Source: Armatimonadota bacterium
GTDB lineage: Bacteria > Armatimonadota > Chthonomonadetes > Chthonomonadales > Chthonomonadaceae
DNA length: 64,000 nucleotides
Direction: 5' to 3'
Assembly (NCBI GenBank): GCA_028871815.1
Contig: JAGWMJ010000010.1
Location: forward strand, 62,001 to 126,000
Shown here: one piece after another, positions 1 through 64,000 of the stretch
Numbering within the stretch: position 1 is the first letter of the stretch
Layout of the letters: every line of letters starts with the position of its first letter
Program-made: the position numbers and the translations under genes
Notes under the pieces: model-generated
Seen by the model: only the letters and a program-made list of their open reading frames with translations
Told to the model about the DNA's origin: nothing
The model's database searches: none

Positions 1-243
1 GCAACCATACCAGCCGCATTCATGGACAAGGTTGCAGCGCTGCTCGCCGTTCCGCGCGCCGCCGTTGAGGGCTATCTCCGGATGCCGCCCACGCTGTCGC
101 ATGGCGCGAGCTTCTATGCCAACGAGCCACCAAAAGCCGCCCGAACTGAGTCTTGGACCGAAGCCATCGAAGCGGCGCCGGATATGAGTGTTGAACAGAA
201 GAAGCCGTGGTTGACGGAAGAGATCCTGCCGCAGGATGAATGA
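1..243 (+). CDS. C-terminal part of a probable HTH-type regulator, partial at window edge
   Basis: The frame is open from the first base of the window, so the gene starts upstream. The first internal ATG is at 22. About 80 residues are visible: a helical stretch (AALLAVPRAAVEGYLRMPP) followed by a polar acidic tail. I do not see a diagnostic HTH motif because the N-terminus is missing. The call rests on context: the stop codon overlaps the ATG of the next gene by 8 nt, and that gene begins with an ImmA/IrrE protease domain. Family knowledge says ImmA/IrrE proteases are normally encoded next to the XRE-family repressor they cleave. Alternative: any small accessory protein of the same operon. 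Confidence 0.5.
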   Translation, partial: ATIPAAFMDKVAALLAVPRAAVEGYLRMPPTLSHGASFYANEPPKAARTESWTEAIEAAPDMSVEQKKPWLTEEILPQDE

Positions 244-3200
244 TTGGGCGGCAGCGCGCCGCGATGCGGTCACCTGGCGCCGTGAGTTGGGCCTCGACAG
301 CGCCGGGAACCCAACCTGCATTCCGGGCGCAGCCGCCGTCCATGCTGCACTGACTGCCTCCGGTTTCACAGTGACGCTGCTTCGCCCCGATGACCCGCTG
401 CTTGGCGGCGCCATCGCCGTACTGGACCGCTGCGCCGGCCAAATCTGGATGCGGAGCGATCTGGATGATGAACGTAGGCTCTTTGTCACGGCGCATGAGC
501 TGGGCCACTACCGGCTCCATCCGGACTACTCCGGTGGTGAGTCGAGCGCGGTGGCCAATGAAGAGGCATGGGGCGACGACCTCTTCGACGAGGCAGTTGG
601 GTACAGCCCGGTAGAACGGAACGAGAACGAAGCAAACGTCTTCGCGGCGGAGTTTCTTATGCCGGCGCAAGTACTGCAGCATCTGTTTTATGATCAGGGA
701 TGGACGGCCACACAGATCGCCGCGCACCTGGGTGTTGGGTACGAGAGACTCCTGCGCCGGATGCCACACGCCCTCCTGCTGCCAGATGTGGAAAAGTCGC
801 CGGCAGTTGACACGCAGCCAGGCAGCCTGCAACTGGATGCCGAGCAGCAAAGGGCCGCATGGCTTGAGACCGGACCGGCTCTGGTTGACGCCGGCCCAGG
901 AACCGGCAAAACCAGAGTGCTCACAGCGCGAATAACGTGGCTGATGGAGCACCAACACATCCAGCCGCATGAGATACTCGCGCTCACGTTCACCAACCGC
1001 GCGGCCAACGAAATGCGCACGCGGATCACCCGGGGTACCGGCGCAAAAGGCGAGCGCGTATGGATCGGCACCTTCCACAGCTTTGCGCTCGATCTACTTC
1101 GGAAGGAGGGTGCGGGCGTTGGTGTGGCTGCGCGCCCGGCCATAGCCGATACCGTGGACGCAGTTGCAATGCTGCTGGCGGAGCGGGACCGCCTTCAGCT
1201 AAGGACGTCCTCCGGTGAGCCTGCCTCGGCGCGTTGGCTGGCCGGAGGTCTGCAGGCCATCTCGCGCGCTTGCAACGCCCTCAAGTCGCCCGACAGCATC
1301 ACGGCTGCGGCGATTGGTCGCAGCGATGTAGCCGAAGTAACACGATTGTGGAGCGCGTTGACGACGCTGATGGAGGAGCGATCGATGCTCTTCCTGGGTG
1401 AGCTCGTGGCGCGGGCTGTCCACCTACTGCAGAAGGAGCCGGCCGTTCTACGGCGGCAGCAGGCGATGTACCACCATCTGCTGGTAGACGAATATCAGGA
1501 TGTGAACCAGGCCAGCGCTGAAATGGTTCGATTGATGGCAGGTGGTGGCAGCGGACTCTGGGTAGTCGGCGATGCGCGCCAGACAATCTGCCGATGGAAT
1601 GGCTCCGACCCCCACACGGTCTCCAATTTCCGCGCCGCATGGCCGAACGCAAGCGTGGTTTCGCTTCGCGCCAACTATCGGGCGGCGCCGCCGCTGGTCC
1701 GCCTGGTGAGCGGTGTGGCGTCGCACGAGGCTCTGCCGGGGCTGCGCGGCATGGGTTTTTCAATCGACGCCGCTACCCAACAATCGGGCGACCTCTGGAA
1801 CGCCGTGCGGCAGGAGGCGCCGGGGAACGAGATCACGATTGTTCGCGCTGAGGATGACGAGGCGGAAGCCGACTTTGTGGCTGAGCAGTGCAGTTCATCT
1901 CACCGCAAAGGACGCCCATGGCGCGATCACGCGGTTCTTTGCCGCACTCACGCTCAAGCGGCATCCATGGCCGATCGGCTCCGCCGGCGCGACGTTCCAG
2001 TGCTTGCCATGGGGATGATGTGGCAGCGTCCGGAGGTGCGCGACATGATCGCTCTTCTCAAAGCCGGCGGCGGCGACACGCTCGCATCTCGGAGGCTTTC
2101 GACCATCCCGGCGCTCTCCAGCGAAGCCGGACGCATTGCCGACGATCCATTCACAGCAAACGCAACAGCGGAAGAGCCGGGCGACACGTCATCGGCGTGG
2201 TCGCTACTGGCCGGCAGCCTCTTTGAGCGCACCGACTATCTCCGCAGCGCCGGCATTGCCGATAATGCCGAGGCAGCATGCCACCGGCTAAGCATATACG
2301 GTGTGCTGCAGCGTGCATGGCGACCTGCCGCCGCGTCGACGCGCCAACACAGGTTGATGACGCCTTGCGAGCTCGGCGACCGGCTTCTGCTTGAGATCGA
2401 GTGTCATGCCAACCGCGCTTCGGCGCCGCCTCCGGGACTCTATGAGATGGACGCGGTCAGCCTGCTGACTATCCACAGCTCGAAAGGCCTGGAGTTTCCC
2501 GTGGTATTCCTGCCGCAGCTTGCCGGCGAGCACTTTGAATGGCAGGCCGGCGCCGACATCGATAGCGACGACGCGGAGGACACGTCCAATGAGGCCTCCC
2601 TGGATGCTGAGTCACTCTTCTTTGTAGGACTTTCCAGGGCTCGGGATTCGCTGTTCCTCAGCTGGGGCGAGCTGAGCGACGGCCGGCCATGCCAGCCGGT
2701 GCGATTCCTGCAAGCCATTACCGGTGCGGCGCCCGCACAGTCGCGAAGGCGGGTCAATAGTCGGAACGAGCCGCCGACCGGACGTCCGGTGTTGCAAGGC
2801 TGCTCGCTGAGCAAGGTTACCGACTTTCAGTGGTGTCCGCGTTTGACCCTGTACAGAGAAGCGGGTGATACAGTCGGTGACACCACCAACCTCGTTCTAT
2901 TTCGTTTCGTTCAAACGGCCGTGGAGGCCGTAGGCGGCGCGTGCGCCGGCCGAGCCGCGGCAAATGTGCCGGATGTGGCCGAGCAAGCCATGAAGCAGTT
3001 CGCTGCGGACGCTGCTCCCGAGGAGCGCGCAGACTTGCAGCGGCTGTTGCCGCGCGCACTCGGCTTCTGCGCGGCAATCGCCGACGCCTGTGCAAGTAGG
3101 CATGTGGATCCAAGGCCGCGTGGATTGGTGCTTAGTACGAGGTGGGGTGAGATCCGCTCCAAACCCAATCTCGTGTGCAGCGAACGCGGAGATCTGGTTT

Positions 3201-3490
3201 TCGAGCGGCTGGTATGGCGCAGCCTTCGGGCCAGCGATGCCCGAGATGAGCGGTGCCTGATCTGGTCCGCATCACTGCGTCAGAAAGCCAAACGGCCGCC
3301 GCGCGTGTTTGTCCGCAGCCTCACAACGCGGGACGTGACCGAGGTTCAAAACACCAGACAGAACGAGGATCTTTGCGTCCGGACCGCGGAGGGAACTTTG
3401 CGCGAAATGGCCTCGAAGCAGTATCGGCCCGCACCCGCAGAGTACAAGTGCAGCGTGTGCCCAATGTTCCTTCTCTGCCCCCATAACTGA
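236..3490 (+). CDS. ImmA/IrrE metallopeptidase - UvrD/Rep-type helicase - Fe-S nuclease-like fusion
   Basis: A 1084-residue, three-module protein. Residues ~30-150 are an ImmA/IrrE domain with zinc motif HELGH (87-91) and the family signature NEANVFAAEFLMP (131-143). Residues ~200-840 are a superfamily I helicase: Walker A GPGTGKT (220-226), DEYQD (418-422), the GDARQTICRW motif, a TIHSSKGLEFPVVFLP motif, and FVGLSRARDSL as motif VI. The C-terminal ~220 residues keep the AddB/Cas4-type iron-sulfur cysteines: C867, then C1072-x2-C1075-x5-C1081. I cannot find the usual GxxD...ExK nuclease residues, so that domain may only bind DNA. The start overlaps the upstream gene (ATGAATGA), implying translational coupling. 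Inferred role: DNA-damage or foreign-DNA processing tied to cleavage of the neighbouring regulator. Confidence 0.85.
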   Translation: MNDWAAARRDAVTWRRELGLDSAGNPTCIPGAAAVHAALTASGFTVTLLRPDDPLLGGAIAVLDRCAGQIWMRSDLDDERRLFVTAHELGHYRLHPDYSGGESSAVANEEAWGDDLFDEAVGYSPVERNENEANVFAAEFLMPAQVLQHLFYDQGWTATQIAAHLGVGYERLLRRMPHALLLPDVEKSPAVDTQPGSLQLDAEQQRAAWLETGPALVDAGPGTGKTRVLTARITWLMEHQHIQPHEILALTFTNRAANEMRTRITRGTGAKGERVWIGTFHSFALDLLRKEGAGVGVAARPAIADTVDAVAMLLAERDRLQLRTSSGEPASARWLAGGLQAISRACNALKSPDSITAAAIGRSDVAEVTRLWSALTTLMEERSMLFLGELVARAVHLLQKEPAVLRRQQAMYHHLLVDEYQDVNQASAEMVRLMAGGGSGLWVVGDARQTICRWNGSDPHTVSNFRAAWPNASVVSLRANYRAAPPLVRLVSGVASHEALPGLRGMGFSIDAATQQSGDLWNAVRQEAPGNEITIVRAEDDEAEADFVAEQCSSSHRKGRPWRDHAVLCRTHAQAASMADRLRRRDVPVLAMGMMWQRPEVRDMIALLKAGGGDTLASRRLSTIPALSSEAGRIADDPFTANATAEEPGDTSSAWSLLAGSLFERTDYLRSAGIADNAEAACHRLSIYGVLQRAWRPAAASTRQHRLMTPCELGDRLLLEIECHANRASAPPPGLYEMDAVSLLTIHSSKGLEFPVVFLPQLAGEHFEWQAGADIDSDDAEDTSNEASLDAESLFFVGLSRARDSLFLSWGELSDGRPCQPVRFLQAITGAAPAQSRRRVNSRNEPPTGRPVLQGCSLSKVTDFQWCPRLTLYREAGDTVGDTTNLVLFRFVQTAVEAVGGACAGRAAANVPDVAEQAMKQFAADAAPEERADLQRLLPRALGFCAAIADACASRHVDPRPRGLVLSTRWGEIRSKPNLVCSERGDLVFERLVWRSLRASDARDERCLIWSASLRQKAKRPPRVFVRSLTTRDVTEVQNTRQNEDLCVRTAEGTLREMASKQYRPAPAEYKCSVCPMFLLCPHN

Positions 3491-3523
3491 CAGGGTCGGC
3501 ACCGTGGCCGGGTCGGCGATCGG

Positions 3524-4705
3524 TCAATTGGCGGCTTCAAAGAGCCCGGCGGCGCCCATGCCCCCGCCGACGCACATGCTCACGATGCCAAGCCCACCCG
3601 CGCCGCCACGCATGCGATGCAGGAGCGTGACCGCCTGCCGCGCACCGGTACATCCCAATGGATGCCCCAGCGCCACCGCACCGCCATTCGGATTGACCTT
3701 CAGCCTGTCCATCGGGAACTCTTTAAGCACTGCCAGCACCTGTGCTGCAAACGCCTCGTTCAACTCGACGGTGCGGATATCGCGGAGTTCCACGTTCGCC
3801 GCATGCAGCAGTCGCGGAACCGCATATGCCGGACCGATACCCATGGTTTCAGGCGGCACACCCACGACGCGGTATTCGCGAAACGTTCCCAATGGCGCAA
3901 CTCCGAGATCACGCGCGCGTTCGGGTGACATCAACACAACTGCGGCTGCGCCATCGCTGCGCTGCGACGAGTTGCCCGCCGTGACTACGCCGTCGGGCTT
4001 GAATGCCGGCTTGAGGGCCGCAAGCGCTGCAGCGGATGTTTCAGCCCTTGGGCACTCGTCACGGTCAACAACGTGAGAGCTGCTACTCAGCTTGCCATCA
4101 GAACCAAAAGTGGCGAACTGCACGGGTACACCAACGATTTCATCATCGAACCGCCCGTCGGCCATGGCGGCGAGGGCCCGCTGATGACTTTCGAGAGAAA
4201 AATCGTCGGCGTCCTCGCGCGTGATGGCGTACTGCTGAGCAAGGTTCTCGGCAGTCAACCCCATGCTGAGATAGGCGTCCGGATACGACGCGAGCAAACT
4301 GGGATTCGGCTTTACCGGCGACTTATCAAACGGCACCAGGCTCATGCTCTCCACGCCGCCAGCCACCACGATGTGGCACTGGCCAGCGGCTATTCTCTGC
4401 GCCCCAATCGCGATAGCCTCCAGTCCCGAGGCGCAAAAGCGGTTTACCGTGACGGCAGGTACCGAAATGGGCAAATCGGCTCGCAGCGCGGCAATGCGGG
4501 CCACGTTCATGCCCTGCTCTTGCTCCGGCATTGCGCAGCCGAAAACTACCTCGTCCACCAGAGCGGGGTCGAAGGCGCCCGCACGCTCAATTGCCGCCTT
4601 TATGACTATGGCCGCCATGTCTTCGGGACGCGCGAACCGCAGCATACCGCGGGTAGCGCGCCCTATCGGCGTTCTCGCTCCGGAAGCAACGACTGCATCA
4701 ATCAA
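3524..4705 (-). CDS. fadA: Acetyl-CoA acyltransferase (thiolase)
   Basis: 393 residues, the normal thiolase length. It catalyses thiolytic cleavage of 3-ketoacyl-CoA, the last step of beta-oxidation (or the reverse condensation). The nucleophile is C91 in NRFCASGLEA. The C-terminal motifs NPNGGAVALGHPLGCTGAR (with the catalytic His and second Cys) and CVGGGMGAAGLFE are intact. It starts with TTG at 4705 behind AAAGGGGTGG, about 6 nt upstream. It lies downstream of the fadN-type gene on the same strand, separated by a glycosidase gene. Together the two cover enoyl-CoA hydration, oxidation and thiolysis. A biosynthetic acetoacetyl-CoA thiolase cannot be excluded from sequence alone. Confidence 0.9.
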   Translation of the reverse strand: MIDAVVASGARTPIGRATRGMLRFARPEDMAAIVIKAAIERAGAFDPALVDEVVFGCAMPEQEQGMNVARIAALRADLPISVPAVTVNRFCASGLEAIAIGAQRIAAGQCHIVVAGGVESMSLVPFDKSPVKPNPSLLASYPDAYLSMGLTAENLAQQYAITREDADDFSLESHQRALAAMADGRFDDEIVGVPVQFATFGSDGKLSSSSHVVDRDECPRAETSAAALAALKPAFKPDGVVTAGNSSQRSDGAAAVVLMSPERARDLGVAPLGTFREYRVVGVPPETMGIGPAYAVPRLLHAANVELRDIRTVELNEAFAAQVLAVLKEFPMDRLKVNPNGGAVALGHPLGCTGARQAVTLLHRMRGGAGGLGIVSMCVGGGMGAAGLFEAAN

Positions 4706-4730
4706 TTCGCCACCCCTTTCAATGCCGTGA

Positions 4731-6860
4731 TCATCGAACGGAGCCGGTAACAGCCATCATCGCGCCAGCCGGCACGGTGAACGTGGACTCAGGCGCCACC
4801 GTCTCCCGCGCCTCCTGAATTGGCCCGTCTGGATTGGCGGCCCCTTCGACACCGTTCGGATGCCAGCCATACTGATCCGGGCCAAAGACAGATACCTTGA
4901 CGCTGCCCCGGAAGCCACTATCCCGGGTCGAATGAAAAACGACGCGGAATGCATGCGCCGAGGTGAAGTCCTTGTTAATTACGAGAAGGCCCCAGCGGCC
5001 ATCCGGACGCTTTGCCGCATAGGCCGTTACAATAGTTTGGCCCAGTTGATTGGTCATGCTGCTCGCCGCCGTGTACACGGTGTGCTCGCCGCCGCCAGGC
5101 GACAGCCAGTCCTGTGTGATCAGTCTGGCCGCGAAGTATTGGGCCGACGGAAACCGGATATCGTTGAGTGAATCACTCGGGAACATCGAGAGCACTCCCC
5201 AGCAGTCTCCGGAAGGCGACGGTTCGAGCGGCTCAGGCTCGTATTCGTAGTAGAACGCCCCACTTCCGCCATCCGTCAGAAAACTGCCGAGAAAGTCGCC
5301 GATCCAGTCGGCGCCACCTACATCCACAGCCGCCTCGTTGTAATTGGCAGCGCAATTGTATTCGGTGATGTATACCGGCACACCCGCCGGCGCTCCAGCC
5401 AGTTTCAACATCTGGAAGAATCGTGCCACGATCACCGGTTCCGCCACAAGGTCATCCGTCGGCATGGAGCTGATTGAGAACGGATAGTGCTCAAACGAGA
5501 GAAAACCCAGACGACCGAGCGCGCCGCGCAGGCTTAAGTAGCGGAAGAACCGATGAAGCCACGAGGTATCACCATCCGAGTCGGGCCACGCAGCTACAGC
5601 GTCGGTCGTTTGCAGAACTGGCCCGCCGAGCGGCACCTTTGGGGCAACCCTCCGGATGGCGGTCGCCCACTGGATCCAAAGCGCGGCGTAATCCTCCGGC
5701 ACGATATACTGGCCATCCGGCTCCTCACCGAGTTCGACACCTGCCAGCGGATAACCCTTCTTGACGAGGTAGGCGATCTCCGCTGCAGCGTCATCTGGTG
5801 TTCCGTACAGCATGCTCACCGGGACCATGGCGGGCAAGTGGCGAGCGATCGGCGAGCCTAGAACCTGGTCTAGCCCCGGCTGCTCCTGGTCGATAACCTG
5901 ATCCGAACTGCTGTGCCAGGGATCGACCGAGGATACCCAGGTTACAGTCTGACCCGAATCCGGCTCGTGAACCACGTCGTCGATGAACGAACCATCGGCC
6001 CCAATCACTCCGACGTACACTTCGTCCACGGCATAGCCCATCGCATTGCGAGGATCGCTGTTGCCATGGGTATCCCACGTATTGGAAGAGGCGGTCATCA
6101 AAATGCGGACAAAGCGCACGAGGTCGGGTGAGGCCGCAAGCTTACGTACCTCATCGCGCCCCTCACCACGGTCAATTGCGCCGGCTGGGAAAGTCTGCCA
6201 GCCGCCATGTGCCGGGTCGCTCATCGCCTGCGGTCCGGTCCAGTACTGCACCTGATAGCTCACGGCGTACGGATTCGCCCAGCTGATACGGATCGCATCC
6301 ACATCCACACGCTGGCCGAGGTCCAGGACAATCCACTGCGGATGAGCGGCATCCGGCTCACCGGTGTACCGCGAGCTCAGATACGGATCGCTCTTCCAGT
6401 ACGTGTGCCCGTGTCCGTCTGTCAGGCGCGAGTAGTCGTCATTGTTTGCTTGATCGTGGGTAAAACCACGGTGCGGCAGCCGGAATCCCCACGAATCGAT
6501 AATTGAGCCGGAGGCCGGCGCCGAACCGGTGAAGTATCCTGCGCCGGTCGGGTCGCTCCATGTTCCGGTCGGTGACCAGTGCCACGCCTGAACGCTTAGC
6601 TCGGTGTATAGCCGATAGCTCACCGGCTGCCACCCCGCCGAAAGCATCTGGCTGACATTTTGCCGCGAGTAGATATAGGGGATGGAACCGGCGTGCTGAG
6701 AATCGACCGACGCCCCGAGGGCGGTGCGAGGGTCAAACCGGTTGGTACTCGCCGAAGGACGCGCATCCACAGTAATCTGCCCGACCGTCTGGCCGTTCGC
6801 CGGCGACGCCACCATGTTCAAGCCGTACAGCGCAATCGCTCCGTGAAAGCACGCTCGCAA
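4731..6860 (-). CDS. Secreted clan GH-A-like glycoside hydrolase with discoidin-type domain
   Basis: About 709 residues using a TTG start at 6860. That start gives a signal peptide (MRACFHGAIALYGL...VASPA). An ATG at 6815 is the alternative, and neither has a clear ribosome site. Residues ~100-260 read like an F5/8 type C (discoidin) carbohydrate-binding domain, with a TYWKSDPYLSSRY patch and WIVLDLGQRVDVDAIRISW. A TIM-barrel-like catalytic part follows: GVELGEEPDG carries a plausible acid/base Glu and VYITEYNCA a plausible nucleophile Glu, as in GH39/GH30/GH5-like enzymes. A beta-sandwich tail ends the protein. Substrate unknown. It sits between the two beta-oxidation genes. Confidence 0.65.
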   Translation of the reverse strand: MRACFHGAIALYGLNMVASPANGQTVGQITVDARPSASTNRFDPRTALGASVDSQHAGSIPYIYSRQNVSQMLSAGWQPVSYRLYTELSVQAWHWSPTGTWSDPTGAGYFTGSAPASGSIIDSWGFRLPHRGFTHDQANNDDYSRLTDGHGHTYWKSDPYLSSRYTGEPDAAHPQWIVLDLGQRVDVDAIRISWANPYAVSYQVQYWTGPQAMSDPAHGGWQTFPAGAIDRGEGRDEVRKLAASPDLVRFVRILMTASSNTWDTHGNSDPRNAMGYAVDEVYVGVIGADGSFIDDVVHEPDSGQTVTWVSSVDPWHSSSDQVIDQEQPGLDQVLGSPIARHLPAMVPVSMLYGTPDDAAAEIAYLVKKGYPLAGVELGEEPDGQYIVPEDYAALWIQWATAIRRVAPKVPLGGPVLQTTDAVAAWPDSDGDTSWLHRFFRYLSLRGALGRLGFLSFEHYPFSISSMPTDDLVAEPVIVARFFQMLKLAGAPAGVPVYITEYNCAANYNEAAVDVGGADWIGDFLGSFLTDGGSGAFYYEYEPEPLEPSPSGDCWGVLSMFPSDSLNDIRFPSAQYFAARLITQDWLSPGGGEHTVYTAASSMTNQLGQTIVTAYAAKRPDGRWGLLVINKDFTSAHAFRVVFHSTRDSGFRGSVKVSVFGPDQYGWHPNGVEGAANPDGPIQEARETVAPESTFTVPAGAMMAVTGSVR

Positions 6861-6907
6861 CGCTGTGCCGTAAACAGAACCGCATCGCCGAATCCACCGG
6901 TCTGCGC

Positions 6908-9307
6908 TCAATTTCGAACCGGACGTCCCGTTTCCAGCATTGTCTTGATACGTTCTGCCGTCTTCACAGTGCTGCAAAGCCGCACAAACGCTTCTGCCTC
7001 CAACTGCAGCATGTATTCCTCGGTTACGGTCGACGGGTGCGGGAGATTGCCGCCGCACATCACCGACGCCAGTTCGTGTCCGATCAATGCGTCGTGCTCG
7101 CTGATATAACCTGACCGGCGCATGATATGAAGTTCCAGATCGAATCGTGCGATGCCGTCGCTGCCCATTGCGGAGATCGCCGCCGGCTCGGCAGCATGCC
7201 ACGGTTGCGAAGCCATCTCCAGTGCGATGGCGCGTGTCGTGGCGACCACCGCGTCACTGTTCGCCACCTGAATGTCGTCGGGCCGCAAATAGCCCAGCGA
7301 AACCGCTCCGCGGGCACTCGACGAAATCTGCGCCATGCCCATCGCCTCAAAGGCGCGGTGCACGTACGGGAAGGCATCCACACCGGCTGCCGGCGGCATT
7401 CCCGCCAGCGCACGTACAACCAGTTCCGTGGTGCCGCCCGCGGCGGGAATGACACCAACGCCGGCCTCGGGCAGGCCGATGTAACTCTCAGCAGCCGCCA
7501 CAACCCGTGCTGCATGGAGCATTACCTCGCAGCCGCCGCCCAGGGCGTAGCCGTGCACGCCAGCCACGACCGGCACACGGGCGCGCTTCAGCCGCAGCAG
7601 CGCCAACTGGAGGCGTTGGCCCAGATTGAGCATCGAATCCCAGTCCCGCTCATAAATACCCATCAGGACAAGCTGCAGGTTGAAGCCTGCGGAAAAGTGC
7701 TCACCCTGATTGGCGATGATGAGCGCCGCGCCATTTCGCTCAGCCTCTTCACGACTGGCGTCGATGAACGCCGAAATGCCGTCACCGAGCACATTCATCT
7801 TGGAGTGGAATTCCAGACACAGGATGCCGTCGCCGGTATCCAGCAGTGAAAGATCGGGCGTTTCGCGGATAACACCTCCCGACCCCCTCACTCGCGCCAG
7901 CGAGAGGAACTTCGGCGCCTCCACGATCTCGCTCCGTGGCGGAGCGCCGGTGACATCGACGCACAGCCTGGCGCCGTCCATGGCGGTATAGAAGCTATCC
8001 GCGCCGGTCTGGAGAGCCTGCTCCACGCACGCCGGCACCGCCAGGCCGTCCTCTGCGACGCGCTCGGCGAACCAGCGCAAGCCAAGCGCATCCAATGTCT
8101 CAAACGGACCCAATTCCCAACCAAAGCCCCAGCGGCAGGCGTTATCGATGGCCGGCAGTGTGTCCGCTATTTCCGCGGAGATGTCTGAGGCACAACAGAG
8201 CAGATCGCGCAACACCTCCCAGAGGAACATCGCCTCCGGCGACGTGTCGGCCAGGAGTTTCCTCAAGCGCTCGGCCAGCGGCAGAGCCCGCACATCGGCG
8301 AACCGGCTCAACCTGGCATCGTGGCGTGGTCGGTAATTCAGTGTTGCCCAGTCCAGCGCCAATATCTGACGATCCGGCAGTCGCTTATAGAATCCCGCGC
8401 CCACCTTCTCGCCGATCCGGCCTTGCTCGAGCAGCGTTGCCATCGGCTCGGGTAGATCCAGCGAAGAGTGGTACCGGTCGCGAACGAGCCGGGAGGAAAG
8501 GTTCGCTGCGACATCCGCCGTAATGTCCAGCCCGCATATATCGCAAAGACGGAAAGTACCGCTCTTTGGGCGCCCGATCAAGGGACCTGTCAACGCGTCC
8601 ACGGTTTCCACGTTCAGGTCGTATTTCAGCGCAGCATGGACCGTACGCATCATGGCAAACACGCCCAGTCGGTTTGCGATGAATCCCGGAGTATCGTGCG
8701 CGTAAGCAACCCGCTTACCGAGGACGTCCTCAGAGAACCCGGTAAACTGCTCAAGGACCGCCGGGGATGTCTCCGGTGTTGGAATGATCTCCATAAGCCG
8801 CATATACCGCGGTGGGTTGAAGAAGTGCGTGCCGAAGAAGCGCTCCCGGAAGCTGTCGCTGCGCCCGGCGCTCATGTCGGAGATCGAAAGACCACTAGTA
8901 TTTGTCGTTATAATCGCCGTCGGTCCAGCGGCTCCTTCGATCGCGGCCAGTACGGAGCGCTTTATCTCAGCGGATTCCACCACCGCCTCAATAACCCAGT
9001 CGGCGCCCGCCATCCAATCCAGATTGTCGGTGGTGTTTCCCGCGCGAATACGGGACTTGTCAGAGGGAGCAAAGAATGGATCCGGCCGGAGTTTTGCGGC
9101 TCGCAAGATTCCTGCGGAAGCCATCGAACTGCGATCCGTTCCGTCGGTAGAGACCACGTCTAACACGTCGGCCTGCCAGCCGACATTGACAAGGTGCGCT
9201 GCGATCTGCGAGCCCATGACACCGCCGCCGACGACGACCGCCCGGCCCGAACCCGTGTGTTGGTTCATCATCAAATACGTCTCGCTTCTGGTGCGTCCGC
9301 GGGCCAT
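6908..9307 (-). CDS. fadN: 3-hydroxyacyl-CoA dehydrogenase / enoyl-CoA hydratase fusion, FadN type
   Basis: 799 residues. The N-terminal NAD-binding fold has VVVGGGVMGSQIAAHLVN, followed by the 3-hydroxyacyl-CoA dehydrogenase C-terminal domain (HDTPGFIANRLG). An enoyl-CoA hydratase (crotonase) domain is C-terminal, with EHFSAGFNL and GVHGYALGGGCEVMLHAARVV forming the oxyanion hole. The dehydrogenase-then-hydratase order is that of Bacillus FadN, opposite to E. coli FadB. The ATG at 9307 directly follows the stop codon of the upstream glycosidase gene. A second ATG pair 12-13 codons in (9271/9268) lies just before the Rossmann motif and may be the true start. Cytoplasmic; oxidises enoyl-CoAs to ketoacyl-CoAs for the nearby thiolase. 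Confidence 0.88.
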   Translation of the reverse strand: MARGRTRSETYLMMNQHTGSGRAVVVGGGVMGSQIAAHLVNVGWQADVLDVVSTDGTDRSSMASAGILRAAKLRPDPFFAPSDKSRIRAGNTTDNLDWMAGADWVIEAVVESAEIKRSVLAAIEGAAGPTAIITTNTSGLSISDMSAGRSDSFRERFFGTHFFNPPRYMRLMEIIPTPETSPAVLEQFTGFSEDVLGKRVAYAHDTPGFIANRLGVFAMMRTVHAALKYDLNVETVDALTGPLIGRPKSGTFRLCDICGLDITADVAANLSSRLVRDRYHSSLDLPEPMATLLEQGRIGEKVGAGFYKRLPDRQILALDWATLNYRPRHDARLSRFADVRALPLAERLRKLLADTSPEAMFLWEVLRDLLCCASDISAEIADTLPAIDNACRWGFGWELGPFETLDALGLRWFAERVAEDGLAVPACVEQALQTGADSFYTAMDGARLCVDVTGAPPRSEIVEAPKFLSLARVRGSGGVIRETPDLSLLDTGDGILCLEFHSKMNVLGDGISAFIDASREEAERNGAALIIANQGEHFSAGFNLQLVLMGIYERDWDSMLNLGQRLQLALLRLKRARVPVVAGVHGYALGGGCEVMLHAARVVAAAESYIGLPEAGVGVIPAAGGTTELVVRALAGMPPAAGVDAFPYVHRAFEAMGMAQISSSARGAVSLGYLRPDDIQVANSDAVVATTRAIALEMASQPWHAAEPAAISAMGSDGIARFDLELHIMRRSGYISEHDALIGHELASVMCGGNLPHPSTVTEEYMLQLEAEAFVRLCSTVKTAERIKTMLETGRPVRN

Positions 9308-11614
9308 CTAGGGCCAATTGATTGTCGCTATACCTCCGGCCGGTACAATCCGGTGGTGCACAGTTTGCGGCGCCACACCGGCGTTGTACCACACCGACTG
9401 ATGCCGTGAGCAACGAGTACCGAACAGATCGCTACTCGCAGCCTCGAGCATCTCGACGGTCGCCGGATCCGGCATTCTGTGCTCCTCCAGCCAGTGCGCG
9501 GCGGCGCCGCCGAAATTCGGGTCATTGCCGGCTATCGGCAGCTTCGCCACTCGGCCGGCGCCCGGACGTGCCTCGCACTCCTGAAGCACTGAGGAGATAA
9601 CCGTTCCATCCGGAGTCGCGATCGGCTCGAGACCCGCAGGCACGATCAGAATGCCACCGGCGCGTACCCACTGTACGATCCGGTCCAGAATGCTGCGTTC
9701 CATAACGCCCGCCTTTGGCAGCAGCAGCACGCGCAGCCGACTCAGTGCGCCATCGGTGATCTGACCGTCACTCGCAAACGCGTAGTCTGTATAACTGCGA
9801 AGGTTTTGGGCGATGCCCAGGAAGTCGTTGTGGTGCAGCCTTATCCACGTTTCGGGATAGTAGAGCCCGATCGACAGAAGCGGACCGCGACTACGGAACT
9901 CCGGCGCATAACGCACGAAATTGGCGTGCGCCTCGGCCGACCCGAACAGATTGCCGTAGTAGTAGTGGAGGCCGAGCGCTCCGGAGGCGGCAGCGTTGTA
10001 AATGCGCGCCACCACTCCGCCGGCGTCTACGCCACCGGCCGGTTCAAAGCTGAAGTAGGCGCCATACTGGCGGCACGCCGAAGCAACCCACCGTGTGTAT
10101 GAAAAGTTGTCGCGATAGTTGCTGCCCTCGTTGGTGATGCGTATGCCGGCGTGGAACTCTGCGGCCGCTTTCGCCTGCTGCCCAAAGTCGCTGCCATGCT
10201 CCGGCGCGGCATCGCCGCCCGTGCAGACGTAGACATCGCCGTGTGGATAGACCTCGCGCACGCTTTGGAGCCAGAAGCGAACGTAGTCGGTCATCGATCC
10301 GATGTACCAATCCATGAGGTCGAGCCACGCTCGCTGATCGGGCGCGTTCGCTCGGAGAAACGGCACAATGCGCTGAAACGATGCGATCGGGGCATGCCAG
10401 GCGGCGGAAATTGCTGTTATGGTGCGATATCTGCGGCGCAGCCACGCACGAAAACTCCGCATGGCGTACGGATCGCCGGCCCAGAAGCCGGGATGCGTAT
10501 GGTAGTGGCCGTGCACGTCCGCCGTCCAGTCGTTGCCGGAGACCGGATAGATGGCCTCTCCATAGTTGCCGCTGATGCCGAGGAGCACCGACTCAATCAC
10601 GCCGCTGCCGGCATAGTGACGCAAGAACGCCTGCACGAAGGTCCGAACTAGGTGCCGGAAGTAGGGGTTCCACAGCGACTGCACGTCACTCGCCTTGTGG
10701 TGCTCCAAACAGACGTAGCCCTGAGACTTGGCGCTGTGGTAGTACCAATCCGGCAAGCTATATGCACTCCCGCATATAAGGAACGGGACCCACTTGAGTC
10801 CGGTGCGCTTATAGATCCGGACATAGCGGTCGTAGACGCTCCAATCCCACTTGCCTGGCGCCGGCTCGCAGAGGTTCCAGCGAACGTACACCTCATGGCT
10901 GGTTACCCCAAGCGCCTTCATTCCCGGCGCAGCAACCGCCAATTGCTGTGCCGCGGAGCGCGCATCCGCAAAGCTCTGCGGATCGAAACCACCGACAATC
11001 AGCTGTTTGCCGCTACCAATCCGCGTTTCGGTTGGCATCGCCGGAGGAAACGTGCGCTCAAGCCGGCTCCAGTCCGTTGGCTGGCGTCCGGACAGGCGCA
11101 CGCTGTGAACCGCAAGCTGCAGACCGTCAAGCCGGAAATCCGCGCCGAGGTTCTGGGCATGCCGTGCAGCGAATCTGTTCAGACGGAACTCAACCCGCAG
11201 AAACTTGCCGGATCCTGAGCGCCAGCCGCCGGCTTGACCCTCTGCCGGTCGATACTTGCCGGTAACCGTGGCACCGTCGACGCTGTCATACTCCAAACCG
11301 ATCGGTGCGCCCGGCGTAAGATCGGTGTAGGTGACGGTGACCCATACGGGCGCCGAGCTGGAAAACCGGTTGGCTTCGGCGGTTTGGAAGTAGAGGTAAC
11401 GCGAAGAATTCGCGCCCGCGTCGGGCTCGACCACGCGCATATTTCCAACACGGTGCAGTGATGCGACTCCGTCCGCGCCGGAAAGCAGGTTTAACCCGCC
11501 GCCAAGCTCGCCGGCACGCCAAACCGCCACGCCGGATGCCTGATTTCCTGCAGTTGGCGCCCCGGTGACAAGCGCCGCAAACAAAGCTGACAGCAGCGCG
11601 AAACTCTTTGACAT
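9308..11614 (-). CDS. Secreted TIM-barrel glycosidase (beta-galactosidase/GH14- or GH42-like)
   Basis: 768 residues with an N-terminal signal peptide (SFALLSALFAALVTGAPTAG). A lectin-like N-terminal beta region is followed from about residue 200 by a barrel: VTSHEVYVRWNLCEPAPGKW is the typical strand-2 motif of clan A glycosidases acting on beta-galactosides. LLGISGNYGEAIYPV carries the probable acid/base Glu, and a second acidic candidate is in GIRITNEGSNY. A trimer-type Rossmann-like domain follows (LLLPKAGVMERSILDRIVQW), as in GH42. The substrate cannot be read from sequence. Its stop codon abuts the ATG of the fadN-type gene, so the two are probably co-transcribed. Confidence 0.65.
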   Translation of the reverse strand: MSKSFALLSALFAALVTGAPTAGNQASGVAVWRAGELGGGLNLLSGADGVASLHRVGNMRVVEPDAGANSSRYLYFQTAEANRFSSSAPVWVTVTYTDLTPGAPIGLEYDSVDGATVTGKYRPAEGQAGGWRSGSGKFLRVEFRLNRFAARHAQNLGADFRLDGLQLAVHSVRLSGRQPTDWSRLERTFPPAMPTETRIGSGKQLIVGGFDPQSFADARSAAQQLAVAAPGMKALGVTSHEVYVRWNLCEPAPGKWDWSVYDRYVRIYKRTGLKWVPFLICGSAYSLPDWYYHSAKSQGYVCLEHHKASDVQSLWNPYFRHLVRTFVQAFLRHYAGSGVIESVLLGISGNYGEAIYPVSGNDWTADVHGHYHTHPGFWAGDPYAMRSFRAWLRRRYRTITAISAAWHAPIASFQRIVPFLRANAPDQRAWLDLMDWYIGSMTDYVRFWLQSVREVYPHGDVYVCTGGDAAPEHGSDFGQQAKAAAEFHAGIRITNEGSNYRDNFSYTRWVASACRQYGAYFSFEPAGGVDAGGVVARIYNAAASGALGLHYYYGNLFGSAEAHANFVRYAPEFRSRGPLLSIGLYYPETWIRLHHNDFLGIAQNLRSYTDYAFASDGQITDGALSRLRVLLLPKAGVMERSILDRIVQWVRAGGILIVPAGLEPIATPDGTVISSVLQECEARPGAGRVAKLPIAGNDPNFGGAAAHWLEEHRMPDPATVEMLEAASSDLFGTRCSRHQSVWYNAGVAPQTVHHRIVPAGGIATINWP

Positions 11615-11648
11615 CCAGACCTCGATCTAAGGGTGAATTAGCCGCGCG

Positions 11649-13106
11649 TCAATGGCGCGTTCCGAAATCGGCCGACGCGGCACGAACGACCGTACCAAGG
11701 TATCTGCGTTGCGGAGAACCTGTGACTCCAGCGTCCGAAGGCGGCTGCGTTTCAGCCCATGCGCCGTAAACCATCCCTCCAAGGGCGGCCACAGCCGTAT
11801 AGTCGCCAATGAAAGCGTTCATGGGATTGAAACCGGTAGTCGTCCAGTCGAAGTTCCTGAAGATGCGGCCGCCATCGGTGGATCGGGCAAGCACGACCCG
11901 CGCACGCTGCCCACCCGGGATGGCGCGCCGATCGTACAACAGCACGTACAGCGCGCCGGTCTGTGGATCAGCCGAAGCGGAGGCAAAGAACTGGTCAACG
12001 CCGTCGTGCAAGGCATCGTCGTTCACGCGGACAGGCGCAGACCACCGGCTACCGCGGTCGTCGGAGCTGCTGCAGAAGATGTCCGCATCCCCGTTGGTAA
12101 GATCGCTCCACACTTCATAGAGGCGCATCGGCGATCCGCCTTCGCCCGGCGCCAGCGTCATCACGGGAAACCCGTTGCAACGTCGCACCTGCGTCAAGCT
12201 GAAGTACGCGTCACCTGTTGGAAGCACCTCGCGAGAACGTTCAAACGTAACGCCACCATCGTGTGACCGTGTGAAGACGATGTGCTCACCATCCGTCCAC
12301 GATACGTAGAGGGTTCCGTCCGGCGCTACAGAACCTGTAAAGCCCTCGACGTCACCGTTGTCATCACGCGGACTGCCGAGCCGCGTACTGATTTGCAGCG
12401 GCGCAGACCATGTCAGGCCATCATCCGTGGAACGTGACAGCAAGATCGAAGAATGGGCAAGCGTGAAGTGCGTCCAACCAACATACAGGTTGCCGCGGAA
12501 TGCAGTCTTCGTCTGGTCCGCTACGATCCACGGCTTGTCCTCCATTGGTGCGCCCGGCTTGTCGGGGTTCTCCGTTACCGCGCGGTCCTGTGACTCCCAG
12601 GTGGCTCCGCCATCGAGGGACCGCCGCACAAATATACCGTTGCGACCAGCCCGGTGCGCCCAATAGTCGGTGGTGCCCAGCTTGTCAAACGCCATATAGC
12701 AGATGATCGCGTGATGCTCGGCGTCGAATGTGACGGAGACATCACCGGATACTTTGTACCGCGTCGACTTGACACCGGATGCACGCCGCCAAGTGTTGCC
12801 GCCATCGTCCGTCCACGCCGCTGTGGCCGGATCCTGCCACACCACCACGGCATGCTTCCGGTTGCCCGGATCGATGGCGACACCGGGCTCGGAGAAGAAG
12901 CCGGAACTGCCGGTAACGTTCTGAACCTTTGACTCCGGGGGCATCGGAAGGCTGACTGGCGCCGTCTTGCCGCCTACCGCAGCAGCGGGCGCGGTATTCG
13001 CTGGGTGAACCGGTGCGCCGATTGGGCGCCGGCGCCGGTGCTGGGCGGAACTGGGCGCGGCCGCCACGATCATAAGCAACAAGGCGGCACAAATAGCTTT
13101 TCGCAC
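11649..13106 (-). CDS. Secreted BNR/Asp-box repeat protein, sialidase-like
   Basis: 485 residues with a clear signal peptide (RKAICAALLLMIVAAAPSSAQ) and a short basic linker. At least five Asp-box repeats of the S-x-D-x-G-x-T-W type can be read: TDDGGNTW, SLDGGATW, STDDGLTW, SHDGGVTF and STDGGRIF. This is a six-bladed beta-propeller. The family includes exo-alpha-sialidases, but Asp boxes alone do not prove sialidase chemistry and I could not assign the arginine triad. First gene of a same-strand run with the glycosidase and beta-oxidation genes. Confidence 0.7.
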   Translation of the reverse strand: MRKAICAALLLMIVAAAPSSAQHRRRRPIGAPVHPANTAPAAAVGGKTAPVSLPMPPESKVQNVTGSSGFFSEPGVAIDPGNRKHAVVVWQDPATAAWTDDGGNTWRRASGVKSTRYKVSGDVSVTFDAEHHAIICYMAFDKLGTTDYWAHRAGRNGIFVRRSLDGGATWESQDRAVTENPDKPGAPMEDKPWIVADQTKTAFRGNLYVGWTHFTLAHSSILLSRSTDDGLTWSAPLQISTRLGSPRDDNGDVEGFTGSVAPDGTLYVSWTDGEHIVFTRSHDGGVTFERSREVLPTGDAYFSLTQVRRCNGFPVMTLAPGEGGSPMRLYEVWSDLTNGDADIFCSSSDDRGSRWSAPVRVNDDALHDGVDQFFASASADPQTGALYVLLYDRRAIPGGQRARVVLARSTDGGRIFRNFDWTTTGFNPMNAFIGDYTAVAALGGMVYGAWAETQPPSDAGVTGSPQRRYLGTVVRAASADFGTRH

Positions 13107-13154
13107 GTCAGTTACCTCATCCCGTCTGCAGCCAGCTCCGTGACGGTGCGCTGA

Positions 13155-14249
13155 TCACGGATCCGGGATAGCAGCAAATCGAAGCCGCGGCTCATCCCCC
13201 GCCTCAACACGGCCGACCACGTCGGCGCCGGCGCCACCCGATCTGAGAGCACGGAGCAGAGTCCGCAGCGACTCTTCAGCAACGCAGATGGCGAGTCCTC
13301 CGGACGTCTGCGGATCGGCGAGGACGTGCAGGCGAGGTGGCGCGATGTCACACTCAATGCTCAAATATGGCCGCACATAGTCCAGATTCTCGGCGCCGCC
13401 CCGCGTTGTATGACCGGCAGCGGCCAACTCCTCGGCGCCCGGCAGAACCGGAATGCGGTTCGGATCGATCCGGATTACCACGCCGCTGGCAGCCGCCATG
13501 CGGTAAAGATGTCCGGCAAGTGAGTATCCAGTTATGTCGGTTGCAGCCTGAATAGCTCGGCCGGGTCCAACCCCCACGGACCGCATCGCCGACGCGGCCG
13601 ATGCATTCAATTGCTGCATACTGCTGCACGCCGCCGTCAGCACCGCGCCGTCACAGGCATCGTACTTCGCGGCGGTCGTTACGATTCCGGTCCCGAGTGG
13701 CTTTGTCAGCACCACCACGTCGCCCGCCCGCGCGCTCGAATTCGTCGTAATAAACGCCGGGTTCACGATGCCGGTGACCGCCATTCCGTACTTCGGTTCC
13801 GGATCATCAACGCTGTGGCCACCCAGAATGACGACCCGTGCCTCGGCCGCCTTTTCGGCCCCACCACGCATGATTTCGGCAAGGTCATTAGGATCTCGAT
13901 CACGGATCGGGTAGCAGAGGATGTTCATCGCGGTTTTGGGTTCCGCGCCCATCGCGTAGATGTCGGAGAGCGAGTTGGCAGCCGCAATCTGGCCAAATAC
14001 CCAGGGGTCATCCACTACCGGCGTGAAGAAGTCCACGGTCTGCACCATGGCAAGATCGTCTGAAATGCGATAGACGCCTGCATCATCACCAGTCGCGATG
14101 CCTACAAGCAGGTCGTCATCCTGGTAGAGGGCCGCTCCACGCAGAACCTGCGCGAGACGCTCGGCCCCGATTTTGGCGGCTCAACCAGCGCACCGCACCA
14201 GATGCGTCAGGCGAGTCCGCGCATCAATGTCATCCGCTATCCAAATCAC
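13155..14249 (-). CDS. selD: Selenide, water dikinase (selenophosphate synthase), selenocysteine-containing
   Basis: Makes selenophosphate from selenide and ATP. Standard translation gives only 297 residues from an internal ATG at 14048. The same frame continues upstream with strong SelD similarity (LAQVLRGAALYQDDDLLVGI), through an in-frame TGA at 14183-14181, to LTHLVRCAG. The TGA falls exactly where SelD has its catalytic Cys or Sec (U-A-A-K-I-G; K26 matches the conserved Lys). With a GTG start at 14249 the protein is 364 residues, close to the usual ~345, with Sec at 23. The start overlaps the end of selA by 20 nt. Downstream motifs GDDAGVY, QTVDFFTPVVDDP and ADPQTSGGL are intact. Confidence 0.9.
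14153..14183 (-). other. Selenocysteine UGA codon of selD and candidate SECIS hairpin
   Basis: The TGA at 14183-14181 aligns with the catalytic residue of SelD. Bacterial SECIS elements lie just 3' of the UGA, with an apical loop containing G/U roughly 16-37 nt downstream. The only short helix I could find there by eye is CGAG-CGU-CUCG (14163-14153), whose GU-containing loop is about 23 nt after the codon. The stem is only 4 bp, so the element itself is tentative although the recoding is well supported. Confidence 0.4.
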
Positions 14250-15663
14250 CCCCTCTCAGTGCTTCGGCAACAGCGTCGGCAAGTTGGACCATCTCTTCAC
14301 GATCCACCGTCCTCACATCCAACAGGAGATAACCGGCTGAAAGCCGTCCAAAGACCGGCAGTCGTGCCTGACGCAAGCGCCAGGCGAGTTGCGAGGCAGA
14401 GATCCCGTCCGGTCGTGGCGCGATCACCACCACGGTCGTGGGCAGATGCTCATCAGGCAGTGAACCGCCGCCAACTGCGGATAGGCCGGGCGCCACACGC
14501 ACATCCGCAGTGTTCGGCAGCAATCTGCGTATCAGCATTCTCTGTAGGGTTCGTGCAGCACGCTTCAACTCGTCCGGAGTCCTGCACAGATATCGGAGTG
14601 TTGGAATGGCCAGCCTGGCCCGCTCAGGTTCCGAATAGAGGCTCAGCGTGGCCTCCAGACCTGCAAGAGTCAGCTTATCCACTCGCAGGGTTCGCGCCAC
14701 GGGGTGGGAACCGATGCGGGTCAGCGTGGCTCGGTCGCCAAGGATTACGCCGCACTGTGGACCACCGAGCAGCTTGTCTCCGCTGGCGGTCACCAGGCTG
14801 CAGCCACTCGCAACGGAGCCGCCTAGGCAATCTGCCGTGCCGCCGTCCGCCGGCACGGTAGGAACGACGGACCCGCTTCCCTGATCCATCATCACAGGCA
14901 CGCCATTGGCGCGACCCAGTGCAACCAGCTCTTCGGTGGTGGCCGCCTCGGTGAAACCCGTCATTGCGAAGTTACTCGGCCGGCAGCGGAGGATCATGGC
15001 CGTTTCGGGCGTGCACGCCCTCGCATAGTCCGCGATTCGAGTCCGATTGGTGCTCCCAACCTCTACCAGGCGGGCACCGGCGGCGCGAATTATATCCGGC
15101 ATCCGGAACGAGCCACCGATCTCAACCAGCTCTCCTCGCGAAATGATGACTTCCCGGCCAGATGCAAGAGCGGTGATGCAGAGAAAAACCGCTGCGGCAC
15201 AGTTGTTCACAATCAGCGCGTGCTCTGCGCCGGTCAACATCGAAAGCAGGCGGCCGGCACGATCACCGCGACAACCACGCGCGCCGGTGTCGCGGTCTAC
15301 CTCAAGCGTGCTGTGGCAGCGGGCAGTGGCCGCAATTGCAGCGGCCGCCTCGTGGGCAAGCCGCGCGCGCCCCAAACCCGTGTGCAGCACAACCCCGGTG
15401 GCATTGATGCACGGCGTAACGGTCGGCAAGGCAATCTTCAACAGTTCATCGGCGGCCGCTCGGAGGAGCTCGTTAGGCTCGGGTGCGCCGGCGCCGGAAC
15501 CCATCGCGAGGCGACTCCTTTGGAGCACGATGCGCGCAGCGTAGATGCATTCCGCCTTCGTCAATCCCGGAGTAACCATGGACGTAAGCAGTTGGCGGGC
15601 CAGCCGCTCCACAGATGGAAGCCGACGTGTGGCAGGTTCGCCGATCGTGCTGGCGGAAGGCAT
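14230..15663 (-). CDS. selA: L-seryl-tRNA(Sec) selenium transferase
   Basis: 477 residues, typical for SelA. It converts Ser-tRNA(Sec) to Sec-tRNA(Sec) using selenophosphate from SelD. The PLP lysine is K297 in SGDKLLGGPQCG, matching E. coli K295. The N-terminal RRLPSVERLARQLL region is the family's tRNA-binding start. VVLHTGLGRA and RRCRPSNFAMTGF are also typical. A TATAAT sits only 5 nt before the ATG at 15663, so the message may be leaderless or nearly so. Followed with overlap by selD. SelB and tRNA(Sec) are not in this window. Confidence 0.95.
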   Translation of the reverse strand: MPSASTIGEPATRRLPSVERLARQLLTSMVTPGLTKAECIYAARIVLQRSRLAMGSGAGAPEPNELLRAAADELLKIALPTVTPCINATGVVLHTGLGRARLAHEAAAAIAATARCHSTLEVDRDTGARGCRGDRAGRLLSMLTGAEHALIVNNCAAAVFLCITALASGREVIISRGELVEIGGSFRMPDIIRAAGARLVEVGSTNRTRIADYARACTPETAMILRCRPSNFAMTGFTEAATTEELVALGRANGVPVMMDQGSGSVVPTVPADGGTADCLGGSVASGCSLVTASGDKLLGGPQCGVILGDRATLTRIGSHPVARTLRVDKLTLAGLEATLSLYSEPERARLAIPTLRYLCRTPDELKRAARTLQRMLIRRLLPNTADVRVAPGLSAVGGGSLPDEHLPTTVVVIAPRPDGISASQLAWRLRQARLPVFGRLSAGYLLLDVRTVDREEMVQLADAVAEALRGGDLDSG

Positions 15664-15668
15664 TGCTC

Positions 15669-15674
15669 ATTATA
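15669..15674 (-). promoter_or_regulatory. Possible -10 box for selA-selD
   Basis: TATAAT on the minus strand, 5 nt upstream of the selA ATG. No good -35 hexamer is seen at 17 nt. If used, transcription would begin at or just inside the start codon, giving a leaderless mRNA. Confidence 0.35.
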
Positions 15675-15773
15675 ACCCGCGGCACGCCGTTGAAGGATAG
15701 GCGCGGCTTCGAGCCGAATGACGCTGGAGCGGTGGTAACACCATTGCCAACGCCATCGCCGACGAGCAGCTCA

Positions 15774-16541
15774 ATGTCAATAGATACGGAACCGCTGGAC
15801 GCACTTGTGAGGCTATCCCATGCGCTGGGTGACGAACGTGCCGGCTGCGCCATTTTGGCCGAAGGCAACACTTCTGCCGCAGTTGACTCGGCCAGCTTCT
15901 ATGTGAAGGCAAGCGGACGAAGCCTCTCAACGATCACCGAGGATGGGTTTTGCAGGGTCGCCGCAGCTCCGATCCTGGAGGCCATGGCTGGTGCGGAACT
16001 GAGCGACGCGGCCGTTAAGGACCTGCTGCTTGCGAGCGTGCTGGACGCTGAGCCAGGCGTAATGCCGTCGGTCGAGACGTTCTTCCATGCCTGGCTGCTC
16101 ACCCTACCGGATGTGCGCTTTATCGGACACACGCACCCCACCGCTGTTAACGCGCTGCTATGCTCAGAGCAGGCCGCCGAGCACGCCAGTGGCCGCTTGT
16201 TCCCGGACCACATCGTCAGTTGTGGACCGGCATCCTGCTTTGTGGATTACGTGGATCCCGGCATTCCGCTAGCACTCGCAATCCGTGATGCCGTTGACGC
16301 GTATATCCAGGTGTGGAGCGAGGCGCCGAAGACGATTCTGATGCGCAACCACGGACTCATTGTACTGGGCGCCACTGCAACCGACGTCCGCGCCGGCACG
16401 GTTATGTGCGTCAAGGCTGCGCAGGTGCTGCAGGGTACGATGGCGTTCGGCGGACCGCACTTTCTTGGCCCTGACCAGGTACAGCGCATCCACGGGCGTC
16501 CCGATGAGGCGTACCGCAGGCGGCAGATTGAGCGGCAGTAA
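15774..16541 (+). CDS. Class II aldolase/adducin family protein
   Basis: 255 residues from the ATG at 15774; the frame is open further upstream but family similarity begins here. Zinc-dependent aldolases of this family (fuculose-1-phosphate, rhamnulose-1-phosphate and related) cleave sugar phosphates to DHAP or make related C-C cuts. Visible motifs: LAEGNTSA (the GN[LT]S substrate loop), VKASG, FIGHTHPTAVNAL carrying the HxH zinc ligands, and RNHGLIVLG with the third His. First gene of a tight plus-strand run; the next start is 12 nt downstream. Substrate unknown; the neighbours suggest a ketose or deoxy-sugar phosphate. Confidence 0.8.
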   Translation: MSIDTEPLDALVRLSHALGDERAGCAILAEGNTSAAVDSASFYVKASGRSLSTITEDGFCRVAAAPILEAMAGAELSDAAVKDLLLASVLDAEPGVMPSVETFFHAWLLTLPDVRFIGHTHPTAVNALLCSEQAAEHASGRLFPDHIVSCGPASCFVDYVDPGIPLALAIRDAVDAYIQVWSEAPKTILMRNHGLIVLGATATDVRAGTVMCVKAAQVLQGTMAFGGPHFLGPDQVQRIHGRPDEAYRRRQIERQ

Positions 16542-16553
16542 GGAGAGCGCGGC

Positions 16554-18281
16554 TTGACACACGGGAGCGGCGATTTGAGCAACCACGGCGCGATGCTCCA
16601 ATGGAGGCTGTACGGCGCTGGATTCGATAACCTGGGCCGCGATGGGCGACCGGAGCGCGTTGTGATTCCGGAGCCGGGACCGGACGAACTGCTTGTTCGC
16701 TGTGATGCGTGTGGCCTGTGCTTCTCGGATACCAAGGTCATCGGTCTTGGCGCAGACCATCCGCGCATGGCCGGTAGGGACCTCGGCGTGGACCCCGTGA
16801 CGCTAGGGCACGAACTGGTCTGCACCGTCGTGACTGCCGGATCGCGGCGCGCAGCGAGGTTTTCTCCGGGCGAGCGTTATGTGGTTCAGGCGGATATCTT
16901 CTACAAGGGCCGCAGCATGGCGTTCGGCTATGTCTTCCGTGGCGGGCTCTCGCAGTACGCGCTTATTCCGGCCGAGGCGCTGGACGGCGACGAAGGGTGT
17001 TATCTGATGGCGGTAGCGCCGCAAACCGGTTACGTAGAGGCTGCGCTAACCGAGCCATGGGCGTGCGTTGTGGCGGCGTACGAGCAGCGGTGGCGTGAAG
17101 AACCCGCCGCGTCAGGTTCGATGCTGGTTGTTGACGATGGTTCCGTCGCGGCCGGCAACATCGACCTCACGCCGATTCAATCTGCTGCGCCAACAACCAT
17201 CGTGGCATGTGGCGCGTCGAGAGAGCTGCTGAATCGCCTGACGCCGCTTTGTGGCTTGCTGGAGTCCGTTCCGATGCATGCAAGATGGGCGGACCAGCTC
17301 ATCGCGGAGCGGCCGGCGCAATTCGATGATATGCTTCTCATCGGCACCGAAGCGGCCAACCATGCCACGGCCGCCGGCGCATTGCTGGCAGATCGCGGGA
17401 TTTGCGTCTTGTTGACGGACAGTTTGCCGCTCGGCGCGACTCCTTTGGACGTTGGCCGCATTCACTACAACTGCCACCGATACGTTGCCGCGCTACCAGA
17501 AAAGCTGGGAGATGCCTGGCGGATGCGCCGCTCGGCCCAGCTGCAGCCTGGAGGGCGGTGCATGATCATCGGCGCCGGTGGACCGATGGGGCAGATGCAT
17601 CTTCAGCGCGCCATTGACCTTGCCGAGCCACCGGCGTTGATTGTTGGTACGGAGATGAACGCACCGCGCCTCGCCGCCCTGCACCAGCGGTACGCGAAGC
17701 TGGCGGCATCGCGCGGAATCCGGCTGTTACTTATCGACCCAGCGGTGCAATTCAATATGAACGAGCTGGTGGGAACGGCCGAGTTCGACGACGTGGTGTG
17801 CATGGCGGCCGCTCCGGAGGCGATTGCGCAGGCTGCCCAGTTCCTGGCGCCGGCCGGCTGGCTCAACATTTTTGCTGGCGTGGCGCGAGGGACAATGGCT
17901 TCGTTGGAATTAAGCCGCCTCCTCACTGGCGCCCGGATCATCGGCAGCAGCGGATCGGCACTGGCCGATATGCGTCAAACACTGGAGTATGTGGAGTGCG
18001 GAAAGCTCAATTCAAATCGATCCTTGGCGGCCATCGGTGGCATGGAAGCCGCCGCGCACGGGTTGGAGGACGTGAAGAGCGGGCGCTATGCCGGCAAGGC
18101 ACTGATCTTTCCGCACATCAGCGGATTGGGCATGACCGCGCTGGAGCAGCTGGGCTCGGTGATGCCGACAGTGGCGGCCGAGCTGGAAGACGGGATGTTC
18201 TGGACCCGCCGAGCCGAGCAGGAGCTGTTTCGTATCACCGCCGCACCAGAGGCAGAGGAATCTGAGAAGGAAACGAGATGA
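16554..18281 (+). CDS. Long zinc-dependent alcohol/polyol dehydrogenase-like protein with internal insert
   Basis: 575 residues, against ~350 for ordinary zinc MDR dehydrogenases. TTG start behind AAGGAGAG. The N-terminal GroES-like catalytic part holds RCDACGLCFSDTK (catalytic-zinc Cys) and GHELVCTVV (zinc His-Glu). The NAD-binding fold is displaced to about residue 340 (CMIIGAGGPMGQMHLQRAI). Between them lie ~150 extra residues (about 180-330), which look like another alpha/beta segment and are not part of the standard fold. The stop overlaps the next ATG (ATGA). Likely oxidises a polyol or sugar phosphate; the SDR two genes on resembles sorbitol-6-phosphate dehydrogenase, which supports this. 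Confidence 0.7.
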   Translation: MTHGSGDLSNHGAMLQWRLYGAGFDNLGRDGRPERVVIPEPGPDELLVRCDACGLCFSDTKVIGLGADHPRMAGRDLGVDPVTLGHELVCTVVTAGSRRAARFSPGERYVVQADIFYKGRSMAFGYVFRGGLSQYALIPAEALDGDEGCYLMAVAPQTGYVEAALTEPWACVVAAYEQRWREEPAASGSMLVVDDGSVAAGNIDLTPIQSAAPTTIVACGASRELLNRLTPLCGLLESVPMHARWADQLIAERPAQFDDMLLIGTEAANHATAAGALLADRGICVLLTDSLPLGATPLDVGRIHYNCHRYVAALPEKLGDAWRMRRSAQLQPGGRCMIIGAGGPMGQMHLQRAIDLAEPPALIVGTEMNAPRLAALHQRYAKLAASRGIRLLLIDPAVQFNMNELVGTAEFDDVVCMAAAPEAIAQAAQFLAPAGWLNIFAGVARGTMASLELSRLLTGARIIGSSGSALADMRQTLEYVECGKLNSNRSLAAIGGMEAAAHGLEDVKSGRYAGKALIFPHISGLGMTALEQLGSVMPTVAAELEDGMFWTRRAEQELFRITAAPEAEESEKETR

Positions 18282-19585
18282 CCCGAGAAAGCGAACGAGC
18301 GGCGCCGAAGGTAGCGCGAAGGCAGGCGATTCTGGGCGCCGCCGGAACGTTTGGAGGACTGTGGATGAGCACCCTGCCGGCGAGCGCAAAGAGCACCCAG
18401 GCCAACAACCGCTTGAACATTGGCGTGGTCGGCGTCGGCGATCGCGGCGGTGACAACCTGGCGGCTGTCAAGAGCGAGAATATCGTGGCCCTGTGCGACG
18501 TGGACGATACGTTTCTTGCGCCGGCGGCCAAGGAGTTTCCAGCGGCCCGCCTGTATCGGGACTTCCGCCGCATGATGGAGCAGCGCGATATCGATGCCGT
18601 GGTAGTGAGCACACCCGACCACATGCATGCGCCGGTGACGATGGCCGCTCTGAAGTCGGGTCGGCATGTCTATTGCGAGAAGCCGCTGGCCCATACCGTT
18701 TACGAAGCCCGCCAGGTCACGGACGAGGCAAGGCAACGCGGACTGACCACGCAGCTCGGAACGCAGATTCACGCCGGCGACAACTATCGCCGCGTCGTCG
18801 AGGTGATACGCAGCGGCGCCATCGGAGTGGTTACGGATGTTCACGTTTGGGCGGATCGAATCTGGACCGGAACAGGGAGGCCTACCGACAGACCTCCGGT
18901 TCCATCCACCCTGGTGTGGCCGCTGTGGCTGGGTGTCGCGCCGTTACGGCCATATAACCCGGTATACCTGCCCGCCACATGGCGCGGATGGTGGGATTTT
19001 GGTGGCGGAACGCTGGCCGACATGGCCTGTCACCACGTCGATCTGTCGAACTGGGCACTGGAACTGGGTCCACCGATTTCCGTGGAGACTGAAGGACCGA
19101 CGCTCCTTGCCGAGAATACGCCTGCATGGTTGATCGCCCACTACCAGTTCGCGGCAACCCGGGTCAACCCGGCAATATCACTGACTTGGTACAACGGTGG
19201 AAAGCGGCCACCGCAATTTGCAACCGGCGAGCTGCCCGCGTGGGGCGATGGCACTCTGTTCGTAGGCGAAACCGGCATGCTGTTGGCAGACTACGGCCGC
19301 TACGTGCTGCTGCCTGCCGATCAGTTCGTGGGCTATGTGCCGCCGGCTCCATCCATTCCGGCGTCGATTGGCCACCATCGCGAATGGATCGAGGCATGCA
19401 AGAACCACGGCCAACCCCGGCCACTATGCAACTTCGACTACGGTGGGCCGCTCTCGGAAAAGGTGTTGCTCGCCAATGTAGCCTACAGATCCGGTAAAAA
19501 GCTGGAATGGGACTCCGCCTCGCTCTGCGCACGCGGGTGCCCGGAAGCCGACGCCTTCATACGCCCGCACTACAGGCGGTTTTAG
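18278..19585 (+). CDS. Gfo/Idh/MocA family oxidoreductase with Tat-type leader
   Basis: 435 residues. The N-terminus has a twin-arginine-like leader (R14-R15 in ARRQAILGAAG followed by a hydrophobic run). The NAD(P)-binding motif is LNIGVVGVGDRGGDN. The family signature DHMHAPVTMAAL...VYCEKPLAHT is present, with the catalytic Lys in EKP. WWDFGGGTLADMACHHVDL is typical of the secreted clade common in Planctomycetes and Armatimonadota. ATGA overlap with the dehydrogenase gene. Probably a sugar or inositol dehydrogenase with tightly bound cofactor; substrate unknown. Confidence 0.85.
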   Translation: MTRESERAAPKVARRQAILGAAGTFGGLWMSTLPASAKSTQANNRLNIGVVGVGDRGGDNLAAVKSENIVALCDVDDTFLAPAAKEFPAARLYRDFRRMMEQRDIDAVVVSTPDHMHAPVTMAALKSGRHVYCEKPLAHTVYEARQVTDEARQRGLTTQLGTQIHAGDNYRRVVEVIRSGAIGVVTDVHVWADRIWTGTGRPTDRPPVPSTLVWPLWLGVAPLRPYNPVYLPATWRGWWDFGGGTLADMACHHVDLSNWALELGPPISVETEGPTLLAENTPAWLIAHYQFAATRVNPAISLTWYNGGKRPPQFATGELPAWGDGTLFVGETGMLLADYGRYVLLPADQFVGYVPPAPSIPASIGHHREWIEACKNHGQPRPLCNFDYGGPLSEKVLLANVAYRSGKKLEWDSASLCARGCPEADAFIRPHYRRF

Positions 19586-20410
19586 ATGGCAGTACCTGTG
19601 CACGCAAGCTCAACCGACTTGCGTCTGTCTGGTCGTGTTGCCGTTATAACGGGAGCCGGCCAAGGCCTGGGCGAAGCGCTGGCGCACCGGTTGGCGCAAG
19701 AGGGCTGTCATGGCGTATGCGCGGCAGATCGGAATGGTGTGGCTGCCGCGCGAGTTGCCGCTGAGGTTGCCGCGAAGTATCCTGGCTGCAAAACCCTGGG
19801 CGCGCAGTGCGATGTGACCGATGAGGCCGAGGTTGCGGAGATGGTTCGCTCAACCGAGGCGCATCTGGGACCCCTGGACCTGGCCGTTTCCAACGCAGGC
19901 ATTCTGAAGGCCGCCGATGTGCTGGAGCTGACGGCGGAGGATTGGCGCGACGTTCTGGATGTGAACCTCACGGGGTACTTCCTCACAGCACGGGAGGCGG
20001 CTCGGGCTATGGCGCCTCGCAAGCGCGGCGTGATCATTCAGATCAACTCCAAGTCAGGCAAGAAGGGCAGCTTTCGTAACTGCGCCTACGCCGCCAGCAA
20101 ATTCGGCGGAATCGGCCTCACCCAGAGCCTGGCGCTCGATTTAGCCCCGCTCGGCATACGGGTAAATGCCGTCTGTCCCGGTAACCTGCTGGATGGCACA
20201 CTCTGGCAGGAGAGTCTTTTTGATCAGTACGCCAAAACGCAGGGAATATCGCCCGAGGCGGTTCGACGGAAGTATCTCGATCAGGTGCCGCTCGGACGTG
20301 CCTGTACGTACACAGATGTTGGTAATGCCGTTGTGTTTTTGGCCTCGGACGAGGCCGCGTATATGACGGGGCAAGCGATCAATGTTACCGGTGGCCAAGA
20401 GATGCGCTAG
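19586..20410 (+). CDS. SDR family dehydrogenase, sorbitol-6-phosphate dehydrogenase-like
   Basis: 274 residues, classical SDR. Cofactor motif TGAGQGLGEA (residues 22-31), NAG motif SNAGIL, and catalytic Y168-AAS-K172. The C-terminus GQAINVTGGQEMR resembles the SrlD/sorbitol-6-phosphate 2-dehydrogenase ending. It starts with ATG immediately after the stop of the Gfo/Idh gene. In context with an aldolase and a polyol-type MDR dehydrogenase it probably interconverts a polyol (phosphate) and ketose (phosphate). This is an inference. Confidence 0.82.
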   Translation: MAVPVHASSTDLRLSGRVAVITGAGQGLGEALAHRLAQEGCHGVCAADRNGVAAARVAAEVAAKYPGCKTLGAQCDVTDEAEVAEMVRSTEAHLGPLDLAVSNAGILKAADVLELTAEDWRDVLDVNLTGYFLTAREAARAMAPRKRGVIIQINSKSGKKGSFRNCAYAASKFGGIGLTQSLALDLAPLGIRVNAVCPGNLLDGTLWQESLFDQYAKTQGISPEAVRRKYLDQVPLGRACTYTDVGNAVVFLASDEAAYMTGQAINVTGGQEMR

Positions 20411-21644
20411 GCGTGGCCTCTGGCTGACGGTGCTCGTGGCGCTGTCGCACGCTGTGCGCGCGCAAAGTGCACTCACCCCGCCACAGCCAACCACCCTACC
20501 GTTCGTGTTTTCAGGCGGCGTCATCATCGTGCCGGCTTCCATCGGCACGTCACCTGCCCTCCCGTTTGTATTGGACACCGGCGCGGGCCAGACGCTCATT
20601 CGCGCTGATCACATCGGCGACCCTGGCGCCGGCGCTAGCGTCTCAGTTCCCTCCGCGGCCGGCCTGATTGCCGGTCGCAAAATCCTGGTGAACAGATTTT
20701 GCATTGGCAGTGGACGCGCCACACTGTCGTGTGGCCCCACGGCAGTACTGGTTTCCAACAAGGCCGTCATACCGTCACCGCCGGGTGTAAGGGCCTGCGG
20801 CATCCTTGGCATGGACGTACTGGCTCACTGGTGCCTTCAATTCGATTTCGTGCGATCCTGTATTACATTCTGGCCTGGCGGCGCCCGGCCGGAGTTGAAA
20901 TGGGACAGCCACAACGCGCCGGTATTCACGTGCTTGCTGACGCGCGACAATGGCGGTGTGCTTCCAGACGTCTCTGTCAATGTCGGCGGCGACTCGCCAT
21001 TCGACGCACTGGTCGATACTGGGTACACAGGTCTCATGCTGATGCCGTACAGTTGTGCGGTTTCCGCCGGATTCGTGGAGCAGCACTATCCGAGAATCGT
21101 CGTGACCGCACAGACGCCGGCCGGAGCGTACAAGATTGCAAAGGCGCGCGCACAAACGTTGACGATTGCGGGCATTGATGCCAGCGGCCGGGTGGTGGAT
21201 ATCGATGAACGTACCGACGGCAGCGCGCCAACGTTTGGGTTTGTGGGTACCCAGTTTCTACGGTACTTCAACATCGTGCTGGATCTGCCGGCCGGACGGA
21301 TCACCCTGCAGCGCAACAGTCTCGCCGAGTCACCGAACCCGCTCATTAAGCCATCGCTGGGTCTGACCGTGAAGGCGTTTCCGGCCTGGCTGCTGGTTAC
21401 CACGGTTGTGCGCCTCTCGCCAGCTCAGCAAGCGGGAATCCATCCCGGCGACAGGATTACGGCGATAGGTCGCCACGATGTCCGTGACCTGACCGGCGCC
21501 GCTTCGAGGCTAGTCAACGCAGCCGCGCCCATCCTGCTCCACATTCAGCCGGCCGTAGACCCAAACCTGGGCACAATTGGCCCGGTTTGGGCCGCGTCGA
21601 TCTCGCCTTCGGCGCCGATCGACTGGGGCAGGCAGGAACGGTGA
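20382..21644 (+). CDS. Secreted retropepsin-like aspartyl protease with C-terminal PDZ domain
   Basis: 420 residues, starting inside the end of the SDR gene (29 nt overlap; a GTG 9 nt later is the alternative). Signal peptide of about 28 residues (RRGLWLTVLVALSHAVRAQ). Two aspartic-protease half-sites are visible: FVLDTGAGQTLI (D65) and ALVDTGYTGLMLM (D212). That is a single-chain duplicated retropepsin-like layout. Residues ~330-390 form a PDZ domain (SPAQQAGIHPGDRITAIGRH). Bacterial proteins with this arrangement are conserved but poorly characterised. Probably periplasmic or outer-membrane associated. Confidence 0.78.
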   Translation: MLPVAKRCARRGLWLTVLVALSHAVRAQSALTPPQPTTLPFVFSGGVIIVPASIGTSPALPFVLDTGAGQTLIRADHIGDPGAGASVSVPSAAGLIAGRKILVNRFCIGSGRATLSCGPTAVLVSNKAVIPSPPGVRACGILGMDVLAHWCLQFDFVRSCITFWPGGARPELKWDSHNAPVFTCLLTRDNGGVLPDVSVNVGGDSPFDALVDTGYTGLMLMPYSCAVSAGFVEQHYPRIVVTAQTPAGAYKIAKARAQTLTIAGIDASGRVVDIDERTDGSAPTFGFVGTQFLRYFNIVLDLPAGRITLQRNSLAESPNPLIKPSLGLTVKAFPAWLLVTTVVRLSPAQQAGIHPGDRITAIGRHDVRDLTGAASRLVNAAAPILLHIQPAVDPNLGTIGPVWAASISPSAPIDWGRQER

Positions 21645-21654
21645 CGGCCGGGTT

Positions 21655-22464
21655 GTGAGCCGTCAGACCGCAGTGGATCCTTCGTGGAGTTACGACCGCG
21701 TTGCCGAGGAGTACGACCAGTCGCGTACGGTTCCGCAAGACGTGGCTCGTCGCCTATGGCAGATCGTGAAGGCAGCCGGCAGCCTGAGCGACGGTTCTGT
21801 AGCGCTGGATGCAGCGGCTGGAACAGGTCGGTTTACATTGGCCGCAGCCACGGCCGGACTGAGCGCCGTCGCTGTTGATCGCTCGGCCGGTATGCTCTCC
21901 GTACTCCGGCGCAAGGCGAACCAGAGCGCCGTGACCGTACAGTGCGCGTTGGGAGACGTTACGGCCCTGCCGCTGCGGAGCGAAACGATCGATGTGGTCC
22001 TGATGGTCCACATCCTGCACCTGCTGCCTGACCCGGACGCAGCGCTCGCCGAGGTCCAACGCGTGCTTGTACGCGGTGGAATGCTGTTTGCCGCGCGCGA
22101 AGTACGCGAGGAGATATCGCTGCGCGACCAATATGTCACGCTCGCCGCCGGCCTTGGCGCAACTGCGGAGTCTGGTTCGCCGATGGATGCGGTGCTCGCA
22201 CATCTTACTGAGAACGGCGCCAACGTGGAGCGCGTCGACGACGGCATCTTGTGCTGGCGGCGGAGGTTAAGCTGGGAGCAGGCGCTCGAGCAACTCCGCA
22301 GCCGCTCCTGGCACTATCAATGGACGATCAGTTCGGCCGCGCATGATGCGGTCATGGCGCAGTTGGAGCTCTGGATGCGCGCTAACGAAATTATCCCGGA
22401 GCAGGAGTGGTCCGGCGCAGCCGCCCTACACCTCTGGCGCGTCGGCTGGCCACCGGCAATCTGA
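21655..22464 (+). CDS. SAM-dependent class I methyltransferase
   Basis: About 269 residues from a GTG at 21655, 10 nt after the protease stop. The open frame extends upstream but overlaps the protease gene. SYDRVAEEYDQSR is the usual lead-in of this family. Motif I is ALDAAAGTGRFTLA, the acidic loop VAVDRS follows, and the motif IV/VI region is DVVLMVHILHLLPDPDAAL...VLVRGGML. Methylates an unknown small molecule or cofactor; nothing in the neighbourhood fixes the substrate. Confidence 0.78.
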   Translation: MSRQTAVDPSWSYDRVAEEYDQSRTVPQDVARRLWQIVKAAGSLSDGSVALDAAAGTGRFTLAAATAGLSAVAVDRSAGMLSVLRRKANQSAVTVQCALGDVTALPLRSETIDVVLMVHILHLLPDPDAALAEVQRVLVRGGMLFAAREVREEISLRDQYVTLAAGLGATAESGSPMDAVLAHLTENGANVERVDDGILCWRRRLSWEQALEQLRSRSWHYQWTISSAAHDAVMAQLELWMRANEIIPEQEWSGAAALHLWRVGWPPAI

Positions 22465-22513
22465 ACTCCAGCCGGCAGCGACGGGTATTCTTTCGGAAGG
22501 AAGGAGCGCAGGG

Positions 22514-23680
22514 ATGGCAAAACGCAAGCTGAACGTGGCTCTCATCGGATACCAGTTTATGGGAAAGGCGCACAGCAATGCCTGGCGCCAGGCAGGTCGG
22601 TTCTTCGACCTGCCCGCAGACCCAATCCTCAAAGTACTGTGCGGTCGAAACGAAGCCAAAGGGCGGGCCGCCATGGAGCGGCTCGGCTGGGAGGAGTTCG
22701 ATACGGATTGGCGCCGCGTTATCGAGCGGCCGGATATCGACATCGTGGATATCGGTACGCCGAATGACAGCCACGCGGCCATCGCACAGGCCGCGTTGGC
22801 AGCCGGCAAACATGTGCTGTGCGAGAAGCCGCTTGCCATCACCCTGGATGATGCCCGGGCCTCATTCGAAGCAGCGCGTGCCAGCGGCAAGGTGAACGGT
22901 ATCTGCCACAACTATCGGAAAGCGCCCGCCATCGCATATGCCGAACAGCTGGTGCGTGAGGGCAGGATCGGCGCTATCCGCCACTTCCGTGGCGCATACC
23001 TGCAGGATTGGATCCTGGATCCCGGTGTGCCGCTCGTTTGGCGATTGGACAAGCGCATCGCGGGCAGCGGCTCCAACGGCGATCTGAATGCCCACCTGAT
23101 CGATACCGCGCGGTTTATGCTCGGCACGGAGTTCACAGAGGTGTCGGGCATGAGTGAGACGTTCATCCGGAAGCGCCCACTCCTCGCCGACACCGAAGGC
23201 GGACTGGCGGGATTCACAGCTTCGGGTGAGCTTGGTGATGTTACCGTCGACGACGTCACGGCGTTCCTGGCTCGGTTTCAGAGCGGCGCTACCGGCACGT
23301 TTGAGGCTACCAGGCTGGCGCCGGGCCGCAAGAACTACAAGCGGTGGGAAGTAAACGGTGAAAAGGGCAGCATTGCGTTCAACTTAGAGCGAATGAACGA
23401 GTTTGAACTCTACCTGGCAGACGACCCGCAGGGAACTCAGGGCTTCCATCTCGTACAGGCTACTGAGAGCTTTATGCCCTATATGCAAGCGTATTGGCCC
23501 GTAAGCCATATCCTGGGTTACGAGCATACCTTCGTCAACATGATGAAGGATTTCGTTGATGCGGTCGCGTCTGGCGGCAGGTTCTCTCCCGACTTCCAGG
23601 ATGGATACCGGAACCAGGCCGTGCTCGCCGCGGTAGACGCATCGTGCGCGTCGCGCCAGTGGGAGCAGGTGGAACGGTAG
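22514..23680 (+). CDS. Gfo/Idh/MocA family oxidoreductase (cytoplasmic)
   Basis: 388 residues from the ATG at 22514, behind a strong GGAAGGAAGGAG site; the frame is open further upstream without coding character. N-terminal Rossmann motif LNVALIGYQFMGKAHSNAW, family signature TPNDSHAAIAQAAL, and CEKPLAIT with the catalytic Lys. The C-terminal domain has GDLNAHLIDTARFML. No export signal, unlike the Tat-type paralogues at 18278 and 47694. Probable sugar or inositol dehydrogenase; substrate unknown. Confidence 0.87.
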   Translation: MAKRKLNVALIGYQFMGKAHSNAWRQAGRFFDLPADPILKVLCGRNEAKGRAAMERLGWEEFDTDWRRVIERPDIDIVDIGTPNDSHAAIAQAALAAGKHVLCEKPLAITLDDARASFEAARASGKVNGICHNYRKAPAIAYAEQLVREGRIGAIRHFRGAYLQDWILDPGVPLVWRLDKRIAGSGSNGDLNAHLIDTARFMLGTEFTEVSGMSETFIRKRPLLADTEGGLAGFTASGELGDVTVDDVTAFLARFQSGATGTFEATRLAPGRKNYKRWEVNGEKGSIAFNLERMNEFELYLADDPQGTQGFHLVQATESFMPYMQAYWPVSHILGYEHTFVNMMKDFVDAVASGGRFSPDFQDGYRNQAVLAAVDASCASRQWEQVER

Positions 23681-23746
23681 CTCTGCCCGGCTCGGCAACG
23701 CGGTGGTGCCTGACCGATGGAACCAGAACGCATGACGGCCCGGTAT

Positions 23747-23760
23747 CTGTTAGATAACAG
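23747..23760. promoter_or_regulatory. Perfect dyad (CTGTTA-GA-TAACAG) before the thioredoxin-like gene
   Basis: Six-base arms around a 2-nt centre, 18 nt upstream of the ATG at 23779. The size and symmetry fit a repressor operator better than an RNA hairpin, because a 2-nt loop cannot form. No paired gene for a regulator is adjacent. Confidence 0.4.
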
Positions 23761-23778
23761 GTGGATCGAGGAGTACAC

Positions 23779-24921
23779 ATGAAACACGGGCTGCGTTCAC
23801 TTCCACTGGTCGTGTGCGGCATACTCGCGGTGAGCGCTATTGCCGCAACAGCATGGTGGCCCGAAAGCAACTCACGTTCGCAGCAGTTACAAAGCGAACG
23901 GTGGCCGCAGCCGGCGCCCCAGCTTTCCGGCGCACCGGAGGACTGGCTGAACACCAACGGCCGGCCGTTGGACCTGCGAAACCTGGCGAACACGCATCAC
24001 GTGGTTCTGATCGACTTCTGGGAGTACACCTGTGTAAACTGTCTTCGAACCCTGCCGTATCTTGAGGAGTGGAACAGGCGGTACGCCAAAGACGGGTTGG
24101 TTATTATCGGCATTCATGCTCCGGAGTTTCAATTTGCTCACTCCATCGCGAACGTAGCTGCCGCCGTCAAACGACTCGGCATTACCTATCCGGTACTGGT
24201 TGACAGCCAGTACGTGAACTGGAATCTGTTTCGCAACTCCTACTGGCCGCGCCACTACCTCGTTGATTGGAGGGACCTGATTGTGGCCGACCATAGTGGC
24301 GAGGGTGGCTACCGTGAGACCGAGTTGGAAATCCAGCGGCTGCTGCACCAAATCCACCCTACCCTCCACTTTCCACCACCGATGAGCCCCGTGCACAGCT
24401 CGGATAAAGCGGGTGCAGTCTGCTACCCGATGACGCCGGAGTTATACGTAGGCTCACGCGGCGCCGAAGAGGGACAGCACGGCAACCTGGACCCGTGGCA
24501 ACCTGGCCACACGCAGCTGTTTGTGGATCCTGGGGTTCCGCACGATGATGGTGAGGTGTATGCGAACGGCCTCTGGACACAAGAGCTGGAGAGCCTGCAG
24601 CACGCTCGGCATACCACCGACCTATCCGATTACATCGCCCTGAAGTACCACGCCTTGCAGTGTAATGCCGTCATCAAGCCTGAGACCGGCAAGCCGTTTA
24701 TGCTGTTCGTGGCGCAGGACAATCTGCCGGTGCCCAAGGCCGATGCCGGAGCGGATTTGAAGTACGACAACACGGGCAACAGCTATCTGCTGGTTGATCA
24801 GCCGAGGATGTACTACGTGATCAAGAACCGCAAGTTCGGCTACCACGAGCTGCGGCTTGCCACGCGGTCGCCGGGTTTCGGTCTCTACTCTTTCACGTTC
24901 ACCTCGTGTGAAGAACCGTAA
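23779..24921 (+). CDS. Exported thioredoxin-fold protein, DipZ C-terminal-like
   Basis: 380 residues from the ATG at 23779, behind GAGGAG at 6 nt; a GTG at 23761 is also in frame. N-terminal membrane anchor or signal (LPLVVCGILAVSAIAATAW). Thioredoxin-like domain at ~45-185 with the redox pair WEYTCVNCLRT (C85, C88). The remaining ~190 residues, with GNSYLLVDQPRMYYVIK, resemble the carbohydrate-binding-like C-terminal domain of DipZ. Unlike full DipZ there is no CcdA-type membrane electron carrier. Likely acts on disulfides in the cell envelope. Confidence 0.82.
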   Translation: MKHGLRSLPLVVCGILAVSAIAATAWWPESNSRSQQLQSERWPQPAPQLSGAPEDWLNTNGRPLDLRNLANTHHVVLIDFWEYTCVNCLRTLPYLEEWNRRYAKDGLVIIGIHAPEFQFAHSIANVAAAVKRLGITYPVLVDSQYVNWNLFRNSYWPRHYLVDWRDLIVADHSGEGGYRETELEIQRLLHQIHPTLHFPPPMSPVHSSDKAGAVCYPMTPELYVGSRGAEEGQHGNLDPWQPGHTQLFVDPGVPHDDGEVYANGLWTQELESLQHARHTTDLSDYIALKYHALQCNAVIKPETGKPFMLFVAQDNLPVPKADAGADLKYDNTGNSYLLVDQPRMYYVIKNRKFGYHELRLATRSPGFGLYSFTFTSCEEP

Positions 24922-24954
24922 TCGTGTGGCTGGCGCCAACCGTGGAAGTCGCCT

Positions 24955-26103
24955 TTAGCCGCGCCGCTCGATAATGCTGACGGGGTCCAGGGATCGCAGT
25001 CGAATGGCTACCGTGATGATGGCGAACACTGTAATGGCTATTGGCAGCGGCGCCGCGAATGCATAGCCGGTGAGGTCATACGGGTCCAGCAGCAGCCCCC
25101 TTGGTACGATAAACAGCAATCGAAGCGCCTGCAGCAACGCGACGGTTCCCGCCATGCCTGCCGTCCACCCGATGATGCTGATAATCAGCGTTTCCGCGGC
25201 CGCCCACCACAAGAGGAACGCACGACTGTGGCCGATGGCGTACAGTGTAGCAACCTCCGGCAACCGCTGCGAAAAGTAGATGTTGGACAAGAGACCACAA
25301 ACGAACGCGATGCAGAACACAATGATGCCGACGACGAGATCGAGAATCAAGTAGAGGTTTGCCAGCGAGCTCCGCGTTTCGCGAACCAATCCGCTGTACT
25401 TCCAGACGCGAACGATACCGCCATCAACCGCGTGCGTGGCCGCTACATCCAGCCGTCGCTGCGCGGCCAGACTGGTTGACGGCGCGAAGCCGATCAGCGC
25501 GGAGTATGTGAATGGCGAGTGGGCGTCGACGAACTTCCGGGATGTGAGACCCAGCCAGACCGGTCCGCCGAGTAGACCGGTGACCTTAATTGGCTCCGGT
25601 GCGTAGCTATCTTGCGAGTCGGGCGTGCATATGTTTCCACCGAGGGCTACATGCAGGTTGCGCGCCACGGCTGCCGAGACTACCGCCTCCGGCGCGCCAT
25701 CCACCGGCATTCGGCCGGCGATCAATCTCACGCCCGATCGCTGCATAATCATGCGCCGGCCAGCCGCCGTCATGCCGAATATCGGCAGCGGCATCTTGCC
25801 AAAGATGGTATGCACCAGGGTTTGGTATGAGTGGACGCGAAACAGCGGACCCATTTCCGGAAGCGCCCGGAGGCGCTGAACCTGCCCTGCAGGGATTGTG
25901 AGTGCGTTACGTGGGGTAAACCCGGTGAGATACCGGTTATAGCCGTACAGCGTGTAGATGGTAAGGTTGATCGAGTCGACAATTGTGACAACCGACGCCA
26001 CCAATACCACAGCGAGAGCAATCACGAACGCCACCGGCAGGGCGCGGGCCGGGTTTCGCCGAATGGCGAGCCAGGGGCTAAGGACGCTGCCGGTACGCCT
26101 CAC
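24955..26103 (-). CDS. FtsX-like ABC transporter permease
   Basis: 382 residues from a GTG at 26103 that overlaps the phosphatase stop (GTGA). Topology is that of FtsX/LolC/MacB permeases: one N-terminal membrane helix (ALPVAFVIALAVVLVASVV), a periplasmic domain of ~220 residues, then three C-terminal helices. No ATP-binding partner gene is adjacent, so the ATPase must be elsewhere. A LolA-like carrier gene lies two genes upstream in the same run, which makes lipoprotein trafficking one possible role. Confidence 0.75.
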   Translation of the reverse strand: MRRTGSVLSPWLAIRRNPARALPVAFVIALAVVLVASVVTIVDSINLTIYTLYGYNRYLTGFTPRNALTIPAGQVQRLRALPEMGPLFRVHSYQTLVHTIFGKMPLPIFGMTAAGRRMIMQRSGVRLIAGRMPVDGAPEAVVSAAVARNLHVALGGNICTPDSQDSYAPEPIKVTGLLGGPVWLGLTSRKFVDAHSPFTYSALIGFAPSTSLAAQRRLDVAATHAVDGGIVRVWKYSGLVRETRSSLANLYLILDLVVGIIVFCIAFVCGLLSNIYFSQRLPEVATLYAIGHSRAFLLWWAAAETLIISIIGWTAGMAGTVALLQALRLLFIVPRGLLLDPYDLTGYAFAAPLPIAITVFAIITVAIRLRSLDPVSIIERRG

Positions 26104-26777
26104 CCTGGCGCATCCGGTGACTGCAGCGCATGGTTGGCATTCAGATGAGCGGTGCAGTTCAGCAGCACAACACGCAGCCGCCTCGGCGCAGGCTCCGTGT
26201 TCCACCGGACCACGGACAGCGAAGCATTGCTCAATTCAAGGTGAAATGCGCTCTCGATATCCGCGCCAAGCAATCGCGATAGGAGCAGCGCCAGGCTTCC
26301 GCCGTGCCCAACTACCACGGAGACCGCGCCGGGCGGCGGCTCGGCGATTGCATCCCAGGCTGCGGCCATACGATGATGCGCAGCCAGGACCTCTTCTGAC
26401 CCCGGCGGCCGCACGTGCGCCGGATCGGCCCGGAAGGAACGGTACAGCTCGGCCTCGCCATTCGCGGCGATATCGTTCGCTGTGAGACCTTCCCACCGGC
26501 CAAGGGCATATTCACGTAGGCGTGGGTCTGTTACTACACCGGCGCCGCACCGGAGTGAGATCGCCGCGGCCGTTTGTGACGCTCGACGCAGGTCGCTGCT
26601 GTAGATGGCGCTTACGGGCGCAAAGTCACGGGCGATGCGATCGGCCAAAAGGCCAGCCTGTACCACTCCGGCTGGCGAGAGGCAGACGTCGGTCTGCCCC
26701 TGGATGCGCCCTTCCAGGTTCCACGCGGTCTCACCGTGCCGAACGATGAGAACGCGTGAAACGCTATTGAGATTCAC
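26100..26777 (-). CDS. Histidine phosphatase family protein (phosphoglycerate mutase-like)
   Basis: 225 residues. Catalytic phospho-His motif LIVRHGETAWN (R13-H14-G15-E16), second Arg in YSSDLRRASQTA, Glu in LREYALGRWEGL, and second His in VVVGHGGSLALLL. Family members include phosphoglycerate mutases, alpha-ribazole phosphatase CobC and broad sugar phosphatases. EYALGRWEG is typical of the GpmB/CobC-like group. Overlaps the permease gene by 4 nt. Exact substrate unknown. Confidence 0.87.
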   Translation of the reverse strand: MNLNSVSRVLIVRHGETAWNLEGRIQGQTDVCLSPAGVVQAGLLADRIARDFAPVSAIYSSDLRRASQTAAAISLRCGAGVVTDPRLREYALGRWEGLTANDIAANGEAELYRSFRADPAHVRPPGSEEVLAAHHRMAAAWDAIAEPPPGAVSVVVGHGGSLALLLSRLLGADIESAFHLELSNASLSVVRWNTEPAPRRLRVVLLNCTAHLNANHALQSPDAPG

Positions 26778-26789
26778 CGTGGGGTTAAA

Positions 26790-27557
26790 CTAAGGATGAG
26801 GCTGCGCGCCTGGCGCCGGAGGCTGCACAAGCGTGGCGCCCTTCGGCGGCACGAAATGGAACAACGACGCCGGCACGCTAGCTTTGAACGATTGGCTGGT
26901 GAATGTGACTTCGGTGTTCGCGGCCGGCGCGTCATGTACAATGCGCAGGCACTCGTTCGTCTGCTTGTCGATATAGAATACGGTTGGCGCGAGGAATGGG
27001 GCGATCTGGCCGCGCTGCTGCGGCGAAATGGTGGCGGGCAGCGGCGGAACGGGGACTTCCACCACCCATACGGCACGTGCACCAACGTGAGTAGCTGGAA
27101 GTAATTTGATGCCGGAGGTTGGGACGGCCAAACCCAGTATCTGCCCAGCAGTCAGTTTTGGCGGCGCCGGCCGCGAGATGTATTTCTTCGTGGCAGGATC
27201 GAACTCCACCATTGCAGCGCCATCCGACATCCTCAAATCGTGGCGGTGGATTGCGGCCATGCCGCCGGAACCATTAGCTGCGGTTTCCACGCGAAACTTG
27301 TTCGGCGCACGATATAGAACATGCTGCGTGCTTATGATTGAACCGGTCGGCTTGCCTTGCTTTTTTGACTGCGTCAGCGTGATGGTGGCGCTAAATGACG
27401 AGGCGGCGTTGTAGTGCGCCTCCATCTTGTTGAAAACCGCTGTGCCGGATTGAGCGGAAGCGAACCCTGTGCCGACCAGCGATGCAGCCGCGCATGCACA
27501 GAGAGTCCGCAGGACCGAGCAGGAGGCAAAGCGTTTGGAGTGGTGAGGAACTTGCAT
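26790..27557 (-). CDS. LolA-like / DUF2092-type outer membrane lipoprotein carrier
   Basis: 255 residues from the ATG at 27557. Signal peptide (SVLRTLCACAAASLVGTGFASA). The mature part begins AVFNKMEAHYNAASSFSATI, a typical LolA-fold first helix and strand. Alternating strands follow (HVLYRAPNKFRVET, MVEFDPATKKYISRP), then VFYIDKQTNECLRIV. It lies 12 nt upstream of the phosphatase. LolA carries lipoproteins across the periplasm; the DUF2092 relatives have the same fold without proof of that role. Confidence 0.68.
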   Translation of the reverse strand: MQVPHHSKRFASCSVLRTLCACAAASLVGTGFASAQSGTAVFNKMEAHYNAASSFSATITLTQSKKQGKPTGSIISTQHVLYRAPNKFRVETAANGSGGMAAIHRHDLRMSDGAAMVEFDPATKKYISRPAPPKLTAGQILGLAVPTSGIKLLPATHVGARAVWVVEVPVPPLPATISPQQRGQIAPFLAPTVFYIDKQTNECLRIVHDAPAANTEVTFTSQSFKASVPASLFHFVPPKGATLVQPPAPGAQPHP

Positions 27558-27673
27558 TAAGGAAGGCTCCGTTCGAGCTGGTTCGGAAAGAGTGCTGGTG
27601 TGGCCGACAGGGGCGAGAAGGCAGTTATGCTGGGGGCGCCAAGCCGAGAGAGTATACCCGACAGGCATCGGGC

Positions 27674-28843
27674 CTATCGCGCCCGAAGCGTATCCATAAA
27701 CGACCAGCCCGCCAGCAGCGACGGGAAGACGAAATTCGCGCTTACCACCCATTCGCCGGCGGATGACCCTATAACGGACTGGGTAGAGGAGAGTAGTACG
27801 AGCAGCGCGGCCAGGCCGAGCGCAACGCCATACGCCGCAACCATGAACCGGGAGAGCGACCCCTTGAAGCTGCCGATAGCGAAGTAGACTGCTGCCGACA
27901 CGTAAAAGGAGAAGATGGCCACAACGCCCAATGTCACGTATGGGGGCAAAAGCGGCATCTGTTTGCGCTGGTGGGCAGCGAGCAGCCCCTCGTGCGAGAC
28001 CGGAGGAAACCGTGCCCCCAGGGAGAGCAGCACCCCGCCGCTGAGACCAACCAATACCAGCGCTAAGGCCAGAGTCAGTGAGATTCCAGCGATGACCGGA
28101 GTACCGGGTGTGAAGAGGGCGAGCAAAATGCCGACCACAAACGTTCCGATAGACGCTACAGCCACGGCGCCGATGGTGGCGGCGGCACGCTCCGCGGTTT
28201 GTGGTGGATGTGGTGTGCGAACGCCGACACCGAAAACGGGGCCGGCAGCGCGCGCAGCGGGACCGGCGCCACCCTTGAGCGCCGTCATTTTGGCATGCAC
28301 AGACCAATTCGGCGGATTCAACTGGATGGCATATGCGTACGAGACGGAGGCGTGGGAGAACTGGTTCCTCCGCGCATAGAGATCGCCCATCAATTCGTGT
28401 GCGGCCGCGGCCGCCGGGTTGACCTGCAGCGCTTGCCGGCAAAAGAGCTCTGCATCGGACCACCGCCGGCTGTTTGCAGCGGTGACGGCAGCGGCAAACA
28501 ACTGGCGGAAGCTCACGGCGTCGGCGGACTCACGGGATGCCGTTCTGCCAAACCCGTTGAAACCTGCGGCGGCCGGCTGAGGCGCCGCCGGCCGTCGTTG
28601 TGCCGTTGGCGGGCGGTTTGACTGCAGCAGTTGACGCTCCGCGTCGTACACGGCGCGTTTGCCCGCGTCACCGAGAACATTCCACGCGTTGTTTATCTCC
28701 TGAATACGCGCCACGGCAGAAGGTTCGTGGTTTCTATCTGGATGAAAACGCAGCGCAAGCTCGCGATAGCGCTTCTTGATTTGGGCGATATCTGCAGTCG
28801 GGCTCACGCCAAGGATCGCGTAGTAGTCGGGCGGCGCACTCAC
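27674..28843 (-). CDS. Membrane-anchored J-domain (DnaJ-like) protein with TPR-like middle
   Basis: 389 residues. The J domain is at residues 5-70: DYYAILGVSPTADIAQIKKR, with the HPD triad in RFHPDRNH. No Gly/Phe or zinc-finger region of true DnaJ follows. A Pro/Ala linker leads to a TPR-like helical pair (~110-175: AELFCRQALQVNPAAAAAH, ASVSYAYAIQLNPPNW). The C-terminal half has about five hydrophobic segments. The protein would recruit DnaK to the membrane. It lies downstream of two GspF-type genes. Confidence 0.8.
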   Translation of the reverse strand: MSAPPDYYAILGVSPTADIAQIKKRYRELALRFHPDRNHEPSAVARIQEINNAWNVLGDAGKRAVYDAERQLLQSNRPPTAQRRPAAPQPAAAGFNGFGRTASRESADAVSFRQLFAAAVTAANSRRWSDAELFCRQALQVNPAAAAAHELMGDLYARRNQFSHASVSYAYAIQLNPPNWSVHAKMTALKGGAGPAARAAGPVFGVGVRTPHPPQTAERAAATIGAVAVASIGTFVVGILLALFTPGTPVIAGISLTLALALVLVGLSGGVLLSLGARFPPVSHEGLLAAHQRKQMPLLPPYVTLGVVAIFSFYVSAAVYFAIGSFKGSLSRFMVAAYGVALGLAALLVLLSSTQSVIGSSAGEWVVSANFVFPSLLAGWSFMDTLRAR

Positions 28844-28907
28844 GCCGCTTTTCCATTCCGACGACGCCGGTTTGGACGATCACCCGTGCACGGAGTTCGG
28901 GAAGCCG

Positions 28908-30380
28908 TCATCCGCCGACGGCTCCGGTATCTCTGGCAGCCAGGCCACCATAAAAGCGCATCAGCGCCAACAGTACTAATAGTGCCACAAGGAGAAAGAC
29001 GATGATGGCGAAGATCGTCGCCACTTTATGCGTTGCGCTTCGGCCCTCTGCTTCGTAGTACTCGGCGACCTTGTCCATGGTTGCATCCAGATTGCCGGTA
29101 ACCTCGCCAGTCCTCATCATGTCGATAGTAAGCTTTGGAAAAAAGCCGGAACGTGCCAGTGCATCCGAAATTAGTCCGCCCTGCTCTGCGGTGAGGCCCG
29201 CGCGATACGCTGCCGCGCAGGCAACTGCATTGCCGCAAGAGTCGCCGGCAACGCGCACAGCCGTTCCCAAAGCGAATCCGCCACGATAGAGCGCCGCGAG
29301 CGTGCGAACAAAACGGGCCGCTACAAACGACCGGACTATTCCACCGGTAACAGGCACGGTCACCTTGATTTGATCATACGCCTCGCGCGCGGAACGGCTG
29401 TTGAACACCACCAGCCGAAACAATGCAACCACGAGCACCACGGGTATCAACAACATCAGCGCGAACCCGATGGTATCCATAAAGTAACCAGCAGGGGTCA
29501 TACGACCGAGAACCAGGTCGGCTATGGCGGGCATGCCGGTGACGAAGAAATTACCTCCGAGGAGCATCAGCGCTACAAAAAGTACGAGCTTGGGGTAGAG
29601 CGTTTCGGCCGCGATGAGGCGCTTGACCTCCAGTTCATGCTCCACGTAGCCGGCCATCCGCCGGAGCGCTTCGTCCAGCATACCGCCCTGCTCGGCAGCC
29701 TGAAGTGTGGCGATCTGCATGGCGTTGAACAGCCAGGGTCGCGCTGCAAACGCGTCGCTCAGTTTGCCGCCGCGCTGAACGTGCATGTAAGCGTCGGCGG
29801 CCAGGCGCTTCAACCGCGGGTTGGTGGTGTTGCCTTCCAACGAGACCAGCGCCTGAAACAGCGGCAGTCCAGCCCCTATGAGCGTTGCGAACTGGCGATA
29901 GAATGCGGCGAGATCCTTAAGAGCGGCGCCGGCGAACAGAGGCTTTATCAACCGATCGGCAAACCGGTCGGCGATGCTCTTGCGGCTGTCATCCACCTTC
30001 CACGTGGCGACCGTTCCAAAATCCATTCGCGACGGCGCGGCGGCGCCGGGTTGGCTGGAACCGATGGTCGCGGATACCGGCGCGGGCGGCGGCTCGACGC
30101 GGCCGCCACGCTCCCACGGCTCGAGTCTGCCTACGGTGCCGTCTGCCCCGATGTTGAGCATTGCGTCGGCCTGCGCCGGCATCACAGCAACAGCCCTGCT
30201 GAGATCGAGGACTCCGGGAGGGGCAGCCGAAGAGGGAACTGCCACGGCGGATTCAAGGCGCGTAGCCACCAGGCCCAGGCGACGTATGGCATCTGCCGCA
30301 GAGGCGAGATCCTCCGCTTCTACCTCTCCCGAAACCTGGCCACCTTCTGAGCCTGTGGCAGTATAGCGGAATGTACCCAT
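28908..30380 (-). CDS. Type II secretion / type IV pilus inner-membrane platform protein (GspF/PilC family)
   Basis: 490 residues. N-terminal small domain (FRYTATGSEGGQVSGEVEAE) followed by two T2SSF domains. The first starts near KDLAAFYRQFATLIGAGLPL, the classic first-repeat motif. Three membrane segments: about 265-290, 300-330 and 455-485 (FAIIVFLLVALLVLLALM). GspF/PilC is the polytopic platform driven by the GspE/PilB ATPase. No secretion ATPase, secretin or pilin gene is seen nearby. Starts 11 nt after the stop of a paralogue. Confidence 0.85.
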   Translation of the reverse strand: MGTFRYTATGSEGGQVSGEVEAEDLASAADAIRRLGLVATRLESAVAVPSSAAPPGVLDLSRAVAVMPAQADAMLNIGADGTVGRLEPWERGGRVEPPPAPVSATIGSSQPGAAAPSRMDFGTVATWKVDDSRKSIADRFADRLIKPLFAGAALKDLAAFYRQFATLIGAGLPLFQALVSLEGNTTNPRLKRLAADAYMHVQRGGKLSDAFAARPWLFNAMQIATLQAAEQGGMLDEALRRMAGYVEHELEVKRLIAAETLYPKLVLFVALMLLGGNFFVTGMPAIADLVLGRMTPAGYFMDTIGFALMLLIPVVLVVALFRLVVFNSRSAREAYDQIKVTVPVTGGIVRSFVAARFVRTLAALYRGGFALGTAVRVAGDSCGNAVACAAAYRAGLTAEQGGLISDALARSGFFPKLTIDMMRTGEVTGNLDATMDKVAEYYEAEGRSATHKVATIFAIIVFLLVALLVLLALMRFYGGLAARDTGAVGG

Positions 30381-30390
30381 GGGGATTCCT

Positions 30391-31770
30391 CTACTGTACC
30401 CAGCCGTCTGTGTAGTGAAACACCTGATAGAAGTAGGCTTTTACCAACCAGCATACCGAGAGGCCGCCGATGATAATGGCCGCCATCAGCCCAAGACGAA
30501 ATATCGCAAACCTGGCGCGCGTGGTTGCCGTGGCGGTTTGCTCCCTGTAGTAGTTTTCGGCCTGACCCAGCATCTCGACCATCTCACCGGATTGGTGACC
30601 CGTCATCACCAGCTGCTCCACGCCATCCGTGAAGAGCCCAGTGTGCCGGAACGCCTCCGGGATCGGCGAGCCGCGCTGGACCATCTCGCCAGCCTCCAGC
30701 AGATGGTTGCGGATAGCGAGATTGCTGGCGCTCCACGCGGCGCCGTTCCAGGCCGCCGCCGGCGGCAGGCCGGCCTGATAGAGACGCTTCAACATCGTAA
30801 GGAACAGCGCGATGGCGCCCTGCCGCTGCAGGTTGCCGAATGGCTGAATCCTGAGCGACCAGGTATCGCGTCGGAGGCGCCACTTCGGTGACTGCAAGCG
30901 CCGTCCGGCCCACCAGATCAGCCCGATGGCGAGGGCGCAGATGGGCAGGTTGCGAAATAGCACCAGTTCCATGTACAGCCCGTATTGCATATTCGGAAAG
31001 ATGGTGGGAAACAGCGGCTGGATGATCGGCACCATCAGCACTGCCTGGAGGGCCATGGCCTTCGGTATCCACGCGCCACGATACAGAGCGATGTTATGCT
31101 CGTAGATGTCGGCGATCTGCAGAAGCGCCACCTCTACGAAACCGCCCAGTTCCCCCGCCCGAACCAGGCCCGTGACGTGGTCTGGGAAGACGTCCGGCAT
31201 CTGCTCCATAACCGACGATACCGTTTGTCCGGTGCGGGCAGCAGCGGCCATCTGCTCCGCGGCTTTCCGAAGGCGCGAGTTCGGAGTTCGAGGGGCCAGC
31301 GACTCCAGTGAAGTGTAGAGTGAGGCGCCACTGCGCGCCAGGGCGGCAAACTGCTGAAAGAAGAAGAGCTGGTCGCGCGTAGATACGCGCCGGTGAAGCC
31401 AGCGAACGGGCTGCACAACCGGCGGCGTGGTGTACGCCACGTCGCCCGGCGCTGTTGGCGTCAGGTGAGCGACGGAGCCGGAGAACGTTATGCGAGCCCC
31501 GGCCGCCGGCGTGGCAGACACGGGCGCCAGAGCCGACGACGGCACGGCCAGCCTGTTGTGGGGCAGTGGCGCCGGTGCGGTTGAGGTGTCATTAGCTACA
31601 ACTGCGCTACGCTTTACCGTGCCCACGCTTACAGCCCTGCCAATACCAAGCGATACCACCGAAAGGCCCTGATCCGCCAGAAGACCGTGAGCATGATGCT
31701 CATCCAGAGCCTCAACTTTGCCAACGACCGTTTTGCCTGCCGGGTCTGTAGCCTCGTACAGATAGTTCAT
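30391..31770 (-). CDS. Second GspF/PilC-family membrane protein
   Basis: 459 residues from the ATG at 31770, which overlaps the folK stop (ATGA). The frame is open 11 codons further but the overlap and the conserved MNYLYEATDPAGKTVVGKVE start favour this ATG. T2SSF repeats: RDQLFFFQQFAALARSGASL, then FLTMLKRLYQAGLPPAAAWN. Membrane segments at about 235-255, 265-285 and 430-455. It differs clearly from its downstream neighbour, so the two may form a hetero-oligomeric platform. Confidence 0.85.
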   Translation of the reverse strand: MNYLYEATDPAGKTVVGKVEALDEHHAHGLLADQGLSVVSLGIGRAVSVGTVKRSAVVANDTSTAPAPLPHNRLAVPSSALAPVSATPAAGARITFSGSVAHLTPTAPGDVAYTTPPVVQPVRWLHRRVSTRDQLFFFQQFAALARSGASLYTSLESLAPRTPNSRLRKAAEQMAAAARTGQTVSSVMEQMPDVFPDHVTGLVRAGELGGFVEVALLQIADIYEHNIALYRGAWIPKAMALQAVLMVPIIQPLFPTIFPNMQYGLYMELVLFRNLPICALAIGLIWWAGRRLQSPKWRLRRDTWSLRIQPFGNLQRQGAIALFLTMLKRLYQAGLPPAAAWNGAAWSASNLAIRNHLLEAGEMVQRGSPIPEAFRHTGLFTDGVEQLVMTGHQSGEMVEMLGQAENYYREQTATATTRARFAIFRLGLMAAIIIGGLSVCWLVKAYFYQVFHYTDGWVQ

Positions 31771-32309
31771 AGTACAGCCATCCATTCCGGGCCGCAGAGA
31801 CACTTCAACTCGCTCTTGTCGATCGCCCTTGCCAACCCTGCCAAGGGGAATCCGCCGGGAAGAACCAGGTCCGGCGCGATCTCATCGAGTGGAACTACCA
31901 CAAACGGTCTTTCATGCAGGCGCGGATGTGGTATCACCAGATCATCCCAGGCGGCTTGAATGTTGTCCATGAGAAGGAGATCGATATCGATACTCCTTGG
32001 CAAGTTATGCTCTCCGGGGTTACGTCCGCCAGCAACTTCCACCTGGTGACATATCTCCAACAGCCTCTTTGGATCGGCAACGGTATGCAGTTCTATAACG
32101 CAGTTGAAGTGGTGCGGATATGCCGCCGCATCGGTCGGCACCGGTCCCAGATGCGGCGAGGTGTACAGTGACGAGTGTCGCCTGGCAATAATCCCCTCTG
32201 TACGCGCCAACCGCAGAACAGCCGTGCACAGGTTATCGCGCCGATCTCCCAAACTGGAGCCCAGCCCGAGAAACGCAGTTCGAAGTGATGACGTTTCCTG
32301 TGATGACAC
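31767..32309 (-). CDS. folK: 2-amino-4-hydroxy-6-hydroxymethyldihydropteridine pyrophosphokinase (HPPK)
   Basis: About 180 residues from a GTG at 32309; a TTG at 32339 is also in frame but lies right on the -10 box. Folate biosynthesis: pyrophosphorylates hydroxymethyl-dihydropterin. Motifs: AFLGLGSSLGDRRDNL at the N-terminus, EVAGGRNPGEHNLPRSIDID (the HPPK signature with its metal-binding Asp pair), and IPHPRLHERPFVVVPLDEI. Overlaps the first GspF gene by 4 nt. folP/folB are not adjacent. Confidence 0.92.
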   Translation of the reverse strand: MSSQETSSLRTAFLGLGSSLGDRRDNLCTAVLRLARTEGIIARRHSSLYTSPHLGPVPTDAAAYPHHFNCVIELHTVADPKRLLEICHQVEVAGGRNPGEHNLPRSIDIDLLLMDNIQAAWDDLVIPHPRLHERPFVVVPLDEIAPDLVLPGGFPLAGLARAIDKSELKCLCGPEWMAVL

Positions 32310-32342
32310 CGCGAAGTACCCGCGATCGCGCAAACTCAATCT

Positions 32343-32348
32343 ATTATA
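32343..32348 (-). promoter_or_regulatory. Probable -10 box upstream of folK
   Basis: TATAAT on the minus strand between the pafA stop (32404) and folK. A GACACC about 17 nt upstream is a weak -35. Transcription would start near 32336, inside the upstream TTG candidate start. This supports the GTG at 32309 as the folK start and separates folK from the proteasome operon. Confidence 0.5.
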
Positions 32349-32403
32349 CGGATTCGACGCTCTGAGGTGTCGCTTCGTTCGCGCGTGAGGCCACCCCTAT
32401 CGC

Positions 32404-33876
32404 CTAAAGGCCCTTGATGAACCGGGTGGCCTCGCGCGCATACGTACTGAACGGATTCTTCAGCTCCAACTGGCGGCTGCGTTCAATATACACGGCGTCC
32501 CAGTCGATAAGGTATCGAAGTCCGGGCGTTTTCAGCAGATGGCGGATGATGGCTGCGCGACCAAATGCCCTGGTATCGTCCGGCGGATTCTCGACCGCGG
32601 CTGCCACCTGATCGTCGGTCGTCAGCCTAACGAGGTCACCAATGCGCTCCAACTCGTAGCTCAAGCCGCGTTCGGGATCGATGTTGTGATACTCGAGGTC
32701 CACACTCTGCATGGCGTCATCGTGCCAGCTTCCACCCGTTTCCTGGATAAACCGCGAATAGAGCCGGTATTTGGCGGACCAGTCGAGGCGATCGGCTGTG
32801 CTCAACGGATCAACCTCCAGGTCGTTGAGCGTCCTCTCCCACTCTGCTAAGACCATTTCAGTGCGTTCGCCGGCGCCGGCGCACCGCTTCTTGGCGGCCG
32901 CCAGCCAGGCTCGCTGAAGATCGACGGCACGTATCGTTCGGCCGTTGGTAAGTTCAACCACCCAACGCCATTTAGGATCGCGTGAGATGCGCCTCAATGC
33001 CATGAGGGGATCGGCAATCTGCAGTTCGGTTGGCGCAAGTCCCTCCTCCACGAGATCCAGCGCGAGGCTGGTTGCCCCGCACTTGAGCATGCAGGCGTAT
33101 TCACTCATATTGCTTTCGCCAAAGAGTATGTGAAGGCGGTGCAGGTTGCTGTAGCTGTAGTACGAATCCCATTTCGGATTTATGATTGCCCGGTTGAACC
33201 GTACGCGTGATGAGACCGTTTTGACAATGTGGTCGGCTCGCTGGCTCAGTTGGAAATCGACGCTGGAATCGAGCTCCACGCCATAGAAGTTGGAGACCCA
33301 CACGTAATCGACCTCATGCTCACCCACGGTCATCACGTTCGTCTTGCTGCCGGGCCGCGTGAGCCGGTGCCCGCCGACACGCCCGGTACCGGCATAGATT
33401 TGCCGCGTTATGAGGAACGGTATGAGTGCCGTGAGCGCCTCACTGTAGGCGTTGTCCTCGATCTGCACCAGGTAGTTTTCGTGGCAGCCGAACGTATGAC
33501 CGGCAAAGTGGTCGATGCTGTTGCTGTGGAAACTGATAACATCCTGCAGACCCATGTCGCGCACGATGCCGGCAAGCAAAACGCGTCCAGCCCGGTCGTG
33601 CGCAACCAGATCGATGATGTCACAGCATTCCGGCGTAGCATACTCTTCGTGACTCCCAACGGCATCCACGTAGAGTCGGGCTCCGTTCTTCAGGAAACCG
33701 CCGGCCCGCATTGGTTCAAAGGCATAGTCACGGGCGTGCAGGTCCAGTAACCCAAGCGCCCGTTCGTAAAACGCATGATCGCGCACGCGGTCGACCGCGT
33801 CCTCCGGCGACATCCCCGCCTCCGGCTGCACCATGCACCCGAATTCGGTCTCAATACCCACGATCCGCTTTTCCAT
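32404..33876 (-). CDS. pafA: Pup/UBact-protein ligase PafA
   Basis: 490 residues. It joins the C-terminal Glu of the UBact/Pup tag to substrate lysines via a gamma-glutamyl phosphate, using ATP. The glutamine-synthetase-like start is MEKRIVGIETEFGCMV. Other landmarks are FLKNGARLYVDAVGSHEEYA, GCHENYLVQ, YAGTGRVG, INPKWDSYYSYSNLHRLH and the C-terminal PFSTYAREATRFIKGL, which matches the PafA rather than the Dop ending. The segment before GCHENY (SIDHFAGHTF) differs from actinobacterial PafA (NNTDSAGNSY). Last gene of the proteasome operon, 18 nt after prcA. Confidence 0.93.
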   Translation of the reverse strand: MEKRIVGIETEFGCMVQPEAGMSPEDAVDRVRDHAFYERALGLLDLHARDYAFEPMRAGGFLKNGARLYVDAVGSHEEYATPECCDIIDLVAHDRAGRVLLAGIVRDMGLQDVISFHSNSIDHFAGHTFGCHENYLVQIEDNAYSEALTALIPFLITRQIYAGTGRVGGHRLTRPGSKTNVMTVGEHEVDYVWVSNFYGVELDSSVDFQLSQRADHIVKTVSSRVRFNRAIINPKWDSYYSYSNLHRLHILFGESNMSEYACMLKCGATSLALDLVEEGLAPTELQIADPLMALRRISRDPKWRWVVELTNGRTIRAVDLQRAWLAAAKKRCAGAGERTEMVLAEWERTLNDLEVDPLSTADRLDWSAKYRLYSRFIQETGGSWHDDAMQSVDLEYHNIDPERGLSYELERIGDLVRLTTDDQVAAAVENPPDDTRAFGRAAIIRHLLKTPGLRYLIDWDAVYIERSRQLELKNPFSTYAREATRFIKGL

Positions 33877-33894
33877 ATGGTTACTCGCCAGGCG

Positions 33895-34683
33895 TCAAAG
33901 CCGGGCGGCCAGCGCTTCGCGAATAGAGGCCTCTGGAACCAGGCGGAAACGCGGCGCGCCGTCCGCTGTCCGCTCCAGGAGGCCGACCTCGGGGGTCCTG
34001 TCTTCAAGCAGAGCGTTCAAATAATCCGAGTCGACCGCCTCCCCATCATCAGCAGCCTGAACTTCATCGCGGTCGTCCGGTCGAATCTCGGACCGGCGAG
34101 TGCGATCTGCTCGCGCACCTGCGGCCCACGCCCGCGCGGCGATGTCGATCGCTACACTCAACTTCGGACGCTCTGGCGTAGGCTCGAGATGCTTTCGCAT
34201 CGCCTCCTCGGCGGCGAAACTGCCCGCAACTACCGCTGCTTGCCGCAGCACCTGATACTCGCCATCGTAATTCAGCGTGACGAAGGAATCGGATTCCGGC
34301 GAACGTCCCAGTTCGGCGAATACAGCCCGCACAACCCAGGGTACCGAGAGTTGGTCGCCGAACGCCTTCTTGATTGATGGGCTCAGAGCGAATCCAACCA
34401 GGCGGTGGATGGTCACATCATCCGGGCTGCGTTCAAACCCTTCCTGGTGCGCGATCTGGATGGCGCTAAGCCGAATTGTTTCTACGTCGGATTGGTTTCC
34501 GAGCGCCGCAAACATCTGCCTGTCATATATCTCGTAGATCTTGCGCTGTGTGTGGCGCATCGAAAAGAGCATCACGCCTGCGTCAACCGCCATCCCCACC
34601 ACCGGGCTACCGGAGACGAGCTTGTCCTGAATGAACTCCGTGCGGCGTGAGACCGCCTCGTTAAAGTCGTAGGGAGTGTACAT
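33895..34683 (-). CDS. prcA: 20S proteasome alpha subunit
   Basis: 262 residues. The N-terminus MYTPYDFNEAVSRRTEFIQD corresponds to the alpha-type gating region. VVGMAVDAGVMLFSMRHTQR and KIYEIYDRQMFAALGNQSDV follow as in actinobacterial PrcA. A Thr nucleophile is absent, as expected for an alpha subunit. A long charged C-terminal tail (about 200-262) extends beyond the fold. The ATG follows the prcB stop directly. Forms the outer rings of the core particle and docks the Mpa/ARC ATPase. Confidence 0.93.
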   Translation of the reverse strand: MYTPYDFNEAVSRRTEFIQDKLVSGSPVVGMAVDAGVMLFSMRHTQRKIYEIYDRQMFAALGNQSDVETIRLSAIQIAHQEGFERSPDDVTIHRLVGFALSPSIKKAFGDQLSVPWVVRAVFAELGRSPESDSFVTLNYDGEYQVLRQAAVVAGSFAAEEAMRKHLEPTPERPKLSVAIDIAARAWAAGARADRTRRSEIRPDDRDEVQAADDGEAVDSDYLNALLEDRTPEVGLLERTADGAPRFRLVPEASIREALAARL

Positions 34684-35472
34684 TTAGCCTTGATGCGCCT
34701 GCTGCCCGGGTGTGCGGAGTTCATCGACGAGTTTTAGCAGCTCGTCATCGGGAACATCCACGATCCCGCCGGCGGTGATTGCCCGGGCGACCGGGAGAAT
34801 CTTGGCGAAGCCTCCGGTTGCGGCATCGAGGTCAGCAGCAATATCCAACATGATCAGCGCCTGCCGAAGCGCGTCCGTCCGAGGCATCTTGTGAAACGGA
34901 CCCAGTGTCTTCACGATATAGTCGAAGACGCCTCGAATCTGCATCGATCCTGAGCCGGCCGCGCCGAATTCAGCGCTCTCGAACCGGGCGCCCATTCCGT
35001 CGTAGAAAAAGATCCGGCCCTCACCCGCCTCCAGGTCGAACGTACTGAACACCGGAATGAAGCCGCCGATGCCCTGGAGCGCCTCGGGGACTCCGGCACG
35101 CACGACACGGGTCAGCTCGGCCAGCTTGCCATCCAGACTCATCGGCTGAAGGTAGGTGCGCTCGAACAGTTTGAACGACGTGCGCAGGTAGCGAACCACT
35201 TCCAGTGAACGGGCATACGAGCCGCTTATTGCGATTAACGTAACCTCATCAACGGCCAGAACCTTCTCGGCGTGATCGTACATCACGGCAAAGTTAGCGG
35301 TGGCTCTGCGGTCACCCACATTCAGAACGCCACCATCGAACTTCACCGCGATAACGGTGGTGCCGCACGTGTCCAATGCTGGCCGGCCACCCTCCTGCGG
35401 CGGTGGCTGCGCCGTGACGAAGCGATGTTGCGACCGTTCGAGAAGTGTCCAGAGATCCGGCGCAATTGTCAT
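34684..35472 (-). CDS. prcB: 20S proteasome beta subunit
   Basis: 262 residues with a ~37-residue propeptide. The catalytic Thr after self-cleavage is T38 (DTCG|TTVIAVKFDGG). Counting from it, D17 (in GDRRAT) and K33 (in HAEKVL) are both in place, so the subunit should be active. GSGSMQIRGVFDYIV is the typical Ser-containing helix start. Beta rings do the proteolysis inside the chamber. It starts 4 nt after the UBact stop and is followed immediately by prcA. Confidence 0.95.
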   Translation of the reverse strand: MTIAPDLWTLLERSQHRFVTAQPPPQEGGRPALDTCGTTVIAVKFDGGVLNVGDRRATANFAVMYDHAEKVLAVDEVTLIAISGSYARSLEVVRYLRTSFKLFERTYLQPMSLDGKLAELTRVVRAGVPEALQGIGGFIPVFSTFDLEAGEGRIFFYDGMGARFESAEFGAAGSGSMQIRGVFDYIVKTLGPFHKMPRTDALRQALIMLDIAADLDAATGGFAKILPVARAITAGGIVDVPDDELLKLVDELRTPGQQAHQG

Positions 35473-35476
35473 CTTG

Positions 35477-35665
35477 CTATTCGCCGCTGCGCTGCCGGTA
35501 TCGGCGGGCAGATTCGGGATCGATCTGCCTCATTCGCTTCAGTAGGTCGCTTGTATCGGGCCGCTTCACATCGGGTTTCGATGGCCCTTCGTCATCGGCG
35601 CCCTTGCGTAGCGGGTTGACCGGCGCCGTCGGCGCCTGCTTTCGCTCTTCGCACTTCATGATCAT
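35477..35665 (-). CDS. UBact, prokaryotic ubiquitin-like protein tag
   Basis: 62 residues, highly charged and probably disordered like Pup. The C-terminal half carries the UBact signature: VKRPDTSDLLKRMRQIDP, then ARRYRQRSGE. It ends in Gly-Glu, so no deamidation by Dop is needed before PafA ligates it. Several lysines occur in the N-terminal half. A second ATG two codons later is possible; an AGAGAGAGG stretch precedes both. It sits between dop and prcB, as Pup does in Actinobacteria. Confidence 0.95.
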   Translation of the reverse strand: MIMKCEERKQAPTAPVNPLRKGADDEGPSKPDVKRPDTSDLLKRMRQIDPESARRYRQRSGE

Positions 35666-35710
35666 GGTGGTGCCTCTCTCTCGTTTGCCAACCTACTGCC
35701 GCACACAGGC

Positions 35711-37201
35711 TCAAGCCGTCTTGGCGAGCGCGTCGATGATTTCCTGAACCGAGCCTGCCGCCTCGAGCTCTTTGTTCAGTATCGCCACGTTGGCTTCCAC
35801 CAATGGCTCCAAACTGAGTGCAAGCTCCTGGTCCCCGTGATTAAACAGGATACCGCCCCAGCCCATGCTTCGCACGCTACCGGGGAACCGACGGATAAAC
35901 AGCGCGCGGATCGCGGCACGCGTATCGGCTGGCGCCTGCCGCATCGCCATTTCAACCTGGTCCGGCGTAACCGTGTTACGCATCAGGCCAGCCGCATCGA
36001 GGCCATGAAACAGCCCTACGTCGGGATCCAGATCGTGGTAGGCCAGATCCAGGCTCTGCATGGTTGCGTCCGACCACTTGAGGCCCTCTGCCTCTCGGAA
36101 CGTGTCGAGCAAACGGTACTTCGCCACCCAGTCGATGCGATCAGCCATACCTTCCGGCTCGTCGGCCAACCCATCCAGCGCGTCGCGCCACGCCGCGCAG
36201 GCCCACACGGCATCGGCATCGTCAAGCTGCAGCTGCTGGGCGGCATCCAGGTAGATCCGCTGAACCTCGATGGCCGTCCGCGGCGAGCCATCACAGCACT
36301 CGACCGTCTCTTTCAAGGTGAGATCGCGCGATACGCTGTGCGCCGCTCGTACGGGGTCTACCAGCTCCAGCTTCGGGCTCCATCCGCGTTCAAGCAACTC
36401 CACCACCAGTTGGGTTGCACCCACTTTAAGTGCCGTAGAGTGCTGCGCCATGTTGGCATCGCCGCAGATCACGTGAAGTCGGCGATACTGTGCGATCGAG
36501 GCGTGCGGCTCATCGCGCGTGTTGAATATCGGCCGGTTGTGCAGTGTGTCCACGCTGGCGGCCACCTGGAGAAAGTCGGCCCGCTGCGAGATCTGGAAGC
36601 CCACCCCACCGCGCTCCCGGATCTCCGAGCCTACCTTTCCCGAACCGGCGTAGATCTGCCGTGTTGCCAGAAATGGCAGCATAGCGGAAATGAGCGTTTG
36701 CACCGGCACGCTGCGCTGCATCAGATAGCTCTCGTGAGTGCCGTAGCTGGCTCCGTGAAAGTCGGTGTTGTTCTTGTAGATCGTCACTTTGCGGCCGGAT
36801 GCTTGGCTCAATGCCCGCGCAGAGGCGAGGACGATGCGCTCGCCGGCTGCATCGTGCGCCACCAAATCGCGCAGCGACCTGCACTCCGGCGTGGCGTACT
36901 CCGGGTGGCCGTGATCGTTGTAGAAGCGCGCGCCATTTTCCAGGCATCGATCGCAGCGCGTCTCGCCGGCGCCCGGCGACGCGCCGATGTCGAATTGCGC
37001 GTCGACGGGATCCGAGGCCAGGAACTGCGCCGTAAATCCCCGCATGTCTCGACGGGGCTGCTCGCTCCGGTAGTTCCAGCACCGCACCGACGGAAATGGG
37101 CAGGCGCCGACGAGCGAAACGGTTTCGCGGATCCAGTCGCGAGGGCCACGTCCTTCAACGTGGATGCCGTATTCAGTTTCCAGCCCAGTAAGTCGGTTCA
37201 C
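35711..37201 (-). CDS. dop: Dop-type depupylase homologue (UBact deconjugase)
   Basis: 496 residues from a GTG at 37201, 23 nt after the ATPase stop. Start motif RLTGLETEYGIHVEG. It matches Dop rather than PafA in WNYRSEQPRRDMRGF (compare WDYEVESPLRDARGF in M. tuberculosis), RFYNDHGHPEYATPEC, YKNNTDFHGASYGTHESYLM and INTRDEPH/RRLHVICGDANMA. Dop cleaves the isopeptide bond between the tag and target. Since this UBact already ends in Glu, deconjugation rather than deamidation should be its main job. Confidence 0.9.
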   Translation of the reverse strand: MNRLTGLETEYGIHVEGRGPRDWIRETVSLVGACPFPSVRCWNYRSEQPRRDMRGFTAQFLASDPVDAQFDIGASPGAGETRCDRCLENGARFYNDHGHPEYATPECRSLRDLVAHDAAGERIVLASARALSQASGRKVTIYKNNTDFHGASYGTHESYLMQRSVPVQTLISAMLPFLATRQIYAGSGKVGSEIRERGGVGFQISQRADFLQVAASVDTLHNRPIFNTRDEPHASIAQYRRLHVICGDANMAQHSTALKVGATQLVVELLERGWSPKLELVDPVRAAHSVSRDLTLKETVECCDGSPRTAIEVQRIYLDAAQQLQLDDADAVWACAAWRDALDGLADEPEGMADRIDWVAKYRLLDTFREAEGLKWSDATMQSLDLAYHDLDPDVGLFHGLDAAGLMRNTVTPDQVEMAMRQAPADTRAAIRALFIRRFPGSVRSMGWGGILFNHGDQELALSLEPLVEANVAILNKELEAAGSVQEIIDALAKTA

Positions 37202-37224
37202 GGTTTCCCCGGGAGGCTTCGCCC

Positions 37225-39030
37225 CTAGATTACTTCGGGCGTGGCGCGTGCCCGCTCCGATTTGCGCGGTTTCCGCACGCTGGCAACACGCTCCGGCTCG
37301 TAGTCCAGCAGCTTCAACCAATCCTCGAGCGAATCGCCTTTCGGAAAGATCTCATTCTCGCTATACTCATCAGCCAGCGAAGCAAGCAGATCATCCAGGC
37401 GAATCCCTTCGGTACTCGACATCAACTGGATACTGCGCTTGATCGCCACATTCTTGGCACGCTCGACCACCGACTTGATCAGTGCGCCACTCACGAGATC
37501 GCACCAGTTAAGGACTTCGGAACTGCCGTTTCGAAGCATCACTTCCAGGCAGCGGGTTGCTTCGCTGCGTGTGAACAGAGCGTCGGTCACGCGGTCCAGC
37601 ACTTCATTCAGCGCAGCGTCGGCATCGCCTTTGTGGTCGAGCACAAGCGCCGGATCGATCGGCATGCCGTTCAGGTAGATGCGGAAGATATCTCGCGAAG
37701 CGTTTCGGTCCGGCCGCCCGACTTTCACCTTGCGGTCCAGTCTTTCGGGCCGCAGGATCGCCGGGTCGATGTAGTCCGGCCGGTTTGAGGTCAGCATAAC
37801 CACAACATTGTCCAGCGAAACCAGCCCATCCATCTCCGCGCAGAATTGCGGCACCAGGGTGTTGGAGATGTTCATCCAGCGGCCGCCGGACCTTGTTCGA
37901 AGGAGCGACTCGGCTTCGTCGATGAAGATGAACACGAGGCATCCGTCCGCCGCTTTCTCGCGCGCCTGGGCAAATAGGTCACGCACCATCCGCTCGCTCT
38001 CACCCAGCCACATATTCAGGATTTTTGGTCCGCTGATGTACATGAAGTACTCCTTCACGTTGCGGCCCGTTTCCGTTTTGTATGCCTGCGTGATGTTCCA
38101 CGCGGTCGCCTTGCCGATCAGGGTTTTACCGCAACCGGGCGGACCGTAGAGCAGAATGCCCTTGAGCGGCCGCTTTTTGAAGCGCTCAAAGAGTTCGGCG
38201 TGGAGCAGTGGCGCCTCGATGGCATCGTTAATAACGCGGATCGCTTCGTCCTGTCCGCCGACCATGCTCCAGGGAAGCTCGGGCACCTCCTCCAGGTAGT
38301 AGTCGCTGCCTTGCTGGGCAGGATAGCACTCTATTGCGACCTTGAAGTGCGGTTCGACGCGCACCTCCGCGCCACTCTTGATAATGGCATCACGAATCGA
38401 GTCACCACGATACACGATGCGTGACTGCGATCCCTGAGAGTCGAGCGAAACCCGGAGCCGCCCATCCGGCATCACTTCGTTGACCTTCACCACCGATCCA
38501 CCCTGGGCGTATCCAAGGGCGCCAACAATGGCAAACGCGTCGTTGATCCGTACCTGTACGCCCACTCCGAGCGATTTCTCCTCCATCGCGGGATCGATGT
38601 TGGCTAGATACTCCTGGTCGCCTACAGCAATTCTCGCCGTGCCGGCATGCACCTTTTGCCTCTGTCGCAACCGAGATTTCCGCGAGGCGGCGCTGCCCTC
38701 GGCTGGCGGGTCTTCCGGCGCGACCGTGCCCAGGCACACGGCAATTCGGTTTGCCGGTGCAATCAGTTTGTTATACGCCTCTTCATACTCGGCGATCGCC
38801 TTCACGGCCTCGGCCGTTACGCCCGCCTGCTGTTCAACCAGGCGGTAAATGTGGCGCAACGCACGATTGTACTCGTCACCAGGCCGCGTTACGGAGATCA
38901 GTGCGGTCAGTAGCTCAAGAGCTTCTGAGCTCGCGGCAGTTAATCCGGCATCGCCAGCGTCGGCGACCGATGGGTTCTCATCGTCCTCCGTCAAGCCGTC
39001 ATCCTCGGGTAGTTGTCGATTGCGTCTCAT
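37225..39030 (-). CDS. mpa: Proteasome-associated AAA ATPase (Mpa/ARC)
   Basis: 601 residues. N-terminal helical region (~30-95), then tandem OB domains (~110-230: VAVGDQEYLANIDP-like and RVSLDSQGSQSRIVYRG). AAA domain: Walker A GPPGCGKT (296-303), Walker B FIFIDEAES (D371-E372), SNRPDYIDPAILRPERLDRK with the arginine finger region. Unfolds UBact-tagged proteins into the 20S core. The C-terminus ends RATPEVI and lacks the QYL/HbYX-like gate-opening motif of actinobacterial Mpa. First gene of the operon. Confidence 0.92.
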   Translation of the reverse strand: MRRNRQLPEDDGLTEDDENPSVADAGDAGLTAASSEALELLTALISVTRPGDEYNRALRHIYRLVEQQAGVTAEAVKAIAEYEEAYNKLIAPANRIAVCLGTVAPEDPPAEGSAASRKSRLRQRQKVHAGTARIAVGDQEYLANIDPAMEEKSLGVGVQVRINDAFAIVGALGYAQGGSVVKVNEVMPDGRLRVSLDSQGSQSRIVYRGDSIRDAIIKSGAEVRVEPHFKVAIECYPAQQGSDYYLEEVPELPWSMVGGQDEAIRVINDAIEAPLLHAELFERFKKRPLKGILLYGPPGCGKTLIGKATAWNITQAYKTETGRNVKEYFMYISGPKILNMWLGESERMVRDLFAQAREKAADGCLVFIFIDEAESLLRTRSGGRWMNISNTLVPQFCAEMDGLVSLDNVVVMLTSNRPDYIDPAILRPERLDRKVKVGRPDRNASRDIFRIYLNGMPIDPALVLDHKGDADAALNEVLDRVTDALFTRSEATRCLEVMLRNGSSEVLNWCDLVSGALIKSVVERAKNVAIKRSIQLMSSTEGIRLDDLLASLADEYSENEIFPKGDSLEDWLKLLDYEPERVASVRKPRKSERARATPEVI

Positions 39031-39163
39031 CGTGCTGCATCCCTATGTTCCGCTGTACGTCCGTAGGCAACCCGATATAAGATACACTACGTTCCGTCGC
39101 CGTCATCGGTTCGAAGCGCAACCCGACGCACGACGCATGTCTCAACTTACTAAAGGCCGTAAG

Positions 39164-39988
39164 ATGCCGCAAATGTTGCGCCTGTGCGCTCTCGATCTCG
39201 ATGACACGCTTCTCAACAGCGAGCAGGAACTAACGCCGGCCAGCCGGGCAGCCGTTGCGGCAGCCGTAGACACCGGCATGGCAGTTGTGTTGGCCTCCGG
39301 CCGGATGCAGGCATCGGCTGCTCCCTTCGCGCGCGAACTCGACCTGACCACACCGATGATATCGTACAACGGGGCGATGGTATCGGCCAGCGTTTCGGGC
39401 CCGACCTGGCTTTCCGAAAGCGTTCCCGAGGGCCTCAGCGAGGTTATCGTGGAGGAGTGCGTCCGGCGCGGCTTGCAGCTCAACTTCTACTGGAACGATC
39501 TCCTCCATACGGCGCACGAAACTCCATGGCTGCAGTTATACCGATCGCGCACGCATTCGCCGGTGCGGTTTGAAGAGGATTTCGCTGCATTCTGCGCCGG
39601 CAAACGGCCAACCAAACTGCTGATCGTGGATGCGCCCGCGACGATTGACCGGATGCTGCCCGAGTACCAGGAGCGATTTGGCGAAGCCCTTTGTGTGACC
39701 AAGAGCAACGCGGAGTATCTCGAGTTTTTGCCTCCTGAAGCGAACAAGGGCAGCGCGCTGCGGATCGTCGCAGAGCGGCTTGGAGTACGGCAGGAGGAGA
39801 CGCTGGCTATTGGTGATAGTTGGAACGACATCCCCATGCTCCGTTGGGCCGGCCTGGCGCTGGCCGTGGAGAACTGCAAGCCGGCGGTGAGGGCGGTCGC
39901 GAACGAGATCATTGGCTCTTGCGACGAAGACGGCGTTGCGGCAGCCCTGATGACACTGCGCCATCGGTTTGGTCCTCCGCCGTCGTAG
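39164..39988 (+). CDS. HAD-superfamily (Cof-type) hydrolase
   Basis: 274 residues from the ATG at 39164 behind AAAGG; an in-frame ATG at 39137 is possible. Nucleophile motif LCALDLDDTLLNS, motif II VLASGRMQ, Lys motif in ANKGSALRIVAERLGV, and acidic motif AIGDSWNDIPMLRWAG. The large type IIB cap between motifs II and III is that of Cof phosphatases, which dephosphorylate sugar phosphates, PLP or FMN. Divergently transcribed from the mpa operon across 133 nt. Confidence 0.88.
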   Translation: MPQMLRLCALDLDDTLLNSEQELTPASRAAVAAAVDTGMAVVLASGRMQASAAPFARELDLTTPMISYNGAMVSASVSGPTWLSESVPEGLSEVIVEECVRRGLQLNFYWNDLLHTAHETPWLQLYRSRTHSPVRFEEDFAAFCAGKRPTKLLIVDAPATIDRMLPEYQERFGEALCVTKSNAEYLEFLPPEANKGSALRIVAERLGVRQEETLAIGDSWNDIPMLRWAGLALAVENCKPAVRAVANEIIGSCDEDGVAAALMTLRHRFGPPPS

Positions 39989-40059
39989 GCAGTCCGCGCG
40001 CGTCGCGTTGCGGCTGCATTCTGCGAGTCGGCGCTATGCGACCTAATGAGACCTGAGCG

Positions 40060-40791
40060 ATGACCGGAGCCGCGCTCGTGTTGGAAGCCGGGACCCACGG
40101 CAGAGAGATCCTTCGCTTTGCTCTGGATGACAGCGCTTATCGTTCACGATTGCAAGGTGCTAAGGTCCGGATGACAGTTGGCGCGACACTGGTCGGCGCA
40201 GAAGAAACCTTATCGTTGGCCGTTGGATGGTGGCTTGAGCGGCGCGCGCTTCAAGCCGCGCGTGATCGCCGGTATCGTGGGCTGCCCGACAACTGCAACA
40301 TCACGTGGGCCTCAACGTCGCAGTATAATGCCTACAACGGCGCCGCAACCGATAACCGGCACGCAAGCCGGTTGGCGACGTTCGTCTACACTGCGTTCAC
40401 GCTCGGCGCGAACATTCTGTTCCAGGATTATTGCAGTCCGGACGAGCCGACGATGTGCCCTCGCACAATATGGCAGAATGACGCTCAGAGGACGGTGACG
40501 TTCAACCCGTACACGATGGGCCCATGCGCAACGGACTACTCATGCGGGTCGTTCTTTCCTCCCGCGAGCTCCCGGCATCACCTCGCGGAGCTCGCGGCAC
40601 ACGAAATAGGTCACTGCCTTGGTCTCGGCCACACAGATCTGGTCCTGCCTGGCGATCACGGCGCACTGATGTGGTCGACGGAACAAAACTGGTTCCTCTG
40701 CGGCACCGCCGTACGCACGCCTGACGAGGCGAATGAATTGACCAACCTAGGCTATACGCAATGCCCAATGCGTGCGCATCGAGGCAAGTAA
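40060..40791 (+). CDS. Metzincin-type zinc metallopeptidase-like protein
   Basis: 243 residues. The zinc motif HEIGHCLGLGH (181-191) is a full HExxHxxGxxH metzincin signature, followed by a plausible Met-turn (GALMWST). Cysteines in the catalytic part suggest an exported, disulfide-bonded enzyme, but no signal peptide is visible. The N-terminal ~80 residues are not recognisable and the start is uncertain; an ATG at 40171 is an alternative. Matrixin- or pappalysin-like assignment is open. Followed 14 nt later by a damaged lipoprotein-like gene. Confidence 0.65.
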   Translation: MTGAALVLEAGTHGREILRFALDDSAYRSRLQGAKVRMTVGATLVGAEETLSLAVGWWLERRALQAARDRRYRGLPDNCNITWASTSQYNAYNGAATDNRHASRLATFVYTAFTLGANILFQDYCSPDEPTMCPRTIWQNDAQRTVTFNPYTMGPCATDYSCGSFFPPASSRHHLAELAAHEIGHCLGLGHTDLVLPGDHGALMWSTEQNWFLCGTAVRTPDEANELTNLGYTQCPMRAHRGK

Positions 40792-40805
40792 CGAGGTAAG
40801 TAACC

Positions 40806-41917
40806 ATGTTACAGGTCGATCTGATGACGCCCTGCCTGGCGCTCACCCTCGCCTTTCTGCCGTTCACAGGCTGCAAACCAGCCGGCAGTTCGCCGGCACC
40901 GCCGGTCTGGCGGTACGCCGTTGTATTTCATCTTTCCGGCGGCAAGGCGAGCTACGCGGGCGTCGCTGACGTCAGTTCGGTCTCGGGCGCGCTGGAGCAG
41001 TTGCTCAACGCGGCCCCGGCTCCGAACGAAGCGTCTAAATCAATCCTCTCCGCACCGCCCAGCGATGATGATATATGGCTGGAAGGAAACGGCTGCAGCG
41101 CAGAGGTCGTCTGGAACCCGGGCGCTCAAACCTGCTCGGTGGTTCAGAACGGCAGGATGACGCGGCCGTTGGAGGATGGCGGCGTGCTCAAGCCTGTCGT
41201 GGCCGCCATTCAACCGTTCCTGGCGCCGGCCGGTTTCGGAAAGAATGCCGCCTCTCCGTCGGCGGCGGCAACGATCGGTACTTATTCGGCCCCGCCGCGC
41301 ACCCTTGTCGAGATGGTGCGCGAGGCGCCGGTTGTTGTGCTTGGGCGCGTCGTGGCTGTTCTGCGTGAGCAGCACATGCCGCAGAATTACGCTGGAGCCG
41401 CCGAGTCGACCGTCTTCCTGGTCGCCGTCGAGCGATATTTCCGCGGCGCAGGGGTGCAGGCGCCGTCCGTAGTGAAGGTAATGAACAACGGCGGCGATTT
41501 GCCCTGGGTCAACGCTGCGCTGGGCACGCGCGGCATTGGGGAGCGGGACGAGGATGAGCCGCTGCTGAAACCGGGCGCGCGGTACATCATGTTCCTCCAG
41601 CTCATTGGCGAGCGAGGCAGGGGCCTCTTCGCGCTCCTGGCCCTTCGTATGCCGTGAGAAATGGCATACGTGGGATATGCGCCGAAGCCGACGAGTACGG
41701 GTACACAGTGCCTTTGCGAAGCAGGATCCTGCTGGAGGGCGGCGTTGCGACGGCGCCCCCGTTGGAGGGCGTGCCGTACGCATGGAGATTTGCCGATGGC
41801 GAGCAGATCGTGGGCATACCGGCAAGCCGCGCCGAGTCCGCAATACTGCACGCCGCTGCAAAGGTCGACGCAGATCCTACGGAACCCGCGGTTGGCGGGC
41901 CGTTCGGCACGCCGTAA
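40806..41917 (+). pseudogene. Lipoprotein-like protein gene interrupted by a frameshift
   Basis: The first frame (40806-41657, 283 residues) starts with a lipoprotein-type leader ending in FTGC and continues to RGLFALLAL, then stops. The second frame (to 41917) gives YAVRNGIRGICAEADEYGYT, ILLEGGVATAPPLEGVPYAW and a plausible C-terminus in register if one base is inserted near 41641-41643 (a CCC run). Together they make ~370 residues. Either a genuine frameshift mutation or an assembly error. A conserved segment TLVEMVREAPVVVLGRVVAV resembles domains of unknown function in secreted bacterial proteins. Confidence 0.6.
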
Positions 41918-42263
41918 TCGCAGATTCGGCGCCGGCGTAAGGTGGGGATGGTGTTCGGGCCATTTTGTGTCGGGAGCCGGACCTGGATGGTTTCGGCGCC
42001 CGCTATGACGCGTTCGTGGAAATCGCCGATTGCATCGCAGCGCCTGCAAAACCCGTTCCTGTGCTGCAGCGGGTACAATGCGCCCGCAGGATACTTAACT
42101 CAGCCTCCTGTGGAACTGCGGTAGCACCACCCGGGTGAGGGGCGAACGGCGGCCCAGTTCCCAAAAGATCAACGGCCGTTGCCGGTTGTGATTACACCAT
42201 GGCGCGCATTTCGCGAAGGCGAAGCGCGCCATATTTGCGCCTATCGGTGATAAAGGGAAGAGG
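41918..42263. other. Intergenic region before the arginine catabolism genes
   Basis: 346 nt without a convincing gene; small open frames here lack ribosome sites and coding character. The only clear structure is the hairpin at 42199-42232. No T-run terminator or clear promoter hexamer pair was found by eye. Confidence 0.5.
42199..42232 (+). promoter_or_regulatory. Long two-part hairpin upstream of the ornithine cyclodeaminase-type gene
   Basis: ATGGCGCGC (42199-42207) pairs perfectly with GCGCGCCAT (42224-42232). Inside it TTCGC pairs with GCGAA around a GAAG loop, with a 2-nt bulge. Fourteen base pairs in all, ending 31 nt before the GTG at 42264. No T-tract follows, so it is more likely a leader structure or operator than a terminator. 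Confidence 0.5.
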
Positions 42264-43505
42264 GTGAAGGCAATGGCCGCAGAGCTGGTCCACCTGGATG
42301 GTCATATCGTAGATTCGCTCACACTCTCAAAGGTCCTCGACATCATCCTGCTTGAGGATGCACGGTACGAGATCGAGCACTTCCGGATCGGTGCGACACG
42401 GTTTGACACGAGCCACGCAGAAATCCTCGTGATCGCCGACGATCCCGCCAAACTGGAGCATGTGCTCCACCGGATCGGCCAGCATGGCGCCGTCCGCGCG
42501 AGCGGTGAGGCCATAATCGCTCCATCACCGGCAGATGGGGTGTTTCCCGACGGCTTTTATGCCACCACCAATCTCGAGACCGCCGTACACGTAAAACGAG
42601 CGTGGATTCCGGTTCCTAATATCGAAATGGATTGCGGACTTGTTCTGGACACGAAAGCGAGCCCTGTAACCGTCCGCTGCGTGCCGATGCATCGGGTCAA
42701 ACGTGGCGAAGCCGTGCTGGTGGGCGATGCCGGCGTACGCGTAACGCCGATGGCGCGCCGTGAGGCCGGTGACGCCTTTGCCTTCATGGGAAGCGATGTC
42801 TCCACAGAGCGCCCGAAGGAGCTGGTCGTCCGGGCGATCGCCCAGGCGATGCTTGAGGCTCATGCCGAGCGAATGCGTGTACTGTTCGTTGGCGGGCCGG
42901 CCGTTCTGCACACCGGCGCCGGACACTATCTGGAAGCCATAATCCGCGCCGGGCACATCGATGTGCTATTTGCCGGTAACGCCCTGGCAACCCACGATAT
43001 CGAACACAGCCTCTTCGGCACCTCGCTTGGAGTCGACACGGCGACGGGCCTGGGCTCGGCTCACGGGCACGAACACCACCTGCGGGCGATCAACACGATA
43101 CGTCGCGCCGGCAGCATCCGGAGAGCCGTGGATCGCGGGATCCTGAAATCCGGCGTGATGCACGCGTGCTTCACGTGCGGCATCGACGTGGTTCTTGCCG
43201 GCAGCATTCGTGATGACGGACCGCTGCCCGATGTGATCACTGACTCGGTGAAGGCACAGGATGCCATGCGCGAATTGGTGCCTGGAGTTGGTGTGGCGCT
43301 GATGGTGGCCACTACGCTTCACTCGGTAGCCACCGGCAACCTGCTGCCCGCTTCCGTGCGAACGGTATGCGTGGATTCCGATGCCGACACGGTCATCAAG
43401 TTGATGGACCGTGGTACACATCAAGCATTCGGACTGGTGACGGACTGCGAGTTCTTTTTGAAGGAACTTGCCGCAAATCTGCCGGGCGTGGAAACAGCGC
43501 TTTGA
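42264..43505 (+). CDS. LOR/SDH-family (TIGR00300) ornithine cyclodeaminase-type protein
   Basis: 413 residues; GTG start at 42264 with an in-frame ATG at 42273. The N-terminal LOR-type domain has LVHLDGHIVDSLTLSKVLD and DTSHAEILV. The middle and C-terminal parts carry FVGGPAVLHTGAGHYL, NALATHDIEHSLFGTSLG and FTCGIDVVLAGSIRDDGPLP, the nucleotide-binding and substrate region of the family. In cyanobacterial AgrE this domain converts ornithine to proline plus ammonia. The TGA stop overlaps the TTG start of the dihydrolase gene (TTGA), giving strict coupling. Confidence 0.82.
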   Translation: MKAMAAELVHLDGHIVDSLTLSKVLDIILLEDARYEIEHFRIGATRFDTSHAEILVIADDPAKLEHVLHRIGQHGAVRASGEAIIAPSPADGVFPDGFYATTNLETAVHVKRAWIPVPNIEMDCGLVLDTKASPVTVRCVPMHRVKRGEAVLVGDAGVRVTPMARREAGDAFAFMGSDVSTERPKELVVRAIAQAMLEAHAERMRVLFVGGPAVLHTGAGHYLEAIIRAGHIDVLFAGNALATHDIEHSLFGTSLGVDTATGLGSAHGHEHHLRAINTIRRAGSIRRAVDRGILKSGVMHACFTCGIDVVLAGSIRDDGPLPDVITDSVKAQDAMRELVPGVGVALMVATTLHSVATGNLLPASVRTVCVDSDADTVIKLMDRGTHQAFGLVTDCEFFLKELAANLPGVETAL

Positions 43506-44353
43506 ACGCGCGACCGTTGGCAGTGCGGCCCACGGCCGGCTGCAGGCTGTTGATGTGCCCGCCAACCGCGTACGGCGTCAAGTATGAAATAAACCCCTGG
43601 ATGCACATCGCCCGCCAACCGGACCTGGACCTGGCAGCAAGCCAATGGCGCAAACTGTACCAGACATTGACGGAGAATGCCGGCGCAACGGTGGAGCTGA
43701 TTGAACAGGCGCTGGAGACGCCCGACATGGTGTTTACCGCGAATGCCGGCCTGGTGGTCGGCAATATGGCGGTCGTTTCACGCTTCCGCCATGCCGAGCG
43801 CCAGGGAGAGGAACGTTGGTTTCGAGCGTGGTTTGAGGCGGCCGGTTACAACGTGCTCACGCTGCCGGACGATTGCTATTTCGAGGGCGAAGGCGACGCG
43901 CTGATGGCCGGCGACAGGCTGGTAGCCGGCTACCTGAAGCGCAGTGACATCGCATCCCATATGCGGATTGCAGACTGGCTTCACATTGAGGTTCTCTCTC
44001 TGGAGTTGACCGACGACCGTTGGTACCATCTGGACACCTGCTTCTTCCCACTGGATGGCGCTACCGTCGCCTACCATCCGGAGGCCTTCGACCGATACGC
44101 GCGGGAAGTTATTCGCAGCAACTTCCAGACGATCGAAGTCAATGCTGAAGAGGCAGCTCGATTTGCATGTAATGCAGTTTCTGTTGGGAACAGCGTCGTG
44201 CTGCCCGCTGGCTGCCCTGAGCTGGCAGGGCGGCTTGAACAACTAGGCCGCACCGTCTTCAGCGTAGATTTGTCTGAGTTCCTGAAGGCGGGCGGCGCAG
44301 CGAAGTGCCTCGCGCTTTACGCTCCCGAACCAGTTGCGGCAGTGCAGCCTTGA
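43502..44353 (+). CDS. Arginine dihydrolase-like guanidine-modifying enzyme (ArgZ/DDAH family)
   Basis: 283 residues from a TTG at 43502; GTG 43520 is an alternative. Family start LLMCPPTAYGVKYEINPWM. TPDMVFTANAG (N81) has the Asn form that I recall for arginine dihydrolases, where deiminases have Asp. ECHxx-type His is in WYHLDTCFFPL, and the nucleophile is C269 in GGAAKCLAL. Expected reaction: arginine to ornithine, CO2 and two ammonia. The C-terminal 95 nt overlap the end of a convergent gene. With the upstream gene it would convert arginine to proline and ammonia. Confidence 0.82.
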   Translation: MNARPLAVRPTAGCRLLMCPPTAYGVKYEINPWMHIARQPDLDLAASQWRKLYQTLTENAGATVELIEQALETPDMVFTANAGLVVGNMAVVSRFRHAERQGEERWFRAWFEAAGYNVLTLPDDCYFEGEGDALMAGDRLVAGYLKRSDIASHMRIADWLHIEVLSLELTDDRWYHLDTCFFPLDGATVAYHPEAFDRYAREVIRSNFQTIEVNAEEAARFACNAVSVGNSVVLPAGCPELAGRLEQLGRTVFSVDLSEFLKAGGAAKCLALYAPEPVAAVQP

Positions 44354-45623
44354 CGCTCGCAGCCAGCAGAGAACCCAGCCCGCTTCCGTAAAACGACATT
44401 CCCGCTTCGTAGTTGCCCAGGCGGTATTCCGACGCTTCCAAGGCGTATGCCAGCCAGTCATTCGTCAGAGCGACCACGGCCGGATACCGCACTCCTTCCA
44501 GCCTGGCATCGTGCTCGATGCTTAGTCCGAGCGCGCCAGTCGGTTCGCAAGGCAGGCCTGCAAGAACGATGGGTCCCAGGCGAATCAGACTGATGGTAGT
44601 TGCGCGAGGCATGAGTTGGCGTACCAGCTCACCGGCCTTTTCGAAGGTAATTCCGAGGCCGGAGGCCGAGAGCAGGTAGAGGCCGTTGGGTCTGGGCTCC
44701 GGCAGCGACACGCGCACGGGCTGGAGCGCGAGCCGCGGCGCCGGAACGAAGTCGTTACGATATGCCAGCCGCAGCGCCTGAGTGGCCACAGCGCGGCCGT
44801 AGCTGGTAACCCGTTCTGATTCGGTGGATCCCGTTTCACCAGCCGGCGCCGCGTCACCCTCGGCCCCATTCAGGAACAGGCAGCAACTACCCTGTCCCAG
44901 TTTCTGTTCGACGGCGGCTTCCATCACTCCCGGCCAGTCGGCGCTGATCTCCATCATGGAGCTGCTGAATAGCGTGGGATGAGCCGCGAACACCACCACG
45001 CATGCACTCCGACCCGCCTTGACGGGCTGGAACGTGAGCACCGTCATCATGCGGTCGATGGATGGGCCACCACGTCGGTTGCGATTGAGGCCCTTAACGC
45101 TTGCTTGTGCTGCAGCCATGCGTACCGGCACGAGCCTGTCGGCGGCTTCCGCGATTGTCAGGGCTATTCTGGAGGCGGTAAACCGCAACAGTGGGCCGTC
45201 GAATGACGACCAACCCTGAAAGTGGAACGTGTTCGCAGCATCCATCGCGAGCGGATCGGGCGCCGAGTGTGTGTGCGTAGCGCTCAGGAACAGCGCCCCG
45301 GCCAGGAGCGGATGGCGCCGAAGTACCAGGTCATGCCTGACGGCCTGCGTGATGCCCGCTGGTAGAAAGCAGAGATCGACGGAGACCACAGCAACCCTTC
45401 GCCCGCCCTGCGCTAACACAAGCGCACGAGCGAAGATGGGATCGTGAACCCCGGTGGCGGCCGCGCCACGGCGGGCCGCATATCCACCTAATGGAACCAT
45501 CATTTTTGCAAGCGGTGGCGTGATTGAGACGGAAGCCACTCCGGCAAGTAGCGGTTTCGGTGGTCGAATCGGCCGGGCGGGTCGCATCAACGGCGCCGCG
45601 AGAAGCGCGAACAGCGGAATCAT
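44259..45623 (-). CDS. Neutral/alkaline ceramidase-like hydrolase
   Basis: 454 residues from the ATG at 45623, overlapping the kinase stop (ATGA). The frame is open 49 codons upstream inside the kinase gene. A short hydrophobic N-terminus may be a signal peptide. Motifs of the ceramidase N-terminal domain: GVASVSITPP, MVPLGGYAARRG, VAVVSVDLCFLP, FLSATHTHSAPD (zinc His pair), and FLNGAEGDAAPAG. It is shorter than true ceramidases (~650), as in many uncharacterised bacterial homologues. Substrate unknown. Tail-to-tail overlap with the dihydrolase gene. Confidence 0.68.
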   Translation of the reverse strand: MIPLFALLAAPLMRPARPIRPPKPLLAGVASVSITPPLAKMMVPLGGYAARRGAAATGVHDPIFARALVLAQGGRRVAVVSVDLCFLPAGITQAVRHDLVLRRHPLLAGALFLSATHTHSAPDPLAMDAANTFHFQGWSSFDGPLLRFTASRIALTIAEAADRLVPVRMAAAQASVKGLNRNRRGGPSIDRMMTVLTFQPVKAGRSACVVVFAAHPTLFSSSMMEISADWPGVMEAAVEQKLGQGSCCLFLNGAEGDAAPAGETGSTESERVTSYGRAVATQALRLAYRNDFVPAPRLALQPVRVSLPEPRPNGLYLLSASGLGITFEKAGELVRQLMPRATTISLIRLGPIVLAGLPCEPTGALGLSIEHDARLEGVRYPAVVALTNDWLAYALEASEYRLGNYEAGMSFYGSGLGSLLAASVKAALPQLVRERKARGTSLRRPPSGTQTNLR

Positions 45624-46537
45624 CCCGGCTCTCGCTGAATCGTCAAACCTTCCAGCTCGAAGCGAAACGGAATGATGCGAGCACCGCGGTTGTGCAGTAC
45701 CTCCGCAAGCGTGGCGCGCCGACCGGGCTCGGACAAAAACAGGAGACAGCCCCCACCGCCGGCGCCGCAAGCCTTGCCGGCCGCAGCGCCGGAGACGTGG
45801 GCCAGGCCGAACAGTTCCTCCATCTGCTGGTTTGTCACGCTGGAGTCAAGTTGCTTTTGCGCCGCCCAGTTTCGATTGAGTAACCGTCCGAACTCTTCGA
45901 TGTCGCCTGCTGGCAGCGCCTGTCGCATCTCGTTCGCGCAGGCTCGCAGCGTATACAGGGCGCTTACGGTTTCAGCGGCGCCACGACGGAACGCTCCCCA
46001 AACGTGCTCATGGATGTTTCCGGATAGGCGCGGTTTGCCCGTGTAACAGAGCACCAGCCGATCCTCCAGCGCCTCGACCACCGCCGGCGGCAGCGTCAGC
46101 CTTTCCACCTCCACGGTATCGGTAAAGGTCATGAAGTTGAAACCGCCGTATGCGCTTGCATATTGGTCCTGTTTGCCGCCAAGGATGCCGAGCATCTCTT
46201 CAAGCTGGTAGGCCAGTTCCGCGATCTGTGCGCGATCTGCATCCGTCACGATGTTCGATTTGACCAGGCTCAGCCAGACGACATTGAGCGCCGAGGATGT
46301 TCCAAGACCGGACCCCGACGGCAGGTCGCAATGGTAATCCACCGAAAGATCGTGCTGTGAGGCGCTCGGCTGCATTCCGTCGTCTACATCCGTGTCTACC
46401 GTTTCAAGCGTTCCGCGCACGTAGTGGTTGATCGCAGCGTTCAGCACGGCGCCACCGGCTCCGTGCGCGAAGATGCCGACATCGGTCCACCCGCCAGCGA
46501 AATCAATTCGAACCGGCGCCCGACTGGTTATACGCAT
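45620..46537 (-). CDS. GHMP-family sugar kinase (heptose/fucose kinase-like)
   Basis: 305 residues. RAPVRIDFAGGWTDV is the N-terminal motif of D-glycero-D-manno-heptose-7-phosphate kinase and fucokinase-like proteins. The ATP loop is LPSGSGLGTSSALNV and the C-terminal motif GKACGAGGGGCLLFL. It phosphorylates a sugar anomeric position, probably feeding nucleotide-sugar synthesis. The adjoining genes are a second GHMP kinase upstream and the ceramidase-like gene downstream. Confidence 0.85.
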   Translation of the reverse strand: MRITSRAPVRIDFAGGWTDVGIFAHGAGGAVLNAAINHYVRGTLETVDTDVDDGMQPSASQHDLSVDYHCDLPSGSGLGTSSALNVVWLSLVKSNIVTDADRAQIAELAYQLEEMLGILGGKQDQYASAYGGFNFMTFTDTVEVERLTLPPAVVEALEDRLVLCYTGKPRLSGNIHEHVWGAFRRGAAETVSALYTLRACANEMRQALPAGDIEEFGRLLNRNWAAQKQLDSSVTNQQMEELFGLAHVSGAAAGKACGAGGGGCLLFLSEPGRRATLAEVLHNRGARIIPFRFELEGLTIQREPG

Positions 46538-46581
46538 GGCATCAATCCTGTAAGGGTATCGCGCGGTTAAAGTGACGCGCG

Positions 46582-47586
46582 CTAAGCGTCACCGGAAACC
46601 GTAACCGCAAGGCCAGGCTGTGGCGACGGATAGAGAATCCGCTCCGCACCACCTTCAAGCAGCGCATCAGCAAGCTCGGGCAGGCGGGACGAGAGCGCGA
46701 TGATGGTGCCGCCGCCTCCTGCGCCGGCCAGCTTGGCGCCAATCGCCCCAGCGTCGCGGGCGGCTCCGATCAAGTTCTCGACAGCGTCATGCTTGCCGGA
46801 GACGCGTGTAGCCAGCTCGTGATTGCGGTTCATCAGATCGCCAAGCAGCGGCCAATCCGCTTCGATTATGGCCCGTTTTGCGCGACGCGCCAACTCGCCG
46901 AGATCGTGGTAGACCTGGCGTACCTCGGGATCTCCGGCCAACCACCGCTCCCTTGGCGGCGTATGGACCTTGCCCGAGTCGTGCGGTACACCGGTATGGG
47001 CCAGCAGGATAGGAAGTTGTGGCGCCCATGGCGCCAGCGGCTCTACAGTCACAAGTGGTTCGTCACTTCGCTGCTCCAGCATCGCCTTGCCGGTGCAATC
47101 CATCAGATTGAGGCCACCAAATGCGGCCATATGCTGATCCTGCAAGCCACACAGGATGCGCAGGATGCCGGATTCCACCTTTCGCGTCGTTTCGGCGATG
47201 TGCCATGGAGAGAGGTTGACACCGCGATAAGCGGCAAGCGAGCCGACCAGCGCCGTGAGGATCGCGGTGGACCCAGCCATACCGGCTTGCATCGGAATTT
47301 CGGTATCGATGTTGAGCTGGAATCCCCCATCCATCACGGGAAGTTCAAACCAGCGGATGGCAGCGCGCGCCACATCCAGCTTATCACCGCGCAGTTCCAG
47401 CGACGCCTCATCGCGCCATACGCCGGTTTCGTCGGCATTTACCACCGTAATTGGTCCTTCGCGAATCTCCAGGCGGCATGTTGCGCGCTCCCGGACCGTG
47501 CAGGAGACGACGGCTCCGCCGTACATATCTGATGGATTGCCGACGATGCCACAGCGACCCGGTGCGCTGGCGGTGATGGTTTTCAA
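46582..47586 (-). CDS. GHMP-family kinase (glucuronokinase/mevalonate kinase-like)
   Basis: 334 residues from a TTG at 47586, chosen because AAGGAG lies 6 nt before it and similarity starts there; a longer frame to 47700 would overlap the divergent gene. Start LKTITASAPGRCGIVGNPSD, ATP loop IPMQAGMAGSTAILTAL, C-terminal GAKLAGAGGGGTIIAL. It differs markedly from the adjacent kinase, so the two probably act on different sugars. Divergent from the Gfo/Idh gene with ~107 nt between. Confidence 0.83.
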   Translation of the reverse strand: MKTITASAPGRCGIVGNPSDMYGGAVVSCTVRERATCRLEIREGPITVVNADETGVWRDEASLELRGDKLDVARAAIRWFELPVMDGGFQLNIDTEIPMQAGMAGSTAILTALVGSLAAYRGVNLSPWHIAETTRKVESGILRILCGLQDQHMAAFGGLNLMDCTGKAMLEQRSDEPLVTVEPLAPWAPQLPILLAHTGVPHDSGKVHTPPRERWLAGDPEVRQVYHDLGELARRAKRAIIEADWPLLGDLMNRNHELATRVSGKHDAVENLIGAARDAGAIGAKLAGAGGGGTIIALSSRLPELADALLEGGAERILYPSPQPGLAVTVSGDA

Positions 47587-47693
47587 GCTGGCTCCTTCCG
47601 CAACGCATGTTTGCCCATGCTCCGTGCAAATCCTGCGCAGGAGTTCGCCGAAGCGCGTCGAACAGAGAGGCAGATTCGCGGAGGAGGCAGCCA

Positions 47694-49007
47694 GTGCCAA
47701 ACGAGCGAGCTAATAGACCGATCCGCCCCGAGAGGGCGCTAACGCGGCGCCGCCTGCTCCAGAGTTCGGCTGGAGCGGTTGCTGGACCATTGCTGGTGAA
47801 GGAAGGCGTGATCGGTCGCCATGGGAAACCGGGCGCCAATGACACGATCCGCCTCGCCTACATCGGTACCGGCGGCCGCGGAATGGACCATGTGGAGCCG
47901 GGCGCAGCGGCTGTTTGTGACGTTGACGACGGCCATATCGCAGACGCGCTGAAGAAGACCGGTGGCAATCCATTTGTTACGAAGGATTTCCGCCGGATTC
48001 TCGATCGGTCCGACGTAGACGCCGTGATGATCGCCACACCAGACCACTGGCATGCCGTTATGACGGTAATGGCCTGTCAGGCCGGCAAAGACGTCTACTG
48101 CGAGAAACCGACCGCCAAGACCATCGAGGAAGGCCAGGCGATGATCGCGGCGGCACGCAAATATGGCCGAATTGTGCAGATCGGAGCGCAGGGCCGGTCA
48201 CAGCGATACTCCCACGCGGCATGCGAATACGTCCGGAATGGCCAGATTGGCCAGGTTTCGCGGGTGGAGGTTTGGCACCCGACCAACTGGACCGACGGCT
48301 GGGGCAAGGAGGAGCCTGCGCCGTCCAGCCTGGATTGGGAGATGTGGCTGGGACCCGCCCGTTCACTGCCGTACAATGCCGCCTACTGCTTCTTCAACTT
48401 CCGGTGGATGATGGAGTTTGGGGCCGGATTCATCCGTGATCGTGGTAACCACGTTTTGAGCATCGTCAGCTGGCTTATGAACGTCGACCGGACCGGGCCG
48501 GTCAGCGTGGAGGCGACCGGTATGCCGTCGCCGGATGGCGTGTGGGACGTGCCGGTGACGATGAATGTAACGTGGAAGTTTGAGAATCCTGCCTGGACCC
48601 TTACGTGGGGGCAGCCGGGCGATCCCAAGTCGTTTCCCGGCAGCACCGACAAGATCGAATGGGGCGCGCGCTATTACGGTGACAAGGGCGAACTCACCGT
48701 CTCCGGCGGAGACAGCAGCGGCACCACAGAGCAGAAGGCGTTTGACTATGCGCCGCCGCCGGACGGAATCCACATTCCCGAAAGCCTGGATCACCGGCAG
48801 AACTGGCTGGATAGCATCAAAACGCGGAAACTGCCCATCATGGACGTTGCAATCGGCCACCGCGTGGTGACGATGCCCATTATTGCGAACATATCCTACC
48901 GGTTGGGCCGTCCGCTTCGATGGGACCCGGCGCACGAGCACTTCATCGGAGATGGAGAGGCCAATCGGCTTCTTTCAATGCCCTACCGTGCGCCCTGGAG
49001 GATTTAA
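47694..49007 (+). CDS. Tat-exported Gfo/Idh/MocA family oxidoreductase
   Basis: 437 residues from a GTG at 47694 behind GGAGGAGG. Twin-arginine leader ALTRRRLLQSSAGAVAG (R18-R20). Rossmann motif IRLAYIGTGGRGMDH, family signature TPDHWHAVMTVMACQ, CEKPTAKTIEE with the catalytic Lys. C-terminal part GAGFIRDRGNHVLSIVSWLM replaces the usual DMACH/HxxD pattern. Probably a periplasmic sugar dehydrogenase with a tightly held cofactor. Followed after 3 nt by a small HEAT-like gene. Confidence 0.87.
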   Translation: MPNERANRPIRPERALTRRRLLQSSAGAVAGPLLVKEGVIGRHGKPGANDTIRLAYIGTGGRGMDHVEPGAAAVCDVDDGHIADALKKTGGNPFVTKDFRRILDRSDVDAVMIATPDHWHAVMTVMACQAGKDVYCEKPTAKTIEEGQAMIAAARKYGRIVQIGAQGRSQRYSHAACEYVRNGQIGQVSRVEVWHPTNWTDGWGKEEPAPSSLDWEMWLGPARSLPYNAAYCFFNFRWMMEFGAGFIRDRGNHVLSIVSWLMNVDRTGPVSVEATGMPSPDGVWDVPVTMNVTWKFENPAWTLTWGQPGDPKSFPGSTDKIEWGARYYGDKGELTVSGGDSSGTTEQKAFDYAPPPDGIHIPESLDHRQNWLDSIKTRKLPIMDVAIGHRVVTMPIIANISYRLGRPLRWDPAHEHFIGDGEANRLLSMPYRAPWRI

Positions 49008-49010
49008 ACC

Positions 49011-49577
49011 GTGCCGCTAAGTACGATGACCGTGGCTGACCTGCTTAAAGCGATTCAATCCGGCGATGGCCAAACACGTGTGGCCGCCTGGATGAGAGCA
49101 GGTGACGCTGGGCCCGACGCGATACCCGGATTGGGCAGGCTGGCGGCGTCGGACGACAGAGCGATCGCGAAGGCGGCTCTCCAGGCGCTGGGAAGGGTCA
49201 CGCATGCGGCGGCCGTGCCGGGTAATCACGACGTGGCGGCCGTGACATCCAGTTCCCTGCTGGATCTGGCGGAATCGGCCACGCTGGTTACCGTGAGGTC
49301 TCGTGCGCTTTTCCTGGTGGGGCACACCGCGGATGGCCGGAACGTTCGGCGGCTTGAGGCGCTGCTGAATGATGCTGCAGTACGTGATGATGCAAGGATG
49401 GCGCTGGAGCGCGTACCCGGCTCCGCCGCAGAGCGTGCGCTGCAGCGAGCGGCGGAGGATTCGCGGGACGGAGCGTGGCGATTCGCTCTGGAGCAGTCAC
49501 TGCGTGCTCGCCGCCTTTCCGGAACGGCCGCCGGCCGCGACCCTGTTTGGCCGCCTCCAGCTGCTCCCGGCAGCTGA
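49011..49577 (+). CDS. HEAT-repeat-like hypothetical protein
   Basis: 188 residues, GTG start 3 nt after the Gfo/Idh stop. Helical, Ala/Leu-rich units of about 30 residues (AIPGLGRLAASDDRAIAKAA, VRRLEALLNDAAVRDDARMA, SAAERALQRAAEDSRDGAWR) look like HEAT or PBS-lyase-type repeats. No catalytic motif. In this context a scaffold or accessory protein for the oxidoreductase is possible but unproven. Confidence 0.6.
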   Translation: MPLSTMTVADLLKAIQSGDGQTRVAAWMRAGDAGPDAIPGLGRLAASDDRAIAKAALQALGRVTHAAAVPGNHDVAAVTSSSLLDLAESATLVTVRSRALFLVGHTADGRNVRRLEALLNDAAVRDDARMALERVPGSAAERALQRAAEDSRDGAWRFALEQSLRARRLSGTAAGRDPVWPPPAAPGS

Positions 49578-49599
49578 ACCCGTTCCGCACGCCGGCAAG

Positions 49600-50502
49600 C
49601 TAACGCCAGTAGTCACCGTGTGCGTACCGGTAGGTGTCCAGTGTTTCATTCGGCGCCAGTTCCGTGGTGTTGAACGGCGCTGGTGGCAAATACTGAAACG
49701 CTCGCTCGTCCTTCGGTAACCATGCCGCGTCGCACCTCAGCCGCATGCAAGCCAGCAGCAGTTTCTGCTTCAGGGGGATGTATTCCGGCACGTGCGGCCC
49801 GCGCTCCAGCTCCACGTGTGCCGGACGAAACTCGTAGTAGACCACGCGGCGCCAGCGATTCACCGTTGTAGCGGGAGAGCCGTGGAGCACGAGGATGTTG
49901 TGGAACAGCACATCTCCCGGCTCCATCACGGCTGGTACGGCCCGGCTTGATTTGAACTCCTCGACGGACTGCTCGCGGTCACGGTGCTCACCCAACCATG
50001 CTTCCACTTCCGGCGTGGGCCAGGCTTGACTGCCAGGAATCACCCACACGCAGTTCTCTTCGTCAGCGCGGTCGAGATAGAAATCCACGTTGAAGATCGG
50101 CCGATCCCCCACGCCGCCGGTACCTGCGTCACGGTGCCACGGAACGATAATGCCTTCGCCGGGCGCCTTCAGCACCATCGAGTCCCAGGTCGGTATCAAG
50201 TCCGGCCCCTGTAGAGTCTCCACCGACCGCAGAATAAACGGATTCGCCAGAAGCGCTTTAGCAGTGTCATCTTTGTCGATCACGTATTCAATGCGCTGCA
50301 AGACGCTCGCACCGGTTCGATGGCCGGCTCGGAACATGTAGTCCGGATCGTTGGGCCGCGTTTTGTCTGCGAACGCTACCAGCCGCTCCATCGCTGCTTG
50401 CATCGCCTCCAGCTCCGCCCGATCCAGCGCTTGACGGACGATGAGGTATCCGTTCTGGTTAAAGAACTCTGCTTGTTCCTGCGAAATACTCTCCTGGCGC
50501 AT
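49600..50502 (-). CDS. Phytanoyl-CoA dioxygenase (PhyH) family protein
   Basis: 300 residues, with AGAGGAGGGG before the ATG. A non-haem iron, 2-oxoglutarate-dependent oxygenase fold: VPWHRDAG supplies H123 and D125, and the distal His is probably H207 (FHNILVLHGS). QNGYLIVRQALDRAEL is the family N-terminus. Bacterial members hydroxylate diverse small molecules, so the substrate is unknown. nagA starts just upstream on the same strand, so the two may be co-transcribed. Confidence 0.82.
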   Translation of the reverse strand: MRQESISQEQAEFFNQNGYLIVRQALDRAELEAMQAAMERLVAFADKTRPNDPDYMFRAGHRTGASVLQRIEYVIDKDDTAKALLANPFILRSVETLQGPDLIPTWDSMVLKAPGEGIIVPWHRDAGTGGVGDRPIFNVDFYLDRADEENCVWVIPGSQAWPTPEVEAWLGEHRDREQSVEEFKSSRAVPAVMEPGDVLFHNILVLHGSPATTVNRWRRVVYYEFRPAHVELERGPHVPEYIPLKQKLLLACMRLRCDAAWLPKDERAFQYLPPAPFNTTELAPNETLDTYRYAHGDYWR

Positions 50503-50513
50503 CCACCCCTCCT

Positions 50514-51707
50514 CTAAGTGTCGTCAAGCATTGTGGCGGCGAAGCCTGGCGCGGCATACACGACACGGCCAGCCACAATTGTGACCTCCACATTGCCATC
50601 CTGATTCAGCAGCACGATATCCGCATCCCTGCCGGGCGCCAAAGCTCCTTTACGCTCGGCCATGCCGATGGCGCGAGCCGCGTTGGCGCTCGTCATGGCG
50701 GTTCGCGCCTGTAGGTCAAGAATGCCGGCGTTCCGCCACGCCACGTCCAGCGTGAGCAGGCTGCCGGCGAGAGTGCCGTCCGGAAGCCGGGCGGCCCCTT
50801 CACGTACCTCGGCTTTGAGCCCGCCCAACGAAAAGCGATAGCCGTCCGCCATGCCGGATCCCGGTATGCCATCGGAGATCAGCATGATGCCCGAGGAGCC
50901 CTTCGCGCGCACCAGCGCCATACAAGCGGTTGGATGAACGTGAATGTTATCCCAGATCAACTCCGCCGATAATGCCGGATGCGCCATCGCCGCTCCAACC
51001 ACACCCGGATCGCGGCTGCTCAAGCCGCGCATTGCGTTGTAGCAATGCGTAACATGCCGCGCTCCAAGCTCCACGGCAGCGAACACCTGCTCAGCCGTCG
51101 CATCGGTATGCCCGATCGAGCTGACGATGCCTCTCGCTCCCAGATAGGCGATGAGATCACCCGCTCCCACCATTTCTGGAGCGAGCGTAACAATACGAAC
51201 AAACTCGATATCGCTGCCTAAGGCCGACTCCAGCTCAGCAATGGATGGGGGACGAATAAACGCCTCGGGCTGCGCGCCTTTCCGGAGCGGATTGATAAAC
51301 GGTCCCTCGAGGTGACAGCCGAGCACCGCTGCGCCATCGCGACCGTTCTGATGTGAGAGAGCGTATCGGCGGGCCGCCGCCACTGCATTCGCATGCTGAT
51401 CCCACGGCGAGGTCACGGTAGTAACCAGATAGGCCGTGACACCGTGCTGCGCCAGATGTCGGGAGACGACCTCGAGCGACCGCACGGCGCCGTCCATTAA
51501 CCACGCGCCGCCGCCGCCATGAACGTGGATGTCGATGAAACCCGGCGCTGCAAGGCACTCCGGAGCATCGATTTGTGCGCGGCCCGCACCGGCGGCAGAA
51601 ACGATTTCCGTAATGCGGCCGTGGCTCACCCGGATCACCGCATCGTGCAACGGAGGGCCGTCCGGCTCCAACACCATTCCGGCACGTATGGAGAAGTCGG
51701 ACTGCAT
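50514..51707 (-). CDS. nagA: N-acetylglucosamine-6-phosphate deacetylase
   Basis: 397 residues. Metal site and substrate motifs: PGFIDIHVHGGGG, GCHLEGPFINPLRKGAQ, VSSIGHTDATAEQ, THCYNAMRGL and LISDGIPGSG with the catalytic Asp. Removes acetate from GlcNAc-6-P for re-use of aminosugars from cell wall or chitin. No nagB next to it. Ends 11 nt before the dioxygenase gene. Confidence 0.93.
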   Translation of the reverse strand: MQSDFSIRAGMVLEPDGPPLHDAVIRVSHGRITEIVSAAGAGRAQIDAPECLAAPGFIDIHVHGGGGAWLMDGAVRSLEVVSRHLAQHGVTAYLVTTVTSPWDQHANAVAAARRYALSHQNGRDGAAVLGCHLEGPFINPLRKGAQPEAFIRPPSIAELESALGSDIEFVRIVTLAPEMVGAGDLIAYLGARGIVSSIGHTDATAEQVFAAVELGARHVTHCYNAMRGLSSRDPGVVGAAMAHPALSAELIWDNIHVHPTACMALVRAKGSSGIMLISDGIPGSGMADGYRFSLGGLKAEVREGAARLPDGTLAGSLLTLDVAWRNAGILDLQARTAMTSANAARAIGMAERKGALAPGRDADIVLLNQDGNVEVTIVAGRVVYAAPGFAATMLDDT

Positions 51708-51876
51708 CGGCGCCTCACCGGTTCATTGTGCGCTGCAGCCGGCGTCGCGAACAGCCTTGCAATCTCGAGCGGGCGTCCGGCGGCTGGACTCTTCTGCTTT
51801 CGCGCTGAGTGAGCCGTTCTCCTTCAGACCGGCGCCACCGCGGCTGCGCCCGGCCAGCCCGCGTCAGGCCAGCCGA

Positions 51877-52524
51877 TTACGCCGCCTTTCGCAGCTTGAG
51901 CGGCGGTCGCTCATTCAGTGACCCTATCAGGGCGCCGGCCTCGCGCTGCGTCAGCTCCGTGATTGCCGGCTTACCGAACAACTCCTTTGCTTTGGCCGTG
52001 GCATCGAGGCCCTGCTTCGCAGATAGACTCGAGATGGCGTTGCATTGCGCCGGTGTGGCGGCGGCATCCGGATCGATAACCGCGCGCTGGCGGCGAGGTG
52101 CGACGCCGCTGGTTTCCAACGTGAGGCTGCCGCGCCGCGTGCCGCGGGCCGGCGTCGCCACCGGCTGCGACTGCTCGAGCTCGAGCTCGCCAAACTCCTC
52201 AAAGACGGCCACGCCGATGTTCACGGCATCACGCAGTGCGCGGGCCTTCGCTCGCGTCTCGGCCATCCGGATCAGGCACGTCTTCATGGCCGCTGCCACA
52301 TTGCCGGGTGCAGCGTCCCCCAGGCCGGTGTAGATTCGCTCAGCGCCGTCTGCCGTCAGCACTACCGTAGCCGCACAGATCGCCACGTTCTGGTTGCCCT
52401 CACATGGTGTCTGTATCAACTCCGTCCGAATGGATGTAAGTCCAGCTGCGTGAGCCAGATCGAGAAGGCCGCCATAGAGTACGTAGGCCTTGCCCTGCCG
52501 CTCAATAATCATCTCTCTGTTCAT
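51877..52524 (-). CDS. DdrA/Rad52-like single-strand annealing candidate
   Basis: 215 residues behind an excellent GGAGGTGA site. The first ~125 residues resemble the Rad52-superfamily/DdrA core: strand-rich start (GKAYVLYGGLLDLAHAAGL), AAATVVLTADGAERIYTG, and helix MAETRAKARALRDAVNIG, the hallmark of these annealing proteins. After a linker, residues ~160-208 form a small helical tail (TPAQCNAISSLSAKQGLDAT, ITELTQREAGALIGSL) also seen in phage annealing proteins. Expected to bind ssDNA ends. Not in a phage context here. Confidence 0.55.
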   Translation of the reverse strand: MNREMIIERQGKAYVLYGGLLDLAHAAGLTSIRTELIQTPCEGNQNVAICAATVVLTADGAERIYTGLGDAAPGNVAAAMKTCLIRMAETRAKARALRDAVNIGVAVFEEFGELELEQSQPVATPARGTRRGSLTLETSGVAPRRQRAVIDPDAAATPAQCNAISSLSAKQGLDATAKAKELFGKPAITELTQREAGALIGSLNERPPLKLRKAA

Positions 52525-52624
52525 CGGTCACCTCCGAGCCGGTTGTTGTCGCCCTCTTGTCTGCCTACTAGCCGCGTGTCTCAAAAACCGGAAGCGGTCA
52601 TAAGACACAACCCACCGACTGATT

Positions 52625-52642
52625 GCCAACACCGAAGTTGGC
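52625..52642. promoter_or_regulatory. Dyad GCCAAC-N6-GTTGGC
   Basis: Perfect 6-base inverted repeat between the divergent annealing-protein and amidohydrolase genes, 76 nt before the latter's start. Operator-like; no regulator identified. Confidence 0.35.
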
Positions 52643-52663
52643 TGCATGCGGCATGATTTCCGC

Positions 52664-52693
52664 GCCAGGCCGGCGAAATCAAGCCGGCCTGGC
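52664..52693. promoter_or_regulatory. 11-bp perfect inverted repeat before the amidohydrolase gene
   Basis: GCCAGGCCGGC pairs with GCCGGCCTGGC around GAAATCAA, ending 24 nt before the ATG at 52718. It could form a stable hairpin in the leader RNA or serve as a repressor site. No T-tract follows, so it is not a terminator. Confidence 0.5.
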
Positions 52694-52717
52694 ATCAGGC
52701 AGGCAAGAAGGAGCACC

Positions 52718-53578
52718 ATGAGCCTGGAAGTACAGATCTCCACCGATCTTCCGATCATCGAAACGCATCAGCACATCAGCGAGCGCGGCAAAGGCGATCG
52801 CACCTTCGGCTGGTCGGGCAACAACATTGAGAACATCGTGGGAGCCATGAGCGCGGCGCACGTGGTGGCGGCGATTCTGCAGCCGCTTGGCGGCGCGGAG
52901 GACCCGATCGCGGTTCACCGGGAGATCGCGGAGAACATGGCAGCCTACCCCGGTCACATCTTTGGCATCGCCAGCCTTAACATCAAGGAGTATGGCGAAG
53001 ATAAAACCGTCCGTGAGCTGGAGTACTGTGTCAAGGAGCTTGGCTTCGTCGGTATCAAGCTCCACGGATTCAGCCACGGCTTCGCGCCGAACAGCCCGCT
53101 CGGTCGCGTCTATTTTGAAACCGCAGACCGGCTCGGCGTGCCGCTGATGGGATGCGTTGGCGCACACGGCATGCCGTTTACAAATCCGGGGCTGTATGCC
53201 GATATGGCGCTTGAGTTTCCCGACCTCAAGGTGGTCTTTGCGCATCTCGACTACCCGGTGGCGGAGGAGGCGGTGAGTATCGCGCGGCGACAGCCGAACA
53301 TCTACCTCAGCTCCAGCCTTTCCATACCTGCGTACTTACGGTTGGCGCTTGAGAATTGCGGTCCGCACAAGCTGCTGTTGGCATCCGAAGACAGCGGCAG
53401 TATCGCCGCGGAGATAGCGAAATTCGCCGCGCTCGGGGCGACCGACAATGAGTTGGAGCAGATGCTCTGCACGACTCCCGCAGAAGTGTTCGCGCTGAAG
53501 GGGCGCGTTGCCTCAGCGCCGCCCAACGCGCCGGCCGTGAGTATGGCTCGTCAGGCCGGATTTGTGGGAACCGCTTAG
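52718..53578 (+). CDS. Amidohydrolase (amidohydrolase_2/ACMSD-like) family protein
   Basis: 286 residues from the ATG at 52718 behind AAGGAG; the frame is open upstream but overlaps the inverted repeat. TIM-barrel metal-dependent hydrolase: IETHQHIS near the N-terminus (HxH), GIKLHGFSHGF, VFAHLDYPVAEEA with a metal-site His, and LLLASEDSGS near the usual Asp position. Members are hydrolases or decarboxylases. Paired 3 nt upstream of a DUF6282-type gene, suggesting one pathway. Confidence 0.72.
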   Translation: MSLEVQISTDLPIIETHQHISERGKGDRTFGWSGNNIENIVGAMSAAHVVAAILQPLGGAEDPIAVHREIAENMAAYPGHIFGIASLNIKEYGEDKTVRELEYCVKELGFVGIKLHGFSHGFAPNSPLGRVYFETADRLGVPLMGCVGAHGMPFTNPGLYADMALEFPDLKVVFAHLDYPVAEEAVSIARRQPNIYLSSSLSIPAYLRLALENCGPHKLLLASEDSGSIAAEIAKFAALGATDNELEQMLCTTPAEVFALKGRVASAPPNAPAVSMARQAGFVGTA

Positions 53579-53581
53579 GCC

Positions 53582-54502
53582 GTGATCACACTGGAAGGGG
53601 CTCTCGACCTCCACGTGCATTCTGCGCCGGATCGCTACCCGCGCATCGCCGATGACCTGACGGTGGCGCGCGCGGCGCATGAGGTCGGAATGGGCGGCAT
53701 CTGCCTGAAGAACCATCACGTGTGCACGGTGGAGCGCGCAGGGCTGGTGAATGCAGCGCTGGGAATCGGCACGAAGGAGTTCGCTCTCGGATCGATCACG
53801 CTCAACCACTCAGCAGGTGGCGTTGAGCCCATCGTGGTGGAATCGGCATTACGGTCGGGAGCTCGGATCGTGTGGATGCCGACGGTAGATAGCGCTGCGC
53901 ATCGGCAAGCCTTCGCTGCCGGCGGACACTATCCACCGGCAGCGGCTGAGGCGATAACGGCACTTGCCGGGGACAGACTGACATCAAAAGCAATGGCGGT
54001 GCTGGACTTGTGCCGCGAGCACGCCGTGCCACTGGCAACCGGGCACCTCGCGGCGGACGAAGTTCGGGCGGTTGCCCGAGCCGCCCGTGACATACACGCC
54101 AGGGTGGTAGTGACGCACCCGCTGTTCCGAGTGCCGGGCCTCGGGCTCTCGGAACTGGTGGAGTTGGTCGGACCAGACACCTGGTTTGAATTCACGTACT
54201 GCACGGTCTCTCCGATGTGGAGACATGCGACGATGGAGGAGACGGCTGCCGCCATCAAGGCGGTTGGCGCGGAACGCAGCTTACTGACCAGTGACGGAGG
54301 TCAGCCGCACAATCCAATGCCGCACGAATGTTTCCGGTGTCTTGGCCAGATGTGCGTGGAGTGTGGCATCCCAGAAGCCGACGTGACCCGCATGATGACC
54401 ATGAACTCACGAGAGGTGATCGGCGGTACCGGCTATGGCGCGCCGCACGACACAGTGCACGGTGCATCGCCGCACCAGGTTGGCAGGTACGACGCAGCCT
54501 GA
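53582..54502 (+). CDS. DUF6282-like metal-dependent hydrolase
   Basis: 306 residues, GTG start 3 nt after the amidohydrolase stop. GALDLHVHSAPD gives the first metal His pair. ICLKNHHVCTVE, LATGHLAADEVRAVA, VVVTHPLFRVPG and LLTSDGGQPHNP provide further His/Asp ligands typical of the PHP/amidohydrolase fold. Function unknown in the family; probably acts with the preceding amidohydrolase. Confidence 0.7.
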   Translation: MITLEGALDLHVHSAPDRYPRIADDLTVARAAHEVGMGGICLKNHHVCTVERAGLVNAALGIGTKEFALGSITLNHSAGGVEPIVVESALRSGARIVWMPTVDSAAHRQAFAAGGHYPPAAAEAITALAGDRLTSKAMAVLDLCREHAVPLATGHLAADEVRAVARAARDIHARVVVTHPLFRVPGLGLSELVELVGPDTWFEFTYCTVSPMWRHATMEETAAAIKAVGAERSLLTSDGGQPHNPMPHECFRCLGQMCVECGIPEADVTRMMTMNSREVIGGTGYGAPHDTVHGASPHQVGRYDAA

Positions 54503-54534
54503 CTCCCTCTGGATTACCTGTTGACGCGACACCC

Positions 54535-55449
54535 TTAGTCGATGGTAGGCGCAAGACCATCCTGCAAGACGCCAAGAAACGCCTCAACGGCACGCGGCGT
54601 GTAGCGGCCCGGCATTTGGATCGCCACGAGTTCCCGCTCGGCGGCCGGTGCATCGGTCAACGCCATTGCAACAAGTCGACCGTCTTGCACCTCACGGTGA
54701 ACGGTGACCAGCGGCAGGAGCGAGATGCCCATGCGCGCCTCGATCATGTGTTTGATGGCTTCCACGTTATCAAGCTCCAGCGTTACTTGCTGTTGGATGC
54801 CGGCGGTCGACAGAAGCCGGTCGACAAAGGTTCGCAAGCTGGCGCCCGATTCCATCAGTATCAGCGGCGCTCCAGCCAGGTCTTGCAGACGCAGCGCCCA
54901 ATTGCCGGATGGCGCCTGCTCAGCAAGCCGGTGGCCGGGATAGAGAACCACAACCGTTGGGTACACCGCGAGCCGCGTTACCTTAAAGGCGCGACCATAT
55001 TGCAGACCCGTGACGATGCCAACATCGACCGTGCCGGCAACCACCTGGGCGGCGACCGCGGCGGAGGCGCCGGTATGGATGCTCAACTCAACTCCCGGCC
55101 ACCGTTCGCGGTAGCGCTGGATAAGTGGCGGCAAAATGTAGGTAGCTGCCGTGACGCTGGCGCCCACGGAGAGCCGCCCGGCGACGCCGAGATTCACATC
55201 GGCCACCGCCCGTTTGGCGTCTGCCGCGAGCCTGAGTAGCGGCACGGCAAATTCGATGAGCTTCTCGCCGGCAGGCGTGCACGTCGCGACGCGGCCCGAC
55301 CGGTTCAGGAGCTGCGTCCGAAACTCCCGCTCAAGGGCAGCAATCTGACGCGTTATGGCCGGCTGGCTCAGAAAGCGCTCCTCGCCGGCTTGCGTGAAGC
55401 TGCCAGAATGCACAACCGCCGCAAACGCCTCCAACTGCCGTAACTCCAT
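54535..55449 (-). CDS. LysR-family transcriptional regulator
   Basis: 304 residues from the ATG at 55449 behind GGAGGAG; the open frame extends further but lacks the HTH start. N-terminal winged HTH MELRQLEAFAAVVHSGSFTQ, then QPAITRQIAALEREF. The effector domain starts GRLSVGASVTAATYILPPL. Divergent from aconitase across a 129-nt dyad-rich spacer, so aconitase is the probable target, as with CcpC and citB in Bacillus. Autoregulation is likely. Confidence 0.9.
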   Translation of the reverse strand: MELRQLEAFAAVVHSGSFTQAGEERFLSQPAITRQIAALEREFRTQLLNRSGRVATCTPAGEKLIEFAVPLLRLAADAKRAVADVNLGVAGRLSVGASVTAATYILPPLIQRYRERWPGVELSIHTGASAAVAAQVVAGTVDVGIVTGLQYGRAFKVTRLAVYPTVVVLYPGHRLAEQAPSGNWALRLQDLAGAPLILMESGASLRTFVDRLLSTAGIQQQVTLELDNVEAIKHMIEARMGISLLPLVTVHREVQDGRLVAMALTDAPAAERELVAIQMPGRYTPRAVEAFLGVLQDGLAPTID

Positions 55450-55475
55450 CCAATCTCCTCCACGCCAACAAATGA

Positions 55476-55490
55476 ATACTGTTTTGGTAT
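55476..55490. promoter_or_regulatory. LysR-type box ATAC-N7-GTAT
   Basis: Dyad with the T-N11-A core expected of LysR regulator sites, 27 nt upstream of the LysR-family start and 89 nt before aconitase. Probable recognition site for the divergent regulator. Confidence 0.5.
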
Positions 55491-55503
55491 CTATTTGATG
55501 ATA

Positions 55504-55521
55504 ATAATGCATTCTCATTAT
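55504..55521. promoter_or_regulatory. Dyad ATAATG-N6-CATTAT before aconitase
   Basis: Perfect 6-base arms in an AT-rich patch within GC-rich DNA. A TAGAAT at 55536-55541 could be the aconitase -10 box, placing this dyad around its -35, the usual activation position. Resembles, with different spacing, the ATAA/TTAT box bound by CcpC. Confidence 0.45.
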
Positions 55522-55578
55522 GCAACATGACGGTGTAGAATAGATGCAAGATTACTTTTCAGGATGAGGGAGCCGTCA

Positions 55579-58281
55579 ATGCCGAACAGTTTCAACGCAC
55601 TCAAGGAACTCCGGGTCGATGATATTCATTGCAAGTACTTTGATCTGCACGCGTTGTCAGCGCACGGCGTCCGGCTGAGCGATTTGCCGTTTTCTCAGCG
55701 CATCCTGCTGGAAAACCTCCTCCGGAACGAGGATGGCGTGGTGATTACCGCTGAGGATGTTTTGGCTCTGGCGCGGCGAGAACCCACGGATCGGACGCAG
55801 CGCGAGATCGCGTTTACGCCGGCACGGGTGCTTCTTCAGGACTTCACCGGTGTGCCTTGCGTTGTCGATCTCGCAGCCATGCGTGATGCAATCCGTCGGC
55901 TGGGCGGTGACCCGGCACGGATCAACCCGCTGCAGCCCGTGGAGCTGGTTATCGACCACTCGGTTCAGGTGGACGCATTTGGCGACGGTGACGCGATGGC
56001 GAAAAACGTCGAGATGGAGTTCCGACGGAACGGCGAGCGGTACGCGTTCCTCAAATGGGCGCAGCAATCGTTCCACAACTTCCGGGTGGTGCCGCCCAGC
56101 ACCGGGATCGTGCATCAGGTGAACCTGGAGTATCTGGCGCGACTCGTGTTTCAAAGCGACCAGGATGGCGAGACGCTGCTGTACCCCGATACGGTGGTCG
56201 GCACCGACAGCCACACAACAATGGTGAACGGTCTCGGCGTGCTCGGCTGGGGCGTGGGGGGTATTGAAGCGGAAGCGGCAATGCTGGGGCAGCCGATGTC
56301 GATGCTGATACCCGACGTCGTGGGCGTGCGCCTGACAAGTGCACTGGCGGAAGGCTGCACGGCCACCGACCTGGTTCTGACGGTGACGCAGATTCTCCGA
56401 TCCAAAGGCGTGGTCGGCAAGTTCGTTGAGTTCTTCGGTCCCGGGCTGGCCTCGCTGCCGCTGGCCGACAGGGCCACCATCGGCAACATGGCGCCGGAGT
56501 ACGGCGCTACCTGCGGCTTCTTCCCAGCCGACAGCGTAACGCTCGAGTATCTGCGGTTTACTGGCCGCGATCGCCGGAACGTGGCGATTTGCGAGGCGTT
56601 CCTGAAGGAGCAGGGCCTCTTTCACGAATCCGATTCACCGGAAGCGAAGTATGCCGATGTGGTTAACCTCGACCTCGGGCAAATTGAACCCAGCATCGCC
56701 GGACCGCGGCGACCGCAAGATCGTATCGCTCTTGCGGCAGCTCACACCGCGTGGAACGAAGCGCTGCCCACGCTGGTGCCTACATCGCGGCCTCCCAGCG
56801 AGGGATGCGCCAAAGCCACGATATCTGTCGACGGCCAAAACGCAGAGATCACTGACGGTGTTATCGCTATTGCCGCCATAACCAGCTGCACGAATACTTC
56901 GAACCCATCGGTTATGATCGCGGCGGGCCTTGTTGCGCGAAATGCACACCAGAGAGGCATGACCGCACGGCCATGGGTAAAAACGTCGCTCGCGCCCGGT
57001 TCCCGAGTGGTTACACGCTACCTGGATGCGGCCGGGCTCACCGAGCATCTCGACGCAGTCGGCTTTGATACAGTTGGTTACGGCTGCACCACATGCATCG
57101 GCAACAGCGGCCCACTGCTTCCCGAGGTTTCTCGAGCCGTGACCGAACATGGGCTGGTAGCCTGTTCCGTGCTCTCCGGCAACCGCAATTTCGAGGGACG
57201 AATCCAGAGCGAGGTACGCGCCAACTACCTGATGTCGCCACCACTCGTGGTTGCGTATGCGCTGGCAGGGCGCATGGATATTGACCTTGTTGTCGACCCA
57301 ATTGGCGTGGATCGGTCGGGCGCCAACGTCTATCTGCGTGATCTCTGGCCCAGCCAGCATGAGGTGCGCCAGGTACTGGACGAGGCATTGAGATCCGACA
57401 TGTTCGTGCAGAACTACGCGGAAGTGTTCCGTGGCGACGAGCACTGGAACGCAATTGTGGCGCCAAAGAGCAGCATGTTCGCCTGGGATAAGGCGTCCAC
57501 CTACGTCAAGTGCGCCCCCTACTTCGATGATATGCTGGCGGAAGCACCTGCCGAGGTTCCCGATATTGCCAACGCGCGAGTATTGGCAATGCTGGGCGCA
57601 AGCATCACCACTGACCATATCTCGCCCGCAGGATCAATCCGGGCCGACAGTCCGGCCGGCCAGTATCTGCTGGAGCACGCAGTCCCGCGCGAGATGTTCA
57701 ATTCGTACGGCTCACGGCGAGGCAATCACGAGGTGATGGTTCGCGGTACGTTTGCCAACGTACGGCTTAGGAACCTGTTGGCGCCGGGATCCGAGGGTGG
57801 AGTGACGATCTACCTGCCATCGGGCGAGATGATGTCGATTTACGATGCTTCCGAGCGGTACCGGGCCGAAGGTACGCCGCTGGTTATTCTGGCCGGGGCT
57901 GAGTACGGGAGTGGATCCAGCCGAGACTGGGCGGCCAAGGGACCACACCTACAGGGAGTTCGCGCCATTATCGCCGAGAGCTACGAGCGAATCCACAGGT
58001 CGAACCTCGTCGGAATGGGCATTCTGCCGCTGCAGTATACAGATGGGCAAACCGCTCTGTCGTTGGGGCTCACGGGCCACGAAACGATTTCAATCACGGG
58101 CATTGGCAGCGCCATTTCCGGTAACGCACCGACGGTGCAGGTGGAAGCGACCCTGGATGGTCGGGCGCCGGCACGGTTCGAGACCCTGATGCGAATCGAT
58201 ACTCCGCGCGAGCGTGATTACTACAGGCATGGCGGCATCTTGCTGTACGTGCTCCGGCAACTGGCCCAAAACCCGTCGTGA
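55579..58281 (+). CDS. acnA: Aconitate hydratase A
   Basis: 900 residues from the ATG at 55579 behind GAGGGAG; a longer frame to 55564 is less likely. TCA-cycle enzyme, citrate to isocitrate. The [4Fe-4S] ligands are C437 (TSCTNTS) and C503/C506 (GCTTCIGNSG), matching E. coli AcnA 435/501/504. Other motifs: VVGTDSHTTMVNGLGVLGWG, ASITTDHISPAGSI, YGSRRGNHEVMVRG, GAEYGSGSSRDWAAKG. Full length and intact. Iron dependence may link it functionally to the downstream feo cluster. Confidence 0.97.
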   Translation: MPNSFNALKELRVDDIHCKYFDLHALSAHGVRLSDLPFSQRILLENLLRNEDGVVITAEDVLALARREPTDRTQREIAFTPARVLLQDFTGVPCVVDLAAMRDAIRRLGGDPARINPLQPVELVIDHSVQVDAFGDGDAMAKNVEMEFRRNGERYAFLKWAQQSFHNFRVVPPSTGIVHQVNLEYLARLVFQSDQDGETLLYPDTVVGTDSHTTMVNGLGVLGWGVGGIEAEAAMLGQPMSMLIPDVVGVRLTSALAEGCTATDLVLTVTQILRSKGVVGKFVEFFGPGLASLPLADRATIGNMAPEYGATCGFFPADSVTLEYLRFTGRDRRNVAICEAFLKEQGLFHESDSPEAKYADVVNLDLGQIEPSIAGPRRPQDRIALAAAHTAWNEALPTLVPTSRPPSEGCAKATISVDGQNAEITDGVIAIAAITSCTNTSNPSVMIAAGLVARNAHQRGMTARPWVKTSLAPGSRVVTRYLDAAGLTEHLDAVGFDTVGYGCTTCIGNSGPLLPEVSRAVTEHGLVACSVLSGNRNFEGRIQSEVRANYLMSPPLVVAYALAGRMDIDLVVDPIGVDRSGANVYLRDLWPSQHEVRQVLDEALRSDMFVQNYAEVFRGDEHWNAIVAPKSSMFAWDKASTYVKCAPYFDDMLAEAPAEVPDIANARVLAMLGASITTDHISPAGSIRADSPAGQYLLEHAVPREMFNSYGSRRGNHEVMVRGTFANVRLRNLLAPGSEGGVTIYLPSGEMMSIYDASERYRAEGTPLVILAGAEYGSGSSRDWAAKGPHLQGVRAIIAESYERIHRSNLVGMGILPLQYTDGQTALSLGLTGHETISITGIGSAISGNAPTVQVEATLDGRAPARFETLMRIDTPRERDYYRHGGILLYVLRQLAQNPS

Positions 58282-58288
58282 TCGAAGG

Positions 58289-58498
58289 CTAACGCTTGCG
58301 CGCGCTGCGCCAGATGTTTTCCAGGAACAGTACGATTATGCCGGCGAAGAAGACGGCGGCCTCCCACGAGCCGGGCGCATGAACCCAGGGAAACACAAAG
58401 ACCGCGACAGCCGCCCATACCAGTATCGCGACCGCGAGGGAGCCATCTTCCACGAAGAGTCCATACAACTCCAGAACGGCCGTCTTCAAAGCGTTCAC
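58289..58498 (-). CDS. Small two-helix membrane protein
   Basis: 69 residues with two hydrophobic segments (about 19-38 and 45-62, ending ENIWRSARKR). Its ATG at 58498 overlaps the stop of the COG4280-like gene (ATGA), so it is probably a subunit or partner of that protein. No named family recognised. Confidence 0.7.
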   Translation of the reverse strand: MNALKTAVLELYGLFVEDGSLAVAILVWAAVAVFVFPWVHAPGSWEAAVFFAGIIVLFLENIWRSARKR

Positions 58499-59280
58499 CG
58501 GCCGCCCTCGTTCGTGACCGATGCCGAGGCAGAATTACGGTCTGCGGCCGCGTGACGGGCCAGCGAGATGCCGATGAATGAGGCGCACAGGAGGCTGCCG
58601 GCCAACGCGAACAGCGAGGCATCGCCGCCGGGCCACTGGAAGCCACGGCCCTCACCGATCCAGAAGACGCCGAATGACGACAGGATAATACCAACGGCAA
58701 ACTTGAGCGTGTTCTCCGGCACGCGCGAAAGTGGCTTATGCACGGCGACCCCGGCGGCAATCACCATCACGCCGGCCGCCGCGGCGCCGCAGGCAGCCGG
58801 CACTAACAGCCCGGCTGCGGCTCCAGTTGCTATAACAATAAACACGACTTCAAGCCCTTCCAGCGTAACTGCCTTGAATGTTGTGGCAACGGCCACCATA
58901 TCTACACGGTCGCGAAGCCGGCTTTTCTCGCCACTCAAACGTGCCGTCTGCTTTGCGTAAATCGCAGCTTCATCGTGGAGACCGACCAGGCCGGCCGCAC
59001 GCAGTACGGCTTTTCTAAGCCACCTCAAACCAAATAGCAGCAGCAGCACACCGATACAGAGTTGCAGCTTCGGGAGGGGAAACCTGCCCAGCGCCGGACC
59101 GAACAGTGTCACCAGCACGGTGAGGAACAGTACGCCAAAGAACGAACCAAGCAGCGCCGGCTTCCAGCCACGAACGGTTCCAACCGCCAGTACAATGGTC
59201 AGCGCTTCCACAAACTCTACGGTAGAGGCAAGAAATGAGGCTGTAACCGCCGCGCCGACGTGCGTTAGCGAACCATGCAT
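58495..59280 (-). CDS. COG4280-like polytopic membrane protein
   Basis: 261 residues with six to seven membrane helices. Two internally similar halves each contain an acidic helix motif: STVEFVEALTIVLAVGTVRG near the N-terminus and VTLEGLEVVFIVIATG at about 140. Paired Glu in membrane helices recalls FTR1/OFeT iron permeases and cation exchangers. Downstream of feoB on the same strand, so metal transport is a reasonable guess. Not proven. Confidence 0.65.
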   Translation of the reverse strand: MHGSLTHVGAAVTASFLASTVEFVEALTIVLAVGTVRGWKPALLGSFFGVLFLTVLVTLFGPALGRFPLPKLQLCIGVLLLLFGLRWLRKAVLRAAGLVGLHDEAAIYAKQTARLSGEKSRLRDRVDMVAVATTFKAVTLEGLEVVFIVIATGAAAGLLVPAACGAAAAGVMVIAAGVAVHKPLSRVPENTLKFAVGIILSSFGVFWIGEGRGFQWPGGDASLFALAGSLLCASFIGISLARHAAADRNSASASVTNEGGR

Positions 59281-59325
59281 ACTGAAATCCTCGCGCGGGA
59301 AGGCAACAGGCCGTCGTCCGGGACT

Positions 59326-59517
59326 CTAGTGTTTGCGAAACGAGATGGGTACACCGCGGCTCCTTGGCGCCTTTGCTGCGCGGGCTAACTGACAACTACC
59401 ACAGCCGCAACCGTTTGACTTGCCGTCAAGCAGTGGGCGCAGCATCCGGTAGAGAGTGCGGGCGACATACAGCGCCGCGGCGGCTACAAGCAATGCGGTG
59501 ACGATGTTTTGCCACAT
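59326..59517 (-). CDS. FeoB-associated Cys-rich membrane protein
   Basis: 63 residues from the ATG at 59517, 8 nt after the feoB stop. One N-terminal membrane helix (IVTALLVAAAALYVARTL), then a cluster GCGCGSCQ and a basic tail. This matches the FeoB-associated Cys-rich family thought to take the place of FeoC. The frame is open upstream inside feoB but the family starts here. Confidence 0.85.
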   Translation of the reverse strand: MWQNIVTALLVAAAALYVARTLYRMLRPLLDGKSNGCGCGSCQLARAAKAPRSRGVPISFRKH

Positions 59518-59525
59518 TAGCGTGG

Positions 59526-61697
59526 TTAACCCCAGCCCAGGGCTTTGCCGCCCTGATACACGATAAAGGTTACCATCCAGGCCAGGCCCGACATGTAGGC
59601 AAGCTGGAAGATCGGCCACTTCCACGAATTGGTTTCGCGGCGCACAACCGCCAGTGTGGAGATGCACTGCATCGCCAGCACATAGTAGATCATAAGGCAA
59701 ACGGCCACCAGCGGTGTGTAGGTCGGACGCCCGGTTCTGGGATCCAGATCAGCGCGCAGCTGCTTCTTAAGATCCACCTGGCCGCTTCCTTCGGTATTCG
59801 CCACGTTATACACAGTGCCCATTGCCGAGACAAACACCTCTCGGGCGACAAACGACGATACGATACCGATGCCCATCTTCCAGTTAAAGCCGAGGGGCCG
59901 AATGAGCGGCTCGATGCCGTGACCCAGCCTGCCGACGTACGACATCTCCACCTGCTGCGCCGGCGGTAGTCCGTGGTGGCGGGGGAAGGCCGAGAGAAAC
60001 CAGAGCAGTACCGAAACGGCCAGAATGATGGTCCCGGCCCTCCGCATGAAGAGGCCGGCGCGTTCCAGCATATGCATCGCTACCGTACGGATGTTCGGCG
60101 CCCGATACGGCGGCAGTTCCATCAGAAAAGTGGGTGAAACGCCGCGCAGCAGCGTACGGTGAAACACCCAGGCCGCGCAGAATGCCGCCACCATGCCGAG
60201 CAGGTACATAGCCAGCAGCGTTACGCCGGGCAGCGTCAGCAGCGTAATGCCGCCGATACCCAGCACGCGGCGCCCAGGTACGAATGCCCCGATCATCAGG
60301 GCATACACGGGCAGCCGAGCCGAACACGACATCAGCGGCGCGACCAGTATGGTGATCAGCCGCGCTTTGCGGTCACCAATCGTCCGGGTGGCCATGATTC
60401 CAGGAATGGCGCAAGCAAACGACGACAGCAATGGGATAAAGGATTTACCATGCAGGCCAACCTTGCTCATCAGGCGATCCATCAGGAACGCTGCCCGAGC
60501 CATGTAGCCGGTGTCTTCCAGGAGGCTGACAAAGAAGAAAAGCAGGAGTATCTGCGGCAGAAAGACGATGGTGTTTCCAACCCCACCGAGGACGCCGTCA
60601 CGGAGCAGATCGCGCAAGCTGCCCGACGGCATACTATGCGTCAATGCACGTCCGAGCAGATCCACTCCGGTCTGCAGCCAGCTCATGGGCGCCTGCACCC
60701 ACGAAAAAATCGACTGGAACACCACCGCCATCACCACCAGGAAGATGACGTACCCCCAGAACGGATGCATTACGAGGCGGTCAAGCCGATCGCTCGGGCT
60801 GACGGGTCCCCGCAGTGACTCGCGCGCCTGACGCCGCGCGCCGGTGCAAACGCGGGCTATCCACTCGTATCGCGCCTCGATGGCACAGCTTGCAAAATCA
60901 ATGCCGTCGTCGGACAGGTGCTCGGTGGCCGCGCGCAACGCATCCCGTACCTGCAGGTCCAGTCTGCTCGCAGCCGCCGTGGTCTCCTCCATCAGCAGTG
61001 ACACCGCTTCGGCGAATGCGGCTCGCTCATCCAGGCCGTTAGCGCTCTGCAGCGCGGTCTGAAGCGCCTGGATGTCGCGACGGATCTCCTCCGGCGGCGT
61101 CCAAACCGACGGTACTGCCTCAGAGCCGGCTGCGCCTTCTACCGCGGCGATCAGGTCGTCCAGACCTTCACGACGGCCGGCGACCACGCGGCAAACGGGG
61201 ACGCCTATTGCCGCCTGCAGCACCTCTGCGCTTAACGCCACGCCTTCCTTCTCAACGCAATCGGCCATTGTGAGCGCCACCACCACCGGGACGCCAAGAT
61301 CCAACAGCTGGCTGGTGAGGTACAAGTTCCGCTCGAGGTTGGACCCATCGACCACGTTGATGATCACATCGGGCTTCGGCGCACCGGGACGCAGTCCCAT
61401 CAGGACTTCCCTTGCGATGACCTCATCGGGAGAGTGCGGTGTTAACGAGTAGAGGCCGGGCAGGTCTAATACCGCAGCGACTCCGCCGCCAGGAAGGGGC
61501 AGACGGCCTTCCTTCTTCTCCACAGTGACGCCTGGATAGTTGCCAACCTTCTGGCGCATGCCGGTAAGGGCATTGAAGAGCGTGGTCTTTCCGCAGTTGG
61601 GGTTACCCACTAGGGCAAGCGCAAGGGTGCGCGAAGAGCGGCCGCGCCGGCCGGCGCCGGATTGTGCGGAAGCGTCAGCCGACGCGGTGGTGGTCAT
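59526..61697 (-). CDS. feoB: Ferrous iron transporter B
   Basis: 723 residues from the ATG at 61697; the upstream extension overlaps feoA. N-terminal G domain: G1 GNPNCGKT (31-38), G2 region NYPGVTVEKKEG, G3 DLPGLYSL. The nucleotide-binding region then leads into ~10 membrane helices with the Gate motifs, e.g. SFACAIPGIMATRTI. Inner-membrane Fe(II) uptake. The usual G4 NxxD is replaced by TMADCVEK around the expected site. In a dtxR-feoA-feoB-Cys-rich operon. Confidence 0.95.
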   Translation of the reverse strand: MTTTASADASAQSGAGRRGRSSRTLALALVGNPNCGKTTLFNALTGMRQKVGNYPGVTVEKKEGRLPLPGGGVAAVLDLPGLYSLTPHSPDEVIAREVLMGLRPGAPKPDVIINVVDGSNLERNLYLTSQLLDLGVPVVVALTMADCVEKEGVALSAEVLQAAIGVPVCRVVAGRREGLDDLIAAVEGAAGSEAVPSVWTPPEEIRRDIQALQTALQSANGLDERAAFAEAVSLLMEETTAAASRLDLQVRDALRAATEHLSDDGIDFASCAIEARYEWIARVCTGARRQARESLRGPVSPSDRLDRLVMHPFWGYVIFLVVMAVVFQSIFSWVQAPMSWLQTGVDLLGRALTHSMPSGSLRDLLRDGVLGGVGNTIVFLPQILLLFFFVSLLEDTGYMARAAFLMDRLMSKVGLHGKSFIPLLSSFACAIPGIMATRTIGDRKARLITILVAPLMSCSARLPVYALMIGAFVPGRRVLGIGGITLLTLPGVTLLAMYLLGMVAAFCAAWVFHRTLLRGVSPTFLMELPPYRAPNIRTVAMHMLERAGLFMRRAGTIILAVSVLLWFLSAFPRHHGLPPAQQVEMSYVGRLGHGIEPLIRPLGFNWKMGIGIVSSFVAREVFVSAMGTVYNVANTEGSGQVDLKKQLRADLDPRTGRPTYTPLVAVCLMIYYVLAMQCISTLAVVRRETNSWKWPIFQLAYMSGLAWMVTFIVYQGGKALGWG

Positions 61698-61722
61698 CTC
61701 AACTGGGCAGACATCAAATCCG

Positions 61723-62139
61723 TCAAGAGTCGGGCGCCGCGTCACCCTCGTCGCCGATCCAGACCGCAGCCGCCTCCTCACGCCGGAGCGATAGTTGGTA
61801 GCCGCGCAGAACGATGTCCAGTGGCCCACCAAAGGCCGCAATTCGCAGCACCTTTACATGCGTTCCCGTGGTGAGGCCCATCTCCAGGAGCCGCAGTTTG
61901 TTGACCGGTGAGCCAACGAGCGCCCGTACATCGCCACAATCCCCAGGCGCGAGATCTGAGAGAAACAGGCCGGCGCGGTAGCGTCCATTATCGACAACCG
62001 GTCTGGTGGCGCGATCGAGCGCCTCTTGCGCAGCCTGTGCGAAATCCGGTCGCGCGCCCGAGCGCTTTCGGCGGGAGTTACGGTCGGCCCGATGTCGCCT
62101 GTGGAATTCACTATTCAATGACGTGTGCCCCACGGCCAA
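61723..62139 (-). CDS. feoA: Ferrous iron transport protein A, N-terminally extended
   Basis: Up to 138 residues; the FeoA SH3-like core is the last ~80 (LFLSDLAPGDCGDVRALVGS, LRLLEMGLTTGTHVKVL, VLRGYQLSLRREEAAAVWI). The start is unclear: TTG 62139, GTG 62133 and TTG 62118 are all in frame and overlap the end of dtxR. The basic, Arg-rich N-terminal extension is unusual. FeoA assists FeoB. Confidence 0.85.
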   Translation of the reverse strand: MAVGHTSLNSEFHRRHRADRNSRRKRSGARPDFAQAAQEALDRATRPVVDNGRYRAGLFLSDLAPGDCGDVRALVGSPVNKLRLLEMGLTTGTHVKVLRIAAFGGPLDIVLRGYQLSLRREEAAAVWIGDEGDAAPDS

Positions 62140-62944
62140 TCGACTGCCGACTTTCGAAGGTTTGACGAGCGGTGGCTAGGGAAGTTTCGTCAACGCCCGG
62201 GCTGCGGGGAAGCTCGCAGCCTTCTAGAGCCCAGATGCTGGCCGCCAGCTCGCGACCCAGAGCAGCTGTGGCGCCCCCGGCATCCAATTGGAGTGTGATA
62301 ACATCGCCAAACGGCGCCCGCCTGCTAACTGTGCCGGTGGCGCCCGGGATAAGGCCGATCTCCATCAGGTAAGCCAGGAACTCCTGGCGTTCGTCGGTAA
62401 CTTTTGTCACCCTGAAGGCAGCGTGCTCGGGCAGATCCGCAAGTCTCTTAGAGCCATCCACAGCCGTTGCGTCAATAGGATTGCCATGTGGGCAGGCTTC
62501 CGGATACTGAAGTGCGCGCGCAATGCGGTCCGCGACGTCTTCACTGATATAGTGCTCCAGCTTGCACGCCAATTCGTGTACATCGTCCCACGGAAGCTCC
62601 AGAAAGTCCACGAGCAAACACTCCAGCAGGCGGTGCTTGCGCAAGAGTTGCAGCGAGAGCGTCTCTCCACGGGCGGTCAGGCGCACACCGTGATAGCGGG
62701 TGTGCTCGGCAAGTCCCAGTTCCGCCAGCTTTTTCAGCATCGGCGATACCGATGCGGGCGCCACATTCATGTAGCGCGCAACGTCACCATTGGAGACTAC
62801 CGCAAGCTCTTCCTGCAGCCGGTAGATGCCCTCGGTGTACTCCTCAATGGCCTCGCTTAATTCGCGGCGCTCCGCTTCGCCATGCCTGGGCCGGCACGAG
62901 GGAGGCACCCGGAGCATCAGTTCCCGATTCAAGCCACCTGTCAT
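62111..62944 (-). CDS. DtxR/IdeR/MntR-family metal-dependent repressor
   Basis: 277 residues from the ATG at 62944 behind GGAGG; 12 more codons are open upstream. HTH: AIEEYTEGIYRLQEELAVVS, then MNVAPASVSPMLKKLAELGL. Metal-binding/dimerisation domain: LRKHRLLECLLVDFLELPWD and ELACKLEHYISEDVADRI hold the usual His, Glu and Cys ligands. A C-terminal SH3/FeoA-like domain (MEIGLIPGATGTV) follows. Overlaps feoA by 29 nt. Probably represses its own feo operon when Fe(II) is plentiful. Confidence 0.93.
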   Translation of the reverse strand: MTGGLNRELMLRVPPSCRPRHGEAERRELSEAIEEYTEGIYRLQEELAVVSNGDVARYMNVAPASVSPMLKKLAELGLAEHTRYHGVRLTARGETLSLQLLRKHRLLECLLVDFLELPWDDVHELACKLEHYISEDVADRIARALQYPEACPHGNPIDATAVDGSKRLADLPEHAAFRVTKVTDERQEFLAYLMEIGLIPGATGTVSRRAPFGDVITLQLDAGGATAALGRELAASIWALEGCELPRSPGVDETSLATARQTFESRQSIGRGAHVIE

Positions 62945-62988
62945 TCGCCCTCCACGAACCGGTATTCCGGCAGCGAACATCCACCAAC

Positions 62989-62994
62989 ATTATA
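62989..62994 (-). promoter_or_regulatory. Probable -10 box of the dtxR-feo operon
   Basis: TATAAT on the minus strand, 45 nt before the dtxR ATG. CCGG-TATT-CCGG at 62959-62970 lies between it and the start and could be a regulator site, but does not match the classical DtxR box. Confidence 0.5.
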
Positions 62995-63112
62995 CGGCGA
63001 GGCTGCAGAGAAGTCAATGGCGCCTAAAGCGAAATTTCGTGCCACCTAAATCCCTACGCGCTCCAGCCGTGGCGGTTATCGAGGTCAGGGCGTCGAAGCC
63101 GGGATCGGGTGC

Positions 63113-63118
63113 TATAAT
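63113..63118 (+). promoter_or_regulatory. Probable extended -10 promoter of the DUF885 gene
   Basis: TATAAT preceded by TGC, i.e. an extended -10, 45 nt before the ATG at 63163. No convincing -35. Confidence 0.5.
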
Positions 63119-63162
63119 GCGTTTTGTGGCAATACATACATCGTTGACAGAGGTACCTGTTC

Positions 63163-64000
63163 ATGAGTGATGAAGCGGAACTCCCGTTTGACCCAAACCA
63201 GGCGCCGTCGCGGTTAGCGCACGTTGTAACCTGCTATGCGCAGGACTCGCAAACGCTGGCGCGCAAGTATCCGACCCCGTTCGCTCACGATCGCGTGGAA
63301 GCATTCCAGGCCCACACAGCACGCTGGACCTGCGCACTGGAAACACTGGATCCCCGGCAGCTTCAGTACGGAGACCGGGCGGACTTGCTGCTCCTGAAAA
63401 CGCGGATTGCTGGTGATGCGAGCAACCTTCAGCGCGAGGTGAGGCGGTTCGCGCAGTTGGAAAACTGGCTTCCATTTGCCGCCGAGTTATTCGCGCTGGA
63501 GTCGCTAAGGTGCCGCGAGTATGTGGCAGATGCCCGCTCCAGCGCGGCGATGCTGGATTCAGCGGCCGAGATAGCCGAATCCACCGTACAGCGCGTAACG
63601 CAGAGCCTCGACACCTGTCAGTCAGACAACATCCCCACCGTGAGCCTCGCAGCGAGCCTGGTATCGGCGATCGAGTCCCTGAAGGGCATGCTTGACGACT
63701 GGCGCTCGTTCTTTGAGCCTTTCGACCCTGCCTTTGACTGGTGGATGGACCGGCCTTACCGGCGGCTGGACGCAGCCCTCGACGCCTACGTCGCACTCCT
63801 TCGCGACCGGGTGCTTACGACCCAGGGACGCAAGGCGATCGCCGGTGAGCCCGAAGGCGTGGCAGCCATTGTGGACGCGCTCCAGCGGGACCAGATACCG
63901 TACTCGCCCGAAGAACTGCAGGCTGCGGCACAACGCGAGAAAGCCTGGTGTCTTGAAGAGCTGCGTCTCGCATCCCGTGAAATGGGCTGTGGGGATAACT
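63163..64000 (+). CDS. DUF885 family protein, N-terminal part, runs off the window
   Basis: Open from the ATG at 63163 to the last base, 279 residues without a stop. The N-terminal half is helical (LARKYPTPFAHDRVEAFQAH, YGDRADLLLLKTRI, LENWLPFAAELFALESLR). The segment GEPEGVAAIVDALQRDQIPY, then SPEELQAAAQREKAWCLEEL and ASREMGCGD, matches the centre of DUF885 proteins. These are putative zinc peptidases with an HExxH further downstream, outside this window. No signal peptide here. Confidence 0.85.
   Translation, partial: MSDEAELPFDPNQAPSRLAHVVTCYAQDSQTLARKYPTPFAHDRVEAFQAHTARWTCALETLDPRQLQYGDRADLLLLKTRIAGDASNLQREVRRFAQLENWLPFAAELFALESLRCREYVADARSSAAMLDSAAEIAESTVQRVTQSLDTCQSDNIPTVSLAASLVSAIESLKGMLDDWRSFFEPFDPAFDWWMDRPYRRLDAALDAYVALLRDRVLTTQGRKAIAGEPEGVAAIVDALQRDQIPYSPEELQAAAQREKAWCLEELRLASREMGCGDN

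Follow-up and report, generated by a model that had tools for sequence, protein, structure and literature searches.

Organization of the locus

The DNA analyzed here (the window; 64 kb, G000:C10:62001-126000) begins within an operon, which we completed from the parent contig upstream. The operon consists of three genes in the order SIG (an ECF-type sigma factor), XRE (a protein with a Cro/CI helix-turn-helix, HTH) and a large fusion protein (Table 1). XRE is gene 1 of the window, where it is truncated by the window start; it is complete in the parent contig.

Table 1. Features of the operon and of the predicted target in the window. Coordinates are those of the window unless a contig is given; residues are those of the fusion protein.
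Feature	Position	Strand	Remarks
SIG gene	C10:60839-61609		256 aa; outside the window, directly upstream of XRE
XRE gene, 3' end	1..243	+	full gene 210 aa, L002:15611-16243, contig C10:61611-62243
8-nt overlap ATGAATGA	236..243	+	XRE stop / fusion start
Fusion gene	236..3490	+	1084 aa; M78 protease, UvrD/AdnA-like motor, Fe-S nuclease-like domain
Peptidase_M78 (IrrE/ImmA) domain	437..760	+	residues 68-175; Pfam PF06114, E 4e-16
HELGH zinc-protease motif	494..508	+	residues 87-91
ENEAN	623..637	+	residues 130-134; conserved ExEAN motif (expected third zinc ligand)
UvrD-type helicase core	836..2521	+	residues 201-762; Pfam and motifs
Walker A GPGTGKT	893-913	+	residues 220-226
DEYQD	1487-1501	+	residues 418-422
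GDARQ		+	residues 445-449
AdnA/Cas4-like Fe-S domain	2711..3487	+	residues 826-1084; Cys 867, 1072, 1075, 1081
Predicted target gene	51877..52524	-	215 aa; phage-family match PHROG 22961
Predicted SIG-type promoter CTTCCGGTTTTTGAGACACGCGGCTAGT	52567..52594	-	only match in the 64-kb window; 43 nt before the 215-aa gene

An earlier note, made from the window alone, had described a single polypeptide with an M78 protease and a complete UvrD helicase. The open reading frame is indeed uninterrupted, and both parts are confirmed by Pfam and by motifs, with HELGH and the four cysteines at the positions that the note had given. Pfam assigns residues 201-466 to UvrD-helicase (E 9e-57) and residues 476-609 to UvrD_C (E 7e-27), and HELGH, ENEAN, Walker A, DEYQD, GDARQ and motif VI are all intact. 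The protein has the hallmarks of M78 (ImmA/IrrE) proteases, namely PF06114, HExxH and a downstream ExEAN-type glutamate, and the M78 profile matches CapP and IrrE. The hallmarks of UvrD/Rep SF1A helicases (Walker A, DExxQD, motifs Ia-VI) are present in the window fusion and in most members; degenerate helicase motifs were found in the members L247 and L251. An assembly join of two genes, which the note had named as a possible refutation, can be excluded, since the architecture is equally continuous in about 40 independent genomes. The 8-nt overlap with the upstream gene, also pointed out in the note, is real; relatives show a similar overlap or near-abutment, and translational coupling of XRE and fusion is likely.

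XRE consists of an N-terminal helical region, a Cro/CI HTH at about residues 95-157 and a conserved C-terminal tail. XRE alone had no significant Pfam match, and the family profile gave a weak match to SinR. The AlphaFold model (pLDDT 86; HTH region about 95 up) aligned with the HTHs of SinR, CapH and DdrO, with probability up to 0.99; Foldseek E-values were weak, the match being limited to about 60 residues. Whether gene 1 carries an HTH had been left as a check by the earlier note, and these matches identify one of the Cro/CI type, as is found in the partner protein of the PprI-DdrO system.

SIG matched Sigma70_r4_2 in Pfam (2e-10), as did 17 of 17 family members, and a profile of 17 relatives matched ECF sigma factors over SIG residues 73-247 (1e-11). 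Region 4 and the overall ECF profile, which we used to define an ECF sigma factor, are therefore both present. There was no Pfam match for region 2, although the full-length ECF profile match spans residues 73-247. Four things were beyond the reach of the earlier note, as they lie outside the window or need alignments: the SIG gene and, discussed below, its predicted regulon, the probable loss of nuclease activity and the vertical, housekeeping-like distribution.

A nuclease-like domain without catalytic residues

The four cysteines of the fusion lie within its C-terminal 259 residues and are invariant in complete members. The best sequence match of this domain, found with a profile of 16 relatives, is mycobacterial AdnA (E 1.4e-8), and the fold of its AlphaFold model (pLDDT 81) matches Cas4-family ACE1, AdnA, Dna2 and AddB. 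The same region in relatives also passes Pfam PDDEXK_1. The domain therefore shares both the RecB-like fold and the four cysteines with AdnA and AddB. In a HMMER alignment, the mutated position of the AdnA(D934A) PDB chain falls exactly on the D of VVVDLKTGK in the wild type, and this gave us the catalytic column. The positions of the catalytic D934 and of the K of DLK are occupied by R991 and V993 in the window fusion, and the catalytic DxK is absent from every complete member examined.

An active nuclease was considered and rejected on the residues found at the DxK positions; as far as an alignment can tell, the nuclease is probably dead. Since the catalytic Asp and Lys of AdnA are replaced, DNA binding or a structural role is more likely for this domain than cutting. 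Hence the "AddB/Cas4-like" four-Cys tail of the earlier note holds for the fold and the cysteines, but not for the catalytic residues, which are gone in the complete members examined.

Conservation and co-inheritance

Of 61 nearby genomes, 23 have a relative of XRE, and most of these loci have the order SIG-XRE-fusion, with overlapping or abutting genes. XRE is present in 40 of 291 Armatimonadota genomes, and each of these 40 has the fusion too (Fisher 5e-46), so that the conserved partner whose absence would have spoken against the earlier note does exist. An intact fusion was found without XRE in 3 of the 291 genomes, all of them fragmented or incomplete MAGs. The fusion lies on a different contig from SIG-XRE in four genomes (G003, G005, G007, G015) and kilobases away from it in two (G042, G066). 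At least four Chloroflexota genomes have the fusion together with SIG-XRE, adjoining in one and elsewhere in three; phyla other than Armatimonadota were under-sampled, and the Chloroflexota count is a lower bound. SIG-XRE was absent from two genomes whose M78 gene is unfused. In a tree of 40 fusions, the family label changes 8 times, compared to 23.9 times for shuffled labels, so that the system is old and mainly inherited vertically.

Loss of the protease motif follows the distribution of XRE. G081, G082 and G034, which lack XRE, have HHFAH, HHFAH and HAIGH, respectively, in place of HExxH, and the second fusion copy in G078 has HAEAH. The residue lost from these four fusions is the catalytic Glu, and helicase motifs and cysteines are kept. 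HExxH is intact in every XRE-partnered fusion. Judged by these sequence motifs, protease and XRE stand or fall together, as expected of a protease-substrate pair. L247 and L251 have kept the protease motif, XRE and SIG, with decay of helicase motifs II, III, V or VI, and motor activity can therefore not always be required.

A promoter signature and the predicted regulon

Upstream of SIG, no hexamer is more over-represented than TTTCCG, which occurs in 19 of 33 loci where 1.5 would be expected, judging from 220 control gene starts. It is a feature of the coding strand only (other strand 3/33). Aligned on this hexamer, the loci show AGT 25 nt downstream, gap-free, and then, after roughly 10 nt more, the probable start codon. 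The full signature, TTTCCGGTT-N16-AGT, is found upstream of SIG shortly before the start codon; for SIG of our own genome, CTTCCGCATTTGCCGATGGTGGCGCAGT directly precedes the ATG. This geometry suggests, as an inference, that SIG is autoregulated from an ECF promoter and that its message is leaderless.

Across the phylum, enrichment of TTTCCGGTT-N16-AGT is restricted to genomes with the system: XRE genomes have 86 matches versus 11 for the control, and the others 69 versus 86 (p 5e-13; table values transcribed by hand, then totalled by script). Without genus g16, the XRE genomes still have 46 matches versus 11. The three g16 genomes contribute 16, 15 and 9 matches, and none for the reversed control. 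In our own genome, the variant YTTCCGSNTT-N15-AGT has 16 matches versus 1 for the control; the 16 include SIG by construction, and about three are intragenic. The 11-mer GCTTCCGCATT alone was discarded as a signature, because its sites in our own genome are mostly intragenic. A palindromic XRE operator was also discarded, because inverted repeats upstream of SIG are not common to different loci, and so was signature control of unlinked fusion genes, only one of eight having a site upstream.

The predicted targets include both repair and defence (CRISPR) genes. In all three g16 species, the signature lies shortly before addB-addA, ligA, thpR-recA-corA and an ADP-ribosylglycohydrolase gene; cas9-cas1, cas3-cse1 and an sbcD-like phosphoesterase gene follow it closely in one or two of them, as do genes for HSDR_N, cytosine methylase and SNase proteins. 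In G022, cas9 has an interrupted reading frame. Several predicted targets have no repair role (PBP1A-like, CorA, repeat proteins), and regulon counts are small outside one genus. Our own genome has a site 59 nt before addB, and shares a DUF3426-like target with g16 (40% identity, 3e-15). The signature was not found before recA of our own genome or before addB of G004, G021 and G024; among further genomes checked, only G001 has it before addB. A homologue (44% identical) of the 215-aa protein encoded next to the single match in the window adjoins the SIG-XRE pair in G005, and has no signature upstream.

Proposed mechanism and alternatives

We consider it probable that the operon is a DNA-damage alarm, which releases the SIG regulon by way of the fusion and XRE. 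As a sensor of damaged or foreign DNA, the UvrD/AdnA-like motor, together with the Fe-S domain that has probably lost its nuclease, would engage broken or single-stranded DNA. The engaged motor would activate the M78 protease to which it is fused, and the protease would then cleave the HTH partner XRE. Loss of XRE, be it an anti-sigma factor or a repressor (sequence cannot decide), would free SIG to transcribe its own operon as well as DNA-repair, CRISPR and accessory genes from TTTCCGGTT-N16-AGT promoters. Architecture, coupling and signature are established by computation. That the motor senses DNA, that XRE is cleaved and that SIG reads the signature are inferences, in the absence of cleavage, binding or expression data. 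The earlier note's suggestion that the protease releases a regulon has gained two independent supports, namely the decay of HExxH in fusions without an XRE partner and the SIG signature at repair and CRISPR genes, with cleavage itself still an inference. Chances seem even for the proposal that the motor is the damage sensor in cis, so that its translocation or stalling at DNA ends or on ssDNA would trigger M78 cleavage of an HTH anti-sigma factor and thereby release an ECF sigma factor for a joint repair and CRISPR regulon.

XRE might instead be a DNA-binding repressor and the signature its operator, with SIG as only one target or a co-regulator. This is what the canonical Cro/CI HTH of XRE would suggest, and the cleaved partner is a DNA-binding repressor in PprI-DdrO and CapP-CapH as well (PMC10904395). 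However, the signature is asymmetric and one-stranded, with a -35/-10-like spacing just before the start codon, whereas operators of dimeric XRE proteins are usually palindromic, and we regard the repressor reading as unlikely, though still tenable.

The persistence of the helicase-FeS part with a dead protease in G081, G082, G078 and G034 implies that the motor is useful without the protease. The fusion could thus be mainly a repair helicase (AdnA/UvrD-like), with protease and XRE setting its own level and no global response. We doubt this, as L247 and L251 represent the converse case and the SIG signature is found before many unlinked repair genes.

Similar doubt applies to a defence switch against phages or mobile elements, in which the motor would sense invading DNA and induce CRISPR and abortive functions. 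The signature at cas9-cas1, cas3-cse1 and the HSDR_N and cytosine methylase genes fits such a role, as does the control of CBASS by CapP-CapH, but the system is inherited vertically along families, and the fusion is surrounded by chromosomal housekeeping genes without a defence-island pattern. The earlier note had proposed to score co-occurrence with defence islands; the distribution found is vertical and housekeeping-like instead. Moreover, the named targets common to all three g16 species are mostly repair genes, and in a viral collection, the best 80 ImmA loci were generic and none was fused to a helicase; one UvrD-only match was found there. With PADLOC, only generic helicase models such as GajB matched, and no described anti-phage system as a whole.

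A chance association of unrelated genes is hardly credible, since passive linkage, which an old and vertically inherited operon would favour, explains neither co-inheritance across different contigs and in another phylum nor protease decay that tracks XRE loss.

Relation to known systems

Deinococcus PprI binds ssDNA, which stimulates cleavage of DdrO (PMC10904395); CapP cleaves CapH likewise, stimulated by ssDNA, as cited in the same source. Like the SIG-XRE-fusion system, PprI/IrrE-DdrO combines an M78 protease and a Cro/CI-HTH partner with a repair regulon, and needs no LexA cleavage. PprI has a C-terminal GAF-like domain and no UvrD motor with Fe-S domain; Pfam assigns the corresponding part of the fusion to a UvrD helicase, so that the fusion does not qualify as a PprI, and a DNA motor stands where PprI has its sensory domain. 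The PprI-DdrO circuit also lacks an ECF sigma factor, and its DNA element differs. CapP-CapH (structures 7t5t and 7t5u, matched in our searches) likewise pairs an M78 protease with an HTH repressor, but controls a single defence operon locally, without helicase, sigma factor or genome-wide regulon.

The fusion resembles AdnAB/AddAB in having a motor followed by a four-Cys nuclease fold, and differs in the replaced catalytic Asp and Lys and the added N-terminal protease. SIG-XRE is reminiscent of ECF sigma/anti-sigma pairs, with the sigma factor gene directly followed by a putative regulator gene, an apparently autoregulated promoter and, in the model, proteolytic release; the regulator, however, is a soluble HTH protein and not a membrane anti-sigma factor, and the protease shares its polypeptide with a DNA motor. 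In the polyvalent proteins with zincin-like peptidases (PMC5512222), a peptidase is also joined to DNA-processing domains including helicases, but these proteins belong to phages and plasmids and have a peptidase of another group, whereas the fusion family is chromosomal and vertically inherited.

We found no description of the protease-helicase-Fe-S architecture or of the circuit in the open-access literature, which is weak evidence of absence, and no expression data or biochemistry for the fusion, XRE or SIG. The three genes look like an undescribed bacterial DNA-damage alarm of Armatimonadota and some Chloroflexota. To our knowledge, what activates an M78 protease has been clear only in Deinococcus and for CapP. 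In the present system, genetic coupling joins the proposed sensor, protease, substrate and output, each of which is open to mutation. A large set of unannotated Armatimonadota and Chloroflexota genes thereby gains a testable role. If the proposal is true, it adds a DNA-damage response route beside RecA-LexA and PprI-DdrO, driven by a sigma factor and parallel to LexA in LexA-bearing bacteria, with CRISPR expression tied to DNA damage in one regulon.

LexA is present in our own genome and in 267 of the 291 genomes. The classical SOS response therefore coexists with the system, and replacement of SOS by SIG-XRE-fusion was rejected. Replacement of AddAB by the fusion was rejected as well, since our own genome has a separate AddBA-like pair.

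Variants of the sigma factor-XRE-fusion locus

The pair of ECF-type sigma factor gene (SIG) and Cro/CI-HTH partner gene (XRE) is duplicated in tandem in G011 (L250), where a shortened additional XRE also precedes the protease-helicase fusion. A shortened additional XRE accompanies a single pair in G014 (L269), at a locus close to the contig start. In two further loci (L247 and L251), the helicase motifs of the fusion are degenerate, with the protease motif intact and both SIG and XRE retained.

In a Thermoleophilia MAG (L169), a single operon that lacks the helicase combines SIG-like and XRE-like genes with a stand-alone M78 protease, possibly a simpler version of the module in a different phylum.

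Genes behind predicted SIG-type promoters

In the window's own genome (G000), a second, divergent copy of the predicted promoter signature faces a 93-aa protein of unknown function. At L373, 2.2 kb holds three SIG-type promoters, at least two of which stand before related small proteins, also of unknown function.

Small predicted targets in L327, L331 and the window match phage families PHROG 11717, 27776 and 22961; by eye only, these proteins resemble ssDNA-annealing proteins. SIG-type promoters also precede two kinds of CRISPR operon, cas9-cas1 of type II and cas3-cse1 of type I-E (L344 and L342 in G023, L326 in G022), with cas9 interrupted in G022.

Coordinates of the features described
Feature	Location	Strand	Basis
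Second signature copy, divergent, upstream of SIG (L368)	G000:C10:60697-60724	reverse	signature match
Locus with three SIG-type promoters (L373)	G000:C1:430000-436000		
Small predicted target	window 51877-52524	reverse	
Fusion, degenerate helicase	L247:5178-7577		
Fusion, degenerate helicase	L251:4530-6287		
Helicase-free operon	L169:4605-6306

Follow-up and report, generated by a model that had tools for sequence, protein, structure and literature searches.

An adjoining pair of genes in an Armatimonadota bacterium of the family Chthonomonadaceae constitutes a real and well conserved operon: a split relative of the fused cyanobacterial proteins AgrE and ArgZ, widespread, and chemically of the expected kind. 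(The window in which it lies is a stretch of 64,000 nucleotides of contig JAGWMJ010000010.1; the genome to which the window belongs, G000 in our numbering, is 98.3% complete.) The two genes probably make up a translationally coupled pathway from arginine through ornithine to proline, with the cyclodeaminase supplying the proline; its activities, coupling, role and cofactor are what we infer. Homology, fold and residues give the predicted chemistry good support: the protein of gene 2 would hydrolyze arginine twice, generating ornithine, CO2 and two molecules of ammonia, and the protein of gene 1 would cyclize ornithine to proline with the loss of a third. The overlap of stop and start codons would couple translation of the two genes. 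In the window genome the cyclodeaminase would most likely serve to supply proline, the dihydrolase feeding it arginine-derived ornithine and releasing nitrogen.

The gene pair and its junction

Gene 1 (42264..43505, plus strand; 413 amino acids, GTG start) encodes an ornithine cyclodeaminase of the TIGR00300 type (LOR/SDH, C-terminal in AgrE and ArgZ), and gene 2 (43502..44353, plus strand; 283 amino acids, TTG start) an arginine dihydrolase of the type that is N-terminal in those proteins. Open reading frames and profile matches confirm what had been predicted, two adjoining genes on one strand with these domains, and also the TTGA overlap between them, at 43502..43505 on the plus strand, whose TTG is the start of gene 2 and whose TGA is the stop of gene 1. 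The earlier start that went with the original prediction, at 42199, has to be given up: the ATG there is out of frame with the cyclodeaminase, whose frame opens at GTG 42264. (An alternative start, ATG 42273, fits the point at which the alignment with relatives begins.) An ATGA stands at the same junction in the close kin L023, L024 and L026, lending support to a gene 2 start at TTG 43502, and in Nitrospira moscoviensis (L126), which like its relatives has a split operon with the same gene order and an ATGA stop/start overlap. Among 57 split pairs surveyed, stop and start overlap or touch in 23, and in 47 there is a potential start no more than 30 bp away, the start codon having been chosen mechanically as the nearest one.

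Some features of the surroundings can be recorded here. A neutral/alkaline ceramidase-like gene on the minus strand (window 44259-45770; PF04734, 82 bits) converges on gene 2, and the 3' ends of the two open frames overlap. Also on the minus strand (window 35711-39030), a proteasomal AAA ATPase has a Pup-ligase family gene (PF03136, 517 bits) as its neighbor. A search of the whole window against Rfam gave nothing at the gathering threshold.

Assigning the two proteins

Both genes match AgrE (Anabaena; 6lrf, 6lrg, 6lrh) and ArgZ (Synechocystis Sll1336; 6juy, 6juz, 6jv0, 6jv1) by sequence, fold and residues in the comparison by alignment and structure that the original prediction had proposed. 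Both domains, the catalytic residues and the folds are shared, with 47-50% identity for the dihydrolase and 32-38% for the cyclodeaminase in Foldseek alignments. The difference lies in the architecture: AgrE and ArgZ are single polypeptides with the dihydrolase first, and the window has two genes with the cyclodeaminase first. In plasmid records all matches to gene 2 fall under 60% identity, and gene 1 has one weak match, covering 77% of its length.

Gene 1 belongs to TIGR00300 by score (462.3 bits, cut-off 410.8, spanning model positions 2-402 of 407) and scores 360 bits with the bifunctional model NF052231. Its product is composed of an N-terminal LOR/SDH region (PF04455, residues 7-103, 42282..42572 on the plus strand), PF21571, and an ArgZ-like C-terminal Rossmann domain (PF21570, residues 191-402, 42834..43469 on the plus strand). 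Sequence and fold lead to the same entries in the PDB, 3c2q, 6lrf and 6juy. The best sequence match, at 324.6 bits, is 3c2q, one of the archaeal stand-alone LOR/SDH proteins (TIGR00300), which are likewise unfused; it comes from Methanococcus maripaludis and was entered in the PDB as a conserved putative protein. Next come AgrE and ArgZ, in their C-terminal parts. The AF2 model (mean pLDDT 88.4) finds 3c2q, AgrE and ArgZ as its top folds, with TM scores by query of 0.50-0.73 (Foldseek), and after them deoxyhypusine synthase, an NAD enzyme; the large rmsd to the fused chains suggests that the arrangement of the domains differs or is mispredicted.

The gene 2 product aligns with ArgZ over residues 14-278 and with AgrE over 11-278, and scores 257.6 bits against Synechocystis ArgZ (6jv0). 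For its AF2 model (mean pLDDT 93.0, from 21 sequences) Foldseek gives TM 0.89/0.93 to 6jv1 and, by query length, TM 0.74-0.81 to the listed chains of dimethylargininase (DDAH). Asn31, Asn81, Glu128, Asp132, His176, Asp178 and Cys269 are the same in all 21 relatives compared. Counterparts of the catalytic residues of ArgZ, which are necessary for a dihydrolase and not specific to it, are all present on the plus strand: Asn81 of the FTANAG motif (43742..43744), equivalent by alignment to Asn71 of ArgZ; Glu128 (43883..43885); His176 (44027..44029); and Cys269 (44306..44308), the predicted nucleophile, which alignment and fold comparison equate with Cys264 of ArgZ and AgrE. (Structure titles describe mutants with trapped ligands: 6juz, N71S; 6jv1, C264S; 6lrh, C264A.)

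Is this protein, then, an arginine dihydrolase or a dimethylargininase? It falls short of the cut-offs of all three pertinent curated models: 300.5 bits against 1025 for NF052231, 292.7 against 450 for NF052232 (arginine dihydrolase) and 265.2 against 300 for NF045659 (DDAH), with the dihydrolase score only 27 bits above the DDAH score. NF052231 specifies both activities in one polypeptide, and here they are assigned to two genes in different frames. The NF052232 cut-off appears to have been set for cyanobacteria, since Nitrospira moscoviensis falls short of it (287.4) and a Nostoc protein passes (535.3); 61 of 291 Armatimonadota genomes have matches to this model and none of the 291 reaches the cut-off.

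The original prediction had singled out the Asn of FTANAG and Cys269. Alignment with ArgZ and relatives shows both to be present; as a marker of dihydrolase activity the Asn fails. It is common to six of six actinobacterial DDAH-type proteins (taken from plasmid records; the two scored for NF045659 reach 432 and 437 bits), and Asn81 as proof of activity was rejected on finding that these proteins share it along with the full catalytic set. The Asn speaks against the ordinary Asp-type deiminases, not against the DDAH type, which has it too. Asn71 is reportedly named as the determinant in the ArgZ paper, where dihydrolases are also said to be widespread in bacteria and metazoans.

A reading in which the gene 2 product is a dimethylargininase, or simply a deiminase, and gene 1 takes its ornithine from another source, can appeal to this common catalytic set and to a DDAH score lying 35 bits under the cut-off. 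It nonetheless appears quite improbable. The gene 2 product scores higher with the ArgZ models than with the DDAH model, and around the shared catalytic set its residues differ from those of the DDAH-type proteins: at 36 discriminating positions (consistent differences between 13 cyanobacterial proteins and the six DDAH-type ones) it is ArgZ-like at 20 (A82-G83, F127, Y144, C180 and C223 among them), DDAH-like at 7 and like neither at 9. Its type is fixedly paired with a cyclodeaminase in 27 genomes, and four DDAH-type genes have no cyclodeaminase annotated among their neighbors in what is an incomplete annotation. Citrulline, the product of a deiminase, is no substrate for an ornithine cyclodeaminase and would be unusable by the partner. 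The 20-to-7 division of residues, the pairing with a cyclodeaminase and the order of the scores favor a dihydrolase without proving it.

Split and fused forms

The adjacent pair occurs in 27 of 291 Armatimonadota genomes, always with the cyclodeaminase first, on the same strand and unfused, with 11-89 bp between the domain matches. (The pair was listed for 28 genomes; G163 is excluded, its two genes being 1.39 Mb apart.) TIGR00300 matches over the cut-off are found in 69 of the 291; a longer list of 78 cyclodeaminase genomes, used below where stated, includes partial genes and low-scoring variants, rows at about 45 bits or less, nearly all short pieces of another family, having been dropped. 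The best 80 of at least 585 confirmed named loci divide into 28 in which dihydrolase and cyclodeaminase are fused, all cyanobacterial; 40 split loci from seven phyla, all with the order cyclodeaminase-dihydrolase (L085 and L087 with a partial cyclodeaminase match only); and 12 with no cyclodeaminase in the locus, some of these being short contigs. The recurrence of order and strand in 27 of 291 genomes and in 40 of the 80 named loci argues that the pairing is not due to chance.

What had been claimed was a split, order-reversed module outside cyanobacteria. The two genes are there in the order opposite to that of AgrE and ArgZ, and the bacterium is no cyanobacterium; the implied rarity does not hold, however, for the same order is seen in 40 of 40 unfused loci and in the 27 genomes, and the dihydrolase or the pair is common, occurring in at least seven phyla besides cyanobacteria. 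(A fusion hidden by frameshift in Armatimonadota was considered and rejected: frames and stops show separate genes.) "Order-reversed" in fact describes the cyanobacteria better than it describes the window locus. In the trees of both the dihydrolase (77 rows) and the cyclodeaminase (79 rows), a branch with support 99 sets 13 fused proteins apart from the rest; these and a residue-comparison tree (65 rows) are "quick" searches on hand-picked loci, and they have open forks, long branches and an uncertain root. A single fusion accompanied by a change of order on the cyanobacterial line would be the simplest reading of the direction of change.

One genome deserves separate mention. The unfused cyclodeaminase of G018 (L033, L006) clusters with the fused proteins of cyanobacteria (support 100), and its dihydrolase falls in the clade next to the cyanobacterial one; the two genes are on different contigs.

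Probable role in proline supply, and the cofactor

In the window genome neither ProB nor ProC has a match above the cut-off (best E 3.4e-4 and 3.5e-5, respectively). Both are absent from 119 of the 291 Armatimonadota genomes, and 45 of these have the cyclodeaminase. Outside three families (f14, f15 and f17), TIGR00300 genes are carried by 28 of the 33 genomes that lack ProB and ProC, by a raw count in which related genomes are not independent; the five exceptions are G162, G165, G063 and G218, which are 61-69% complete, and G038 (97%). The association, strong in that group, is weak inside those families, where the cyclodeaminase is found in 17 of 86 (17 of 77 in f15, 0 of 8 in f14, 0 of 1 in f17). 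It is also found in 24 of the 149 Armatimonadota genomes with proB, and of the 27 genomes that have the adjacent pair, 18 retain ProB as well as ProC. (Presence lists were compiled by hand from the result tables and may be off by a genome or two; their totals of 149 for proB and 165 for larC match the tables, and that for proC is 165 by a looser rule, E below about 1e-25, and 161 over the cut-off.) The 69 genomes of f14, f15 and f17 that have no ProB, ProC or TIGR00300 match stand apart: among those sampled, a PF02423 protein is present in some and absent in many.

The absence of ProB and ProC and the 28-of-33 association point to proline synthesis and not to catabolism only. Arginine catabolism by way of proline is possible as well, given a proline dehydrogenase match elsewhere in the window genome (125 bits). 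There is precedent for an operon that would be purely catabolic: the cyanobacterial AgrE-PutA pathway has been described as running from arginine through proline to glutamate (PMC8262935), with nitrogen release, and retention of ProB and ProC in 18 of the 27 pair genomes is compatible with such a function. A purely catabolic operon is nevertheless unlikely in a genome with no ProB or ProC above the cut-off, which would then have to obtain its proline from elsewhere or by uptake.

A mu-crystallin-type protein encoded at G000:C2:183349-184257 is a weak rival as proline source. It matches PF02423 at 190.7 bits, and its nearest NCBIfam model bears the name "ornithine cyclodeaminase family protein" (203.7 bits against a cut-off of 417); it stays far under every curated NCBIfam cut-off. 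That this protein makes the proline, leaving the window cyclodeaminase with some other substrate, is very improbable: four genomes without ProB, ProC or a PF02423 match (G048, G036, G248 and G204) carry the TIGR00300 gene all the same. Proline supply by the window cyclodeaminase is the reading we prefer. In its own surroundings (L001:437-2238, on G000:C2) the mu-crystallin/ornithine-cyclodeaminase-family gene follows LarC1 after about 5 bp, on the same strand.

What cofactor does the cyclodeaminase use? The NCBIfam name of TIGR00300 calls the family nickel-pincer-nucleotide dependent. For the AgrE cyclodeaminase, in contrast, NAD(H) has reportedly been the finding. AgrE was crystallized with ornithine and NAD+, by the title of 6lrg. 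No paper describing an ornithine cyclodeaminase that depends on the nickel pincer came up in a literature search; one report says only that Haloferax may have a nickel-pincer enzyme (PMC8305020). In favor of nickel, the window genome has larB, larE and both halves of a split larC, on other contigs than the gene pair. The Nitrospira moscoviensis group, which counts on the same side, differs in having larB and larC at the locus itself: in nine Nitrospirota loci (L094, L105, L110, L111, L120, L126, L134, L138 and L140) the two sit some 2-5 kb downstream of the dihydrolase gene. The cyclodeaminase is present in eight of the nine, L138 being the one without it.

Against nickel, of 45 cyclodeaminase-bearing Armatimonadota genomes tested for all three genes, 24 have larB, larC and larE (counting G035, whose larB is in two pieces below the cut-off) and 21 have none of them over the cut-off; 17 of the 21 are also without ProB and ProC. 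Comparing 17 cyclodeaminases from lar-plus genomes with 12 from lar-minus genomes gave only one difference, a conservative one: among the residues conserved in 90% of the former, just one (Leu to Ile) is lost in most of the latter. For nickel, in 47 of the best 80 named loci, larC is found in all 28 genomes with the fused form, which is cyanobacterial, and in 12 of 19 with split genes. The notion that lar genes track the cyclodeaminase fared weakly in Armatimonadota, where larC is widespread anyway (165 of 291): it is present in 52 of the 78 genomes on the longer cyclodeaminase list and in 113 of the 213 others.

The larC gene of the window genome has a peculiarity of its own. At L163:830-1783 (G000:C4:9829-10779) its C-terminal half follows a MogA-like molybdopterin-binding domain in one fused protein (PF00994 + PF01969), and a separate gene on another contig encodes the first half. 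All 17 genomes of the family have a match to the fusion protein, and in nearly all of them the match covers both parts.

It is tempting to go further and to regard the operon as a general bacterial replacement for ProB-ProA-ProC, yielding proline from ornithine and arginine, whose cyclodeaminase, in the many lar-minus lineages or in all, is free of the nickel pincer and uses one and the same active site with NAD+; in this combined form the proposition is doubtful.

What is presumed to be a cyanobacterial specialty now appears to be a derived version of a two-gene module that is widespread. For bacteria that lack ProB and ProC the module offers a proline route that can be tested. The interest of the finding is moderate and resides in the link to proline and, most of all, in the conflict that it exposes about which cofactor a curated enzyme family uses.
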